NCBI RefSeq assembly: GCF_015667585.1
Contig: NZ_JADPEG010000004.1
Location: 124,001 to 188,000, forward strand
Length of the DNA: 64,000 bases
From: Clostridium sp. D33t1_170424_F3
GTDB lineage: Bacteria > Bacillota > Clostridia > Oscillospirales > Acutalibacteraceae
Direction: 5' to 3'
Shown here in pieces: positions 1-64,000 of the stretch (the stretch's first letter is position 1; each line of letters opens with the position of its first letter). A program made the position numbers and the translations under genes. Under the pieces are notes generated by a model, which was given only the letters and a program-made list of their open reading frames with translations, was not told the origin of the DNA and made no database searches.

Positions 1-804
1 CGGCTTGTGGTGGAAAAAACGCCGGCTCAGCCGGGGCACACCGTACTTGAGCTGGACCGTCTCACCGTTGCCGGGAGCCGCGGCGTGGATGCGGTAAGGG
101 AGCTTTCTCTGCAAGTGCGCAGGGGAGAAATTGTTGGAATAGCCGGCGTGGACGGAAATGGACAAAAGGAACTGGTGGAGGCAATTACCTGCCTGACCGG
201 ATGCAAAAGCGGGACGATCCGGATAAACGGTGTGGAAGTGCAGAATACGACGCCGCGGAACGTGGTCGACCACAAAATTTCCACGATCCATGAAGACCGC
301 CAGAGACGTGGACTGGTACTGAATTTTACCGTAGCGGAAAATGCGGTATTGGAGAAATACCGGGAAAAACCGTTTCAAAAGCGTGGCGTGCTGGACCGCG
401 GCAAAATCCTTTCGTTTGCAGACGAATTGATACGGGAATACGACGTCCGTCCGGAGGACTGCGCACAGCAGCCGGTGCGGGGGCTTTCCGGCGGCAACCA
501 GCAGAAGGTGATTATCGCGCGGGAGGTTTCCAATGAGCCGGACGTATTGATTGCCGTACAGCCAACGCGCGGGCTGGACGTGGGGGCGATCGAGTATGTG
601 CACCGCACTCTGGTGCGGGAGCGTGACAGGGGCCGGGCAATCCTGCTGATCTCTTTGGAGCTGGATGAGGTGATGCACGTCTCCGACCGGATTGCCGTCC
701 TTTATAACGGACAGATTGTCGGGGAATTTCAGCAGGAGGAAGCCGACGAAAAAACGATTGGCCTGTTGATGGCGGGAGGAAAGCGGTATGCAGAAAACGG
801 TTAA
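1..804 (+). CDS. Nucleoside ABC transporter ATPase, C-terminal half (partial)
   Basis: This is the C-terminal nucleotide-binding domain of a fused two-domain ABC ATPase of the BmpA/NupA (RbsA-like) nucleoside-importer family. The reading frame is open to the window edge, and the GTG at position 7 is probably internal because family members have about 510 residues. Visible motifs are a Walker A-like GVDGNGQKEL, the signature LSGGNQQK, and a degenerate Walker B followed by TRGLDVGA, all typical of the second domain. It overlaps the downstream permease by 17 bp, so the two are translationally coupled. A BmpA-type substrate-binding lipoprotein would be expected upstream, outside the window. Identification as a nucleoside importer rests on family motifs plus the deoC-cdd-pdp neighbours; the exact substrate is inferred. 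Confidence 0.93.
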   Translation, partial: RLVVEKTPAQPGHTVLELDRLTVAGSRGVDAVRELSLQVRRGEIVGIAGVDGNGQKELVEAITCLTGCKSGTIRINGVEVQNTTPRNVVDHKISTIHEDRQRRGLVLNFTVAENAVLEKYREKPFQKRGVLDRGKILSFADELIREYDVRPEDCAQQPVRGLSGGNQQKVIIAREVSNEPDVLIAVQPTRGLDVGAIEYVHRTLVRERDRGRAILLISLELDEVMHVSDRIAVLYNGQIVGEFQQEEADEKTIGLLMAGGKRYAENG

Positions 805-1915
805 GCTGTTGAGAAAGCCCATCACTTCCACTCTCATTGCCGTTCTGTTCGGTTTTCTCGTGGCTTCGGTGGTTCTGCTGGCTGCCGGATACAACCCGGC
901 AGAAGCGTTTGGCGCGCTGTTCCACGGCATCTTTTCAAAGCCCAAATATATTTCAAATGTAATCATCAAGGCTGCGCCAATCACACTCACGGCGATCAGT
1001 GTGGCGTTTGCCTATCGAGCGGGCCTCTTTAACATTGGGGCTGAGGGTCAGTATATTGTGGGGGCGATCGCTTCCACGCTGGTGGGGTATCTGCTGCATC
1101 TGCCCGCCGTTCTGCAGGTCCCGCTGGTGATCCTGTCCGGTATGGCGGCAGGGGCGCTTTATGGAGGCCTTATAGGGCTGCTCAAAGCCCGATTTGGCAT
1201 CCACGAGGTGCTGACCAGTATTATGCTGAACTGGATTGCACTGTATCTTTCCAATTTTGTGGTGCAAAGCAAACTTTTTCACCAGCCAAACAGCACGGCG
1301 ACCTATCCGGTCCAGCGGAGCAGCTACACGATGCTGCTGCCCAACTGGAAGACATCGGATGAGGGGCTTGCGTTTTTGCGGCAGCACAAATGGCTTTCAG
1401 AAATTTTATTGAAAACGGACGTCAATTTTGGATTCCTGACGGCGGTTGCCGCAGCGCTCCTGATCTGGTTTTTGCTGTACCGTTCCGTAAAGGGCTTTGA
1501 ATTCCGCGCGGTCGGTTCCAATCATGCGGCGGCGGAGCTTTCCGGCATCCCGGTGAAGCGCAACATGGTTCAGGCCATGTTGATAGCGGGTGCGCTTTCC
1601 GGATTGGCGGCCGCTATGATCATCACCGGGACCAATCCGCATCGCATATCCACGCTGGCCGCATTTGAAAACAACGGTTTTAATGGGCTGTCGGTCGCCT
1701 TTATTGCGGGAAGTTCCCCCATCGGCTGTATCTTCGCCGGCCTTCTGTTTGGCGGCCTTCTCTATGGCGGGCAGTCGATTCAGGCGGAGGTTGGAGCGCC
1801 GACGGAGGTCATCAACATCATGATCGGCACAATTGTCTTTTTTGTGGCGCTGACCAGAATCGTGCCGGCTCTGGCGGACAGGCTGGAAAGAAGGGGGAGT
1901 CGTCGTGCTGAATGA
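788..1915 (+). CDS. Nucleoside ABC transporter permease 1 (NupB/YufP-like)
   Basis: Inner-membrane permease of the branched-chain amino acid/ribose permease superfamily (BPD_transp_2), 375 residues with about nine or ten hydrophobic segments. The diagnostic EAA-like stretch AYRAGLFNIGAEGQ lies near residues 70-85, as in YufP/NupB proteins. The start ATG lies inside the 3' end of the ATPase gene, and the 3' end overlaps the second permease by 11 bp. With the partner permease it would form the channel that imports nucleosides. Family assignment is strong; the substrate is inferred from the salvage genes that follow. Confidence 0.93.
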   Translation: MQKTVKLLRKPITSTLIAVLFGFLVASVVLLAAGYNPAEAFGALFHGIFSKPKYISNVIIKAAPITLTAISVAFAYRAGLFNIGAEGQYIVGAIASTLVGYLLHLPAVLQVPLVILSGMAAGALYGGLIGLLKARFGIHEVLTSIMLNWIALYLSNFVVQSKLFHQPNSTATYPVQRSSYTMLLPNWKTSDEGLAFLRQHKWLSEILLKTDVNFGFLTAVAAALLIWFLLYRSVKGFEFRAVGSNHAAAELSGIPVKRNMVQAMLIAGALSGLAAAMIITGTNPHRISTLAAFENNGFNGLSVAFIAGSSPIGCIFAGLLFGGLLYGGQSIQAEVGAPTEVINIMIGTIVFFVALTRIVPALADRLERRGSRRAE

Positions 1916-2840
1916 TCTTTCCCTGCTGATTGGCATAACGCTGATGTATTCTGCTCCCTTGATTTTTGGCGCCCTGGGCGGCGTGATATCCGAGCGCGCC
2001 GGGGTAATCAACCTGGGAATTGAGGGAATGATGACCATTGGCGCGTTTGCCGGTGCGGCGGTGGGATTTTATTCTCAAAATCCATGGCTGGGTCTTCTGG
2101 CCGCCGGCGCGGCGGGAGGCTGTATGGCGCTTTTACATGCGGTTGCTTCCGTTACGTTCCATGCGGACCAGACCATTTCCGGCATTGCGTTGAATTTAAT
2201 CGGCCCCGGCCTGGCATTGTTTATTTGCCGGCTGTATTTTGACGGTGCGACAATGACGCAGCCGGTTGCGCATAAGTTGCCAAAAGTATTAGGAGATAAT
2301 CAGCTTAATGGAGTAACACAGAATCTAAATGTAGACGTAACGGTTCCGCTTGCTTTAGCTGCTATGCTGATTCTCTGGTTTATCCTTTACAGGACCAAAT
2401 GGGGCCTGCGCATCTGGGCGGTTGGAGAGCATCCGACAGCGGCGGATACAATGGGAATCTATGTGCGTGGAACAAGGTATATCTGCGTAATTCTCTCCGG
2501 TATACTGGCTGGATTTGGCGGCGCTTCCATGACGCTGGCGGTGATCCCGCAGTTTACACCGGTGGCGATCAGCGGCCAGGGATTCATTGCGCTTGCGGCT
2601 GTGATTTTTGGCAAATGGACGCCGCACGGCGCGTACGGGGCCTGTCTTTTGTTTGGCTTTGCACAGGCGCTGACAGTGTTTTTAGGCGGCGGCAAAGCGC
2701 CCGTCCCGTCTGAAATTCTTGCCATGCTGCCGTATCTGCTGACCATTTTGGTGCTGGTCTTGTTTGTGGGACGGTCCGCGGCCCAAAGGCGGATGGAGAA
2801 CCGTATGAAAAGGGCGTGCGTTAAATGTACTTCAAAATGA
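1905..2840 (+). CDS. Nucleoside ABC transporter permease 2 (NupC/YufQ-like)
   Basis: Second permease subunit, 311 residues, very hydrophobic, with the paralogous motif [14 protein letters not shown] near residues 30-45, which matches the equivalent motif of the first permease. A GTG start at 1905 overlaps the preceding gene by 11 bp. The C-terminus is basic ([11 protein letters not shown]), as expected for a cytoplasmic tail. It ends 20 bp before deoC, so uptake and catabolism are very likely co-transcribed. Together with the previous two genes it makes a complete importer apart from the binding protein. Confidence 0.92.
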
Positions 2841-2860
2841 TACAGGGAAGGAAGAGAAAA

Positions 2861-3526
2861 ATGGAACAGGAAAAATTGCTGAAAATGGTAGATCATACAC
2901 TTCTGACGCAAACGGCTACATGGGCGGAGATACGACAGGTCTGCGACGATGCGATTCAGTATCACACGGCGTCCGTCTGTATCCCCGCGAGCTATGTCAA
3001 GCGCGTGAAGGAGTACGTGGGGGAACGCATGGCGGTTTGTACCGTAATCGGTTTTCCAAACGGCTATGCGACAACAGCGGCAAAGGTATTTGAAACAGAG
3101 GATGCGATTGCAAACGGTGCGGATGAGATCGATATGGTGGCAAACCTCGGATGGATCAGGGACGGCCTGTACGAGCAGCAGCTGGAAGAAATCAGGCAGA
3201 TCAAAGCAGCCTGCGGGGGTCGGATTCTCAAGGTAATCATCGAGACATGTTTGCTGACGGAACAGGAAAAAATACGCATGTGTCAGGTGGTGGCAGAATC
3301 CGGCGCGGATTATATCAAGACCTCCACAGGCTTTTCCACAGCGGGCGCGACCTTTGACGATGTGGCGCTGTTTCAGAAGCATGTGGGCCCTCGCATAAAG
3401 ATCAAGGCGGCAGGCGGCATCTCTTCCCTGGAAGATGCGGAGCGCTTTGCCGCGTTGGGTGCGTCGCGGTTGGGAACAAGCCGGATCGTCAAACTGATCA
3501 AGAAGGAAGAAGCACACGGCTATTGA
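2861..3526 (+). CDS. deoC: Deoxyribose-phosphate aldolase
   Basis: Class I aldolase that splits 2-deoxyribose 5-phosphate into glyceraldehyde 3-phosphate and acetaldehyde. The Schiff-base lysine is seen in DYIKTSTGF and the second catalytic lysine in IKIKAAGGI; the family opening DHTLL is at the N-terminus. About 221 residues, normal for the family. I place the start at ATG 2861, behind a purine-rich GGGAAGGAAG site; an in-frame ATG at 2825 overlaps the permease end and would add an unconserved basic peptide. It lies between the importer and cdd in one operon, supplying the last step of deoxynucleoside catabolism. Confidence 0.95.
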
Positions 3527-3569
3527 TTCTGAAAAGGATGCGTTCATTTCTTTGATAAGGAGTAATGGA

Positions 3570-4016
3570 ATGGAACACAAAAAACTGGTGACAGCGGCGC
3601 TTGCGGCGCGTGAAAAAGCGTACACGCCGTACGCAAAGTTTCAGGTTGGAGCAGCTCTTTTGGGAAAATCGGGAAAGATTTATCCGGGCTGTAATGTAGA
3701 ATGCGCGTCGTATTCGCCCACCAACTGTGCAGAGCGCACGGCATTTTTCCGGGCGGTCAGCGAGGGAGAGCGGGCCTTTACCGCCATTGCAATCGTGGGA
3801 GGGCCGGAGGGAAAGCCCGTTGAATCGCTGTGTCCGCCCTGCGGCGTGTGCCGCCAGGTCATGATGGAATTTTGCGATCCGGATATATTCCAAATTATAT
3901 TGGCGGACAGCCCGGATCACTGGCAGGTACATACCCTTCGGGAACTGCTTCCTTTGGGATTCGGGCCTGCGAATATTTCAGGAGGAAAGGAGGAAGAATC
4001 TCATGAGAATGTATGA
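3570..4016 (+). CDS. cdd: Cytidine deaminase
   Basis: Zinc hydrolase that converts cytidine/deoxycytidine to uridine/deoxyuridine. All zinc and catalytic elements are visible: CNVECASY, TNCAERTAFF with the proton-shuttle Glu, and PPCGVCRQ with the two zinc cysteines. About 148 residues, the size of tetrameric bacterial Cdd. The start chosen is ATG 3570, preceded by AAGGAGT at 3557-3563; an in-frame TTG at 3552 is less likely. The 3' end overlaps pdp by 14 bp. In this operon it channels cytidine into the uridine pool for Pdp. Confidence 0.95.
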   Translation: MEHKKLVTAALAAREKAYTPYAKFQVGAALLGKSGKIYPGCNVECASYSPTNCAERTAFFRAVSEGERAFTAIAIVGGPEGKPVESLCPPCGVCRQVMMEFCDPDIFQIILADSPDHWQVHTLRELLPLGFGPANISGGKEEESHENV

Positions 4017-5334
4017 CGTTATTGCAAAAAAGCGGGACGGAGAAGCGCTTTCAGATGAGGAAATTCAATTTTTTGTGAACGGCTATGTAGCAGGCGATAT
4101 TCCGGATTATCAGGCGAGCGCGCTGCTGATGGCCATTTATTTTCAGGGTATGACGCCGCAGGAGACGGCGGCTCTCACCCTGTGTATGGCACGCTCCGGA
4201 GACATGGTGGACCTTTCCTCAATCGACGGGATCAAGGTCGATAAACACAGCACCGGCGGCGTGGGGGATAAGACCACTTTGGTGATTGCGCCAGTCGTTG
4301 CTTCATTGGGCGTACGAGTGGCAAAGATGAGCGGGCGCGGGCTGGGGCATACGGGCGGGACAATCGATAAGATGGAATCGATTCCGGGGTTGCGGACCGC
4401 GTTGGATGAGCAGACCTTTTTCGATGTTGTGCGCAGGATCGGCGTGAGCGTCGTTGGGCAGACCGGCAACCTGGTTCCCGCAGATAAAAAGCTGTATGCC
4501 CTGCGGGATGTGACGGCGACCGTCAACAGTCTGCCGTTGATTGCATCCAGCATTATGAGCAAAAAGATCGCGGCGGGATCGGACCGCATCCTGTTGGACG
4601 TTAAGACGGGCAGCGGGGCGTTTATGAAGACCGTGGAAGACGCCATCGCGCTGGCGCAGGAAATGGTCTCCATCGGGGAGCAGGTGGGCAAAACCACCAT
4701 TGCCCTGGTTACAGATATGGACCGTCCGCTCGGTTGTGCCATTGGCAATGCGCTGGAAATTCAGGAGGTTTGTGAAACTCTGCAGGGCCGGGGACCGGCG
4801 GACCTGACGGAGGTTTGCATGGAGCTCGCCTCCAATATGCTGATGTTGGCCGGAAAAGGCGATGTGGATACCTGCCGGGTTTTGGCGCAGCGTCAAATTG
4901 AGAACGGCGCGGCGTTTGCCAAGTTAAAGGAAATGGTTGCGGCGCAGGGCGGGGATGTCTCTGTGTTAGAAGATTTTAAAAAATTTCCCAAAGCGTCTGT
5001 TTGCCGGGCCGTTGTTGCACAGAAGACCGGCTATCTGTATGCGATCGATACGGAGCGGTGCGGGATAGCCGCGGTGGAGCTTGGCGCAGGCAGAGAGAAG
5101 AAAGAAGACGCCGTTGATTTCAGCGCGGGAATTGTGTTGCGCAAACAGATTGGAGAGCCAGTTCAGGAGGGGGAACCGATTGCGGATTTTTATACCTCGG
5201 GACTGGAAAAATTCCATGTCGCGGAAGAATTATTTCAGAAATCTGTATCGATAAAGGAAGAATTACCACCGCAAAAGCCGCTGATTTATGCACGTGTGAC
5301 AGCCGATCAGATTGAAAGAATAAAATCGTTGTAG
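4003..5334 (+). CDS. pdp: Pyrimidine-nucleoside phosphorylase
   Basis: Phosphorolysis of uridine, deoxyuridine and thymidine to the base and (deoxy)ribose 1-phosphate. The 443 residues match Pdp/DeoA. The family signature SGRGLGHTGGTIDKME is present near residues 107-122, along with the phosphate-binding KHSTGGVGDKTT. The start is ATG 4003 (a second Met two codons on is possible). Pdp is the last gene of the transporter-deoC-cdd-pdp operon and is followed by a hairpin terminator. Whether it is Pdp (broad) or DeoA (thymidine-specific) cannot be settled from sequence reading; operon company with cdd favours Pdp. Confidence 0.94.
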   Translation: MRMYDVIAKKRDGEALSDEEIQFFVNGYVAGDIPDYQASALLMAIYFQGMTPQETAALTLCMARSGDMVDLSSIDGIKVDKHSTGGVGDKTTLVIAPVVASLGVRVAKMSGRGLGHTGGTIDKMESIPGLRTALDEQTFFDVVRRIGVSVVGQTGNLVPADKKLYALRDVTATVNSLPLIASSIMSKKIAAGSDRILLDVKTGSGAFMKTVEDAIALAQEMVSIGEQVGKTTIALVTDMDRPLGCAIGNALEIQEVCETLQGRGPADLTEVCMELASNMLMLAGKGDVDTCRVLAQRQIENGAAFAKLKEMVAAQGGDVSVLEDFKKFPKASVCRAVVAQKTGYLYAIDTERCGIAAVELGAGREKKEDAVDFSAGIVLRKQIGEPVQEGEPIADFYTSGLEKFHVAEELFQKSVSIKEELPPQKPLIYARVTADQIERIKSL

Positions 5335-5340
5335 AAAAAT

Positions 5341-5386
5341 AAAGAAGTTCTTTGTGCAATTTGCAGAAATTCACAGGAGCTTCTTT
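5341..5386 (+). terminator. Rho-independent terminator of the nucleoside operon
   Basis: Arms AAAGAAGTTC (5341-5350) and GAGCTTCTTT (5377-5386) pair over 10 bp with one G-U, followed by CTTTTATTT. The 26-nt loop is long. It lies just after the pdp stop codon. Confidence 0.7.
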
Positions 5387-5490
5387 CTTTTATTTGATAG
5401 AATACGCTGTACATATTCCTTTAAATAGAGTCATATTTTCAATCTTGTTTGTATAGTGAAACAAAAAATTGAAAAAATGGTAAATGATGG

Positions 5491-5519
5491 TTGACTGTGC
5501 AAGCTTTATTGTTTATCAT
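5491..5519 (+). promoter_or_regulatory. Sigma-A-type promoter for the 87-aa gene (and possibly eno)
   Basis: TTGACT at 5491-5496 and TATCAT at 5514-5519 are separated by 17 bp, about 30 bp upstream of the ribosome site of the next gene. No separate promoter is obvious in the 53 bp before eno, so it may serve both genes. Confidence 0.55.
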
Positions 5520-5554
5520 GACGATATATCATATGAATCCAGGGAGGTATTTGA

Positions 5555-5818
5555 GTGAGCGGCTACAAAACGATATTAGAGCATTTTGAGCATCCTGAAT
5601 TAGGCTGTTATGACTCTTATGGAATCTTGGGAGAATTTTCAGATCAAATGATAAAATTGAGCGACGTTTCTATCTGCAGAGAAAAAGTGGAGAAAGCGGT
5701 TGCTGTGTTAAATGCTTATCAGGTATCGTATTTGCATTTGATGGATATCATCTCAGATTTCTGTGGGACAGACGAACTCCTGGAGCTTTACGGTCAAATG
5801 ATTGGTCAGCGGGTTTAA
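5555..5818 (+). CDS. Small hypothetical protein upstream of enolase
   Basis: An 87-residue soluble, acidic protein that I do not recognise. A GTG start at 5555 sits 6 bp after a strong AGGGAGGT site (5541-5548), and a good promoter precedes it, so it is very likely expressed. The sequence looks alpha-helical, with scattered aromatic residues and two cysteines (LGCYDSYG and FCGTDELL). No transmembrane segment or signal peptide is seen. It is 53 bp upstream of eno in the same orientation and may be co-transcribed. No function can be assigned. Confidence 0.75.
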   Translation: MSGYKTILEHFEHPELGCYDSYGILGEFSDQMIKLSDVSICREKVEKAVAVLNAYQVSYLHLMDIISDFCGTDELLELYGQMIGQRV

Positions 5819-5850
5819 AATGGCGGCATATGTGCAACAATAAAACATGA

Positions 5851-7327
<1,477 letters not shown>

Positions 7328-7340
7328 TATAAATAAAGCA

Positions 7341-7376
7341 GCTCCGCCGATGAAAGCCACCGGCGGAGCATTTTTA
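7341..7376 (+). terminator. Terminator after eno
   Basis: A perfect 9-bp stem GCTCCGCCG (7341-7349) / CGGCGGAGC (7361-7369) is followed by ATTTTTT. It lies between eno and the convergent glutathione peroxidase gene and mainly serves eno; the opposite side has only a weak T-run. Confidence 0.85.
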
Positions 7377-7381
7377 ATCGT

Positions 7382-7927
7382 TTATAACAGCTTGCGAATG
7401 GAGTCTTCCACTTCCTTGAGGCCGGCAGTCGGTTCAAATCTGGCAACTACATTACCGCTGCGGTCCACAAGGAATTTTGTGAAGTTCCATTTGATATCCG
7501 GATTTTGTGCATAGTTTGGGTCTTCCTTACGCAGGAGGTCTTCCAACACGTTGGTGAGCGAATGCTCCGGATGGAAGCCCTGGAAGGCCTTTTCATTGGT
7601 CAAATATCGGAAAAGCGGTTCGGTTTGCGGTCCTTTGACGTTTGTCTTTGCGAGCATGGGGAACGTTACGCCGTAATTGGATCGGCAGTATTCCAATATC
7701 TTTTCATTGCTTTCCGGGTCCTGCTCATGAAATTGGTTGCAGGGAAACCCCATAATGACCAGGCCGTGATCCCGACACTTTTGAAACAATTTTTCCAGGT
7801 CTTCAAACTGCGGTGTAAAACCACATTTGCTGGCAGTATTGACAATGAGTAGAATTTTACCCTTATAGTCAGAAAGAGCAAGCTCTTTTCCGTTCATCTG
7901 ACGCACGTGGAAATCATAGACGTTCAT
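7382..7927 (-). CDS. Glutathione peroxidase family protein (BsaA-like)
   Basis: Thiol peroxidase of the GPx superfamily, 181 residues. The catalytic tetrad can be read: Cys in NTASKCGFTPQ, Gln in PCNQF, and Trp/Asn in WNFTKFLVD. It uses Cys rather than selenocysteine, so it is probably a thioredoxin-dependent peroxidase rather than a true glutathione enzyme, as is usual in Firmicutes. I chose the ATG at 7927 because AGGAGG is 7 nt upstream; a GTG two codons earlier is less well placed. Single gene, convergent with eno. Role: reduction of peroxides in the cytoplasm. Confidence 0.93.
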   Translation of the reverse strand: MNVYDFHVRQMNGKELALSDYKGKILLIVNTASKCGFTPQFEDLEKLFQKCRDHGLVIMGFPCNQFHEQDPESNEKILEYCRSNYGVTFPMLAKTNVKGPQTEPLFRYLTNEKAFQGFHPEHSLTNVLEDLLRKEDPNYAQNPDIKWNFTKFLVDRSGNVVARFEPTAGLKEVEDSIRKLL

Positions 7928-8149
7928 TTGCACGCCTCCTTTCTCGTTTTATTATGGAGGAAAAAAGACGCAATATACAGGTTTGCCTGACGGTATCAGC
8001 GTTGCTGTGCAGAAACCGTAGAGGCGTCAAGTCCAGGAAAAATGCGGATTTTTCGTTAAATTTCGTAGTGAATGTGTCTGGTTTTCATTTTGGTAACAAT
8101 TGACTTTTGTCTTCTTTTCCAAAGATTGAATCGATGGAATTTGGCATCG

Positions 8150-8177
8150 TTGACTTTCGTTTGGTACGTGTTATAAT
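8150..8177 (+). promoter_or_regulatory. Sigma-A promoter for the lectin-tail gene
   Basis: TTGACT at 8150-8155 and a consensus TATAAT at 8172-8177 with a 16-bp spacer, about 45 bp before the start codon. The rest of the 295-bp gap upstream holds nothing recognisable. Confidence 0.65.
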
Positions 8178-8222
8178 AAATAACATAGAAAAATAAATTT
8201 CTGTGGCAAGGGAGCGTTGAAC

Positions 8223-8894
8223 ATGAGCGGACAAAAAAAGGAAGCTTTCTCCAATAAAATTTATACCATTGTTTCGAAGCAGAGCGGGAAAGTGTTGGAA
8301 GCGGAACTTGACGGTGAAAGCCGCAAGGTACAGATGAATCAGCAGACCGGTGCGGAGAACCAGCAGTGGCAGTTTATTGACGGGGGCGATCAGTATTATA
8401 AGCTGATGAACAAAGGCTCCGGCAAAGCACTGGACATTATGCTGGGCGGCTCTGAAAATGGCACATGGCTGCATCAGTGGGATGTAGTGGGTTCAGACAG
8501 CCAGCTGTGGTTTGTGGAAGCAGCCGTGGAGGATTGTTATAAAATTAAATCCAAGGTTTCCGGCAAATGCGTAGACGTTGTAGGCATGTCCCAGGAGGAC
8601 GGCGCAAATGTGCAGATTTGGGAAGACCTTAACGGCGATAACCAGCAGTGGAAGCTGGTTGAGCTGGCAGCAGAAACGCCTGTAGCGACAGAGCCGGAAG
8701 AAACAGCGGTCGTCGTGGAAGAGCCCAAGGAAGTCGTGAAGACGGAGCCGAAAAAAACGACCAGAGCAACCAGGACAAAAGCGGCTGCAGAAAAAAAAGT
8801 GGAAGCGGCGGTCGTGGCAGCCGATGAAACACCGGCGGAGAAACCGGCTGCAAAAAGAGCGGCGAGAAAAAGAACTCCCAAAGCGAAAAAATAA
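8223..8894 (+). CDS. Ricin-type beta-trefoil lectin protein with histone H1-like tail
   Basis: 223 residues in two parts. Residues about 10-150 form a ricin B-type beta-trefoil: three repeats each ending in the QxW-type motif (NQQWQF, SQLWFV, NQQWKL), with SGKxL- and SGKCVDV-like repeats. Residues about 150-223 are a low-complexity tail, first Glu/Val/Pro-rich and then Lys/Ala/Arg-rich (EKPAAKRAARKRTPKAKK), resembling histone H1 or the HU-like AAKKA tails. ATG 8223 follows AAGGGAG. No signal peptide or membrane segment is seen, so it is probably cytoplasmic. Monocistronic, between its own promoter and a strong terminator. The lectin fold is confident; nucleic-acid or polyphosphate binding by the tail is inference. 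Confidence 0.85.
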   Translation: MSGQKKEAFSNKIYTIVSKQSGKVLEAELDGESRKVQMNQQTGAENQQWQFIDGGDQYYKLMNKGSGKALDIMLGGSENGTWLHQWDVVGSDSQLWFVEAAVEDCYKIKSKVSGKCVDVVGMSQEDGANVQIWEDLNGDNQQWKLVELAAETPVATEPEETAVVVEEPKEVVKTEPKKTTRATRTKAAAEKKVEAAVVAADETPAEKPAAKRAARKRTPKAKK

Positions 8895-8909
8895 TCTTTG
8901 GCGGATAAA

Positions 8910-8945
8910 GGCCCATAGATGGGAAATCCATCTATGGGCCTTTTT
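8910..8945 (+). terminator. Terminator after the lectin-tail gene
   Basis: A 13-bp perfect stem GGCCCATAGATGG (8910-8922) / CCATCTATGGGCC (8928-8940) with a 5-nt loop is followed by TTTTTG. Classic intrinsic terminator. Confidence 0.93.
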
Positions 8946-9057
8946 GCTTTTATGTCATGCTTCTCATAATGCAGGTAAGTTGTGGGAAAATGTGATAAAA
9001 TAAGAATATTTCCGGTTAAGCTTGTTTAAAATGGTAGAAATGGATAGGAGGAGTTTT

Positions 9058-9795
9058 ATGAACCCAAAGAAATGGAACTGGAGCCGGCTTATCACCGTTT
9101 TTGTATTTTTAACACTGCTGGTTTCTGCTGTTTTTGTCGCAATTCGTTTGGTAATTGCGCCGGCACATCCGGAAGAAGGCAGTTTTGAACGCCTGAAAAG
9201 CGACTATGTCCTGATGTTTGCACAGTGTATCCTTGGCATGGTTGTGATGGTTCTTCCGGGCGTCATTTCTAAAAAACTGAAAATTGAAATACCGTCCGGT
9301 ATGATGATTTTGTTTGTAATCTTTTTGTACTGTGCGATTTATTTGGGAGAAGTCAAAAGCTTTTATTATAATATCCGATCCTGGGACACGGTTCTGCACT
9401 GGTTCAGCGGCGCGATGATCGGCGCCCTTGGCTTTTCGTTTGTGGCGCTGTTTAACAATGCGGAGAAAATTCCTGTCAATTTAAGTCCGTTCTTTGTGGC
9501 GGCGTTCGCCTTCTGTTTTGCAGTGACACTGGGAGTGTTCTGGGAGTTCTATGAGTTTACGTTCGATGGACTTTTGGGATTAAATATGCAGAAGTTTGCG
9601 TTGGAAGATGGAACTCTGCTTGCGGGCCGGGCTGCATTGATGGATACCATGAAGGATCTGGTGGTCGATGCAGTGGGAGCGATGGTGGCAAGTATTATCG
9701 GGTATATTTCATTGAAGTACAAAAAAGGCTGGATTGAAAAATTTCAAATTACCCGTAAAAAGTATCTGGAAAACAAAGAACATCGCGCATCATGA
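9058..9795 (+). CDS. Multipass membrane protein, YjdF/DUF2238-like
   Basis: 245-residue integral membrane protein with about six transmembrane segments. The motifs WDTVLHWFSGAMIG and GVFWEFYEF resemble the conserved His and WE(F/W) positions of YjdF/DUF2238 proteins, whose function is not known. ATG 9058 is preceded by AGGAGGAG at 9046-9053; an upstream in-frame TTG at 9022 would add a hydrophilic stretch before the first helix and is rejected. The C-terminal tail is basic and cytoplasmic. Single gene ended by its own terminator. Family assignment is from memory of motifs and is moderate. Confidence 0.75.
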   Translation: MNPKKWNWSRLITVFVFLTLLVSAVFVAIRLVIAPAHPEEGSFERLKSDYVLMFAQCILGMVVMVLPGVISKKLKIEIPSGMMILFVIFLYCAIYLGEVKSFYYNIRSWDTVLHWFSGAMIGALGFSFVALFNNAEKIPVNLSPFFVAAFAFCFAVTLGVFWEFYEFTFDGLLGLNMQKFALEDGTLLAGRAALMDTMKDLVVDAVGAMVASIIGYISLKYKKGWIEKFQITRKKYLENKEHRAS

Positions 9796-9801
9796 CAATG
9801 T

Positions 9802-9840
9802 AGCCGTATGCAGTGCAAACAGCGCTGCATACGGCTTTTT
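9802..9840 (+). terminator. Terminator after the YjdF-like gene
   Basis: A 12-bp stem AGCCGTATGCAG (9802-9813) / CTGCATACGGCT (9824-9835) is followed by TTTTATT. Confidence 0.92.
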
Positions 9841-9925
9841 ATTACGATAAAAGAGTTGCTTGTGATTACAATAGAAAAAGAATAGAATAATAGTATTAAT
9901 AAATCGGGTCATCGGGAAAAGGTTG

Positions 9926-10609
9926 GTGAAGGCATTGCGTATTTTTGACATATTAGGCCCTGTTATGGTTGGACCGTCCAGTTCGCATACAGCGGGTGCG
10001 GTCCGCATCGGTTATATTACGAGGGAATTGCTGGGAGAGGAACCAATCAAAATAGAGATGCTGCTTCATGGTTCCTTTGCGGAAACAGGACAGGGGCATG
10101 GTACAGATCGTGCACTGGTTGCGGGACTGTTGGGAATGCAGCCGGACGACATGCGGATTCCGGAGAGTCTGCGGCTGGCAAAGGAAAAAGGAATTATTGT
10201 CAAACAAGGAACAGTCCAATTAAGAGACGTGCACCCCAATACCGTTATGCTGCGTGTGGCTGATTTGGCAGGAAAAGGGTTGGAGGTCATTGCGTCTTCT
10301 CTGGGAGGAGGGCGAATCCAGGTTTGCCGGATTGACGGCTTGGAGACCAACTTTAGCGGAGAGCGTCCGACGTTGGTGGTCCACAACCTGGACCAGCCGG
10401 GACACGTTGCAGAGGTGACCGGGCTGCTGGCGACTGAAGGCGTGAATATATCTTCCATGCATCTGTCCCGCGATGTCCGCGTAGGGTATGCGGTGATGGT
10501 TTTGGAGACGGACCAACCGATATCCCAATCGCTTTTAGCGGCTCTGCGCAAATTAGATGGCATTTTAAAAGTTACCTGCATTAACATTGGAACAGGGGAG
10601 GCGTTATAA
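9926..10609 (+). CDS. sdaAB: L-serine dehydratase, beta subunit
   Basis: Iron-sulfur-type L-serine ammonia-lyase beta subunit, about 227 residues. The conserved LGPVMVGPSSSHTAGAVRIG is near the N-terminus, and a C-terminal ACT domain begins at about residue 148 (TLVVHNLDQPGHVAEVTGLL), probably sensing serine. Converts L-serine to pyruvate and ammonia together with SdaAA. The stop overlaps the sdaAA start (TAATG), so the two are coupled. The start is uncertain: TTG 9923, GTG 9926 and TTG 9935 are all possible, and the last gives the most family-like beginning (MRIFDILGP) but has a poorly placed ribosome site. Confidence 0.94.
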   Translation: MKALRIFDILGPVMVGPSSSHTAGAVRIGYITRELLGEEPIKIEMLLHGSFAETGQGHGTDRALVAGLLGMQPDDMRIPESLRLAKEKGIIVKQGTVQLRDVHPNTVMLRVADLAGKGLEVIASSLGGGRIQVCRIDGLETNFSGERPTLVVHNLDQPGHVAEVTGLLATEGVNISSMHLSRDVRVGYAVMVLETDQPISQSLLAALRKLDGILKVTCINIGTGEAL

Positions 10610-11484
10610 TGGCGTTTCAGTCCGTAATGGAGTTATTAAACCGTGCGGAAGAACAGAACAAACCAATATGGAGAATTGTACTGGAAGACGATCTGCTGGA
10701 GGGCAATATACAGGAAAAAGATTCGCTGCTGCAGATGCAGAAGATGTGGCGTGCCATGTGCAAGGCCGATGAAGGCTACTGTGCTTCGGAGCGTTCTTCC
10801 AGCGGATTAGTAGGTGGTGACGGCGGAAAGATGCAGAGTGCGGTACGGCAAAACCAAACGATCTGCGGCGCGTTTATGGGCAGCGTAGTCGCCCGCGCGC
10901 TGAAAATGGGGGAATGTAACGCCTGCATGAAACGAATCGTGGCCGCGCCGACGGCCGGGTCCTGTGGTGTAATTCCAGCGGTGCTGATTACCTATCAGGA
11001 ACACTTTGGCGCAACGGAAGAAGCGATGATCCATGCGCTGTATGTTTCCGCAGGCTTTGGACAGGTAATCGCCTCCCGCGCCAGCATTGCGGGCGCGCAG
11101 GGAGGATGCCAGGCAGAGGTTGGTTCCGCTTCCGCAATGGCGGGCGCGGCACTTGTGGTTCTCCGAAAGGGAACGCCGGAAATGGCTGCTCACGCGTTTT
11201 CTATGGCTTTAAAGAATCTTTTGGGATTGGTATGTGATCCAGTTGCTGGATTGGTGGAGGTTCCCTGCGTCAAGCGCAATGTAATCGGCGCGGTAAACGC
11301 CCTGGCATGTGCCGATATGGCCCTGGCGGGCGTAGAAAGCCGCATCCCGCCAGACGAAGTGGTGGATGCCATGCGTGCGGTGGGAGACAGTATGCCTCTT
11401 TCGTTAAAAGAAACAGGACTGGGGGGACTTGCCGCTACACCGACCGGAAAACAAATTGCCTGCCGCCTGAAAAACAGCTTTTAA
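10609..11484 (+). CDS. sdaAA: L-serine dehydratase, iron-sulfur alpha subunit
   Basis: Catalytic subunit, 291 residues, full length. Conserved elements include ASERSSSGLVGGDGGKMQ, CNACMKRIVAAPTAGSCG and the CDPVAGLVEVPC stretch that supplies cysteine ligands of the oxygen-labile [4Fe-4S] cluster. ATG 10609 overlaps the sdaAB stop by one base behind GGGGAGG. With SdaAB it deaminates serine to pyruvate, feeding fermentation. No convincing intrinsic terminator follows; an inverted repeat GATGCAAA/TTTGCATC (11525-11556) lies in the next gap without a T-run. Confidence 0.95.
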   Translation: MAFQSVMELLNRAEEQNKPIWRIVLEDDLLEGNIQEKDSLLQMQKMWRAMCKADEGYCASERSSSGLVGGDGGKMQSAVRQNQTICGAFMGSVVARALKMGECNACMKRIVAAPTAGSCGVIPAVLITYQEHFGATEEAMIHALYVSAGFGQVIASRASIAGAQGGCQAEVGSASAMAGAALVVLRKGTPEMAAHAFSMALKNLLGLVCDPVAGLVEVPCVKRNVIGAVNALACADMALAGVESRIPPDEVVDAMRAVGDSMPLSLKETGLGGLAATPTGKQIACRLKNSF

Positions 11485-11579
11485 AATAAATTTTGGCTGG
11501 CGATTTTCAATCTGCGTATTAACATGATGCAAAGTAAAAAACGGAAAATTTGCATCAAAGTCAGAAAAAGGAAAGTTTC

Positions 11580-11608
11580 TTGACATTTTTATTCATAAAT
11601 GGTAGTGT
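11580..11608 (+). promoter_or_regulatory. Candidate promoter for the hydrolase lipoprotein
   Basis: A consensus TTGACA (11580-11585) with TAGTGT (11603-11608) at 17 bp spacing. The -10 box is weak. An imperfect palindrome, GATGCAAA-N16-TTTGCATC at 11525-11556, lies upstream and could be an operator. Confidence 0.45.
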
Positions 11609-11644
11609 AAGTTACAACGTGTTATATGATAAGGAGATGGGTTT

Positions 11645-12652
11645 ATGAAATTAAAGCGCATTGCATGGATAGTGGCTTGTGCCATACTTTGTGCTTCCCT
11701 GGCAGCCTGCGGCACAAGTGTGCAGCCGGGTGTGTCTTCACCCTCTAATTCTGAAGCAGTGGATGGCAAAGCGCCGCAGGGCGAAGATTGGTCCACAATC
11801 ATGCAGGTTGATTGGAAAGAAAACAGCGTAAAATTGGACACCGGCATCAATATGACTTATCTGGTGTGCGGACCGGAGGACGGCGTTCCGGTGCTCCTAA
11901 TCCACGGCGCTACGGACAGCCGCATTTCCTGGTCGCAGGTTGCACCGGAACTGGCAAAGGATGGATATCGCTGCTATATTCCGGAATTGAGAGGCCATGG
12001 TAAGTCGGACAAGCCAGAGACGGGCGAAAAAGGGTATACAGTTGATCAGCATTGCAGCGACATCCTGAGTCTGCTCGATCAAATTGGTCTGGATGAAGTG
12101 GTGCCGGTTGGACACTCTCTGGGTTCTCTTATTACTCAGGAACTTTTATTGACGGAACCGGAAAAGTTTCCGAAAGGTGTGTTGATTTCTTCCAGTGCAA
12201 AAATTGTAAACAATCCCACATTGGATTGGATTTTACAGGGGGACGGAACAGATTTCCTGGGGGTGCGCGGATATGACGAAGCGCAGGAAATTCCGGATGA
12301 TTTCATTAAATCCTGGACAGAAACTACCAATGAAGACGCCAATTTTAAAAATGCATTGTATGCGCACGCGAAAACATTGCCTTACATGGATTGGTATTAT
12401 ATCTTTAACGGCTGCAACGGCTTGGACAACACGCAGCGGCTGGCGGCGGTTACCTGCCCGGTAGATATCATCTGGGGCACGGAGGACGTCTTCTTTATGC
12501 AGGAGGATGAAGAACTTTTAAAGCAGTCTTTGAGCAATGCAAAAGTGGAGTTTTACCAAATTGACGGTGCTTCCCACAATATACACTGGGATGGAAAATC
12601 AACCTGCGATGCGGTTGCAAAGGAAATTAAGCGCTTTATCAGCGAGGGGTAA
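11645..12652 (+). CDS. Alpha/beta-hydrolase lipoprotein
   Basis: Secreted, lipid-anchored hydrolase of 335 residues. The N-terminus is a lipoprotein signal with lipobox LAAC (Cys about residue 22). The alpha/beta-hydrolase core starts near residue 60: oxyanion region LIHGATDS, nucleophile elbow VGHSLGS with Ser158, acid candidate in WGTEDVF and His in ASHNIHWD. This resembles haloperoxidase/esterase-type hydrolases; the substrate is unknown. ATG 11645 follows AAGGAGATGG. Single gene with its own promoter and a long-loop terminator. It should sit on the outer face of the cytoplasmic membrane. Confidence 0.9.
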   Translation: MKLKRIAWIVACAILCASLAACGTSVQPGVSSPSNSEAVDGKAPQGEDWSTIMQVDWKENSVKLDTGINMTYLVCGPEDGVPVLLIHGATDSRISWSQVAPELAKDGYRCYIPELRGHGKSDKPETGEKGYTVDQHCSDILSLLDQIGLDEVVPVGHSLGSLITQELLLTEPEKFPKGVLISSSAKIVNNPTLDWILQGDGTDFLGVRGYDEAQEIPDDFIKSWTETTNEDANFKNALYAHAKTLPYMDWYYIFNGCNGLDNTQRLAAVTCPVDIIWGTEDVFFMQEDEELLKQSLSNAKVEFYQIDGASHNIHWDGKSTCDAVAKEIKRFISEG

Positions 12653-12658
12653 TCTTTA

Positions 12659-12728
12659 AAAGGATGCAAAGGGATAGGATGATTCGTTTTAACCGGGTCT
12701 GTTGCAAGACTTTGCATCCTTTATCTTT
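12659..12728 (+). terminator. Long-loop inverted repeat, probable terminator
   Basis: A 13-bp perfect inverted repeat AAAGGATGCAAAG (12659-12671) / CTTTGCATCCTTT (12710-12722) with a 38-nt loop, then ATCTTTG. The arm core GATGCAAAG resembles the inverted repeat at 11525-11556 on the other side of the same gene. Confidence 0.6.
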
Positions 12729-12785
12729 GTTCTAAAGCAATATAAAAGAAACTTCATAAAAATCCCAACTTTTTTAAAAAAAGGC

Positions 12786-12814
12786 TTGCAATTTGTGAAG
12801 ACTTATCATATAAT
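12786..12814 (+). promoter_or_regulatory. Promoter of the tRNA-Gln/tRNA-Pro unit
   Basis: TTGCAA (12786-12791), 17-bp spacer, TATAAT (12809-12814). Transcription would begin near 12821, giving a leader of about 55 nt with a small GCGCT/AGCGC hairpin before the first tRNA. Confidence 0.8.
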
Positions 12815-12876
12815 AACTAAGGCGCTCCGATGAGGGCTTGGAAAAGTCCCTGTAAAGCGCTGATTTAATTGAATGT

Positions 12877-12950
12877 TGCGGAATTGTGTAATGGTAGCAC
12901 GGCAGACTCTGACTCTGTTTGTGAGGGTTCAAATCCTTCTTCCGCAGCCA
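12877..12950 (+). tRNA. tRNA-Gln(CTG)
   Basis: The 7-bp acceptor stem TGCGGAA/TTCCGCA, D-arm with GG in the loop, anticodon stem GCAGA/TCTGT with loop CTCTGAC (anticodon CTG), T-loop GTTCAAATC, discriminator G and encoded CCA at 12948-12950. The U1-A72 pair is typical of tRNA-Gln. Confidence 0.95.
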
Positions 12951-12951
12951 T

Positions 12952-13028
<77 letters not shown>

Positions 13029-13032
13029 GAGG

Positions 13033-13076
13033 AAAACCCTGAAAACTGGCTTATATGCTGGCTTTCAGGGTTTTTA
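13033..13076 (+). terminator. Terminator of the tRNA unit
   Basis: A 12-bp stem AAAACCCTGAAA (13033-13044) / TTTCAGGGTTTT (13063-13074), then TATTTA. It begins 5 bp after tRNA-Pro. Confidence 0.92.
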
Positions 13077-13637
13077 TTTATGTATTCTTGTTGCACAGTT
13101 TATTCTGTTTTGCCTGATATCTAACAATGATCTTATTTTTAAACGATTTAAAAATAGACTGCAAAATTTTAAAAGACGGATTTGTTTTAGCTATAGCCGA
13201 TTGCTTGTTTTGATAATGATCAACAGGTTTTCGGCGGGAAACGAAGTGAAAAAAATCACAATGTCAGTGGCCGGTAGTGCTGCTGGCATTGTGATTTTTG
13301 TTTGATAGAAAGGTCTGTTTTAAATCAATCATACCTTGCGCCTGTATTTTTTGTATTCTCTGATTGGTGTGGCTTCTATATTATTTGATAGCCATAATAT
13401 AAGAATGTACGGAAGTCAGCAAAAAATGTCATGTATATGGTTATAGGATGCTGTAAAATAAAAAGAATAACCGCAAAGGTCAGATGAAGTAGTATTGTTG
13501 ACTAAGATGAACATTTTTAAGGGCGAAGGACATATTGCCATGAGTAAGAGCGGGGCAAAACATTTTATAGGGAATAGTGATGCTGCGGTGGTTATCACAG
13601 CGTTACTTATGGGATGATAGGAAAAGAGGTATAGAAA
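13075..13637. other. AT-rich intergenic stretch between tRNA-Pro and the UvrA-like gene
   Basis: About 560 bp without a convincing gene. It holds a second hairpin with T-run (AAAAATCACAATG at 13251-13263 / CATTGTGATTTTT at 13287-13299) and a 36-codon ORF (13507-13617, starting MNIFKGEGHIAMSKSG) without a good ribosome site, just upstream of the UvrA-like gene. It is more AT-rich than the flanking genes. No integrase, transposase fragment or direct repeat of the tRNA-Pro end was seen. Confidence 0.6.
13251..13300 (+). terminator. Hairpin with T-run in the intergenic stretch
   Basis: A 13-bp inverted repeat AAAAATCACAATG / CATTGTGATTTTT (13251-13263 and 13287-13299), extended inward by partial pairing. 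Possibly bidirectional; no gene directly upstream explains it. Confidence 0.65.
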
Positions 13638-15890
13638 ATGTCTGATATTCTTGTGCAGGGGCTGACTCAAAATAATTTAAAACATGTGACGTTCCAAATT
13701 CCAAAGGAGAAAATCACTGTGTTTACCGGGGTATCCGGTTCCGGAAAATCCAGTATTGTTTTTGATACCATCGCGGCAGAGTCACAGCGGCAGATGAACG
13801 CCACCTACCCGGCGTTTGTGCGGTCCAGGCTTCCCAAATATCCAAAGCCGGCCGTAGAGCGAATTGACAATTTGACAGCATCTGTCGTGGTGGATCAATC
13901 TCCGTTGGGAGGGAATGCCCGCTCGACAGTGGGAACCATCAGCGGGCTGTACGCGAGTCTGCGGCTGCTGTTTTCAAGGATCGGACAACCTTATGTGGGG
14001 ACAGCGTCCTATTTCTCCTTTAATGATCCCAACGGCATGTGCAAAACCTGTTCCGGCCTTGGGAAAGTCACAAAGGTTGATGTGGAGGCCATACTGGACC
14101 TCAACAAGTCCTGGAATGAGGGCTGCGTCATGGACTCTTTGTATCGTCCCGGTTCCTGGTATTGGAAGCAATATGCGCAGTCCGGCCTGTTTGATCTGGA
14201 TAAGCCGGTTAAAGAGTATTCCAGTGAAGAATACAATCTGCTTCTGTACGGGTCCCGGGACGGCAAAGGGGAACCGGAAAATTCGAAAGTGACCGGTTTG
14301 TTTCACAAGTACACAAAAACGCTTTTGAACCGGGATGTCAGCCAGAAAAGCAAGCATACACAAGAGAAGTCCCAAAATTTGATTACCGAGATGGAATGCG
14401 CAGACTGTCACGGAAAACGGCTGAATGAGGCGGCTCTGAGCTGCAAAATTGGCGGCTATTCCATCGCAGACATGTGCGGGATGGAACTGACGCAGCTCCG
14501 TGAAGTTTTGTCGCAAATATACAATCCAACGGTAGAGGTTTTGCTGTATACTTTAATAGAGGGACTGGACAGAATGATCGAGATCGGTCTGCCCTATCTG
14601 CATTTAAACCGGGATACGCCATCCTTGTCCGGTGGAGAGGCGCAGCGGCTGAAGCTGGTCCGGTATATGGGCAGCAGCCTGACCGGGCTGACCTATATTT
14701 TTGACGAGCCCAGCACCGGGATGCACCCCCGCGACGTCTACCGCATGAATAACCTGCTCCGGCAGCTTTGCGACAAGGGAAATACGGTACTTGTGGTAGA
14801 GCACGACAAGGATGTCATTTCAATTGCGGACTATGTCATTGACGTGGGGCCGCAGGCGGGGCAAAACGGCGGAAGGATTGTTTTTGCGGGCAGCTACCCG
14901 GAACTGCTCCAGGCCGATACCTTAACAGGAAAGGCAATGCTCCAGTCCTTGCCGGTGAAACAGACGCCCCGCCGGCCGGTGGGATATTTGCCGGTTCGGG
15001 ACGCCTGTCTCCACAACTTGAAGCACGTGGACGTGGATATTCCGTTAGGCATCATGACGGTTGTGACCGGCGTTGCCGGTTCAGGAAAGAGCACCCTGAT
15101 TTCTCAGGTGTTTGCCAAACAATACGAGAACGACATTGTGATGATCGATCAAGGGCCGATCACGGCAACGAATCGCTCCACCCCGGCATCCTATCTCGGC
15201 TTTTTTGATGAGATACGCAAGCTTCTGGCGCGGGAAAGCGGCAAGCCGGACGGTCTGTTCAGCTTCAACTCGGCAGGCGCCTGTCCGGTGTGCGGCGGGA
15301 AGGGCGTGATTGTAACAGAGCTTGCGTTTATGGACCCGATTGTGACGGAGTGTGAAGCCTGCGGCGGCATGCGGTACAATCAGGAGGCGCTTGTCTGCAC
15401 CTATAAAGAGAAAAATATTGTCGAGTTGCTGGGGCTGACCGCCTCTCAGGCAATGGAAGTATTTGAGGACGCAAAAATCAGGAAACACCTGAAAGTGATG
15501 CAGCAGGTGGGACTGTCCTATCTGACGTTAGGCCAGCCGCTCAGCACACTGTCCGGCGGTGAGCGCCAGAGAATCAAGCTGGCAAAGAATCTGGGGAAAA
15601 AGGGCAGTATCATTGTAATGGACGAGCCGACCACAGGCTTGCACATGTCCGATATACAGAATCTGTTAAATTTGTTTGACATGATTGTATCCCGCGGGAA
15701 CACCCTGGTGGTGATTGAACACAATCTTGACGTGATGAAGCAGGCGGACTGGATCATTGATATTGGCCCCGACGGAGGGAAAAATGGCGGTGAAGTGGTG
15801 TTTATCGGGACGCCGATGGAGATGGTGCGCAGCGCAAATACGCTCACGGCGGAAAGTCTGCGGGCCTCCTGCACCCATGGGGCAGATTGA
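13638..15890 (+). CDS. UvrA-like ABC ATPase, short (class II/DrrC-type)
   Basis: 750 residues, compared with about 940 for canonical UvrA. Two ABC modules are visible: Walker A GVSGSGKSS near residue 30 and GVAGSGKST near 475, signatures LSGGEAQRLKL and LSGGERQRIKLAKNL, and Walker B FDEPSTG and MDEPTTG. Zinc-finger half-sites are kept (CKTCSGLG near 134, CADCHGK near 255, CPVCGGKG near 550, CEACGG near 573). The missing length fits loss of the UvrB-interaction and related insertions, as in UvrA2/DrrC-type paralogues linked to drug resistance or DNA-damage tolerance. ATG 13638 follows AAAAGAGGT. Likely first gene of a five-gene run to 17845. Specific function unknown; it should not replace UvrA. 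Confidence 0.9.
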   Translation: MSDILVQGLTQNNLKHVTFQIPKEKITVFTGVSGSGKSSIVFDTIAAESQRQMNATYPAFVRSRLPKYPKPAVERIDNLTASVVVDQSPLGGNARSTVGTISGLYASLRLLFSRIGQPYVGTASYFSFNDPNGMCKTCSGLGKVTKVDVEAILDLNKSWNEGCVMDSLYRPGSWYWKQYAQSGLFDLDKPVKEYSSEEYNLLLYGSRDGKGEPENSKVTGLFHKYTKTLLNRDVSQKSKHTQEKSQNLITEMECADCHGKRLNEAALSCKIGGYSIADMCGMELTQLREVLSQIYNPTVEVLLYTLIEGLDRMIEIGLPYLHLNRDTPSLSGGEAQRLKLVRYMGSSLTGLTYIFDEPSTGMHPRDVYRMNNLLRQLCDKGNTVLVVEHDKDVISIADYVIDVGPQAGQNGGRIVFAGSYPELLQADTLTGKAMLQSLPVKQTPRRPVGYLPVRDACLHNLKHVDVDIPLGIMTVVTGVAGSGKSTLISQVFAKQYENDIVMIDQGPITATNRSTPASYLGFFDEIRKLLARESGKPDGLFSFNSAGACPVCGGKGVIVTELAFMDPIVTECEACGGMRYNQEALVCTYKEKNIVELLGLTASQAMEVFEDAKIRKHLKVMQQVGLSYLTLGQPLSTLSGGERQRIKLAKNLGKKGSIIVMDEPTTGLHMSDIQNLLNLFDMIVSRGNTLVVIEHNLDVMKQADWIIDIGPDGGKNGGEVVFIGTPMEMVRSANTLTAESLRASCTHGAD

Positions 15891-15910
15891 ATCAAATGGG
15901 AGGAATCGAT

Positions 15911-16528
15911 ATGAAGAAAGAGATTCTGTTCGTGGTATTGGACCAATATGCGGATTGGGAAGCGGCTTACTTATCCTCTGCCCTTTATATGCTGGGACAG
16001 GGAAACTATGCGGTAAAAACCCTGTCTTTGACGAAAGAGCAAATCTGTTCGATCGGCGGTTTTCATCTGTTGCCTGATTTTGCAATCGATTCGGTTCCCG
16101 CCGATTATGAAGCGTTGATTTTGATCGGCGGCATGTCGTGGAGAAATGAGGCCGCCCGGAAAGTCAAACCAATCGTGGAAAAATGCCTGGAAGCCGGGAA
16201 AGTTTTAGGCGGTATTTGCGATGCCGCGGCGTTTCTGGGTACAATAGGCGTCCTGAACAATGTGCGTCATACGAGTAACGATTTGAACGACTTAAAGCGG
16301 TGGGCGGGCGCAGCATATACCGGTGAAGCGAACTATGTGATGAAACAGGCCGTGAGCGACCGTTACATTGTTACGGCAAACGGAACAGCTTCTCTGGAAT
16401 TTGCAAGAGAAGTGCTGCTGACTTTGCAGGCGGCGCCGGAAAATAAAATAACAGAATGGTATCGCTTCCATAAGCTTGGCTGTTATGAAGCGGCGATGCC
16501 AAAGGATGCAACCAGCTGGAATGACTGA
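15911..16528 (+). CDS. DJ-1/PfpI family protein
   Basis: 205-residue class I glutamine amidotransferase-like fold. A beta-strand opening EILFVVLDQYADWEA and the nucleophile elbow GGICDAAAFLG, with Cys in the position of the DJ-1/PfpI catalytic cysteine, are visible; the usual neighbouring His is Asp here. ATG 15911 follows GGGAGG and lies 20 bp after the UvrA-like stop, so the two are probably co-transcribed. Family members act as stress chaperones, glyoxalases/deglycases or amidases; none can be singled out. Confidence 0.85.
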   Translation: MKKEILFVVLDQYADWEAAYLSSALYMLGQGNYAVKTLSLTKEQICSIGGFHLLPDFAIDSVPADYEALILIGGMSWRNEAARKVKPIVEKCLEAGKVLGGICDAAAFLGTIGVLNNVRHTSNDLNDLKRWAGAAYTGEANYVMKQAVSDRYIVTANGTASLEFAREVLLTLQAAPENKITEWYRFHKLGCYEAAMPKDATSWND

Positions 16529-16611
16529 GCGTTCAGGATGGCGGAAGAGATTTACATGCAGGATCGGAGCCTTTGGCGGACAGATTAAAAATTAAAAGGA
16601 GGAACAGGTAA

Positions 16612-17043
16612 ATGATGCGTGACGCGGATAAAACCATAGGCAATTTGATTGACAAACAAGGCGTTTCCTTTATCGCTTCCATTTCAGAGGATGGCTTTCC
16701 CAATATGAAAGCAATGCTTCCGCCCCGTAAGCGAGTTGGCATCAGGGAATTTTATTTTACGACCAATACATCGTCCATGCGGGTGGTGCAATATCGCAAA
16801 AATCCCAATGCAAGTATTTACTTTTGCGATAAACGTTTCTTCAGAGGCGTTATGCTGATCGGACATATGGAGGTATTAGAGGATCCTGCCAGCAAGGAAA
16901 TGATTTGGCAGGAAGGCGACACCCTGTACTATCCAGAAGGAGTAACCGACCCGGATTATTGTGTGCTGAAATTTGTTGCACACAGCGGACGCTATTATGC
17001 AAACTTTCATTCGGAAACGTTTGAGATAAATGAAAAGCAGTAA
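16612..17043 (+). CDS. Pyridoxamine 5'-phosphate oxidase-like flavin-binding protein
   Basis: 143-residue split-barrel protein of the PNPOx-like general stress protein 26 type. Features are a helical start (MMRDADKTIGNLIDKQG), the strand VSFIASISEDGFPNMKAML, and FYFTTNTSSMRVVQYRKNP, matching the FMN-phosphate-binding (T/S)xT-S-x-K/R region of the family. It probably binds FMN or F420-like flavin and reduces an unknown substrate. ATG 16612 (or 16615) follows AAGGAGG. It lies 83 bp after the DJ-1-like gene in the same direction. Confidence 0.85.
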   Translation: MMRDADKTIGNLIDKQGVSFIASISEDGFPNMKAMLPPRKRVGIREFYFTTNTSSMRVVQYRKNPNASIYFCDKRFFRGVMLIGHMEVLEDPASKEMIWQEGDTLYYPEGVTDPDYCVLKFVAHSGRYYANFHSETFEINEKQ

Positions 17044-17094
17044 TTTCCAGTCGTTTTTGACGGATACTATGCAGACAGCAGGTGTTCTTATAAA

Positions 17095-17346
17095 ATGAGT
17101 AAACATGATGAATTGCTGAAAAATGTGGATCGATTACACACGACAGAATTAGGCGCCGTGCGAATCAAACGGAATCTCTCTTTGGATACAGAGGACGTGA
17201 TCGGATGGTGCAAAGCGAAAACCGGTTCTGCCGGTGCCGTTGTGGAAAGAAGAGGGAAAAACTGGTATGTATATGCGGATGGATGTATCATAACAATCAA
17301 TGCGTACAGTTATACCGTTATTACGGCCCACAAGGAAAAACGATAA
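17095..17346 (+). CDS. Small conserved protein, DUF3781-like
   Basis: 83 residues. The pattern TTELGAVRIKRNLSL, WCKAKTGSAGAVVERRGKNWYV and CIITINAYSYTVITAHK matches what I recall of DUF3781, a small family with no known function. Soluble, mixed alpha/beta, one WCK motif. The ribosome site before ATG 17095 is weak. It is 51 bp after the PNPOx-like gene and 25 bp before the next start, so probably in the same transcript. Confidence 0.75.
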   Translation: MSKHDELLKNVDRLHTTELGAVRIKRNLSLDTEDVIGWCKAKTGSAGAVVERRGKNWYVYADGCIITINAYSYTVITAHKEKR

Positions 17347-17371
17347 ATTGAAAATATCAGGAGGAGTATCA

Positions 17372-17845
17372 ATGAGTGAGAAATATACGTTTCATGATTT
17401 TTTAGATGCCGTCGATGTTGAAAATCAGGAGTTTGTGCGTGCTCTGCATGATGAATTGACGGAACTCGGCTGTAAAATAGAGGTAAAGCTCGCCAAGAGC
17501 GGCTATGTCGTATCCTATAGCTTGAATAAAAAGACCATTGCCAACTATGTGTTCCGCAAGAAGGGACTGATCGCCCGTATCTATGCAAACCATATTGTAC
17601 AGTATATGGAGGTGTTAGATACGCTGCCCGAAGAGATGGTGCGGGCCATTCGAGAAGCGCCCGTCTGCAAGCGGTTGATTGACCCGTCCACCTGCAACCA
17701 GAGGTGCTCTATGGGCTATGATTTCATCTTAAAGGGCGAGCGTATGCAAAAGTGCCGCAATGGTGCATTTATGTTTTTAGTCAGCAAAGAAAGCAAACCT
17801 TTTATAAAAGCCCTGTTATTGAATGAGGCAAAAGCATCGGCCTGA
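17372..17845 (+). CDS. Hypothetical protein with a cysteine cluster
   Basis: 157 residues, unrecognised. The N-terminal half is alpha/beta without motifs; the C-terminal half carries four cysteines spaced as VCKRL, STCNQRCSMG and QKCRNGAF, which could bind a metal or Fe-S cluster. ATG 17372 follows AGGAGGA (17359-17365); an upstream in-frame start at 17300 lies inside the previous gene and is rejected. Last gene of the run that begins with the UvrA-like ATPase, followed by a terminator. Confidence 0.75.
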   Translation: MSEKYTFHDFLDAVDVENQEFVRALHDELTELGCKIEVKLAKSGYVVSYSLNKKTIANYVFRKKGLIARIYANHIVQYMEVLDTLPEEMVRAIREAPVCKRLIDPSTCNQRCSMGYDFILKGERMQKCRNGAFMFLVSKESKPFIKALLLNEAKASA

Positions 17846-17963
17846 GAAGTGTATAAAAGGTCCAGAGAGGTTGACTGAATGAGCAATCTCAGCAGATAAA
17901 AGCCTATGGAACCTTCCATAATAACTGCAACATAAATAATATAGGAAACGCTGATACGAGTTT

Positions 17964-18012
17964 GCGGCGGTGAGGTAAGACCTTTTGGGTTTTATCTCGC
18001 CGCCGCTTTTTT
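17964..18012 (+). terminator. Terminator of the UvrA-like run
   Basis: A stem of about 16 bp starting GCGGCGG (17964) and ending CCGCCGC (18006), with two G-U pairs, is followed by TTTTTTAT. Confidence 0.9.
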
Positions 18013-18081
18013 ATAAAACAATGTCTGCTGTCACCTGACAAAGGCAGACGGCACCGGTAAAACATGACGAAGCATTGCTTC

Positions 18082-18768
18082 TTAAATGATGCAGCCGTCT
18101 TGTACGGTGATCGTTCGGCTGCTGCATGCAGCAGCTTCCGGGGAGTGCGTCACCATGATAATGGTCTGTCCGCTGTTCTGGTTGATCTCCTGCAGCAGGC
18201 TCATAATTTCCGCCCCGGTTTTGCTGTCCAGGTTGCCGGTCGGTTCGTCTGCAAATAAAATTTCAGGGTTTCCGATTAAAGCACGGGCGATGGCCACGCG
18301 TTGCTGCTGCCCGCCCGATAATTCGCGGGGCGTATGGGTTCGCCGGTTGGACAAACCAACTATTTCCAAAATGTGATGAAGCTGTTTTTTGCAGCTTCCC
18401 ATGTTTTTACCGTCCAGAAGCAGCGGAAGCATCACATTTTCTTCCACATTCAGGTTGGGAATCAGGTTATAAAACTGAAATACAAACCCGATTTTCTGCC
18501 TCCTGAGCCGGCTCATTTTTTCATCCCCCAAACGGGAAATATCTGTACCGTTCAGCAGGACTTGCCCGCTGGTTGGTATGTCCAATCCTCCAAGGATGTA
18601 AAGCAGCGTGCTTTTCCCGGAGCCGGACGGTCCCATGATAGATACAAATTCGCCCTGCGCCACTTGCAGCGACAGGTCTTTCAATACCTTTGTCGTAGTG
18701 TCGCCAATCCGAAAGTTCTTCACAATATGTTTTCCCTCAACGGCTATTTTGCCAACGCTCTGTTTCAT
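18082..18768 (-). CDS. ABC transporter ATPase (LolD/MacB type)
   Basis: ATP-binding subunit for the FtsX-like permease upstream on this strand. Walker A GPSGSGKST, signature LSGGQQQRVAIARAL, Walker B ILFADEPTGNLDSKTG (the LDS after the D-loop is typical of the LolD/MacB/BceA group) and the H-loop MVTHSPEAA are present. 228 residues from ATG 18768, which has GGAG 7 nt upstream; an alternative TTG at 18798, behind GAGGAG, would overlap the permease by 8 bp. Part of the FMN-binding/permease/ATPase operon controlled by the adjacent two-component system; the substrate may be a peptide or lipid. Confidence 0.93.
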   Translation of the reverse strand: MKQSVGKIAVEGKHIVKNFRIGDTTTKVLKDLSLQVAQGEFVSIMGPSGSGKSTLLYILGGLDIPTSGQVLLNGTDISRLGDEKMSRLRRQKIGFVFQFYNLIPNLNVEENVMLPLLLDGKNMGSCKKQLHHILEIVGLSNRRTHTPRELSGGQQQRVAIARALIGNPEILFADEPTGNLDSKTGAEIMSLLQEINQNSGQTIIMVTHSPEAAACSSRTITVQDGCII

Positions 18769-18790
18769 TTGAAATCTCCAATCCTGTTGT

Positions 18791-21265
18791 TTACTCAAAT
18801 TTGATCTCCTCTACCAGCTTCATGTTCCGGCCTTTGACAACTGGGACAATGGAACCGAGCAGGGTTACTGCGATGCCCATACCGCCGGCGGTCAGGAAGG
18901 CCATGGCGTCTAATTCCGGGACCATTGAAATCTTGGGGCCTGCTACAAGAAAAATCGTTTGAATCTCCATGTAAGAGACAAAGATTGCCGTAATGGCGCC
19001 GATGAGTCCGGAGGAAAAGCCCTCAACCAGCGTCATTTTTGTGTTTTGGCGGTTGCTGAGTCCCACAGATTTATACATGGCAGTGCTGCGTCTTTTTTGT
19101 ATGCAGTTAATCAGCAGGTTGTTGATTACGCCCACGGCTGCCAATAGAAGGATCAGATAGGTCAGGCTGTGCATCGGCTGCAAAAAGGCGCCCACGGTAA
19201 CAAGTGCGTCGTTGTTAAACTCCTCTACAGTCCGGCTCCAGTTCGGTGTTTCACCAAAAAGATCGCGGATCTGCACCATGACGGCGTCCGGGTCCGCCGC
19301 GGTATAAGCAAGGAACTCATAGGCGGAAGCGCCAAAGTCAGACGCTGTAAAAGAGGAAGAAATGACAGCCTCAACGTCTGTGGCGCGTGACTTAAAGCAG
19401 CCGACTATCAGATAGTCGTTTTGCGTAACGCCGTTGGAAAGGGACAGGGTATCTCCAACGGAAGAGCCAATCCGTTTCATACAGTCTTCACTTAACAGGA
19501 CAGTCCTCTCTGTGGCAAAGGCAGGAACCGCTTGTTCGATCATTCCTTTTTCCGTTTCATGCAGCGCAAACATGGAACGGTACCAGTCCAGATGATCGGT
19601 TCCCTCCAAACGGCTCAATGTCGTGCCGTTTGCCTGTATCCGGTTTTTAAATACATGGAGAGGCAGCACCTTTTCGACGCCCTCCATATTTTTTACCTGT
19701 TCTACAAAGTTCGGTTCCATTTTTCCATCTGCAAATCCCTGCAGCTCTGCGCCTTTGAATACGTCGCTCACATAGGTTGTCACAAAGCTGCCCACAGTGG
19801 TAATTGCAATGACGGCAGAGATGCTGATAAAAAGCAGGGTGATATTCTGCTGCACGTTTTTGTTGTCCCGCATATTCCGGGCGGCAAGCCGTCCCTCGTT
19901 TCCCCAAAATATCCCGTAAAGGCGTTCCAGCCCCATGGAAAGCAGATTGGTCAACAGGGGAATTATCAAAATGGTTGCAGCGATCAATCCCAGCAGAGAG
20001 AACCCTCCTGCCAGGTACAGCATATTCCCGGTAACCAATTTGGGAAGCACAACGGAGGCAGCAAACAACGCTGTGCCCAAAACCACGATGAACCACCGGG
20101 AATCATGCGTTTCTTCTACCGTTCCGAATACCACGTCCTTGATTGGCAGACAACTTGCCCGGTGTACCGGGAACCACGCGGAAAACAGCGATACGGTAAC
20201 CGCGACGGCAAAAGAAAAAAGAATGCTGTATGGAGAAATCACAACTGGAATTTCAATTCCCTGTGTCAGGGATTGTCCCATCCCCTGTAAGATTAGTTTT
20301 AAGGCCAAAATGCCCGCAGGGATTCCAATCAGCCCGCCCATGCAGCCGTACAGGGCGCTTTCAAGAAGGAGAATGCGGGTTACGGCTGTTTGCGTCGCGC
20401 CTACACTGCGAAATGTACCGATTATCGGAAGACGGTCTAAGGTGATTACTTTGTAGCTGCTGTAAATGATGAAGATACTCATAGTCAGGGCGAAGAAGCT
20501 GATCAGAAAGAAGGGCATGGATTTTTGCCTTGCATCCGCTGCAATCTGCGCTTCGTTTACCACTTCAGATACCCTGTAAATTCCATCAGGCAATGCAGCC
20601 GATAATTCTTCTTTTAATTCACTTGTAGTAATGCCATCGGCAGGTTCAATCAGGATTTTACTGTATCCGTCCGTCTGACGGAGCAGCCCGGCCAGCGTGG
20701 AAGGGGGCAGCAGGGCGTTTGCGCCTCTTGTATGCCGTAAGAAAACCGTATCATAGGCGGCAATCGCCGCTACCTGCAGACGGATGGGATTTCCACCGAT
20801 TTGCAGGGTAATGGTGTCGCCTGCGTTTATATCGTATTTTGCAGTGAATCGGTCCGGTAAAATGACTTGATCTCCGGAAAAATTGTCCAGCATTCCGCCG
20901 TCAATCAGCCTGGGTGGATTGATCTGTTGGAGCTGTGCGAAATCTGCCGCAATCAGGTCAAGGCTCTCGTAGTAACCGTTTTCGTGGTAAAGAGCGGTCC
21001 CCTCCAAAATACCAACGCTTGTTTTGATGGAAGACAGGTTAGGGAGTATATCCATATGGATGCCGCCTTTTGCCGCCGTTACAGAAAGCGTTGCGCTTCC
21101 AGCCATACCGCGGGCCATTTTCCGCTGGGCGCTTTCATAAGACGCGCTGATGGAAAAAGATACGAATAGCAGTGTGGTGGAAAGCAAAATGGACAGCAGC
21201 ATAACGGCTGTGCGTGTTTTGCGTTCTTTTACATTTGTTAAAATGTACTTCAGGATAATTTTCAT
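18791..21265 (-). CDS. ABC transporter permease with two FtsX domains
   Basis: 824-residue membrane protein of the MacB/BceB-like superfamily. One transmembrane helix at residues about 18-40, a large extracytoplasmic domain (about 45-250), a first FtsX core (about 255-370), further helices, a second extracytoplasmic domain (about 470-670) and a second FtsX core to the C-terminus. It is a fused two-copy permease that pairs with the ATPase just downstream. ATG 21265 lies 15 bp after the FMN-binding gene. Such MacB-type systems couple ATP hydrolysis to work outside the membrane rather than classic transport; the cargo is unknown. Confidence 0.9.
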   Translation of the reverse strand: MKIILKYILTNVKERKTRTAVMLLSILLSTTLLFVSFSISASYESAQRKMARGMAGSATLSVTAAKGGIHMDILPNLSSIKTSVGILEGTALYHENGYYESLDLIAADFAQLQQINPPRLIDGGMLDNFSGDQVILPDRFTAKYDINAGDTITLQIGGNPIRLQVAAIAAYDTVFLRHTRGANALLPPSTLAGLLRQTDGYSKILIEPADGITTSELKEELSAALPDGIYRVSEVVNEAQIAADARQKSMPFFLISFFALTMSIFIIYSSYKVITLDRLPIIGTFRSVGATQTAVTRILLLESALYGCMGGLIGIPAGILALKLILQGMGQSLTQGIEIPVVISPYSILFSFAVAVTVSLFSAWFPVHRASCLPIKDVVFGTVEETHDSRWFIVVLGTALFAASVVLPKLVTGNMLYLAGGFSLLGLIAATILIIPLLTNLLSMGLERLYGIFWGNEGRLAARNMRDNKNVQQNITLLFISISAVIAITTVGSFVTTYVSDVFKGAELQGFADGKMEPNFVEQVKNMEGVEKVLPLHVFKNRIQANGTTLSRLEGTDHLDWYRSMFALHETEKGMIEQAVPAFATERTVLLSEDCMKRIGSSVGDTLSLSNGVTQNDYLIVGCFKSRATDVEAVISSSFTASDFGASAYEFLAYTAADPDAVMVQIRDLFGETPNWSRTVEEFNNDALVTVGAFLQPMHSLTYLILLLAAVGVINNLLINCIQKRRSTAMYKSVGLSNRQNTKMTLVEGFSSGLIGAITAIFVSYMEIQTIFLVAGPKISMVPELDAMAFLTAGGMGIAVTLLGSIVPVVKGRNMKLVEEIKFE

Positions 21266-21280
21266 AATGCTACCTGCTTT

Positions 21281-21685
21281 CTATTTAGACGTAGACGGCG
21301 TTTCTGCGTGAACCAATGCGTTTTCAATTGCTTTTAAAACGGTGTCGCTGGTGAGCGTTGCCCCGGTTATGGCGTCAACCTCCAATGACTGTTCGGAGCA
21401 CACAGCCCTTGCGGTCCGTTCCGCCTGCTCCATATAAGAGGCTTTGTGCTCCACAATCTCAATATCGGCCATTTTATGGTCTTGTACCCGCACCTTGACA
21501 ACGGCAAAAAGAACCTTGTTTTGACAGACGCCGATATAATCCCCGTCCTGAATCGCAGAGAGATCGATCGCACCGATTTCCAATCTCTGCGGGCGCAGCA
21601 GGAGCGCCGTAATAGCGAACCCCGCGCACAAGGCGACGGTCGCGGTTAGCAGATACAACCGCATCTGTTTCCATTTCCCTTTCAC
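21281..21685 (-). CDS. Membrane-anchored FMN-binding domain protein
   Basis: 134 residues: a single N-terminal transmembrane anchor (about 10-30) and an FMN_bind domain. The motif DAITGATLTSDTV carries the Thr that in this family (NqrC/RnfG-like) is flavinylated through a phosphoester bond. I chose GTG 21685 because AAAGGGGGTG ends 5 nt upstream; the longer frame to 21724 would run through the hairpin. First gene of the operon with the ABC transporter. Flavinylation would need an ApbE transferase elsewhere in the genome. Role: probable extracytosolic electron transfer, inferred from family. Confidence 0.88.
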   Translation of the reverse strand: MKGKWKQMRLYLLTATVALCAGFAITALLLRPQRLEIGAIDLSAIQDGDYIGVCQNKVLFAVVKVRVQDHKMADIEIVEHKASYMEQAERTARAVCSEQSLEVDAITGATLTSDTVLKAIENALVHAETPSTSK

Positions 21686-21709
21686 GAATCCACCCCCTTT
21701 GCAAATAAA

Positions 21710-21754
21710 AAGGTTGGTAAACAATCACTGTAATCAGGATAGTTTACCAACCTT
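21710..21754 (-). terminator. Inverted repeat between the two-component and FMN/ABC operons
   Basis: A 13-bp perfect inverted repeat, AAGGTTGGTAAAC (21710-21722) and GTTTACCAACCTT (21742-21754), followed on the minus strand by TTTTATTT. Read on that strand it is an intrinsic terminator for the sensor-kinase transcript, or an attenuator in the leader of the FMN-binding gene. Confidence 0.75.
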
Positions 21755-21788
21755 AATGTCATCTTCAGAGAACCTTAATTAACCTTAA
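21749..21788 (-). promoter_or_regulatory. Direct repeats, probable response-regulator operator
   Basis: Three exact copies of TTAAGGTT on the minus strand (plus strand AACCTTAA at 21749-21756, 21771-21778 and 21781-21788), with start-to-start distances of 22 and 10 bp, about two and one helical turns. They lie just upstream of the FMN/ABC operon and overlap the 3' end of the kinase gene. Direct repeats at 10-11 bp are the typical site for OmpR-family dimers. Confidence 0.6.
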
Positions 21789-23196
21789 CGCCAGGAAATA
21801 AAATTTGGAAGGAGGTGCCGACGCCGGGAATACTGGAACCCGAAATGGTACCGCCGTGGCGTTCAATAATGCTTTTGGCGATCGCCAGCCCCAGACCGGA
21901 CCCTTCCGGCTTTTTTTCGGTGCTGGTACCGCGATAATATCGGTCAAAGAGATGTGCCGTTTCTTCCGCCGTCATGCCGTTCCCGTTGTCTGCCAGATCG
22001 ATTCGGACCGTTTCGCCAGAACCTGAAACCCGCAGGGTGACCTCCGTGTCCGCCCTGCCATGTACAAAAGAGTTGATGACCAGATTGCGGAAGGCCCGCG
22101 TGAAAAGCGTTTGGTCAAATGTAAGGTCAATGCGTTCTGCGTTGCTCTCAAAATGAATGATCCGATTTTCATAATCCGGGGTGTTCAAAAGGTCAATGAC
22201 CAGTTCTCTTAAGAAGCGGACGATATTTTGCTCTTTTTCCTTCATGGGAAGCATGCCGTTTTCCAATTGATAGGTTAATTTTAAATCGTCAATCAGCGTT
22301 TCCATGTATGCCGCATTTTTCAGCAGGATACCGGCATAGCGTTTGCATTGCGTTTCATTGTTACTGATGTCTTCCAGCAACAGTTCCGCGTAGCCCTTGA
22401 TGGGGGAAAGCGGTGTTTTTAAGTCGTGGGTAATGTTGGCGATCCATTCCTCCCGCATTTTTTCTGTCTGCGTTTGCAGCTGGTCGCTGGCCCTGATTTC
22501 CGCGTCCAACGCGTTCAAACTGTCGTACAGGTCGCGGAAGGCGCTGTGGTCATGGACAGGAAGATAGCTTCTGGAAGAGAGGTCCCGAATGGACGTTGTC
22601 AGCTGTTTCATGGCTTTTGTGGTCCAAAGTCCATATAAAACGCCGGAAATCATAGCAACCAGAAAAAGGACGCCTAAAACAAAAAGCACAATGGTTTTTC
22701 CGCCTGTAAATCTTTCTCCATTCAAGTACATGGTGACTTTCAAAATTTTTACAGGGAAGTACAGGATATACGCATAGTCCTTTTCTTCGTTGGAGACTGT
22801 TCCAACGAAGGCGGTAACCGGTCTGTCTTTTGCCTGCCCCGTTTGATAAAGGTGCAGCAGATCTGCGGTGGAATAGGCATCCATCGCCTGCTGAGGCTTT
22901 TGGTAATGATATACGTCCTTGCCAGACGAATCCAGTATCTGCAGTCCTATATGATTGTCATGCAGCAGCGCAATACCTGCCTGCTTAATCTGTGGTGCGT
23001 TGTCAATAAAAAGTATTTGTTCCCTGAAATCCTCTGTAAAGGTCTTCGGCCAGTCGCTTCTTTTCATGGAGCCGTCCGGCTGCTGAACGGTAATCAACAG
23101 GAAGCTGAGACAGGCCACTGCCAGAATTGTGCCGAACAGAGACAAAAAGAAAAGCAGATAAATATGTAATACTGTACGGTAACCGGATTTTTTCAT
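21775..23196 (-). CDS. Sensor histidine kinase
   Basis: 473-residue transmembrane kinase. Transmembrane helices at about 10-35 and 165-190 flank an extracytoplasmic sensor domain of about 130 residues. HAMP-like linker, then a HisKA domain with NITHDLKTPLSP (phospho-accepting His257), and a HATPase with N-box VINSFVHG, G1 DNGNGM and G2 GSGLGLAIAKSI. ATG 23196 immediately follows the regulator's stop codon, so the two are coupled. It should phosphorylate the regulator at 23197-23901 and so control the FMN/ABC operon downstream. Its ligand is unknown. Confidence 0.94.
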   Translation of the reverse strand: MKKSGYRTVLHIYLLFFLSLFGTILAVACLSFLLITVQQPDGSMKRSDWPKTFTEDFREQILFIDNAPQIKQAGIALLHDNHIGLQILDSSGKDVYHYQKPQQAMDAYSTADLLHLYQTGQAKDRPVTAFVGTVSNEEKDYAYILYFPVKILKVTMYLNGERFTGGKTIVLFVLGVLFLVAMISGVLYGLWTTKAMKQLTTSIRDLSSRSYLPVHDHSAFRDLYDSLNALDAEIRASDQLQTQTEKMREEWIANITHDLKTPLSPIKGYAELLLEDISNNETQCKRYAGILLKNAAYMETLIDDLKLTYQLENGMLPMKEKEQNIVRFLRELVIDLLNTPDYENRIIHFESNAERIDLTFDQTLFTRAFRNLVINSFVHGRADTEVTLRVSGSGETVRIDLADNGNGMTAEETAHLFDRYYRGTSTEKKPEGSGLGLAIAKSIIERHGGTISGSSIPGVGTSFQILFPGVKVN

Positions 23197-23901
23197 TTAG
23201 TCAGTCCTTCTCTTGAGCTTATAGCCAAGGCCTTTCACCGTAATCAGCTGCTGCGGATGGGAGGGGAACTCTTCTATCTTTTCCCGTAAATGCCGGATAT
23301 GCACCATGATGGTGTTGTCACAGATGCTGCTGTACTCACCCCACACCTGCTCATAGAGCCGCTCTTTGCTGATGATTTTTTCTGCGTTTTCCATCAGATA
23401 GGTGAGCAGGAAAAATTCGCGACCGGTGAGGCTGATTTCTTTTCCCGATTTGTAGGCACGGCAGCTTTCTTTGTCAATCGAAAGCGGGCCGACGGTCAGG
23501 CGGGGATTCTCATCTAAGGATGAAGTCGCCTGATATTGCTGACGGCGAAGCTGGGCCTTCACACGGAACACGACTTCACGCGGGCTGAACGGCTTAGTAA
23601 TGTAGTCGTCTCCGCCGCAGGAAAGTCCGAGGATTTTATCGATATCATCGTTTTTCGAGGATAGAAACAGGATCGAGCAGAAGGAAAATTCGCGTATTTT
23701 TTTACAAACCTCAAGCCCGTCAAGGTCGGGAAGCATGATATCCAGCACTACAACGTCGGGGGAACATTCCCGGCAGGCTTTGATTGCCGCCGCCCCGGTA
23801 GTTGCTTTTTGAATATTTTGAAATCCTTCCTGGCGCAAAATTTCTTCCATCAAGTCCACGATGTCTCTTTCATCATCTACCAGCAGAATTTTATGATCCA
23901 T
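23197..23901 (-). CDS. OmpR-family response regulator
   Basis: 234-residue regulator: receiver domain with DDE acidic pocket and phospho-acceptor Asp54 in VVVLDIMLPDLDG, the conserved Lys in YITKPFSPREV, and a C-terminal winged-helix domain (LTGREFFLLTYL ... TIMVHIRHLREKIE). I chose ATG 23901; a GTG three codons upstream is possible. First gene of the two-component operon. The TTAAGGTT repeats before the adjacent ABC operon are candidate binding sites. Confidence 0.95.
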   Translation of the reverse strand: MDHKILLVDDERDIVDLMEEILRQEGFQNIQKATTGAAAIKACRECSPDVVVLDIMLPDLDGLEVCKKIREFSFCSILFLSSKNDDIDKILGLSCGGDDYITKPFSPREVVFRVKAQLRRQQYQATSSLDENPRLTVGPLSIDKESCRAYKSGKEISLTGREFFLLTYLMENAEKIISKERLYEQVWGEYSSICDNTIMVHIRHLREKIEEFPSHPQQLITVKGLGYKLKRRTD

Positions 23902-24095
23902 AAACGTCACCCGCTTTCTGTGTTTTACCTGCCAGAGCTTTTGTGCTTCCGCCAGCTACATTATAATTGTGCGGTCCAAACAATGCAAGCAATGGGGAAG
24001 TTTCTGAAAGGATAAGGGAAGAACCCATGGCGGTTCCAAACCGTCTGCTAGAATTTACCGCTATCATTTTCAATGGATTTATATTAAGATTAAAT

Positions 24096-24112
24096 TGTTA
24101 CAAACTTGTAAC
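24096..24112 (+). promoter_or_regulatory. WalR-type box upstream of the CAP-domain gene
   Basis: TGTTAC-N5-TGTAAC fits the published WalR (YycF) consensus TGTWAH-N5-TGTWAH exactly. It is 32 bp before the start codon of a secreted protein, so it lies close to or within the promoter, a location typical of repression. A possible -35/-10 pair (TTTTCA at 24067, TTAAAT at 24090) is weak. Confidence 0.45.
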
Positions 24113-24143
24113 CAATACGTTGAATCGATAGGAGGTAAAAATT

Positions 24144-25136
24144 ATGAAGCAATTAAGACTGCTGATGATCGTTCTGGCACTGCTGACGGCATCCGTTCAG
24201 TTACCGGTTGATCCGGGAAATTCGCACCCAAACGGCGTGTATCAGCCGGTGGGGGACAGTGTGGATTTAGAGGTGAATGAGGAAAATACGGTCCCCGGGG
24301 AACCGGAAAAACCGGAGATGGCAGAACCGGATGTGGAAGCGCCCTACATAGAGGACGACGGTTCCATGGGTTCCGGTGTGATTTCTGTCCCGGATACAGA
24401 TTCACGTCCTGAGCCGTCTGAAGACGAACCCCAGACGGAAGTTTCGCAGCCCGAAGAATCGTTGCATCCTGATGCGTCTGAGGATTCCGAAACGTCTTCA
24501 AACCCGGGAACATCTTCCCCGCCTGAAACGTCCTCACGGCCTGAGACGCCTTCGCGCCCCAGTATTCCCTGGTGCCCGGAGATACCTTTGCGTCCGATAC
24601 TGCCTTGGTGCCCCGAAGCGCCTTCACAGCCTGATGTGCCTTCGCTGCCTGACACGCCTTCGCAGCCCGATACACCTTCAAAGCCCGACACGCCTTCGGA
24701 ACCAGAGTCTCCCGTGCCGCCTTCTTCGGAGCCGGAGACGCCTGACACAGACACGGATATGCTGTCTTATGCCGAGCAGGTGGTAAAACTGGTCAATCAG
24801 GAGAGGGCCAAGGCGGGGCTTGCTCCGCTTACGCTCAGCCAGCCGGTTGCCTCAGCCGCGCAGGTAAGGGCCAAAGAGATTACACAATCCTTTTCGCATA
24901 CCCGGCCGGATGGAAGAAGCTTTTCTACCGCACTGACCGAACAAAATGTGAGCTATAGGAGCTCCGGCGAAAATATCGCATGGGGACAGAAGACTCCGGA
25001 ACAGGTGATGCAGGGCTGGATGAACAGCGAAGGCCACAGGAAGAATATTATGAATGCGAAATTTACGTCGATCGGCGTGGGGTATCACCGCAATGCATCC
25101 GGCGTAAATTATTGGACGCAGTTATTTATTGGCTAA
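24144..25136 (+). CDS. Secreted CAP/SCP-domain protein with proline-rich repeat linker
   Basis: 330 residues. A signal peptide (about 1-22) is followed by an acidic linker and then a Pro/Ser/Glu-rich region (about 90-205) built of irregular P-(S/T)-x-P-(D/E)-(T/V)-P units. The C-terminal CAP domain (about 210-330) is of the YkwD type: VVKLVNQERAKAGLAPL, the His/Glu site residues in SFSHTRPDGRS and SGENIAWG, and GHRKNIMNAKFTSIGVG. CAP proteins of this group occur in spore-coat or extracellular settings; no enzymatic role is proven. ATG 24144 follows TAGGAGG. Single gene between a WalR-like box and terminators. Confidence 0.9.
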   Translation: MKQLRLLMIVLALLTASVQLPVDPGNSHPNGVYQPVGDSVDLEVNEENTVPGEPEKPEMAEPDVEAPYIEDDGSMGSGVISVPDTDSRPEPSEDEPQTEVSQPEESLHPDASEDSETSSNPGTSSPPETSSRPETPSRPSIPWCPEIPLRPILPWCPEAPSQPDVPSLPDTPSQPDTPSKPDTPSEPESPVPPSSEPETPDTDTDMLSYAEQVVKLVNQERAKAGLAPLTLSQPVASAAQVRAKEITQSFSHTRPDGRSFSTALTEQNVSYRSSGENIAWGQKTPEQVMQGWMNSEGHRKNIMNAKFTSIGVGYHRNASGVNYWTQLFIG

Positions 25137-25168
25137 CTGTTTACGCCCTGTAAGATGCACTTTTTTGA

Positions 25169-25246
25169 ACAGACGCGTGCGTCTGTGGTTTTTCACATGT
25201 ATGAATAGGGACCTGTTTTCTGCTTTTACAGGAGACAGGTCCTTTT
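25169..25246 (+). terminator. Two hairpins after the CAP gene, the second a terminator
   Basis: First a near-perfect palindrome ACAGACGC/GCGTCTGT (25169-25186) then GGTTTTTC; second GGACCTGT (25209-25216) / ACAGGTCC (25235-25242) followed by TTTTCT. Confidence 0.7.
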
Positions 25247-25303
25247 CTATGTTCCGATGGTTGCAAAAGAGCGTAAATTTTCGTCTGAATTTTCCTTCCG
25301 ACA

Positions 25304-25313
25304 CATATATTTA
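25304..25313 (+). promoter_or_regulatory. Possible mother-cell sigma (SigE/SigK) -10 element
   Basis: CATATATTTA fits CATANNNT, the -10 consensus of sporulation sigma factors E and K, and lies about 20 bp before the AAAGGAGGG site of the cortex-lytic operon. The -35 box was not clearly defined, so this is tentative. Confidence 0.3.
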
Positions 25314-25344
25314 GGGTATAAGAACAGAGAAAGGAGGGATCAGT

Positions 25345-25734
25345 ATGCCCTCGCAGGGATACCTTATGGCCCGTGTTTTCACTTCAGACGCAATGATTCC
25401 CGTGGAGGACGCGACGGTTACGGTTACGCAGAAGTCGCCGGACGGACTGACAGAGCTTCTTGCCGTCTGGTTGACCGATGAAAGCGGCGCAACCAGATCG
25501 ATCAGCATTCCAACACCCGATCTGGCGGCAAGTCAGGCGCCGTCTGAGGAACGCCCGTTTTCCCTGGTTGATGTGACGGCGGAGCACCCGCAATATGAAC
25601 GAATTATCGTGGAGGATGTGCAAATCTTTCCAGATACCGTATCGGAACAAAATTTACAGTTCATTCCCCTGGATGAGGCGCCGGAGGTCTGGAACCAGAC
25701 AGAAACCTTCAGCGTTCCGCCGCAGAACTTGTAA
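25345..25734 (+). CDS. Small beta-sandwich protein of the cortex-lytic operon
   Basis: 129 residues without signal peptide. The start (GYLMARVFTSDAMIPVEDATVTVTQ) and SLVDVTAEHPQYERIIVEDVQIFPD look like a carboxypeptidase-regulatory/transthyretin-like beta-sandwich, often used to carry or display partner proteins. ATG 25345 follows AAAGGAGGG. It ends 11 bp before the SleC-like gene, whose ribosome site overlaps its stop codon, so it is co-translated with a spore-cortex protein. I infer a role in spore assembly or localisation of that enzyme; the family name is uncertain. Confidence 0.75.
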   Translation: MPSQGYLMARVFTSDAMIPVEDATVTVTQKSPDGLTELLAVWLTDESGATRSISIPTPDLAASQAPSEERPFSLVDVTAEHPQYERIIVEDVQIFPDTVSEQNLQFIPLDEAPEVWNQTETFSVPPQNL

Positions 25735-25745
25735 GGAGGTACGTT

Positions 25746-27143
25746 TTGCCAACCGTTATTCCATACATACCGGAAAACATTACCGTGCATTTGGGGGCGC
25801 CGTCCAGCAACGCTTCCAATGTAACGGTATCCTTTTCAGACTATATCAAGAATGTTGCCTCCAGCGAAATTTATCCCACATGGAGTGAAAGCGCCATGCG
25901 GGCAAACATTCTGGCTCAGGTTTCCTACGCATTAAACCGCGTCTACACGGAATTCTATCGCAGCCGGGGTTACAACTTTGACATTACCAACACAACCGCT
26001 TATGATCAGGCGTTTGTTAAGGGACGCAATATCTTTGAGGATATTAACCGTCTTGTCGATGAATTGTTTAACGACTACATACGCCGCCAGGGCTTTGTAG
26101 AGCCTTTGTTTGCCTCCTTCTGCAATGGCACAACCTCAACCTGTGAGGGCCTGAGCCAGTGGGGGTCCGAGGAACTGGCGCAGCAGGGGTACGATTCTAT
26201 GCGGATTCTCCAAAACTATTATGGCGACGATATCGAGCTTGTAATAGACGCACCCATTCAGAACATAACAAATTCTTATCCGGGCACAGCACTGCGCGAA
26301 GGGGACACAGGCCCTAATGTGACCGTTATCCAAACGTCCCTGAACCGTATCTCCCAGAATTATCCGGCAATACCTAAAATTTATCCGGTGGACGGTATCT
26401 TCGGTCCGATGACGGCGGCGGCGGTGCGCAAATTTCAAAGCATTTTTGGCCTTGCTGTAGACGGCGTTGTGGGCAAAGGTACATGGTATCAGCTTGTCAA
26501 GCTGTATGTGGGCGTCAAACGTTTGGCGGAGCTGAATTCACTGGGACAGACCTTTACGGGAATATCTTGGGCATATCCGGACGCCATTATAGAGGGGGAC
26601 AGCGGCCAAAAGGTGTCTCATTTACAGTATATGCTGGCGGTTCTCTCTGAATTTACCCCGCAGATCCCACCGGTGCAGGTCACAGGCGTCTTCGATGCAG
26701 AAACAAAGAGCGCTGTGCTGGCGTTTCAGAGGCGTGCCGGGATGCCGGAAACCGGGGAGGTCGGCGCACCCACATGGGATGCCATATACGACGCTTATGC
26801 GGGTACTGCTGAGACGGTCCTCAGCCGGGGCGAACTCTTTCCCTATCAGGGGAACCCAGCTCCAGCCACTACGGTTCAGGCTTTGCAGACGCAGCTTAAC
26901 ACGGTGGCCAACGCGACACCCGGCATGCCCCGCCCGCCAATTACCGGGCAGCCCGACGCAATGACCCAGCGGGCGATCCTGCAATTCCAAAAGCTTTGCA
27001 AACTTCCGACAAATGGACAGATTGATTCTGCTACCATTAAAGCCCTGGCTGACGATATTGGGGAACTTCGTTTTGCCAGAACGCCCCGTTTCGCGCAGTA
27101 TCCAGGCTACAGCCTGCGCTATGGCATGGCCGATTCTCATTAG
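25746..27143 (+). CDS. SleC-like spore cortex-lytic protein (SpoIID-like domain plus PG-binding repeats)
   Basis: 465 residues, no signal peptide. The N-terminal part (about 1-160) has the SpoIID/LytB look: YPTWSESAMRANILAQVSYALNR and GLSQWGSEELAQQGYDSMRILQNYYG, the region found in SleC-type lytic transglycosylases. Three peptidoglycan_binding_1 modules follow (about 175-245, 265-350, 365-440), marked by DGIFGPMTAAAVRKFQ, GVFDAETKSAVLAFQRRAGM and DAMTQRAILQFQKL. A TTG start at 25746 is supported by AAGGAGGT 5 nt upstream. Absence of a secretion signal fits synthesis in the mother cell around the forespore. Activity on cortex peptidoglycan is inferred from family. Confidence 0.82.
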   Translation: MPTVIPYIPENITVHLGAPSSNASNVTVSFSDYIKNVASSEIYPTWSESAMRANILAQVSYALNRVYTEFYRSRGYNFDITNTTAYDQAFVKGRNIFEDINRLVDELFNDYIRRQGFVEPLFASFCNGTTSTCEGLSQWGSEELAQQGYDSMRILQNYYGDDIELVIDAPIQNITNSYPGTALREGDTGPNVTVIQTSLNRISQNYPAIPKIYPVDGIFGPMTAAAVRKFQSIFGLAVDGVVGKGTWYQLVKLYVGVKRLAELNSLGQTFTGISWAYPDAIIEGDSGQKVSHLQYMLAVLSEFTPQIPPVQVTGVFDAETKSAVLAFQRRAGMPETGEVGAPTWDAIYDAYAGTAETVLSRGELFPYQGNPAPATTVQALQTQLNTVANATPGMPRPPITGQPDAMTQRAILQFQKLCKLPTNGQIDSATIKALADDIGELRFARTPRFAQYPGYSLRYGMADSH

Positions 27144-27154
27144 GAGGTGATAAA

Positions 27155-27721
27155 ATGGCGGTTACAAACGAACCGATTGGCCAGCCGGTCCGGAGCCTGC
27201 AGACAATGCTGCGGGCCATCGCGCAATATGATAACGAGGTTCTTCCCGTCGTGCCAGACGGAATTTATGCCAACGATACCATTGCCTCTGTTTCTTCGTT
27301 CCAAAGGCGGCACGGGCTGCCCATCACCGGCGTGACAGATATGGACACCTGGTACACAGTAGCCGACGAGTACCGACGCGCTTTAGTGGAAATCAGCCCG
27401 GCGGCGTCGGTAAATCCGATTTTTCAAAGAGGCCAGGTCATTCACGCCAATGAGGTCAACGAGCACCTGTACATGATTCATGGTATGCTGATCGCTCTCC
27501 ATGCCCATTATGATTCCCTGCCCCTTGTTTCCTGTAATAATATCCATGATACGGCCTCTGTCGCGGCCGTTCGGTGGCTGCAGGCGCGTGCCGGTGTCGA
27601 GCCCAGCGGGGATATCACGCGGCTTACGTGGAAAAATTTATCGCACCTTTACCGCATTACAGTCGGTGATGGAACGAAGCCGGCCGCATCTGTGTCTGGT
27701 TTCCGGGAAAGCGTGGGATGA
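27155..27721 (+). CDS. Peptidoglycan-binding protein of the cortex-lytic operon
   Basis: 188 residues with two peptidoglycan_binding_1-like modules: PVRSLQTMLRAIAQYD ... DGIYANDTIASVSSFQ and VNEHLYMIHGMLIALHA ... SVAAVRWLQARAGV. No signal peptide and no catalytic domain. ATG 27155 follows AGGAGGTGA, 11 bp after the SleC-like stop. It looks like a split-off binding partner of the SleC-like protein, with repeats of the same type. Probably a spore structural or targeting protein. Confidence 0.82.
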   Translation: MAVTNEPIGQPVRSLQTMLRAIAQYDNEVLPVVPDGIYANDTIASVSSFQRRHGLPITGVTDMDTWYTVADEYRRALVEISPAASVNPIFQRGQVIHANEVNEHLYMIHGMLIALHAHYDSLPLVSCNNIHDTASVAAVRWLQARAGVEPSGDITRLTWKNLSHLYRITVGDGTKPAASVSGFRESVG

Positions 27722-27785
27722 AAATGACGATAGGCCTTATGCAAACCATGAGATCCTGTCGTATAAAATACATTTGCGTAAATAA

Positions 27786-27828
27786 ACCTGCAGATCCGAT
27801 GTGTAAATCGGACCTGCAGGTGTTTATT
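27786..27828 (+). terminator. Terminator of the cortex-lytic operon
   Basis: ACCTGCAG-A-TCCGAT (27786-27800) pairs with ATCGGA-C-CTGCAGGT (27807-27821) with one internal mismatch, followed by GTTTATTTG. Confidence 0.85.
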
Positions 27829-27880
27829 TGTATCATATAATCAAAAGGATTCCTGAATAGAATGAAACGATTTTTTAAAG

Positions 27881-27925
27881 GACAGAACTGCTTTCTGCAT
27901 CAGCGGGAAGCAGTTCTGTCTTTTG
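27881..27925 (+). terminator. Second terminator
   Basis: A 13-bp perfect stem GACAGAACTGCTT (27881-27893) / AAGCAGTTCTGTC (27908-27920), then TTTTG. Confidence 0.85.
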
Positions 27926-28144
27926 TCTTTGAAAAGTAGATATAAAAGAGAGAATGCGAGTTTGTTAAATTAAAAGGAATATTATGGAATATACAAATAG
28001 AAGAAATAAATATGACTTAAATTTATGGATTGAAACTATATAGGGTACATTAAATGCTATAATGTAAAATCATATATAGACTTTGCGACGCAAAGCACGC
28101 AAGAGACGCATCAGGCGTTTCTTACATTTAAAGAGGGATAGGGC

Positions 28145-30073
28145 ATGAAAAAGAATATATTGCTGCGGACCAATCTGATGGTTTGTGTCATTATCGTAAT
28201 CGGTTTTTGCCTGACGGCTGTCCTCAGCTATCAGGCAAATTTTGACACGTCTTTGCAAAGCGTTGAGCAGGTTTCCTCTCTGACCTCAGAGGGGATTTAT
28301 TATCAACTGACAACCACCTTTACAAAACCGGTAAATATCTCGCTTACAATGGCAAACGACAGCCTGTTGCGGGATCTGCTCAGCAGTGAGGCAACATATC
28401 TGGAGGATGAAGACTATATCGGAAGACTCCGGAAATATTTAGGAAACTATCAGGAGAAATACAGTTATGATTCGGTTTTTCTGGTTTCCACGGCAACCGG
28501 CAGATACTACAACTTCCGTGGACTGGACCGGGTTTTAACACGTGATAATCCGGAAAATGTCTGGTATTACGAGCTGCTGGACAGCGACGCGGATTATGCG
28601 ATGAATGTGGACAATGACGAAGCGGCAAATAATGAAATTACAGTCTTTGTGAACTGTAAAATCAAATCGGACGCGGGGACTACGCTGGGAATTGTAGGAG
28701 TAGGACTGCGCATCGACTATTTGCAAAGCTTGCTGCATGAGTACGAAAGAGAGTTTGGCGTTCAAACCTATTTGATAGACGATACAGGAAAAATTGAAAT
28801 TTCCACGCAGTATTCAGGCTATGAACAGGAAAATCTATTCGAGCTGAATGCTTTCAGCAGCGACGTAAAACATAGAATCCTGGATTGGACGGTGGGGGAA
28901 TCCGCGTGCAGCTTTTGGACCTCCGAAGGCGATACGGCCGGTTTGTCCAGTTATATGGTTGCGCGCTATCTGCCGGAGCTGTCCTGGCATCTGGTGGTGG
29001 AAAGAAATATCGGTCCCTTGATGGAAGAGCTTTACCGGCAGCTTTTTCAGACTGTCCTGATTATTATTGCGATCATCGGAATTATCCTTGTGGTAATCAC
29101 ATATGTAATCCGGGGTTTTAATAAAAAAATCATGGAGATGAATGAAAAGCAAAAGGAAATTTTCCGGCAGACAACGGAGCAGATGTATGATAACATCTAT
29201 GAGCTGAATATAACGCAGAACCAGGCGGCAGGCAAAAGTACAAAGCGGTATTTTGAGAGCCTGGGGATGCCGGGAGATATCCCCTACGACCAGGCGCTTC
29301 TGGGAATTGCAAAAAAGCAAATTAAAGAAGAGTTTCGAGAAGGCTACATTTCCACCTTTGCGCCGGAAAACGTACTAAGGGAATATGAAAAGGGGAATAC
29401 GCATCTGCGGTATGATTTCATGATCCGTTTGGACGGCGAGGACTATTTCTGGCTGCGGATTGACGCCCATACATATTTTTGGCCGGAGGATGGCTGCATC
29501 CACATGTTTACATACCGCAAAAATATTGATAAAGAGAAGAAGCAGGCGTTTGAGATGACCGAACTGGCCCAGAAGGATGAAATGACGGGGCTTTATACCA
29601 AAATGGCCACGGCACGTCGGATCAATCGGCTGCTGGAGCAGAGTTCAACCGGCCGGTACGCTTTTTTCATTTTTGATATCGATAATTTTAAACAGGCGAA
29701 CGATTCCCATGGACATGCCTTTGGCGACTCTGTGATTGTTACATTTGTAGATACTATTAAGAGGTATTTTCATGAGGAAGCGGTCATTGGCAGGATCGGC
29801 GGCGATGAATTTGTCGCTTTTACTCTGATTGCCGACAGGCAGCAGGCGGATGAAATAGGTAGAAAGCTTTCCGCTGCGCTGCATATGCAGCATGTGGTTG
29901 GACAGATGAGCTGGAGCATATCCGCCAGTATCGGTGTGGCAATATCGCCTGAGAATGGAACGACATTTGAGTTGTTGTACAAATGTGCGGATACAGCTCT
30001 TTATCAGACCAAAAAACGTGGAAAAAACGGATATACAATTTATCCGAGTGCACGGCCAGGCAAAGACAATTAA
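28145..30073 (+). CDS. Membrane diguanylate cyclase with extracellular sensor
   Basis: 642 residues. Transmembrane helices at about 10-30 and 297-320 enclose a large extracytoplasmic sensor resembling dCACHE (signal in the middle: FLVSTATGRYYNFRG). A cytoplasmic PAS-like segment (about 340-460) leads to a GGDEF domain (about 475-635) with FFIFDIDNFKQANDSHGHAFGD and an intact RIGGDEF active site, so it should make c-di-GMP. The RxxD inhibitory site upstream of GGDEF is not present (FHEE instead). ATG 28145 follows AAAGAGGGA. Monocistronic; no EAL domain. The ligand is unknown, small organic acids or amino acids being usual for such sensors. Confidence 0.93.
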   Translation: MKKNILLRTNLMVCVIIVIGFCLTAVLSYQANFDTSLQSVEQVSSLTSEGIYYQLTTTFTKPVNISLTMANDSLLRDLLSSEATYLEDEDYIGRLRKYLGNYQEKYSYDSVFLVSTATGRYYNFRGLDRVLTRDNPENVWYYELLDSDADYAMNVDNDEAANNEITVFVNCKIKSDAGTTLGIVGVGLRIDYLQSLLHEYEREFGVQTYLIDDTGKIEISTQYSGYEQENLFELNAFSSDVKHRILDWTVGESACSFWTSEGDTAGLSSYMVARYLPELSWHLVVERNIGPLMEELYRQLFQTVLIIIAIIGIILVVITYVIRGFNKKIMEMNEKQKEIFRQTTEQMYDNIYELNITQNQAAGKSTKRYFESLGMPGDIPYDQALLGIAKKQIKEEFREGYISTFAPENVLREYEKGNTHLRYDFMIRLDGEDYFWLRIDAHTYFWPEDGCIHMFTYRKNIDKEKKQAFEMTELAQKDEMTGLYTKMATARRINRLLEQSSTGRYAFFIFDIDNFKQANDSHGHAFGDSVIVTFVDTIKRYFHEEAVIGRIGGDEFVAFTLIADRQQADEIGRKLSAALHMQHVVGQMSWSISASIGVAISPENGTTFELLYKCADTALYQTKKRGKNGYTIYPSARPGKDN

Positions 30074-30080
30074 AAATTCC

Positions 30081-30109
30081 TGTACAGATCAGGAAATCTA
30101 TGGTATATT
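30081..30109 (+). promoter_or_regulatory. Promoter of the cobalamin riboswitch/cbiMN unit
   Basis: TGTACA (30081-30086), 17-bp spacer, TATATT (30104-30109), about 15 bp before the riboswitch P1 stem. Confidence 0.5.
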
Positions 30110-30121
30110 ATTTTTACAGAC

Positions 30122-30295
30122 ATTACAAGGTGCCCGAGGCTTTCAGCCGGTCGGGAGAATAGGGAAACGGGTGTAAATCCCGTGCGGGACCGCCGCCGTA
30201 AAGGGCAAGTTCCGGCTTTTTTATGCCACTGTGGGTACACATGGGAAGGCAGAGCCGGGGCGCAAACGCCTGAGCCGGAAGACCTGCCTTGTAGT
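30122..30295 (+). ncRNA. Cobalamin (B12) riboswitch
   Basis: Conserved elements in order: P1 strand TACAAGG (30124-30130), the GGGAA / GGTGTAAATCCCGTGCGGG core (about 30160-30190) with the following CCGCCGCCGTA, GCCACTGTGGG (about 30225), and the B12-box-like AGCCGGAAGACCTGCC (about 30272-30287), closing with CCTTGTA (30287-30293) pairing with P1. The adjacent cbiM gene fits repression of cobalt uptake by adenosylcobalamin. Confidence 0.95.
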
Positions 30296-30405
30296 TGATA
30301 TTCTGCCTGGGAGAGACCTCAAGAGGCGGGAACTGCGCGGCGGACGGACAAAACGTTTGCGCAGGCTGCATTCAGCTTGCCGCATCGGTAACTGTTTGTT
30401 ATCCT

Positions 30406-30438
30406 ATGCCTTTCTCTTTTCAGAGAAAGGCATTTTTT
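30406..30438 (+). terminator. Riboswitch expression-platform terminator
   Basis: An 11-bp stem ATGCCTTTCTC (30406-30416) / GAGAAAGGCAT (30423-30433) followed by TTTTTG, between the aptamer and the cbiM ribosome site. It indicates control by transcription termination. Confidence 0.88.
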
Positions 30439-30465
30439 GCGGCATAATTTGTAAGGAGGAAAAAC

Positions 30466-31215
30466 ATGACTCGAAATGAAAAGAAAGTATTTGTCCTTTC
30501 CATTGTGTTGGGCGCTGTGCTCTGTGTACCCCAGAATGCATTTGCCATGCACATTATGGAAGGATATTTGCCCCCGCTGTATTGTGTTTTTTGGGGCGCC
30601 GTTTGTATCCCGTTTCTGGCGGGGGGAGTAATTTCCATCCGGCATACGATCCAGCGGCAGAGGAAGGCGTTGCTGCTGCTTGCGATGGCCGGAGCGTTTA
30701 TCTTTGTAATCTCTTCGCTTAAAATCCCCTCTGTTACGGGCAGCTGCAGCCATATGACCGGCACCGGCTTGGCGGCCATCCTTTTTGGCCCGGTTGCCGC
30801 AAGCGTTTTGGGGATTATTGTGCTGGTTTTTCAGGCCGTTCTTTTGGCGCACGGTGGGTTGACTTCCCTGGGGGCCAATACGTTCAGCATGGCAATCGCC
30901 GGCCCTCTGCTCAGCTGGGGCCTGTATAAACTGGGCAAAAAATGCAGGATTCCCCGTCTGGCCAATATTTTTATCGCGGCGACTTTGGGCGACTTGTTTA
31001 CCTATTGTGTGACCAGCCTGCAACTGGCTCTGGCAAATCCGAGTGCAGAGGGCGGGATTGCCGCAAGTATCGTGAAGTTCCTGGGCGTATTTGCGCCCAC
31101 ACAGCTTCCGCTTGCGGTGATTGAGGGAATTCTGACAATGCTCATTATTCTTGGATTGGAAAGTTATGCAAAGCCGGAACTGCGTGAGATCGGTTTTCTG
31201 GAGGAGGAAGCTTGA
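30466..31215 (+). CDS. cbiM: Cobalt ECF transporter S component CbiM
   Basis: Substrate-specific subunit of the energy-coupling-factor cobalt importer, 249 residues. The N-terminal signal segment ends NAFA followed by MHIMEGYLPP; processing exposes the Met-His that coordinates the metal in CbiM/NikM. Several transmembrane helices and a conserved GSCSHMTGTGL motif follow. ATG 30466 follows AAGGAGG. It is the first gene behind the B12 riboswitch and is directly followed by cbiN. CbiQ and CbiO, the energising module, are not in the following DNA. Confidence 0.95.
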   Translation: MTRNEKKVFVLSIVLGAVLCVPQNAFAMHIMEGYLPPLYCVFWGAVCIPFLAGGVISIRHTIQRQRKALLLLAMAGAFIFVISSLKIPSVTGSCSHMTGTGLAAILFGPVAASVLGIIVLVFQAVLLAHGGLTSLGANTFSMAIAGPLLSWGLYKLGKKCRIPRLANIFIAATLGDLFTYCVTSLQLALANPSAEGGIAASIVKFLGVFAPTQLPLAVIEGILTMLIILGLESYAKPELREIGFLEEEA

Positions 31216-31217
31216 CT

Positions 31218-31529
31218 ATGAGTAAAAAGACGAAAATCGTAGTGCTATCCCTCATTTTGGTGGTGTTGCTTGCTGTTGTGCCGTTGTTTGTTTTGAAAGG
31301 TGCGGCATTCGGCGGGAGTGATGACGCGGGAAGCCAGATGGTGGAACAGATTCGCGGAGAAGCCTATGAGCCGTGGTTCACACCGGTACTGGAACAGGCG
31401 ATTGGCGGGGAGCTTCCAGGGGAAATTGAGAGCCTTCTATTCTGTGTGCAGACGGGTCTCGGCGTTGGCGTGATCGCATACGGATTTGGCTTTTTTGTGG
31501 CTCGTAAAAGGTACAGTAAAGAAGAGTAA
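31218..31529 (+). CDS. cbiN: Cobalt transporter accessory protein CbiN
   Basis: 103 residues with two transmembrane helices (about 8-28 and 72-92) joined by an extracytoplasmic loop containing the typical YEPWFTPVLE and GELPGEIESLLFCVQTGLG motifs. CbiN associates with CbiM to load Co2+. ATG 31218 is 7 nt after GAGGAGGAAG, which lies at the end of cbiM; an in-frame TTG at 31212 is less likely. Last gene of the operon, followed by a 25-bp perfect hairpin. Confidence 0.94.
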   Translation: MSKKTKIVVLSLILVVLLAVVPLFVLKGAAFGGSDDAGSQMVEQIRGEAYEPWFTPVLEQAIGGELPGEIESLLFCVQTGLGVGVIAYGFGFFVARKRYSKEE

Positions 31530-31536
31530 AAGAATA

Positions 31537-31592
31537 CATGACGGATAAAAAATGCCTGCGGTTTTCACCGCAGGCATTTTTTATCCGTCATG
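31537..31592. terminator. Bidirectional terminator between cbiN and the MerR gene
   Basis: A perfect 25-bp inverted repeat (31537-31561 and 31568-31592) with a 6-nt loop. It carries internal A6/T6 tracts, so either strand gives stem-plus-T-run (GCCTGCGG-loop-CCGCAGGC-ATTTTTT). The right arm contains the last codons and stop of the MerR gene. Confidence 0.93.
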
Positions 31593-32015
31593 AGAATTGT
31601 AGGTTTTTTCCCGATAGGCGTCCCAATTGGGTATTGGAAATCCGGCTGTGATCGCCTGTTTGATGTCGCCGTAATAATTTAGCTTTCGTTTTACATGCTC
31701 ATACGCGTTTTGCAGCTGCGCAAGTTGGTTTTCCACGTTTTCTCTTTGCTGTTCAAGGAGAGACAGGATGTCGTCGATGCGCTCCTGCTCCTTTTCTTCA
31801 TAAGAAAAGAAGGCCTGCAGCTGCGAGATCGTCATGCCGGTCTGTTTAAAACAACAGATCGTCTTTAACCGGTTCACATGCTTTTCTTCATAGATGCGCT
31901 GTCCGGAATCCGTCCGGGCGATGTCCGTCAAAATACCGACTTCTTCATAATAGCGCAGGGTGGAGGTGGGAAGCTGAAATAAATTGGAAATTTCCTTTAT
32001 CGTATAGGGTTTCAT
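31581..32015 (-). CDS. MerR-family transcriptional regulator
   Basis: 144 residues. N-terminal winged helix: TIKEISNLFQLPTSTLRYYEEVGIL, then RIYEEKHVNRLKTICCFKQTGM, and a long C-terminal coiled coil (about 75-120). It resembles AdhR/YcgE-type regulators that sense aldehydes or small molecules through cysteines; there is a CC pair near residue 54, but no metal-binding C-terminal motif. I use ATG 32015, preceded by AGAGG; the longer upstream frame lacks family similarity. It is divergent from the GH2 gene. Its target is not evident: the GH2 promoter has a normal 17-bp spacer rather than the 19-20 bp usual for MerR control. Confidence 0.92.
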   Translation of the reverse strand: MKPYTIKEISNLFQLPTSTLRYYEEVGILTDIARTDSGQRIYEEKHVNRLKTICCFKQTGMTISQLQAFFSYEEKEQERIDDILSLLEQQRENVENQLAQLQNAYEHVKRKLNYYGDIKQAITAGFPIPNWDAYREKTYNSHDG

Positions 32016-32192
32016 GATGGTTCCTCTCTGCTCCATACATCGTTGTCTGGAAAAGCTGCGGTAAAAATGGTGTATGTATTTATCATATATGGATGTGGTG
32101 GATCTGTCAAATACCGCTATTTTGAGGGAACCGGAAATCAAGCGCTTCCTGTGCAATTTCAGGATTTGAATAGATTTTTCTAAAGTTATTAT

Positions 32193-32221
32193 TTGAAACA
32201 AAAAAATAGAATGTTTATGAT
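32193..32221 (+). promoter_or_regulatory. Promoter of the GH2 gene
   Basis: TTGAAA (32193-32198), 17-bp spacer, TATGAT (32216-32221), about 100 bp before the start codon. It lies in the 308-bp gap divergent from the MerR gene. Confidence 0.65.
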
Positions 32222-32251
32222 ATTGTTAAAAATATTAGTGCTTTTGATTAA

Positions 32252-40033
<7,782 letters not shown>

Positions 40034-40125
40034 ATACCCACGCATCGTCTGCGTCATTCTCCGCAGATGCGAGAAACACATTCCGGATGCAAGTGCGCTG
40101 GACGAATAGAAACAAATAAACAGCT

Positions 40126-40165
40126 GGCGTTCTTGGAACCACATTGGTTCCAAGAACGCCTTTTG
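40126..40165 (+). terminator. Terminator after the GH2 gene
   Basis: A 16-bp perfect stem GGCGTTCTTGGAACCA (40126-40141) / TGGTTCCAAGAACGCC (40145-40160), then TTTTGTTTG. The rest of the 403-bp gap holds only the next promoter. Confidence 0.93.
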
Positions 40166-40336
40166 TTTGCTGAAATGGTTCATTAGAATCAAAAAAGTAT
40201 ACAAGCAAATCGTCTTAAATTGACGAAACTTTAGTTGAAAATCTAATAAATTCAGACATGGAAATTGGTTATCCAGAAAATTCCGCAAATGTACAAAAAA
40301 CATATACAATCATATACCCATGAAACGAAAAGTAAT

Positions 40337-40365
40337 TTGATAAATAATGTGCAAAATGCTACAAT
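40337..40365 (+). promoter_or_regulatory. Promoter of the GH29 gene
   Basis: TTGATA (40337-40342), 17-bp spacer, TACAAT (40360-40365), about 70 bp before the start codon. It has the same layout as the GH2 promoter. Confidence 0.65.
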
Positions 40366-40436
40366 CATAACCATAGGGACTGGAATGGGAGAAGGAACCA
40401 GTCCGTATATAGTATGAAGAAGGAAGGATGAAAAAA

Positions 40437-43400
40437 GTGAAGACATTGAAAAAATGCCTCGCTGCGCTGATTGCCGCTATGATGCTTCTGCAGCCTCTGG
40501 CCATGCAGGCGTATGGAGCGGCGGCGGATGCCGACGCACCTGAAGTGTACGGTCCGGTTCCAACGGCAACGCAGCTGCAGTATCATGAGGAGGAGCTTTC
40601 CGCATTTATCCACTACGGCCCGAATACCTATACGGGCCGCGAATGGGGCGACGGAAGAGAAGATCCCAATGTGTTCAATCCTACAGGGCTGGATACCGAC
40701 CAATGGGTCAAGGCTTTGAAGGACGCGGGTTTTGAGCGCATTATCATGATCGGCCGCCATCACGACGGTTTCTGCCTGTGGGAAAGCGACGCCACTACGC
40801 ACGATGTGGGCAGCAGCACGAATTTCCAGCAGACACAGGCCGCAAGAGGGCAGTCCGGAGACGTATTCCTGGAGCTTTCCAAGTCCTGCACAAAGTACGA
40901 CATGGATATGGGTCTGTACCTGTCTCCGTGGGATGCCAACAATCCCAGCTATGGGTATGGCGGGGGATCGGACGACGCGACCGATACCAACGGCGACTAC
41001 AACGAATATTACATGAATCAGCTGAGAGAGGTACTCGGCAACCCGAAGTATGGAAACAACGGAAAATTTGTAGAAGTGTGGATGGATGGCGCCAAAGGAA
41101 GCGGCGCCGCCGCACAGAATTACAAATTCCAGGAATGGTTCGACCTGATTGAGGAATTGCAGCCCGGCGCGGTGGTATTCAGCCCCTACGGTTCCACCGT
41201 CCGCTGGATTGGCAACGAGTCCGGCAAGGCGGGCGATCCCTGCTGGTCCAAGCTGGATCAGATGCGCCAGAGAAACTGGTACGACGCGCACGGCGGCGAT
41301 GAGGCTGCCTATCTGAATGTCGGCGATCCCAATGGCGACATCTGGAGCATCGGTGAATGCGACGTTTCCCTTACCTCCGGCTGGTTCTGGAAAGCCGGCA
41401 AGCAGCCGAAGAGTATGGAAGAATTGACCGATATCTATTTTAAATCGGTAGGCCGCGGCCAGCCGCTGCTGCTGAATGTGCCGCCGGATACAACAGGTGT
41501 TCTGCCTCAGAACTTTGTGGACCGCATCTCCGAATTCGGCGAGACGATCCGCTCTACGTTCCGCAATGACCTGACCAAAAAGGACGGCGTTTCAGCGTCT
41601 GCAACCGCGGTCAGAGGCGATAACGCCAAATTTGCAGCCGCCAACGTGCTGGACGATGATCCGGATACCTATTGGACCATGGACGACGGCCAGACAACCG
41701 GCAGCATTACCATTGATCTTGGCGGTACGCAGTTATTTGACATTGTCTCCATCGAGGAATACATCAAGTTGGGACAGCGTATCTCCAGCTTTACCGTAGA
41801 AGCGCATACCTCCACGGGCTGGAAGGACTTTGGCAGCGGATATACCATTGGCGCAAAACGTCTGGTGCGGGGAAATCCCGTGCGTGCAGACCAAATCCGT
41901 ATTAATATCACAGGTTCCTATGCGGTTCCGCTGATTGAAAACGTCGGCGTGTTTAAAGCAGAAGGCGCGTTTGAACAGGAAAATCCGTTCCCGGAGGGGC
42001 TGGATCTGATAGACGACCGCGACTTCTCCAGAAGCGGAAACTGGCACGAGGAAACCATTGACGGCCTGAACGATACGGGCATTTGGGCGGACCCCGGTGC
42101 AGAAGCCAGCTTTACCTTTACCGGTACAAAAGCATGGATTGTCGGCACAAAGGATCCAAACCACGGTGTGATGGATGTGTACATCGACGGTACAAAGGTG
42201 GCGTCGCCGAACGCCTATCAGGCGAACCGTCAGCTCAAGCAGGTTTTGTATGAAACCGATATCCTGCCCTATGGAGAGCATACCATCCGCATGGTGTGCG
42301 TCAATAAGGCAACCGGTTTGGACGCCGCGCTGGTATTGGCCAACAACGGCGCGGGCATGTTTGAGATCGATCCGAAGACCTATACGGTCAACGAGGGTGC
42401 GACAACGGAAATCACCATTAAACGCGTAGGCGGTACGAACGGAAGCGTTTCGGTTGATTTTGAGACTTCACCGGATACGGCGGTTCACGGCAGGCACTAC
42501 AATGATATTTCCAAAACCGTGACCTTTGCGGACGGGCAGGAGACTGCTGCCGTAACCGTGGAAGCGATTGAGAACAACGAGATTACAGGAGACCTCCGCT
42601 TCTTCGGCGATATCGTCAATCCGGCGGATGGCGCGATTCTCGGTTTCAATACCAGAGCGGAAATCACAATTAAAGATAATGATTCAGACATCATAAAGGA
42701 ACTGAGAGAGACGCTGGAAGCGGCAAGCGGAAAGAACGAAGGCCTCTATACAGCGGCGAGCTGGGCGGGCTTCGCTGCGGCGAAACAGGCGGCGCAGGAA
42801 GCTTTGGACAATGCGGAAGCAACGGAAGAACAGCTCCGGACGGCGCTCACCAATCTGCAATCCGCACAGGAAGCGCTTATAACCCGCACCAGCTATACGG
42901 CGGACGACCCGTTTGTATTCCCGAAGGAAAACGACGGTACCAAGCTGGCAGAGGCGGAATTCTTTACATTGGTTCCTATTTCCGGCGACAAATATGTGCG
43001 AATTGAGTCGGACGCGAGCGCCAGCAACGGCAAAAAAGTCGGCTGGATGGAGCCGGGCAATGTAATTAAGCTGGCTTACAACGCACCCAAAGCAGGAACG
43101 TATAGCGTCGACTGCCGGTATCAGAGCGGCAGATTGAACGAAAACACGGCAAACACGATCAACTGGAGCGGTGATCATATTACGAGCGGTTCGGTCCGCG
43201 TGTTTGGCGCTGCCAGCGCGCCGTACAAAAACGTTACGTTTGAGCTGGAAATTACCCAGCCGGGACCGGGAGAACTGGTCATCACGGCGGATTCCAACGC
43301 TGCCCCAAACCTGGATAAATTTGAAATCACCGCAAAGGAATTGGTCTCCAACCGTTACACCATCACGGCGGCTGCCGGTGAAAACGGCGCTATTGCGCCC

Positions 43401-45773
43401 TCCGGTGCAGTGGAAGTGGAAGAGGGAGAAAACCAGACGTTTGCCATCACGCCGGATCGTGGGTACGAAGTGGCTGATGTATTGGTGGACGGCGTCTCCG
43501 CCGGTGCGGTTAAGACCTATACATTCGAGGCGGTCGATGCAAATCATACGATTGAAGCAACCTTCCGCGCCATGAACTATTATGGCGAAAACAATCCGGT
43601 CGTTTTAAACAGCGATACGACGCCTGTCAATGTAGAGGCGGAGGCGCTTGAGTTTGGCGACGGCGCTTTGGTGGAAGAAAAAGCTGGCGCCAGCGGCGGC
43701 AAGCTGGTCGGCTGGCTTGGCAACTGCGGCGCGCACGGCAACGCGTGGCTGAACCTGTGGCTGGATGTGCCGCAGGATGCGGAATATGATATTTCCTTCC
43801 GGTATTTCTCCGGCGCAAACGACGACTTGTATTATGAGAACCTGGATCAATCCATCAGCAGCAGCATTGCCTGCGAGCTGACGCAGCCAAACTTTGGCAC
43901 AAAGACCATTCGCGTGGCCTTGAAGAAGGGTGTTGACCGCATTAAATTCTTCAACGACCTGAAATCCACCGCGAATATCGATTCCTTTACCCTCACCAGG
44001 GTGCAGGTGGAGGAGCCGCTTACCGTCGTTTCGGTTGTCAATCCGGAAGCACAGACGGTGGATTATGGCACTGCTTTTGAGGTGCTTCGTCTCCCGGCGA
44101 CGGTAGAGGTTGCACTCAGCGACGAAAGCAGCGCAACGGCGGCTGTTACATGGGACAGCAGCGTGTATGATCCGGAGACGGTCGGAACGCAACGCATTGC
44201 CGGCGATCTGCAATTTGCAGACGAAGCGATTACAAATCCGGAGAATGTGAAGGCGGAAGCCTCCATTACCGTTCGTCCGAAAGGTGAGCAAACAGCGCAT
44301 GTCCTGAACCTGCAATACGGCGTCAATGCGAAATTGACAGTGGAAGGCGATACAAAGGTTATTATTGAACGCGACGGCCTCTATGGCGCAAAAGTTATGG
44401 CGGGCGAAACGCTTCGCTTTACGTTTGATCCAGTTAACGGCCGGTTCTCCAGCGCGGAACTGAACGGCGAAGCGATTGACTTTGCTCCGGACGGCTTTAC
44501 CTATGAGTATGTGATGCCTGACGAATCAGCCATTCTGCGCTTCACCTTCAGCAGGGTTGACAAATCCATTCTGGAGGCTGTGCTGGAAGTGGCAAATGAA
44601 GTGACGGATGAGGAACTGGACGAATTGATTGCCTCGGTCCGTGAACAGTTCATCGATGCGCGCGAGCAGGCACAGAAGGTTTACAAGGACCCGGCAGCCA
44701 CGGAAGAGCAGATCGACAAAGCCTGGAAGGATTTGATTGATGCGCTGCATCTCCTGAGCTTTAAAGAAGGCGACAAGGCTGTACTGGAGTCGCTTGTCCA
44801 AATTGCAGAGCTGATCGATCTGGAGAAATTCACACCGAAGAGTCAGGAAGGCTTTGCGGAGGCGCTCGCCGCCGCGCAGGAGCTTTGTGATTCGGAGGAA
44901 GCCTTGGAAGAAGATGTGAAAAAGGCGTACGATACCCTGTACGAGGCGATTGTTAACCTGAAGTTTAAGGCGGATACAGCGTCTCTGCAAACGCTGATAG
45001 ATCAGGCGGCCGACATGGATCTGGAAGGGTACCTCGACGGCGCTGAAAAGGACGCTTTTAAAAAGGCTTATGCGGCGGCCGCTGTGGTTTTGGCAGATGA
45101 GAATGCAACACAGAAGCAGGTAGACGATGCGGCTGCGGCTCTGTTTGAGGCGATGGCAGACCTGCGCAAAGTCCCGGATAAAAACGCGCTGAAAGCGCTG
45201 CTTGACAAGTATGCGGATATGAAACCGGACGGTTACAATGCGTCGCTTTACGCGGCGTTCCAGGCGGCAATGCAGGTGGCGGATGAGGTTTACAGCGATC
45301 CATATGCAACGCCCAAGCAGATTGCAGCGGCATGCGACGGCGTGGAAACCACCTATACCATTATGACAAAACTGCATGACAAGCCCTCTGGCGGCGGATC
45401 ATCCGGCGGCAACCGTCCTTCCGGCGGCCAGACCGGAGGAGAAGGAACGGCAGTTGTGGGCGCGGTTCCGGTAGTAACGGCGGCGCAAAATGTGATTGCA
45501 CAGCCTTCCGTACGTTCTGACACCACGCTTCCGTTTGTCTTGAAGAAGGGCAGCGCATATTGCTTCAAGATGACAGTGCTGAACGGCAGCACCGCGGCGC
45601 CCAGCTTTACCGTAGGCAACGGCAATGTGCTGAAGACCCAGTTTGTGGCAAAGATCGGCAACGACTGCTATTACAGAGTCTGGGCGGTCGGCGCACCGGG
45701 CCAGAGCACCGGCGTGTATACCACGATGGTAAATGAAGCGCCGCAAAAGCACTGTGTCATTACGATTGGCTAA
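40437..45773 (+). CDS. Secreted GH29 alpha-L-fucosidase with carbohydrate-binding and FIVAR modules
   Basis: 1778 residues from GTG 40437 (AGGAAGG 9 nt upstream); an ATG at 40428 abuts the ribosome site and is less likely. Signal peptide about 1-27. GH29 catalytic domain about 45-365: [26 protein letters not shown], and nucleophile candidate Asp217 in [10 protein letters not shown]. Then F5/8-type C domain (about 385-500), a further beta-sandwich, Calx-beta (about 645-750), FIVAR repeat (about 755-815), CBM-like modules around two InlB-like [10 protein letters not shown] repeats, an Ig-like domain, four FIVAR-type repeats (about 1380-1645), a Gly/Ser-rich linker, and the C-terminal domain shared with the GH2 protein. 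Own promoter and terminator. Likely releases fucose from mucin or milk-type glycans. Confidence 0.92.
45633..45721 (+). repeat. Shared C-terminal-domain DNA, copy 2
   Basis: Pairs with 39893-39981 (84 of 89 identical). Four of the five differences fall in the codon trio after YYRV. Confidence 0.85.
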
Positions 45774-45830
45774 GCGCGTAAAAGCATAAAAGAAAGCATG
45801 TATGTAAGTACATGCTCCGCACAAAATTTA

Positions 45831-45873
45831 AGGCTCATCTCTCCGTCAAAGGCGGAGGGATGAGCCTGCTTTT
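45831..45873 (+). terminator. Terminator after the GH29 gene
   Basis: A 15-bp stem AGGCTCATCTCTCCG (45831-45845) / CGGAGGGATGAGCCT (45853-45867) with one G-U, then GCTTTTTG. A smaller hairpin AGCATGTA/TACATGCT lies just upstream. Confidence 0.9.
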
Positions 45874-45918
45874 TGTATCGCCCGTAAATTTGTGATACAG
45901 GTTGCCTGCGGTTTCTGC

Positions 45919-47076
45919 CTATGAATGAATTTTAACGATGTCCATATTGATTTTGTGCATCGCAACACATTGCACCAGACCGAATCCAAAGTACAGACAC
46001 GCGGCGGAAGAACCGCCCGCGCTGAAAAACGGAAGTGTAACGCCCATGACAGGGAACAGGTTCAGGCACATTCCCAGATTAAAAGCCATCTGGGAGGCGA
46101 TCATGCCGAAGAACCCAAAACAGATGCAGCTGCCGAGCGGTTCGGTCGCGTGCCGTGCGACGTGGATGGTCCGCAGGAGGAGCAGGAACAGCAGGACGAT
46201 AATCAGCGCACAGCCGATAAAACCCAGTTGCTCGCCCGCAACAGAAAAAATGTAGTCGCTCTGCTGCACGGGAACGCTTCCCTTTTGCACGCGGGAATCG
46301 GGAGAAAATAAACCGCGCCCCCAAAGCTGTCCGCTACCAATGGAAATTTTCCCCTGCAGCTGCTGCAGGCCTTTGCCGGTCGGGTCGGTTTCCGGATGCA
46401 GGAAGATGGTAAACCGGTCGCGTTGGTAATCGTCCAGCACATGCTCCCAAACCAGTGGAAAAGCGGCGACCATCGCGGCAAATAATGCAACGAAGTACCG
46501 AAGCTGAACGCCCGCGCCAAAGCTCATAGCAAGGAACATGCAAAAGAAAATAGCGGCGGAACCGGCGTCGCCCTGCAGCTGAAAGACAACTGCAACAGGG
46601 ATCAGCGCGTGCAGCGCCAAAAGGACAACATGCGGCAGTCGTTCTAAAAGGCCGCGTTCCTTTAAAACCGATAGATGCTTGGAAAACGTGATGATAAATC
46701 CGATCTTGATCAGTTCGGAGGGTTGAAACGTGCCCAAAGCCGGTATTTTGATCCAGGCCTTGGCACTGATGCCTCCGGAGTTTTCAACTGCAATTCCAAA
46801 AAAGTGCGTGTAGATAATTAAGAAAATACAGAACCCGGCGATCAAATACCATAGATTGCTGATGTCGCGATAATCGATCAGGGTGATGAACCATGCGCCG
46901 ATGTATCCGATGAGCATTGCCAGCAGATGCGTGGCAAACCAGGAACGCTTTCCCGCGGGGGAGGGAACGGTTCTTAAAAGCAGCAGGCTGTATGCGGAGA
47001 TTGCCAGCATGATCAGCCACAGGAGCTTGTCAGCCCGTTTAAAGTAGTCAATAAAGGATTTTCCCATTCTTTCCAT
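45919..47076 (-). CDS. rodA: SEDS-family peptidoglycan glycosyltransferase (RodA-like)
   Basis: 385-residue polytopic membrane protein with about ten transmembrane helices. Family features: AWIKIPALGTFQPSELIKI, the large periplasmic loop with RFTIFLHPETDPTGKGLQQLQGKISIGSGQLWGRG, QSDYIFSVAGEQLGFIGC, and LPFFSAGGSS. These mark RodA/FtsW/SpoVE; the loop DPTGKGLQQ and length favour RodA. It polymerises lipid II for cell-wall growth, with a class B PBP partner not present here. ATG 47076 follows AGAGGT. Its own promoter lies at 47165-47193. Convergent with the GH29 gene. SpoVE or FtsW identity is not excluded. Confidence 0.92.
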   Translation of the reverse strand: MERMGKSFIDYFKRADKLLWLIMLAISAYSLLLLRTVPSPAGKRSWFATHLLAMLIGYIGAWFITLIDYRDISNLWYLIAGFCIFLIIYTHFFGIAVENSGGISAKAWIKIPALGTFQPSELIKIGFIITFSKHLSVLKERGLLERLPHVVLLALHALIPVAVVFQLQGDAGSAAIFFCMFLAMSFGAGVQLRYFVALFAAMVAAFPLVWEHVLDDYQRDRFTIFLHPETDPTGKGLQQLQGKISIGSGQLWGRGLFSPDSRVQKGSVPVQQSDYIFSVAGEQLGFIGCALIIVLLFLLLLRTIHVARHATEPLGSCICFGFFGMIASQMAFNLGMCLNLFPVMGVTLPFFSAGGSSAACLYFGFGLVQCVAMHKINMDIVKIHS

Positions 47077-47164
47077 ATCAGTACCTCTGCGTATTTTAAT
47101 CCGTCAGACTTTGCGGAATCGGGGGGATAAAGCAGGCAAAGTGTGGCATTTTTCGTGTAGATTT

Positions 47165-47193
47165 ATTATAGCATAGGGAAAACGCATCCACAA
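47165..47193 (-). promoter_or_regulatory. Promoter of the rodA-like gene
   Basis: On the minus strand: TTGTGG (plus 47188-47193), 17-bp spacer, TATAAT (plus 47165-47170), about 90 bp before the start codon. Confidence 0.7.
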
Positions 47194-47265
47194 TAAACAA
47201 AACGTTACAGAAAAATGCGTTTGATGAGGCCGCAAAACAGTGAATTCTATTCTAAACCAATAAAA

Positions 47266-47294
47266 TTGACAAATCGTGAACGTATCACTATAAT
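47266..47294 (+). promoter_or_regulatory. Perfect-consensus promoter of the MATE leader
   Basis: TTGACA (47266-47271), 17-bp spacer, TATAAT (47289-47294): an exact sigma-A consensus. Transcription should start near 47301, leaving a 300-nt leader before the MATE start codon. Confidence 0.88.
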
Positions 47295-47324
47295 AGAAAC
47301 AAATCCAATGAAAAGATGGGGATT

Positions 47325-47420
47325 ATGAAAGCCAATTCCAGACTTTGTATCAGAGGCTGCTCCGCACAAATGAAAACGATGAAGCGTTGTCCGGAGCATA
47401 TGAATTTCATCGGCAAATAG
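47325..47420 (+). CDS. Possible leader peptide upstream of MATE
   Basis: A 31-codon ORF starting ATG 47325, five bases after a GATGGGG ribosome-site candidate and about 25 nt after the predicted transcription start. It begins MKANSRLCIRGCSAQ and ends NFIGK before TAG at 47418; it is rich in Cys, Lys, Arg and Met and has no export signal. Position between a consensus promoter and two terminators suggests a regulatory leader peptide. No known leader peptide is recognised. The coding status is unproven. Confidence 0.45.
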   Translation: MKANSRLCIRGCSAQMKTMKRCPEHMNFIGK

Positions 47421-47489
47421 CAAATGAGAAGGGGGTTTTTGAATCCTCAGCTTTGCTGTTGCCCGTTGAAAGGTTTGAAAAGTGTTGCC

Positions 47490-47526
47490 GCGGACAGGCG
47501 CTTTGTCCGCGGCTGTTTTATTTTCT
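47490..47526 (+). terminator. Leader terminator 1 (MATE)
   Basis: GCCGCGGACA and TGTCCGCGGC (within about 47488-47514) form a 10-bp GC-rich stem with a 7-nt loop, followed by TGTTTTATTTT. Confidence 0.85.
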
Positions 47527-47532
47527 GTTACA

Positions 47533-47585
47533 AACAAAACAGGAGGCCGCACGAGAGCGGGCCTCCTGTTTTGTATTTTTGAAGT
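47533..47585 (+). terminator. Leader terminator 2 (MATE)
   Basis: ACAAAACAGGAGGCC and GGCCTCCTGTTTTGT (about 47533-47577) form a 15-bp stem around a 10-nt loop, followed by ATTTTTG. It ends about 20 nt before the MATE start codon. Confidence 0.88.
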
Positions 47586-47601
47586 CTGGAGTGTGTTTTT
47601 A

Positions 47602-48957
47602 ATGAAACAATACGATTTAACAAATGGAAGCGTACCCAAGCAGCTCCTAAAATTTGCGTTTCCGATATTCATTGCGAATCTGTTACAGTCCTGCTACAGC
47701 ATTGTGGATATGGTGGTGGTAGGGCGGTTTGTCGGCAAAGCCGGACTGGCGGCGGTCAGCAACGCCGCAATGATCGGTTTTATCATCCAGTCGGTGTGTA
47801 CCGGCGTTACAATGGGCGGAACGGTACTGATCGCGCAGTATAAAGGCGCGCACGATGCGCAGGGACAGAGGCACGCAATTGGCACCTTGTTCAGCGTATC
47901 GGCGGTTGCCGCGGCGCTGGTTACTCTGGCAAGCCTGCTTACCTACCGCGCGGTGTTTCAATTGATGCGTGTTCCGGCAGGAGCAATACAGCTGGCGGAG
48001 GATTACATGCAGGTGATCTGCTGGGGAACTCTTTTTGTATTTGGCTATAATGCGGTCTGTTCGATCATGCGCGGACTGGGAGACTCCCAAAGCCCCTTAC
48101 TCTTTGTGGCAATCGCCACAGTGATCAATATTGCACTGGATTTGCTGCTGGTTGGTCCTCTGAAGATGGGAACGAGAGGAGCGGCATTGGCTACCATCGT
48201 TTCGCAGGGCGCGTCCTTTGTCATATCGCTCTTTTATCTGAAACGGCGTGCCGTTTTATCTGATTTTACCGTACAGGATCTGTGGATCAGGGGGCCGGTC
48301 TGCCGCATGCTTTTAAAAATAGGCCTTCCGTCCGCAGTACAGACCGCGGTACTCAATCTTTCCTATCTGTTGGTGACGGGGATGCTCAACGAGTACGGCG
48401 TAGCGGTAGCCGCGGCGTCCGGTATCGGACTGAAGGTCAATACGTTTGCCGCGATGCCGTGTTGGGCGGTAGGGCAGGCGGTCACCACCATGGCGGGGCA
48501 GAATATGGGTGCGCGCCAACCCCTGCGCGCGGCAAAGACCGCAAAAACCGGGTTGTGGATCAGTCTGGGAGCTTCCTTCATTACCATGCTGTTGGTTCAG
48601 GCTTTTGTCGGTCCTATCATTGGACTGTTCAATTCGGATCCGGAGGTCATTCGGGAGGGGATACAATATCTGCGGATCTGCTGTTCTTTAAATTCCCTGC
48701 TCTATGCGGCAATGTATACGTTCGACTCGTTTGCAACCGGCGTGGGCGATTCTCTGTTTGCCATGTGCAATGCGCTGCTGCATTCTGTGGTGATGCGTCT
48801 GCTGCTCAGCTGGCTTTTGGGAAGTGTATTGGGGTACGGTTTTATCGGCATTTATTGGGGAGAAATGCTTTCTCCCATTTTTTCCTTTTTTGCAGGCCTG
48901 GTTTACTTTGCCGGCGGCCGGTGGAAAAGACATGGTTTATTGACACAACGGGAGTAA
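47602..48957 (+). CDS. MATE-family multidrug efflux transporter
   Basis: 451 residues, twelve predicted transmembrane helices in two homologous halves. Family motifs: FAFPIFIANLLQSCYSIVDMVVVGRFVG at the start, GTRGAALATIVSQGASF in the middle, and AAASGIGLKVNTFAAMPCWAVGQAVTTMAGQNMGA at the start of the second half. It should export cationic drugs or metabolites using Na+ or H+. The start is ATG 47602; a longer in-frame extension to 47482 runs through both leader terminators and is rejected. The ribosome site (TGGAG, 11 nt upstream) is weak, fitting regulated expression. Confidence 0.93.
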   Translation: MKQYDLTNGSVPKQLLKFAFPIFIANLLQSCYSIVDMVVVGRFVGKAGLAAVSNAAMIGFIIQSVCTGVTMGGTVLIAQYKGAHDAQGQRHAIGTLFSVSAVAAALVTLASLLTYRAVFQLMRVPAGAIQLAEDYMQVICWGTLFVFGYNAVCSIMRGLGDSQSPLLFVAIATVINIALDLLLVGPLKMGTRGAALATIVSQGASFVISLFYLKRRAVLSDFTVQDLWIRGPVCRMLLKIGLPSAVQTAVLNLSYLLVTGMLNEYGVAVAAASGIGLKVNTFAAMPCWAVGQAVTTMAGQNMGARQPLRAAKTAKTGLWISLGASFITMLLVQAFVGPIIGLFNSDPEVIREGIQYLRICCSLNSLLYAAMYTFDSFATGVGDSLFAMCNALLHSVVMRLLLSWLLGSVLGYGFIGIYWGEMLSPIFSFFAGLVYFAGGRWKRHGLLTQRE

Positions 48958-48962
48958 AAGAA

Positions 48963-49004
48963 AAGCGCATCTGCAAAGAAACCGCTTTGCAGATGCGCTT
49001 GTTT
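48963..49004. terminator. Terminator between MATE and the convergent kinase
   Basis: A 16-bp stem AAGCGCATCTGCAAAG (48963-48978) / CTTTGCAGATGCGCTT (48985-49000), followed by GTTT; can serve both strands. Confidence 0.85.
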
Positions 49005-51099
49005 ATGGATTTAAAGCAAAGGTAACCTGCGCGGAAAACAGGTCGGCGTCTGCGCTGATGGTAAACGTACCGCCGCAGGCTTCCGTGAAGCTCTTGGCGA
49101 TGGAAAGTCCCAGTCCGCTGCCGGACGTGGAACGTGCCGCGTCGCCACGCACAAAGCGTTCCGTAATGTCAATGTTGCTGTCCAGCTCATATTTGGAGAT
49201 GTTTTTCAGGACGGCGGTCGCCTGGCCGCCGTGGTCAGATAAAGAAATAAAGACGCGTGTTCCTTCCAGAGAGTAGCGCAATGCGTTGGAGATCAAATTC
49301 TGGAAAACCCGGTACAGCCGCCGTCCGTCTGCGGTGATCATGACAGAGCGTTCGGGAATATCGACCCGAAAGATCAGGGGGGAAGCGGAAATATCTTCGT
49401 TCATATCCGCCAGCGTTTGCCGCAGCAGCTTACCCAGATCGAGCGGTTCCGGCTGCAGCTCAATATTGCCGCTGGTCGCTTTGCTCACCTCAAAGATATC
49501 CTGAATCATATTTTTCAGGCGGAGGGACTTTTCATCCAGAATCTTGATGTAATCCTGGACGTAATCCGGCAGAGTTTCCTCCTGCTTCAAAAGATCGATG
49601 TAGCTGATGATGGAGGTAAGCGGAGTTTTGATGTCGTGGGATACGTTGGTGATCAGCGCTACCTTCATCCGCTCGCTTTTAACCTGTTCTTCCACTGCCT
49701 TGCTGATGCCCCGCTCGATCTCGTTCAGCTGGCGCGCGGCGGCGTGCAGGTCGGAATCCTGTGGGAACAACAGCGGCGCCGTGTCTTTTCCATCATGCAC
49801 GGCGGAAATCTGTGTGGTCAAACGCCCCAGGTCTTCGGCCAGCTGTTTTTGCTGTTTGTTATAGCGATGCGCAAAATAGATCATCAACAGGATGGTGAAC
49901 GGCAGCAAAAAGCCCAGGGACAAAACACTTACGAAGAGACCGACCGCAAAAGTAATCGCTTCACATTTGAGAAAATCGGACCAGCGGTCCAGCAGGCGGC
50001 GTTCCAGCGGCATTTTGGATTCCAGCAGCCTTCGCTTTTCTTCCCTGCGGTGCAGCATGTGGTTGATCCAATTGTGCTTATAGTTTAAATGGTTGTAGCG
50101 GATATCGTTGATCAGCAGATAGTAGCCGAACAGGGAAACCAAAAGCAGAATCAGATTGGGCACAATGGACGTGCTGACAAGCGTCAGGTCAAAAATGACC
50201 AGGAGCGCAAAGACGAGAGCCTTAAAATCAAAATAGATATTCTTTGTTCCGGCGGCAATGGTTTTGTTTAGCTCTTTGCGCTCTTTGCGCCACAGAATGG
50301 CAATGAACAGGAAAATTGCCGCGACACCCAGTAAAACGGTCCATATCCGCAGGAACAGAAGCGTATCCGGCCGGCTCTGTGCAATATCGTATAAAGAGCT
50401 GTAGCCGTCGACCGCTTCCGCGGGAATGGCGCGTGCAACCAGGCAGATGCGCAGATTGGCGTGCGTGGGGTCTTCCGTTGTGTTTTCATAGCCAGGAACA
50501 TCCCACATACCTGAATCGCTTTTAAAGAAACCATCCCCATAGAGATCGATCGTTTGACCGTCCTTGGTAATGGTGACTTTTTTGCCGTCAAAGACCAGAC
50601 GGAAATTATATCCATCCGGCAGCGCGCCTTCGTAAAGGTTGGTATCGGTTAAATAATTGGTGTGGCTGCGATTGTTGTCCTGCGTACCCGACTGATAGAG
50701 CAGGTTCCGTGCACTATCCTCGTTTAACCGGTCGAAGACGGTATAGGAATATGAATCGGTAACGATTCGATAAGACTGAAGGCTGTTTGACCAGACTACG
50801 TCGCTGTATTCCGTTCCATCCTCGATCGATGTTGTGCCGTAGGCGGTTCCGCTGGAAATACCGCTGTTTTCCCACGACAGGTCGCGCAGCATCCAGTTCA
50901 GCGTTGTGCTGATCTCTTTTCGAAACGCATGGGTATTCTGATAATCGGTTTGCCGCAAATCCTCGATATACTGCACCCCTCTTTGATAATTTGCCAAAAA
51001 AGAAAGGCCAAAGATTCCCGTAGCAAGGAATACGGTGACACTCAGGTAACAGCAGACCAGGCTGAGAACGGCCTTACTTCTTTTCAATTTTATATCCAA
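49003..51099 (-). CDS. Sensor histidine kinase with large extracellular domain
   Basis: 698 residues. Transmembrane helix at about 10-32, an extracytoplasmic domain of about 200 residues, then a cluster of four or five helices (about 245-420). HisKA with NVSHDIKTPLTS (His488) and a HATPase with N-box LISNALRYS, SLSDHGGQA and GSGLGLSIAKS. TTG start at 51099 overlaps the regulator by 26 bp; a TTG four codons later is an alternative. It pairs with the regulator at 51074-51775. Its stimulus and targets are unknown; the multi-helix middle resembles sensors of cell-envelope state. Confidence 0.92.
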   Translation of the reverse strand: MDIKLKRSKAVLSLVCCYLSVTVFLATGIFGLSFLANYQRGVQYIEDLRQTDYQNTHAFRKEISTTLNWMLRDLSWENSGISSGTAYGTTSIEDGTEYSDVVWSNSLQSYRIVTDSYSYTVFDRLNEDSARNLLYQSGTQDNNRSHTNYLTDTNLYEGALPDGYNFRLVFDGKKVTITKDGQTIDLYGDGFFKSDSGMWDVPGYENTTEDPTHANLRICLVARAIPAEAVDGYSSLYDIAQSRPDTLLFLRIWTVLLGVAAIFLFIAILWRKERKELNKTIAAGTKNIYFDFKALVFALLVIFDLTLVSTSIVPNLILLLVSLFGYYLLINDIRYNHLNYKHNWINHMLHRREEKRRLLESKMPLERRLLDRWSDFLKCEAITFAVGLFVSVLSLGFLLPFTILLMIYFAHRYNKQQKQLAEDLGRLTTQISAVHDGKDTAPLLFPQDSDLHAAARQLNEIERGISKAVEEQVKSERMKVALITNVSHDIKTPLTSIISYIDLLKQEETLPDYVQDYIKILDEKSLRLKNMIQDIFEVSKATSGNIELQPEPLDLGKLLRQTLADMNEDISASPLIFRVDIPERSVMITADGRRLYRVFQNLISNALRYSLEGTRVFISLSDHGGQATAVLKNISKYELDSNIDITERFVRGDAARSTSGSGLGLSIAKSFTEACGGTFTISADADLFSAQVTFALNP

Positions 51100-51775
51100 T
51101 CCCCCACACCACCTTTAAATATTCGGGCTCTTTTGGGTTGAGTTCGATCTTTTCACGGATGCGGCGGATATGAACCATGACGGTGTTTTCAGCGGAGAAG
51201 GCAGGCTCGTTCCACACGCGCCGGTAAATTTCCTCGGCAGGGAAGATGCGCCCCAGATTCCGCATAAATAAGTCTACAATTTTGCTTTCTGTTGCGGTCA
51301 GCTTGACCGGTTCTCCGTCTGCCAGCAGCGCGTGCTCCTCGGTATGATAGCTCAGACGCCCGTTGACAATGACGCTGCTGTTCTGCACGGCGTGGATGTC
51401 TCCCAGGCTGGTATAACGGCGCAGCTGCGAGCGAACCCGCGCTACCAGTTCCATTGGATTAAACGGCTTTGTCACATAGTCGTCCGCGCCCATGGAGAGC
51501 CCAAGAATTTTGTCGGTGTCCTCGCTCTTGGCGGAGAGCACGATAATCGGCAGGTTTTTCTTTTCCCGGATCTTCATCATGGCGGATAAACCGTCCAGCT
51601 TCGGCATCATGACGTCGATAATCAACAGGCGTACGGATTGGTTCATCACCAGGTCCAAGGCCTGTAAACCGTCGTATGCGCATAAAACCGAGTATCCTTC
51701 CCGCTGTAAATGCAGGGAAATAGCACGCACAATTTCGCGGTCGTCGTCCACCACTAAAATACTTTCTTCGCTCAT
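51074..51775 (-). CDS. OmpR-family response regulator
   Basis: 233 residues: receiver domain with phospho-acceptor Asp54 in LLIIDVMMPKLDG and Lys in YVTKPFNPMEL, then a winged-helix DNA-binding domain (LTATESKIVDLFMRN ... NTVMVHIRRIREKIE). First gene of the regulator-kinase pair and overlaps the kinase by 26 bp. It lies 100 bp after the SpoIIM-like gene on the same strand; the gap holds four GTAAG motifs that may be autoregulatory sites. Confidence 0.95.
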   Translation of the reverse strand: MSEESILVVDDDREIVRAISLHLQREGYSVLCAYDGLQALDLVMNQSVRLLIIDVMMPKLDGLSAMMKIREKKNLPIIVLSAKSEDTDKILGLSMGADDYVTKPFNPMELVARVRSQLRRYTSLGDIHAVQNSSVIVNGRLSYHTEEHALLADGEPVKLTATESKIVDLFMRNLGRIFPAEEIYRRVWNEPAFSAENTVMVHIRRIREKIELNPKEPEYLKVVWGIGYKIEKK

Positions 51776-51819
51776 GGTTCAACCCCTTTCTACCCAAAAG
51801 TTTATGTCCGTGTCTGTAT

Positions 51820-51872
51820 CTTACAAAAGAGTCCTTACGAAAAACCGGACTGATTCCTTACAGAAATCTTAC
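51820..51872 (-). promoter_or_regulatory. Repeated GTAAG motifs before the second two-component pair
   Basis: On the plus strand CTTAC occurs at 51820, 51834, 51857 and 51868, with spacings of 14, 23 and 11 bp. Two of the pairs are compatible with OmpR-type direct repeats. Possible autoregulation by the adjacent regulator; tentative. Confidence 0.35.
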
Positions 51873-51875
51873 GGT

Positions 51876-52511
51876 TTAACCCAACGCACCGGCGCAAGCG
51901 TTGATCAGAACCGGCGTAATGTAAGTCTCAATCAGCGCCGCGGCAAACATCATGGGGATAACCAGCAAAGTAAAGGTTCGTGCGACATTGCACAGCGTTT
52001 TCAAAAAGGAATCGGCCCGGCCGAGAATCTGTTTGACCATTTCTTTACAGAGATAAAATCCCAGGGAAATTGCGAGAATCAACGCGGGCAGTTCCAGAAT
52101 TCCATGCGGCAGGATACCTACGGCAAATACAGCCAGTCCCATGCCGGAAATGCTGCTGTAGGCGGCTGACAGACCCAGTATGGCGGCATTTGACGCCAAA
52201 GGAAGGACGGGCAGAAACAGAAAGGGCAGGAATCCCATCAGAATGCAAATTGCGGACGCCCACAGATTATTGCCCAACAGAAACCAGAAGGAAATGCCGC
52301 CTTCGTCGATCAGTCCCTTATCCTGAAAGCTTTTAGCCAGCTCCTGCATCATCTGATTGACGGTATCCGGACTGGACAGAAACAAAAAGTAGGATGCTGT
52401 ACCCACGCCGATGAAGATCAACGATAAAATCAGAAAGATGCGGAGCAGCCGCTCCCGGAAAAAGAGCGCCGTGTCTTTGTATTCCTGTTTCAACCGATTC
52501 CAGATTGTCAT
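51876..52511 (-). CDS. SpoIIM/DUF95-family membrane protein
   Basis: 211-residue integral membrane protein with about five helices. The motif VGILPHGILELPALILA is the hallmark of the stage II sporulation protein M (DUF95) family. In Bacillus SpoIIM helps assemble the DMP complex with SpoIID and SpoIIP during engulfment, but many DUF95 members are not sporulation proteins. ATG 52511 follows AAGGGGA. Context (two-component pair downstream on the same strand) does not show a sporulation operon, so the role is open. Confidence 0.85.
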   Translation of the reverse strand: MTIWNRLKQEYKDTALFFRERLLRIFLILSLIFIGVGTASYFLFLSSPDTVNQMMQELAKSFQDKGLIDEGGISFWFLLGNNLWASAICILMGFLPFLFLPVLPLASNAAILGLSAAYSSISGMGLAVFAVGILPHGILELPALILAISLGFYLCKEMVKQILGRADSFLKTLCNVARTFTLLVIPMMFAAALIETYITPVLINACAGALG

Positions 52512-52657
52512 AGTTGTAGTCCCCTTTAATTTTAAGAATGATTCTTTTCGCTTACACGTATAGTTGCGTTATACCATATCTAACGGGAGAAGTCAACGAA
52601 GCCCACCAGATCGTGGAATCCAGTTGCAGTTTTACCCTTTTCTCTTTTCCAGAGATG

Positions 52658-52666
52658 TGATATAAT
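52658..52666 (+). promoter_or_regulatory. Extended -10 promoter of the fhs operon
   Basis: TGATATAAT, an extended -10 with consensus hexamer at 52661-52666; the -35 is poor (TTTTCT). It is about 60 bp before the fhs start. Confidence 0.55.
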
Positions 52667-52728
52667 CATTTTAATAATGCGCGCAGGGGAGACGGACAGA
52701 GCACTGCGCAGAATAAAGGAGAATGGGA

Positions 52729-54396
52729 ATGCTGACGGATATTGAGATTGCCCAAAGCACGAAGATGAAGCCCATTACGGAGATTGCCTCTGCACTTGGC
52801 ATCGCAGAGGAGGAATTGGAGCCGTATGGGCGATATAAGGCGAAGCTGAACGATGCGCTTTACAGCCGTTTGGCAGATCGGAAGGACGGCAAATTGATCC
52901 TGGTTACGGCGATCAATCCGACGCCCGCCGGGGAGGGCAAAACCACCACGACCGCAGGCTTGGGCGAGGCAATGGCGAAGATCGGAAAGAACGCAATCAT
53001 TGCCCTGCGGGAGCCCTCTCTCGGCCCGGTCTTTGGCGTAAAGGGCGGCGCCGCGGGCGGCGGATACGCACAGGTGGTTCCGATGGAGGACATCAATCTG
53101 CACTTTACAGGGGATATGCACGCGATTACCTCTGCGAACAACCTGCTTTGCGCGATGCTGGATAACCATTTGCAGCAGGGAAACGCCCTGCACATTGACC
53201 AGCGCCGTATTTTGCTCAAACGCTGCATGGATATGAACGACCGTGCGCTTCGCAATATCATTGTGGGCTTGGGCGGCAAGGTCAACGGCGTGCCGCGCGA
53301 GGACGGATTTATTATCACCGTTGCCAGTGAGGTCATGGCGATTCTTTGCCTGGCGCAGGACAGCAGCGACTTAAAGGAGCGGCTGGGCCGGATTCTGGTT
53401 GCCTATACAATGGACGGCGAACCGGTTTATGCAAGGGACTTGAAAGCGGAGGGGGCGATGGCGGCCCTGCTGCACGATGCGATCAATCCCAATTTGGTCC
53501 AGACGCTGGAGGGAACGCCTGCCATCATGCACGGCGGGCCGTTTGCCAATATCGCCCACGGCTGCAATTCCGTGCGTGCGACGCGGCTTGCATTGAAGCT
53601 GGCGGATTACTGCATTACAGAGGCGGGCTTCGGCTCCGACCTCGGGGCAGAGAAATTCTTCGATATAAAATGCCGTTTGGCGGGTTTAAAGCCGAGCGCC
53701 GTTGTGCTGGTGGCCACGGCCCGCGCATTAAAATACAACGGCGGCGTTCCCAAAGCGGAAACCGGCAAGGAAAACCTGGAAGCGCTGGAAACGGGAATTG
53801 TCAACCTGGGCGCGCATATCCAAAACATGCGCAAATACGGCGTCCCGGTTGTGGTGGCGATCAACCGCTTTGGAACGGATACAGATGCGGAGCTCGCGTT
53901 CATTGAAAAATACTGCAAGGAAAACGGCGCGGATTTCGCACTCAGCGAAGTCTTTGCCAAAGGCGGGGAGGGCGGTATGGACCTGGCCCGCAAGGTCTGC
54001 GCAGCGGTGGAACAGCCCTCTGATTTCCAACCGATTTATTCGCTGGACGGCTCCGTACAGGAAAAGATCGAGACGATTGCCAGGGAAATCTATGGCGCGG
54101 ACGGCGTGGATTTTGCGCCGCAGGCGGTCAGGGCAGCAAAGGAAATCGCCGCTCTGGGTGGGGACGCGTTGCCGGTTTGTATCGCAAAGACGCAGTATTC
54201 GCTCTCGGATAACGCGGCACTGCTGGGCCGCCCCTCCGGGTTCCGCATCACGGTCCGGGACCTGCGCCTTTCCAACGGCGCGGGGTTTGTGGTCGCCTAT
54301 GCGGGCGACATTATGACCATGCCCGGCCTGCCCAAAGTTCCCGCGGCGGAGCGCATTGATGTGGACGAAGCGGGTAAGATCTCCGGATTATTCTGA
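52729..54396 (+). CDS. fhs: Formate-tetrahydrofolate ligase
   Basis: 555 residues, full length. ATP-dependent formation of 10-formyl-THF from formate, the entry step of the methyl branch of C1 metabolism. Signature [15 protein letters not shown] (nucleotide loop) and [18 protein letters not shown] are intact. ATG 52729 is chosen because AAAGGAG is 7 nt upstream; ATG 52723 is too close to it. First gene of a probable operon through upp. It can serve purine and formyl-Met synthesis or acetogenesis; no other Wood-Ljungdahl genes are in this window. Confidence 0.97.
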
Positions 54397-54418
54397 TTGG
54401 ATAAAAGAGGTGGAAGCT

Positions 54419-54841
54419 TTGACGTATACGACCCATTCTCCGCAGGAAACAGAGGCGCTGGGGGAAGCAATCGCGCAAAAGCTGTCCGGCGGGGAGGTAA
54501 TCGCGCTGTTCGGCGGTATGGGGATGGGAAAAACCGCCCTGACACGTGGTCTGGCACGCGGCCTTGGCGTGGAGGACGGCGTTTCCAGCCCGACGTTTGC
54601 GCTGGTACATGAGTACAGCGGGCGCGTTCCCATCTATCATTTTGATATGTTCCGCGTGGACGGCTGGGACGATCTGTATTCCACCGGCTTTTTCGACTAT
54701 CTGGAGAGCGGCGGCGTGCTGGTGATTGAATGGAGCGAAAACATTGAGAATGCACTGCCGGAGGGCGTTGTCCGTATTGCAATAGAGAAGGGCGGCGGGG
54801 ACGATACGCGCGTCTTTCAAATAGAAGGTTTAACGTTGTAA
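54419..54841 (+). CDS. tsaE: tRNA t6A biosynthesis ATPase TsaE
   Basis: 140 residues. P-loop ATPase that supports the TsaD-TsaB complex making N6-threonylcarbamoyladenosine at position 37 of ANN-decoding tRNAs. Walker A GGMGMGKTALTRG, the switch SSPTFALVHEY, FDMFRVDGWDDL and VIEWSENIE are all present. TTG 54419 is preferred, 5 nt after GAGGTGG; a longer frame to 54356 would overlap fhs. It is followed 18 bp later by tsaB, the classical tsaE-tsaB pair. Confidence 0.95.
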   Translation: MTYTTHSPQETEALGEAIAQKLSGGEVIALFGGMGMGKTALTRGLARGLGVEDGVSSPTFALVHEYSGRVPIYHFDMFRVDGWDDLYSTGFFDYLESGGVLVIEWSENIENALPEGVVRIAIEKGGGDDTRVFQIEGLTL

Positions 54842-54859
54842 CAGCAGAAGGGTGATCGA

Positions 54860-55588
54860 TTGAAAATTTTGGCAATTGACTCCTCTGCCAGCGCGGCTTC
54901 TGCCGCGATTGTGGAGGATGGAAAAATACTGGGCGAATTCTATACCAATACGCGTCTGACGCACAGCCAGACGCTGATGCCGATGGTGCAGGGCGTGTTG
55001 GAATGCGCCCGCGTGCCGCTGGAGAGCATCGATCTCTTCGCGGTTTCCGCCGGGCCGGGCTCTTTTACCGGCGTGCGGATCGGCGTGGCCAGTATCAAAG
55101 GCCTTGCCATGGCGCAGGATAAGATGTGCGCGGGGGTTTCTACGCTGGAAGCCATGGCGCGGAATCTGGCGCATTTGGACGGAATCGTCTGCGCGGTGAT
55201 GGACGCCCGGTGCAGCCAGGTGTACAATGCGCTTTTTGAGGCAAGAGACGGAAAACTGAACCGTTTGACGGGGGACCGCGCGCTTGCCATTGCCGCGCTG
55301 GCGGAGGAATTGCAGGAGTATGGTCAAAAACCGATTTTTCTGGTTGGTGATGGTGCGAAACTGTGTTATAATGAGGAAAAAATAAAGGCTCTTGGCGCAA
55401 TTTTGCCGCCGGAACCGCTTTTGTACCAACGCGCTTGGGGGGTTGCGGAGGCTGCAAGGGATTTGTATCAACGGAAGGAGACTTTAACGGCTGCGGCTTT
55501 GGCCCCGGTCTACCTGCGTCTTCCGCAGGCGGAGCGGGAACTGAAAAAACGGCAGGCTGCCTCTGAGCGGCCGGAAAGTGAGAGTTAA
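54860..55588 (+). CDS. tsaB: tRNA t6A biosynthesis protein TsaB
   Basis: 242 residues, ASKHA fold. ILAIDSSASAASAAI at the start, THSQTLMPMVQGVL, VSAGPGSFTGVRIGVASIKGLA, and MDARCSQVYNALF, all typical of TsaB (YeaZ). It is the scaffold partner of TsaD (not in this window). TTG 54860 follows AGAAGGG. Its C-terminal region is basic and longer than in E. coli, as in many Firmicutes. The stop codon is directly followed by the start of the next gene. Confidence 0.95.
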   Translation: MKILAIDSSASAASAAIVEDGKILGEFYTNTRLTHSQTLMPMVQGVLECARVPLESIDLFAVSAGPGSFTGVRIGVASIKGLAMAQDKMCAGVSTLEAMARNLAHLDGIVCAVMDARCSQVYNALFEARDGKLNRLTGDRALAIAALAEELQEYGQKPIFLVGDGAKLCYNEEKIKALGAILPPEPLLYQRAWGVAEAARDLYQRKETLTAAALAPVYLRLPQAERELKKRQAASERPESES

Positions 55589-57019
55589 ATGAGAGCAAGA
55601 AGGTTTTTCAGTGTCCTTTTATCCGCTGCAATTGCACTGTCGTCGTGGGGCGCAACGGTGTCCCTCGCGGCGGAAAATCTGTCCGGTATAGCGTTAGCGG
55701 CCACACAAACAGCTCCTGTTAATGATTTAACGACCGCAAAGAATGCCATTCACCAGACCCTCGCCAATATGGATGCGTCCGTTTCATTGAGCCAGTACAA
55801 CCTGACAGAGCAGCAGTTTTCCGATTTGTACGATGAAGTCCTGCGTGAGGACCCGTGGCTTTTTTACGTGGAGGGCTGTACCTATCATGCCAGTAAAGCC
55901 GGTATTGTCGTGGATATGATTCCACGCAATACCTATGACAAGGAGACCGTCCAAAAAATGACGGAAGAGCTGAAAAAGTCGATGCAGGCGGCGCTTTCCT
56001 GCATCGAGCCCAATATGACCGCTACTGAAAAGGTGGTCCAAGTTCACAATTATCTTGCGCTCACCTGTGCTTACGACTATGATAATTATCAGACAAATTC
56101 GATTCCCAAGGATTCCTATACAGCGTACGGGGCGTTGGTGAAGCGTGTCGCCGTGTGCCAGGGATACTCGCTGGCATTTGAACTCCTGATGCAGCAGCTG
56201 GGAATTCCCTGCGCGATTGTGGAAAGCGATTCCATGAACCATGCGTGGAACGCAGTGCAGCTGGACGGGAGCTGGTACCACGTGGACGTCACCTGGGACG
56301 ACGCCGCGCCGGATCAGCCCGGCCAGTATTCAGTCGATATGCTGTTGACCAGTGATGCAAAGGCGAGCAACAGTGAAAACCAGCACAAGGACTGGACCAA
56401 CCTGCCGGAGCCCGCATACAGCACAATACTGGATAACCGCGATTGGAAGCAGTTTATCTCTCAGATGGAGACAAAATACCGTTCCAATACGTCATTGCTG
56501 GTGGATACGGCGTCTTACACCTGCAAAAAGGGTGCGACTTATGTGTTTAAGGTGCAGGTGTCTCCGGGCCAGATTGTGGTGGCCCGCCCCACAGACCGGA
56601 CGGTAGCGAGGGTGGAGCTGGTTTCCGCGGAAGCTGGCGGAACCTATTACTTCCGTTTGGAAGGGCTGAAGGCCGGTTCCACCAATATTGAGGTGATTGC
56701 AGAGAGCGGTAAAACCGTTAAATTCCCGCTGACTGTGCAGGGAGCTCTCTATGAGTGCGATACATCCGGCCGCCTGACGCTGCAGCCGGGCCAGACCTAC
56801 TATTTTAAAATGACCTATACCAATCCGGGCGCTTTAATACTGCCTTCTGTGACGACAGGCAACGGGGCGATCTCGGTAAAGCTGGCAAAAACGCAGGGGA
56901 ATTACGCAATTTATGCAGTGACAGCGGCGGCAAACGCCGCTGGACAGCAGACATATGTTTATGCGACTTACGGCGGCGGCGCGCCTGCGCCGCAGTTCTC
57001 CGTCAAAGTTGCATCGTAA
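55589..57019 (+). CDS. Secreted transglutaminase-like protein with two C-terminal repeat domains
   Basis: 476 residues. Signal peptide about 1-28. A transglutaminase/cysteine-protease-like core lies at about 130-250 with the triad visible: Cys190 in VAVCQGYS, His218 in SMNHAWN and Asp233 in WYHVDVTWDD. The C-terminal half has a YTCKKGATYVFKVQVSPG module (about 305-390) and a final YECDTSGRLTLQPGQTYYFK module (about 391-476) that resembles the C-terminal domain of the GH2 and GH29 proteins here. It starts immediately after the tsaB stop. It probably acts on the cell surface, as protease, transamidase or peptidoglycan-linked enzyme; the substrate is unknown. Confidence 0.88.
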   Translation: MRARRFFSVLLSAAIALSSWGATVSLAAENLSGIALAATQTAPVNDLTTAKNAIHQTLANMDASVSLSQYNLTEQQFSDLYDEVLREDPWLFYVEGCTYHASKAGIVVDMIPRNTYDKETVQKMTEELKKSMQAALSCIEPNMTATEKVVQVHNYLALTCAYDYDNYQTNSIPKDSYTAYGALVKRVAVCQGYSLAFELLMQQLGIPCAIVESDSMNHAWNAVQLDGSWYHVDVTWDDAAPDQPGQYSVDMLLTSDAKASNSENQHKDWTNLPEPAYSTILDNRDWKQFISQMETKYRSNTSLLVDTASYTCKKGATYVFKVQVSPGQIVVARPTDRTVARVELVSAEAGGTYYFRLEGLKAGSTNIEVIAESGKTVKFPLTVQGALYECDTSGRLTLQPGQTYYFKMTYTNPGALILPSVTTGNGAISVKLAKTQGNYAIYAVTAAANAAGQQTYVYATYGGGAPAPQFSVKVAS

Positions 57020-57051
57020 AATGAATGGAACATACAGAAAGAAGGAAAAAC

Positions 57052-57495
57052 ATGATTTTACTGGGAGCAGACCACGGCGGCGTTGCGTTGAAAGCCGCAA
57101 TCAAACGGTATCTGGAGGAAAATGAGATTCCGTACCGGGATTTTGGAACGAACGATACGGACTCCGTCGACTACGCGCCGATTGCCGCGCAGGTAGCGCA
57201 CGGTGTGGCGGATGGACAAGCTGAAAAGGGCATCCTGTGCTGCGGTACGGGAATCGGCATGAGCATTGCCGCCAATAAAGTGAAGGGCGTCCGCGCTTCG
57301 GTCTGCTCCGAATCATACAGTACGGAGATGACCCGCCGCCATAACAACGCCAATGTTCTGTGCCTGGGAGGCCGGGTAATCGATGAGGCAAAGGCCGTGG
57401 AGTTGACAAAAATCTTCCTGGAAACAGAATTTGAAGGAGGACGCCATCAGCGCCGTCTGGATGAGATTACAGCCATTGAATGTGGGGAACTCTAA
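57052..57495 (+). CDS. rpiB: Ribose-5-phosphate isomerase B
   Basis: 147 residues, RpiB/LacA-LacB family. [12 protein letters not shown] at the start, [21 protein letters not shown] with the catalytic Cys, and [16 protein letters not shown] are present. It interconverts ribose 5-phosphate and ribulose 5-phosphate. ATG 57052 follows GAAGGA; an in-frame ATG at 57025 adds a non-conserved peptide. It lies just upstream of upp, linking ribose and uracil salvage, and fits the nucleoside catabolic operon at the start of the window. Confidence 0.95.
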
Positions 57496-57527
57496 AAACA
57501 GGGAATAAGAGAATGGGGGATATCATT

Positions 57528-58160
57528 ATGGATAATCAGGTATTTGTTATGGATCATCCGCTGATTCAGCACAAGCTTACGTATCTGCGCGATAAGAACA
57601 CAGGCTCCAAGGAGTTCCGTGAGCTGGTGGGGGAGATCGCCATGCTGATGTGCTATGAGGCGACCCGCGACCTCCCGCTGATGGAGGCGCACATTGAAAC
57701 GCCGATGGGCGAGGCGACAACAAAGGTGATCGCAGGCCGGAAGCTGGCCTTTGTGCCGATCCTGCGCGCCGGCCTGGGCATGGTAGACGGTGTTTTGCAG
57801 ATGGTTCCAGCGGCTAAGGTGGGACATATCGGTTTGTATCGCGATCACAAAACGCTCAAGCCGGTGGAGTATTACAGCAAGCTGCCGCAGGATATCACCG
57901 AGCGCGACGTCATTGTGCTGGACCCGATGCTGGCGACCGGAGGTTCCGCGATCGATGCGATTACCATCATCAAACGAAGCAATCCGAAGAGCATCCGGTT
58001 TATGTGCATCATCGCCGCGCCGGAAGGGGTAAAGGCGTTGGCGGAGGCGCACCCGGACGTGCATATCTACTGTGCAGCGGTGGACGACCACCTGAATGAA
58101 ATCGGATACATCGTTCCCGGTCTGGGCGATGCGGGCGACCGTATTTTTGGCACCCTGTGA
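57528..58160 (+). CDS. upp: Uracil phosphoribosyltransferase
   Basis: 210 residues. Makes UMP from uracil and [36 protein letters not shown], the PRPP loop [12 protein letters not shown], and the uracil-binding [16 protein letters not shown] end are intact. ATG 57528 is chosen because GGGGA is 7 nt upstream; ATG 57513 and the frame start at 57480 would overlap rpiB. Last gene of the fhs operon, followed by a terminator. Confidence 0.96.
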
Positions 58161-58169
58161 TTAAAATAG

Positions 58170-58211
58170 ATCGGACGGCGGCTCTTTCAGGGCGGCCGTC
58201 CGATGTTTTTA
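58170..58211 (+). terminator. Terminator after upp
   Basis: A 10-bp stem ATCGGACGGC (58170-58179) / GCCGTCCGAT (58195-58204), then GTTTTTAT. Confidence 0.9.
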
Positions 58212-58257
58212 TAAAGGCGTGGAAAGAGTTTCTAATCAGGATTTTTTAAATAGCCTA

Positions 58258-58286
58258 TTGCTTTTTTACGGCAAATCATTTATGAT
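58258..58286 (+). promoter_or_regulatory. Promoter of the RsgA-RNHCP leader
   Basis: TTGCTT (58258-58263), 17-bp spacer, TATGAT (58281-58286). Transcription should start near 58293, giving a leader of about 380 nt. Confidence 0.75.
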
Positions 58287-58332
58287 AAGGACAAATAAAG
58301 TCCGAATCATTCGGATAACGAAAGGAAGTTGC

Positions 58333-58371
58333 ATGTTGATGTCGGTCGTTTTTGAGGTGGCTTTCCTCTAA
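58333..58371 (+). CDS. Putative 12-aa leader peptide
   Basis: ATG TTG ATG ... CTC TAA encodes MLMSVVFEVAFL. AAAGGAAG (58321-58328) lies 4 nt upstream, a good ribosome site. Short, hydrophobic, near the 5' end of a leader containing terminators. The S-V-V-F-E-V run is reminiscent of the Erm(A) leader (S-I-A-V-V-E-I), in which macrolides stall the ribosome; the resemblance is weak and may be chance. Confidence 0.55.
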   Translation: MLMSVVFEVAFL

Positions 58372-58474
58372 AACCGAATACCGTGGAACAGAGCAGAACG
58401 CGGAGGAAAACTCCGTGTGGTTTGTTATGTTCCTGCGACCTTTCGTGAATACTGTCGCGTTGATACGCATTGCA

Positions 58475-58499
58475 GGGCACGTTTGGCGTGTCCTTTTTT
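58475..58499 (+). terminator. Leader terminator 1 (RsgA-RNHCP)
   Basis: GGGCACG (58475-58481) pairs with CGTGTCC (58487-58493) with one G-U, followed by TTTTTT. Confidence 0.75.
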
Positions 58500-58531
58500 G
58501 CGCCCATTTTGCAGAAAGGATGCACTGGATG

Positions 58532-58577
58532 ATCCCGCGGAGACAGGACGGAAAGGCTCTGTCTCCGCGGGATTTTT
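58532..58577 (+). terminator. Leader terminator 2 (RsgA-RNHCP)
   Basis: A 13-bp perfect stem ATCCCGCGGAGAC (58532-58544) / GTCTCCGCGGGAT (58561-58573), followed by TTTTG. Confidence 0.9.
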
Positions 58578-58672
58578 GCGTTGTTTTGAGGGAAGCGGGC
58601 CTCACTGAAAAGGAGAAAAGAAAGTGAAAACAAATCAATTATATGTAAAAAATTATTTGGAGGCAAAAGACA

Positions 58673-60073
58673 TTGAATATCGAAAAATATGGGTTCCGCC
58701 CAATGACAAGTATCGAATATACAAACGGGATACCTGCACGCATTACCGCGGTCCATCGCGACCGTTTTAAAATCGTCTGCGATAACGGAAGCGGATTCGC
58801 ATGCCTGAAGACAGGGACGTATCATACGGGGAAGGAGGAGGTTCCGACCACGGGAGATTTCGTCCTGCTGGATTGGCAGGAAGACGGCGACAGCCGAATT
58901 TTGAAAACGCTGCCGCGCAAAACGTACTTTTCGCGCCGCGATCCGTCCGCGTCCGGACACAAAGAGCAGGCGGTTGCCGCCAATTTTGATTATGTGTTTA
59001 TCATGCAGTCGCTCGATCAGAACTTTAATCCACGCAGGCTGGAACGTTATCTGACGCTTGCCTGGCAGTCGGGCGCCGTACCGGCGGTAATTCTGACAAA
59101 GGCGGACTGCGTGGAGGACTATATGCCCCAGCTCCGTACCGCGGAGCGGCTGGCCGTGGGCGTGGGGGTTTTTGCGGTCAGCTCCAAAACGGGATTTGGG
59201 CTTGACCAGCTATCGGCGTACATGAAGCCGGGAAAAACGATCGTCTTTTTGGGATCCTCGGGGGTCGGTAAATCCAGCATGGTGAACGCACTCGCGGGAC
59301 AGGAAAGAATGGAAACCGGGAACATCCGCAAGAAGGACGGACGGGGAAGGCACACGACCACCTGCCGCCAGCTGCTTTTATTGGACAGCGGCGTCATGAT
59401 TATTGATACGCCCGGCATGAGAGAACTGGGAATGTGGGATGTCAGCGACGGGCTGGAGCAAAGCTTTACCGATGTGGAGCAATACCTGGGACAGTGTAAG
59501 TTCAGCGACTGCCGCCATCAGGGAGAACCGGGCTGCGCAATTGCAGCCGCCATTCAGCAGGGAGCGCTTTCTATGGAGCGCTGGGAAAGCTATCAGCGCC
59601 TTCACCAGGAAGCGTGTTATGCCGATGACAAGACGGAATATCTGCGTAAAAAGCAGCAGTGGGGTAAAAGTATTGCCAAGCTGCAGAAGCAGCTTCAAAA
59701 AGCCGACTACCGCCATGCGCCGTGTACGGAGAGCTTTACCTGCAAGGTTTGCGGCGCGTTGGTGGTCCCGGAGGACGCGGGAAGCCAGCACCGCAACCAC
59801 TGCCCGCGCTGCCTGTCCAGCGTCCATGTGGACAACCGGCCCGGGGATCGGGCGTCGCTCTGCAAGGGTGTGATGGACCCGGTTGGCGTTTGGGTGAGGA
59901 AAAATGGAGAATGGGCAATCATCCACCGCTGCCGTTCCTGCGGAACATTCAGTTCCAACCGCATCGCAGCGGACGACAATCCGACTCTGCTGATGTCCAT
60001 CGCGATGAAACCCCTGGCGGCGCCGCCGTTCCCGCTTTGGCAAATGGAACCGGAAAAGGGAAGTGAAAAATAG
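58673..60073 (+). CDS. RsgA-type ribosome GTPase fused to an RNHCP domain
   Basis: 466 residues. Residues about 1-340 are a full RsgA/YjeQ: N-terminal OB-fold, then a circularly permuted GTPase with G4 ILTKAD, G1 GSSGVGKSSMVN and G3 DTPGMRELG, and the zinc motif CKFSDCRHQGEPGC. RsgA matures or checks the 30S subunit. Residues about 360-450 are an RNHCP domain: FTCKVCGALV, QHRNHCPRCLSSVHVD, and HRCRSCGTFSSNRIAADDNP, with three CxxC-type pairs for zinc. TTG 58673 follows GGAGG with 9-nt spacing. The gene stands alone behind the leader peptide and two terminators. The typical housekeeping rsgA is probably elsewhere (with the PASTA kinase genes); this copy looks like an inducible, specialised paralogue, which is inference. 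Confidence 0.92.
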   Translation: MNIEKYGFRPMTSIEYTNGIPARITAVHRDRFKIVCDNGSGFACLKTGTYHTGKEEVPTTGDFVLLDWQEDGDSRILKTLPRKTYFSRRDPSASGHKEQAVAANFDYVFIMQSLDQNFNPRRLERYLTLAWQSGAVPAVILTKADCVEDYMPQLRTAERLAVGVGVFAVSSKTGFGLDQLSAYMKPGKTIVFLGSSGVGKSSMVNALAGQERMETGNIRKKDGRGRHTTTCRQLLLLDSGVMIIDTPGMRELGMWDVSDGLEQSFTDVEQYLGQCKFSDCRHQGEPGCAIAAAIQQGALSMERWESYQRLHQEACYADDKTEYLRKKQQWGKSIAKLQKQLQKADYRHAPCTESFTCKVCGALVVPEDAGSQHRNHCPRCLSSVHVDNRPGDRASLCKGVMDPVGVWVRKNGEWAIIHRCRSCGTFSSNRIAADDNPTLLMSIAMKPLAAPPFPLWQMEPEKGSEK

Positions 60074-60152
60074 AAGGGCTCTTGCAGAGGGCTGATTGCG
60101 TGCAAAGGCAAACAAATGAAAGATAAAAACAGATTCAAAAGGATATAAAAAC

Positions 60153-60195
60153 GCCCGTGAAATCCATGCAAAAATAGATTTCACGGGCACTTTTT
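60153..60195 (+). terminator. Terminator after RsgA-RNHCP
   Basis: A 12-bp stem GCCCGTGAAATC (60153-60164) / GATTTCACGGGC (60177-60188), then ACTTTTTA. Confidence 0.92.
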
Positions 60196-60254
60196 ATGCA
60201 ATATCCGAAAGGGATTTTTGTTGCATCGATTCCTTTTGTGCGTTGGGAGCAGGA

Positions 60255-61184
60255 TTACTGCCCAAGATGATCCATATATTTGGCAATGCCGTCTTCATCC
60301 TGCGGATGGACGCAATTGTTGGTATGAAAAAGGGAAAGGTTTTCCACATGGCGGATGGCGCCGCCGGGTTCCATGGTGTACAAAGGGCTCATTGTTTCCA
60401 TTGCCAGATAATCGCCGTTCAGATACGTTTCAAAGGAACTGCCGTAGTCGGGATACGCGGCGGAGGAGTGGACAAAGCGTTTGACCAGCGTCGTTTGCGG
60501 TGTGATATACGCGGACCAGCCCAGGACATTGTTCAACCCGATTTTCAAGGGTTTCTGAATACTGGAATCGTGGCGGAGCGTAATAAACCGGTTGCCGATA
60601 AACAGGCGCGGGTCCTGCGGATCAGTATAAGGCCAGAGCGTCAGTACCCGGTTGGGAAGAAGCTCGTTTTCGTCCGGGCGGTTCTGCGGGATTACCTCAA
60701 GGCCGCCGCCGTTCAGCATGGTGATTGGCCATAACGCCAGCGTCTGGCGTTCTTTGGCGAAGTTCATCACGCTGTGTACGAGCATAATATCTGCGGAATC
60801 CCGGCCCATGACGACTTCCAGACGCGTCTGCACCTCGTTGTGCGCCTGCTTGGCAGAGGAAAAGGTCACGCCGTCAGACAGAAGCGCGTAAATGACAGGA
60901 TCGTTGTCCGGAAAGTAGGACTGCGGCATCCGCTCCGGCGCCAGCCAGAGGCGGTGGCCGCCGTAGAGATGGCAAGCGGCGCCTTTGCCATAGTAGTAAT
61001 CCATATCTTCGTTTTGTGTACAATAAACCCGATCCAAATCGTTGTAAAGAATGTTATCGCCATCGACAAACCCGAAACGCACAATCCGCGGCCCGCAGTC
61101 GATGGTTACGACCACATCGACAACGCCGTTGCTGAGCTGTACGCATTTTCCATAGTTTTCATACGTAATTTCCTTTAGTTCCAA
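60255..61184 (-). CDS. DUF4380-like protein with galactose-mutarotase fold
   Basis: 309 residues, soluble, no signal peptide. The patterns VDVVVTIDCGPRIVRFGFVDG, GGHRLWLAPERMPQSY, MLNGGGLEVIPQN and VLTLWPYTD ... PLKIGLNNVLGW match my memory of DUF4380, a beta-sandwich family related to aldose epimerases. Residues such as HLYGGHRLW could hold a sugar. No catalytic role has been shown for this family to my knowledge. TTG 61184 is the only plausible start; its ribosome site is distant (AAAGGA, 12 nt). It lies 86 bp downstream of tmcAL on the same strand. Confidence 0.75.
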   Translation of the reverse strand: MELKEITYENYGKCVQLSNGVVDVVVTIDCGPRIVRFGFVDGDNILYNDLDRVYCTQNEDMDYYYGKGAACHLYGGHRLWLAPERMPQSYFPDNDPVIYALLSDGVTFSSAKQAHNEVQTRLEVVMGRDSADIMLVHSVMNFAKERQTLALWPITMLNGGGLEVIPQNRPDENELLPNRVLTLWPYTDPQDPRLFIGNRFITLRHDSSIQKPLKIGLNNVLGWSAYITPQTTLVKRFVHSSAAYPDYGSSFETYLNGDYLAMETMSPLYTMEPGGAIRHVENLSLFHTNNCVHPQDEDGIAKYMDHLGQ

Positions 61185-61270
61185 GAAAATGACACGTCCT
61201 TTTTATGAAAATATTGTTGTCCCAAACAGGGATTCCTGTGCGCAGGGCAGTGGAAAGGTCCGGAACCGGT

Positions 61271-62455
61271 CTATACTTTGATGATTCCGGCGGTCCGGTC
61301 CCACCCGCAGGGCGGCGGATCGGGTAAAAAAAGAGCGTAAATATCCGTCGATTTGCACTCTAATTCAATCATATTTTTTGCTAAATTGTCAAGAGATAAA
61401 ATATCCGATGTATTGGCAACAATTGGTCGTTTTGTGGTCATTTTTGATACATGCAAAATTTCCGCGCCGCGCCGGTTCATGCCGAGCACGCGAATGTACG
61501 GCGGAAGGCCTTCCGCGTGCGCCGCCGTCAGTCCTAAAAAGGCGGAGAGAACGATCCGGCGGATACGGGCCAATGGATACCGTTTGGTTTTAATGAGGTC
61601 ATACAGCTCATCCAGGGAGCCGGCGCGGTGAACCGACTGATAGATGCGGTTTTCCAATCCCTCGCTGACGTCCGGCAACGCGGCAAAATCCTCCTGCGGC
61701 ATCGATCTTAGTTTAGCCAGGATTGCCCGCTCCATACGCGGCAGGAAGGCCGGCGCTCTGCCGTCCTGTATCTCTGCCAGCAATATTTTTGCCGCATCGT
61801 GCGGCATATGGCTGGAGAAGTTTACACCGTCATGGATCATTGCACGGATGCGGCTGGCGCTGGAAATCGAAACGTTCTCATGGGAATCGTGCGCTGCGCC
61901 GACCCGTTTCATGGTGAAAAGCTGCATGGAAGAATGAAGCGTGCGGATTGCCTTGGCATATTCGATCCCCAGCGTATTGTTGGCTCCGGAGAGCAAAGCG
62001 GCGGTTTCCGGCCCGACAATCCGGGCGACGGCGCGTTCTCTGGCGCGTGCGAACGTCGCGCCTGTTGCAAGTTCTTCCCGCAGTACGGGAGGGAACGCCG
62101 GGGAATGTAAAAGCCCGGCAAGCTGGAATATACGATGCGCATCGCCGCATTCGCTGCCAAAGCTGATTTGCTCACAGCCCAGAGCGTCCAGCAGAGAGAC
62201 GCCGCCCAGCGCAAATTTTTCCGCCCCTGCCATGGCCCAGGGAAGCGGAAGCTCCACCACCAAATCAGCGCCGCAGAGCAAAGCCTGCCGGGTACGCGCG
62301 TTTTTGCTCAGAATCGCGGGTTCTCCGCGCTGCACAAAATTGCCGCTCATAACGGCGGCGATGTGCGTCGCGCCCTGCCAGCGGGTCTCTTCGATCAACG
62401 CCATATGTCCCAGATGAAATGGGTTATATTCACAAATTATTCCAGCAATTAGCAT
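61271..62455 (-). CDS. tmcAL: tRNA(Met) cytidine acetate ligase
   Basis: 394 residues, YlbM/TmcAL family. It activates acetate with ATP to acetyl-AMP and makes N4-acetylcytidine at position 34 of elongator tRNA-Met. The nucleotidyltransferase motif GIICEYNPFHLGH and the matching downstream SISSASRIR (ISxxxIR-like) are visible. ATG 62455 is chosen; the frame stays open far upstream but only because it runs antisense to ackA. Divergent from ackA, the usual Firmicute neighbourhood, and both proteins use acetate. Confidence 0.93.
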   Translation of the reverse strand: MLIAGIICEYNPFHLGHMALIEETRWQGATHIAAVMSGNFVQRGEPAILSKNARTRQALLCGADLVVELPLPWAMAGAEKFALGGVSLLDALGCEQISFGSECGDAHRIFQLAGLLHSPAFPPVLREELATGATFARARERAVARIVGPETAALLSGANNTLGIEYAKAIRTLHSSMQLFTMKRVGAAHDSHENVSISSASRIRAMIHDGVNFSSHMPHDAAKILLAEIQDGRAPAFLPRMERAILAKLRSMPQEDFAALPDVSEGLENRIYQSVHRAGSLDELYDLIKTKRYPLARIRRIVLSAFLGLTAAHAEGLPPYIRVLGMNRRGAEILHVSKMTTKRPIVANTSDILSLDNLAKNMIELECKSTDIYALFLPDPPPCGWDRTAGIIKV

Positions 62456-62665
62456 TTTGTAGAAAAACTCCTTGAATTCAATCGTTTCCTGTACTATTAT
62501 ATATATATTACCATATTGTCTGTTATTTGCATATTGAAATTGGACAGGCGGACGATTTCTCTGTTTTGCCCAACAAGATACAGGCAGAGGGCTGATGCAT
62601 TCTGTAGCAGGGCATAATAGAAAGTGAGCAGGTGCGTCACAAAATTGAGTAGGAGGATTTCCATA

Positions 62666-63922
62666 ATGAAAGTTTTGGTCATCAATGCCGGCAGTTCTTC
62701 CCTGAAATATCAGCTGATTGACATGGACAGTGAGCGGATGCTGGCAAAAGGAAACTGCGAAAGAATCGGCATGGACGGCAGCGTTTTTATTCACAAAACG
62801 TCCGACGGACGCGACAAGCGGGTACAGGTCGCTATGGCGGATCACACGGATGCGTTTATGCATGTCACACAGGCGCTGACGGATAAAAAGGTGGGCGTTA
62901 TCAAAAACCTGGACGAGGTCAGCGCGATCGGCCACCGCGTCGCGCAGGGCGGCTCTATTTTCCGCAAATCGGTTTTGGTCAACGAGGAAGTCGTCGAGGG
63001 CATCAGAAGCCTGATCCCGCTGGCTCCGTTGCATAACGGCCCGGAGCTGGAAGGCATCCTGGCCTGCCAGAAGGTCTTTGGCGAAGAGGTGCCGGAAGTT
63101 GTGGTATTTGATACCTCCTTCCATTCCACGATGCCGCCGAAGGCGTATATGTATGCCATCCCGTACGAATATTATAAAAAATACGGCATCCGCCGCTATG
63201 GTTTCCACGGAACCTCCCATCGTTATGTGAGCAAGCACTGCGCGCATCTGATGCATCAGCCGCTGGAAGATATTAAGATGGTGACCTGCCATATTGGCAA
63301 CGGCTCTTCCATCGCGGCAATTCAGGATGGGCGCGTCATTGATACCAGTATGGGCCTGACCCCGCTGGACGGTTTTATGATGGGCACGCGCTGTGGCTCT
63401 CTGGATCCGTCCATTGTGACTTTCATTATGGAGAAGGAAAACCTGACCCCCGGTCAGATGGACGACATTTTAAATAAAAAGTCCGGTTTGCTGGGCGTTT
63501 CCGGTATTTCCAGCGACGACCGCGATGTTACGAAGGCGGCGATTGAAGGAAATCCCCGCGCAATTCTGGCGCATGAAATGCTGGCTTACCAGATCATCAA
63601 GCAGATCGGCGCATATGCCGCCGCAATGAACGGCCTGGACGCGCTGGTCTTTACCGCCGGCTTGGGAGAGAACCAGCCGCACCACCGCTATGCGATCTGC
63701 CGCGGCCTGCGGTATCTGGGCCTGAAGATCGACGCCGAGACAAATGAAGAGATGGTCGGCGGCAAAGAAGGCAAGGTTTCCACATTTGATTCGCAGGTAG
63801 CGGTGTATGTGATTCCGACCAATGAGGAGCTGGTCATCGCGCGCGATACAAAGATTATTGTGGAGAAGCTGAATTATGCTTCCACAGAGGATAAAACCTA
63901 TGTGGACTTGGAAGATATCTGA
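62666..63922 (+). CDS. ackA: Acetate kinase
   Basis: 418 residues, somewhat longer than the 400-residue norm at the C-terminus. VLVINAGSSSLKYQL (phosphate-binding), GHRVAQGG with catalytic residues, VVFDTSFHSTMP, YGFHGTSHRYVS, CHIGNGSSIAA and GLTPLDGFMMGTRCGSLDP are all intact. It makes ATP from acetyl phosphate and releases acetate. ATG 62666 follows AGGAGG; the in-frame upstream start at 62624 is rejected. pta is not adjacent. A strong terminator follows. Confidence 0.97.
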   Translation: MKVLVINAGSSSLKYQLIDMDSERMLAKGNCERIGMDGSVFIHKTSDGRDKRVQVAMADHTDAFMHVTQALTDKKVGVIKNLDEVSAIGHRVAQGGSIFRKSVLVNEEVVEGIRSLIPLAPLHNGPELEGILACQKVFGEEVPEVVVFDTSFHSTMPPKAYMYAIPYEYYKKYGIRRYGFHGTSHRYVSKHCAHLMHQPLEDIKMVTCHIGNGSSIAAIQDGRVIDTSMGLTPLDGFMMGTRCGSLDPSIVTFIMEKENLTPGQMDDILNKKSGLLGVSGISSDDRDVTKAAIEGNPRAILAHEMLAYQIIKQIGAYAAAMNGLDALVFTAGLGENQPHHRYAICRGLRYLGLKIDAETNEEMVGGKEGKVSTFDSQVAVYVIPTNEELVIARDTKIIVEKLNYASTEDKTYVDLEDI

Positions 63923-63932
63923 TGGAATAAAA

Positions 63933-63980
63933 CTGCATAAAGAGAACCCGGCGTGCAAACGCCGGGTTCTCTTTATGCAG
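63933..63980. terminator. Terminator after ackA
   Basis: A 21-bp perfect inverted repeat (63933-63953 and 63960-63980; core AACCCGGCG-TGCAAA-CGCCGGGTT) with flanking AAAG/CTTT tracts. Functional in at least the forward direction. Confidence 0.92.
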
Positions 63981-64000
63981 TGACAGATTTCTCTTCCTTC

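Follow-up and report, generated by a model that had tools for sequence, protein, structure and literature searches.

GTPases of the RsgA family act on 30S subunits, and in the tet(M) leader of Tn916 two intrinsic terminators come after a short ORF. In Listeria, a leader attenuator (rli80) controls HflXr, a paralogue of a GTPase that splits ribosomes, and makes it inducible (PMC6310831). One of the two RsgA paralogues of Streptomyces (SCO6149/SCO5211) is raised together with resistance genes as part of the WblC regulon (PMC7157823). Ribosomes on upstream ORFs (uORFs) are held at the start codon by retapamulin or tetracycline, and those held on start codons by tetracycline have their edge at +16 to +18 (PMC12121999).

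The locus described here, rsgA2, belongs to a 3.2-Mb genome that is close to Anaeromassilibacillus senegalensis; it is found on contig 37, within a stretch of 64,000 nucleotides (the window). A sequence-only reading had proposed a promoter, a short leader ORF with its Shine-Dalgarno (SD) sequence, two terminators and a gene for an RsgA-RNHCP fusion, and all of these elements were found in the window:

58170-58210: terminator of upp, 5' of the leader promoter
58258..58286, + strand: promoter TTGCTT-17 nt-TATGAT, called from sequence, its hexamers also present in relatives
58318..58325, + strand: leader SD ACGAAAGG, the 5' half of predicted helix P1
58339..58371, + strand: leader ORF MSVVFEVAFL, 10 codons, conserved as a 10-codon ORF in 46 of 61 leaders
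58354-58359, + strand: SD-like GAGGTG inside the leader ORF (codons 6-7)
58385..58433, + strand: hairpin P3, between the leader ORF and the switch motif, in the predicted folds of most relatives
58439..58452, + strand: putative switch motif CCTTTCGTGAATAC, nearly invariant among leaders aligned on CCTTT, with SD covariation and complementarity to T1
58474..58499, + strand: intrinsic terminator T1, found by terminator scan and conserved with compensatory changes
58532..58577, + strand: intrinsic terminator T2, called from sequence and compensatory changes, its loop AAAGG complementary to CCTTT
58624..58770, + strand: possible second upstream ORF, located between T2 and rsgA2, which begins with GTG and runs in the +1 frame over the start of rsgA2
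58673..60073, + strand: rsgA2-RNHCP, TTG start, 466 aa, identified by Pfam domains and in a clade apart from canonical rsgA

The promoter scored under the threshold of a simple promoter scan; its hexamers and spacing are identical in Hungatella (L033), and both hexamers are kept in A. senegalensis (L039). The leader ORF had been read as 12 aa long from 58333. The ORF itself stands, but its conserved start is the second ATG at 58339, since the sister species lacks the first one, and the peptide is therefore of 10 aa. A frameshift in the leader that would carry translation across both terminators, suggested by a 91-aa ORF of the window, was rejected, as no more than 7 and 9 of the 61 relatives keep the alternative frame open. 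An SD-preceded upstream start is found before rsgA2 in 39 of 52 relatives, its peptide weakly conserved; in many relatives, as in the window, the second upstream ORF overlaps the beginning of rsgA2 in the +1 frame, and its translation is possibly coupled to that of rsgA2. Elsewhere in the window, 3' of the acetate kinase gene, a long near-perfect inverted repeat (63932-63981) with weak Rfam matches on both strands is probably a bidirectional terminator.

The rsgA2 product carries the circularly permuted GTPase domain and zinc motif of RsgA (GSSGVGKS, DTPG and CxxxxCxHxxxxxC), matching RsgA_GTPase (PF03193, 6e-50) and TIGR00157 (170.6 bits against a cut-off of 100). As had been anticipated, it is a second RsgA in this genome, the canonical rsgA being found on contig 11. 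Among 23 genomes, all 12 with a leader-borne rsgA2 also carry a canonical rsgA, and the other 11 have a single rsgA. In a maximum-likelihood tree, canonical and second RsgA proteins are fully separate (100/100 support); given this separate clade and an identity of 34% to the canonical RsgA of the host, RsgA2 is not an ortholog of the housekeeping protein. Proteins from Raoultibacter (Actinomycetota) and Enterococcus fall inside the Clostridia clade, a placement in the tree that suggests horizontal transfer. Two distant rsgA2 homologs, from Listeria (beside pnp; L200:1341-1500) and Acetoanaerobium (L201:1395-1500), are preceded by short leader-like ORFs, neither of which matches the leader model described below.

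The C-terminal RNHCP domain (PF12647, residues 353-441) matches at 4e-38, with 129.7 bits against a curated cut-off of 24. The sequence-only reading had made it the contact with RNA or the ribosome, but most leader-bearing RsgA2 proteins do without it, so it is neither essential nor the general contact with the ribosome; the fusion is a minority state scattered over the tree, which makes RNHCP an accessory. Standalone RNHCP genes (ca. 140 aa) often have before them a leader ORF of another kind, together with a hairpin (12 loci: L009, L014, L016, L020, L202, L203, L205, L207-L211, two of them phage-labelled gut contigs). These ORFs are of 11-12 aa (e.g., MKKRIWLEIVR) or of 16-18 aa ending in REVCxx, and run into a conserved CCGGGAGGTTTGCG that could base-pair with a CCTCCC preceding the ribosome site of RNHCP. 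Considering that standalone RNHCP has its own leader, the RsgA-RNHCP fusion brings together two modules, each of which is under the control of a leader in other loci.

We retrieved 80 homologous loci, of which 76 had sufficient upstream DNA to look for the leader. By sequence or by a covariance model (R1), it was found in 65 of the 76, including the double terminators, among members of the GTDB class Clostridia, Christensenella and others; several of the 11 loci without a match have divergent short leaders. The consensus consists of an SD (GAAAGGAG), a 10-codon ORF, TAAAACnGAATA, a hairpin, AAGTAACCTTTCGTGAATAC, terminator 1 and terminator 2. Since the aligned leaders were selected on the word CCTTT, its invariance alone is not evidence, and the unbiased figure for conservation is 65/76. 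In the alignment of relatives, changes on both sides preserve pairing at 12 of the 19 predicted pairs of T1 and T2, and in the window the segment from the SD to the motif folds with a z of -4.4. Rfam holds no family for this leader and gave no covariance-model match, a plasmid search at 'distant' sensitivity returned nothing, and the exact motif was not found in viral contigs. The arrangement, a short ORF with a ribosome site near the transcript start followed by an intrinsic terminator, would be that of a leader-peptide attenuator, and we consider it practically certain that a conserved attenuator precedes rsgA2.

In the predicted folds, the leader SD pairs with CCTTTC (P1), closing over the leader ORF and the hairpin. 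Motif and SD covary in this helix (50 C-G, 4 T-A, 2 T-G and no C-A among the leaders; Fisher test, 4e-5, the Fisher and rank tests given here ignoring relatedness). The same motif, ACCTTTCGTG, is complementary to T1, through GTG with the CAC arm and through ACCTTT with the loop and 3' arm, which read AAAGGGT, CGAAtAGGT or CACGtttGG in three subfamilies of different sequence. The motif-T1 duplex has a mean of -6.7 kcal, while 144 terminators unrelated to the leader average -4.2 (p = 3e-13, relatedness ignored), and shuffled T1 sequences pair more weakly with the motif (p = 2e-11). Composition explains part of this signal, since one reversed-motif control scored -6.4 on T1. T2 shows the same complementarity in weaker form. 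Across relatives, the covariation of P1 and the complementarity of the motif to T1 thus point to putative mutually exclusive helices.

The predicted mean for P1 is 0.77 when no ribosome is present, 0.74 when one stands at the stop codon and 0.09 when it occupies the start codon. The folding gain of T1, otherwise 8.7 kcal, was 7.8 kcal once the SD and first codons were masked, with a decrease at 23 loci and an increase at 5 (p = 2e-4), and thermodynamic folding lost T1 fully in some sequences only. In the window's own sequence, masking of the SD does not keep T1 from forming, so that thermodynamic switching was not seen there, and T2 is very stable and was not opened in the folding calculations; since the calculation opens neither of them, kinetics or other factors must be invoked. 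Two further pairings were set aside. One, between the motif and the GAGGT codons of the leader, shows few compensatory changes by eye. The segment after GAATA pairs with the 5' arm of T2 better than do swapped partners (p = 0.007) or shuffles (4e-6), but this pairing is negligible in the partition function and is a mere possibility. We consider it probable that the leader is a switch that responds to occupancy of its SD.

Whole-genome scans with R1 gave matches mostly before rsgA2, and also before other genes, for which the covariance model was needed, a strict motif pattern recovering rsgA2 leaders only. These other genes encode an APH-type kinase (L119, 129 bits), GNAT proteins (L120, L147 and L152, more weakly L131), a bipartite protein that combines a GNAT domain with an N terminus resembling, by eye, a kinase (L153), ABC exporters (L133, more weakly L135), a methyltransferase (L157) and a MutS-domain-V protein (L134). 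Four matches (L146, L162, L165 and L166) are without explanation, the genes at the last three having no obvious resistance role, and the weakest ones, which lack a leader ORF (L149, L150 and L169), are probably due to chance. No tet-type gene appeared among the loci examined. At least four copies of the leader occur in a single genome (G418) before different genes, namely ABC exporters, a MutS-domain protein and a GNAT protein (L133, L135, L134 and L120), a set that looks like a small RNA-controlled regulon. A response to translation inhibitors would be expected to involve just such families, which makes the leader a candidate for an attenuator induced by these drugs; that its signal is of this kind seems to us quite probable.

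What we infer for the direction of the switch, for a drug as its signal and for ribosome protection or rescue as the function of RsgA2 is the following. During normal growth the 10-codon leader would be translated and its ribosome quickly released, leaving the SD free to capture the downstream anti-SD-like CCTTTC in P1, so that T1 and T2 fold and transcription terminates. A drug that holds the ribosome on the first leader codons would cover the SD, and the released ACCTTTCGTG could then pair across T1 (and may also engage the loop of T2), allowing RNA polymerase to read through. Since the leader is shared with antibiotic-modifying enzymes and drug pumps, rsgA2 is probably on when antibiotics stall ribosomes. 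Taken together, a ribosome-mediated transcription attenuator is likely to control RsgA2, which, when antibiotics inhibit translation, would help 30S subunits or initiation complexes that have stalled; for protection or rescue of ribosomes by RsgA2 taken alone, we see the balance as about even.

It could be argued that the leader acts as those of erm genes do, by a peptide-specific stall that senses a single drug class, e.g., phenicols or oxazolidinones through a Ser or Thr at position 2. The commonest peptide pattern is M[ST]VxYEV[IA]xx, 36 of 61 leaders carry Ser or Thr as their second residue, and chloramphenicol stalls ribosomes mostly after Ala, Ser or Thr codons, according to work cited in PMC12121999. 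However, the remainder of the peptide varies, and its Glu-Val is kept as GAG-GTR (GAG in 37 of 39 leaders, GTG or GTA in 36 of 39), the other Val codons of these leaders being mostly GTT, GTA and GTC, which argues for a constraint on the RNA. In 46 of the 61 leaders, the word RAGGY has its first letter 18 nt ahead of where the stop codon ends; being SD-like, it could detain a ribosome that terminates there. As judged from these alignments, then, the conserved feature of the leader ORF is RNA rather than peptide. Conserved stall-determining amino acids, as in Erm(A)L or ErmCL, were not found among the leaders, and the resemblance to Erm(A)L that had been suggested is unsupported, because what is kept is a word of the RNA, RAGGYR, whose spacing to the stop codon is fixed; a peptide-specific stall is hence unlikely. 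That there are only two ordinary terminators and a functionless short ORF between upp and rsgA2 would suit T1 and T2 as simple intrinsic terminators and the promoter upstream of them, but it is highly improbable considering that leader length, motif, spacing and covariation are kept across genera and before unrelated genes.

A leader that senses the supply of 30S subunits, or initiation capacity, is slightly less probable than a peptide stall. In such a system the anti-SD motif would compete with 30S subunits for the SD and an assembly GTPase would regulate itself, as could fit the resemblance of the motif to the anti-SD of 16S rRNA, its pairing with the leader SD and the action of RsgA on 30S subunits known for the family. 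Nevertheless, occupancy of the SD should switch the gene on, so that a shortage of 30S subunits would switch it off, and the leader also controls kinases, acetyltransferases, exporters and a methyltransferase, which have no role in 30S assembly. We give very little weight to RsgA2 being a factor for phage defence or metabolite proofreading with a leader that serves some other stress. Overproduced RsgA of Escherichia coli is reported to block T4 (PMC10475562), and CpgA of Bacillus subtilis to detoxify 4-phosphoerythronate (PMC12445079), but no convincing match to a defence family was obtained beyond generic P-loop similarity, and the partner genes of the leader are of antibiotic type.

An antibiotic-responsive attenuator thus remains our preferred reading. 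As a wider proposal, to which we give slightly less than an even chance, these leaders may form an undescribed class of cross-gene attenuators of Clostridia that senses SD occupancy by drug-held ribosomes through a single anti-SD motif switching between the SD and the terminator, an RNA counterpart of the WhiB7 regulon, with RsgA2 (with or without RNHCP), its most frequent client, as a new class of 30S-directed antibiotic-tolerance factor. The leader offers a sequence signature for candidate intrinsic resistance genes of gut Clostridia that needs no knowledge of the protein, and the proposed new effector is an RsgA paralogue that would act on 30S subunits, a parallel to the action of HflXr on 50S/70S. 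Leader-bearing species in culture include Hungatella effluvii, Christensenella hongkongensis, Eisenbergiella tayi, Acetivibrio mesophilus and A. senegalensis.

Considering the client families and the precedents of HflXr, WblC and uORFs, RsgA2 is best read, by analogy, as an inducible RsgA acting on 30S subunits or stalled initiation complexes. Like rsgA2, HflXr is a second copy of a ribosome-associated GTPase with a short leader ORF (14 aa in HflXr) and attenuation by terminator and antiterminator; HflXr is drug-induced, as rsgA2 would be. However, HflX acts on 50S/70S and is preceded by a leader with a single terminator and an RLR motif, whereas RsgA is a 30S factor, and the rsgA2 leader has 10 codons without RLR, two terminators and an anti-SD motif common to other gene families. 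The RsgA paralogue under WblC/WhiB7 is raised by tetracycline alongside ABC, GNAT and MFS resistance genes (PMC7157823), but it is controlled by a transcription factor and belongs to Actinomycetota. Ribosome-mediated transcription attenuation of a drug-response gene is also known from BmrB-bmrCD of B. subtilis (PMC4191407), in which the leader ORF is longer and itself contains the terminator, with one known target family. The toiL uORF of E. coli topAI (PMC12121999) is a short ORF that senses several classes of ribosome drugs, with stalls that include the start codon; unlike the rsgA2 leader, it acts on translation and Rho termination and not on intrinsic terminators. Finally, the leaders of CplR and VgaL (Lmo0919) in Clostridia and Listeria (PMC10201436) also combine a uORF, an anti-SD element and a terminator, but their uORF has three codons and the protein that they control is an ABC-F antibiotic ribosome-protection factor.
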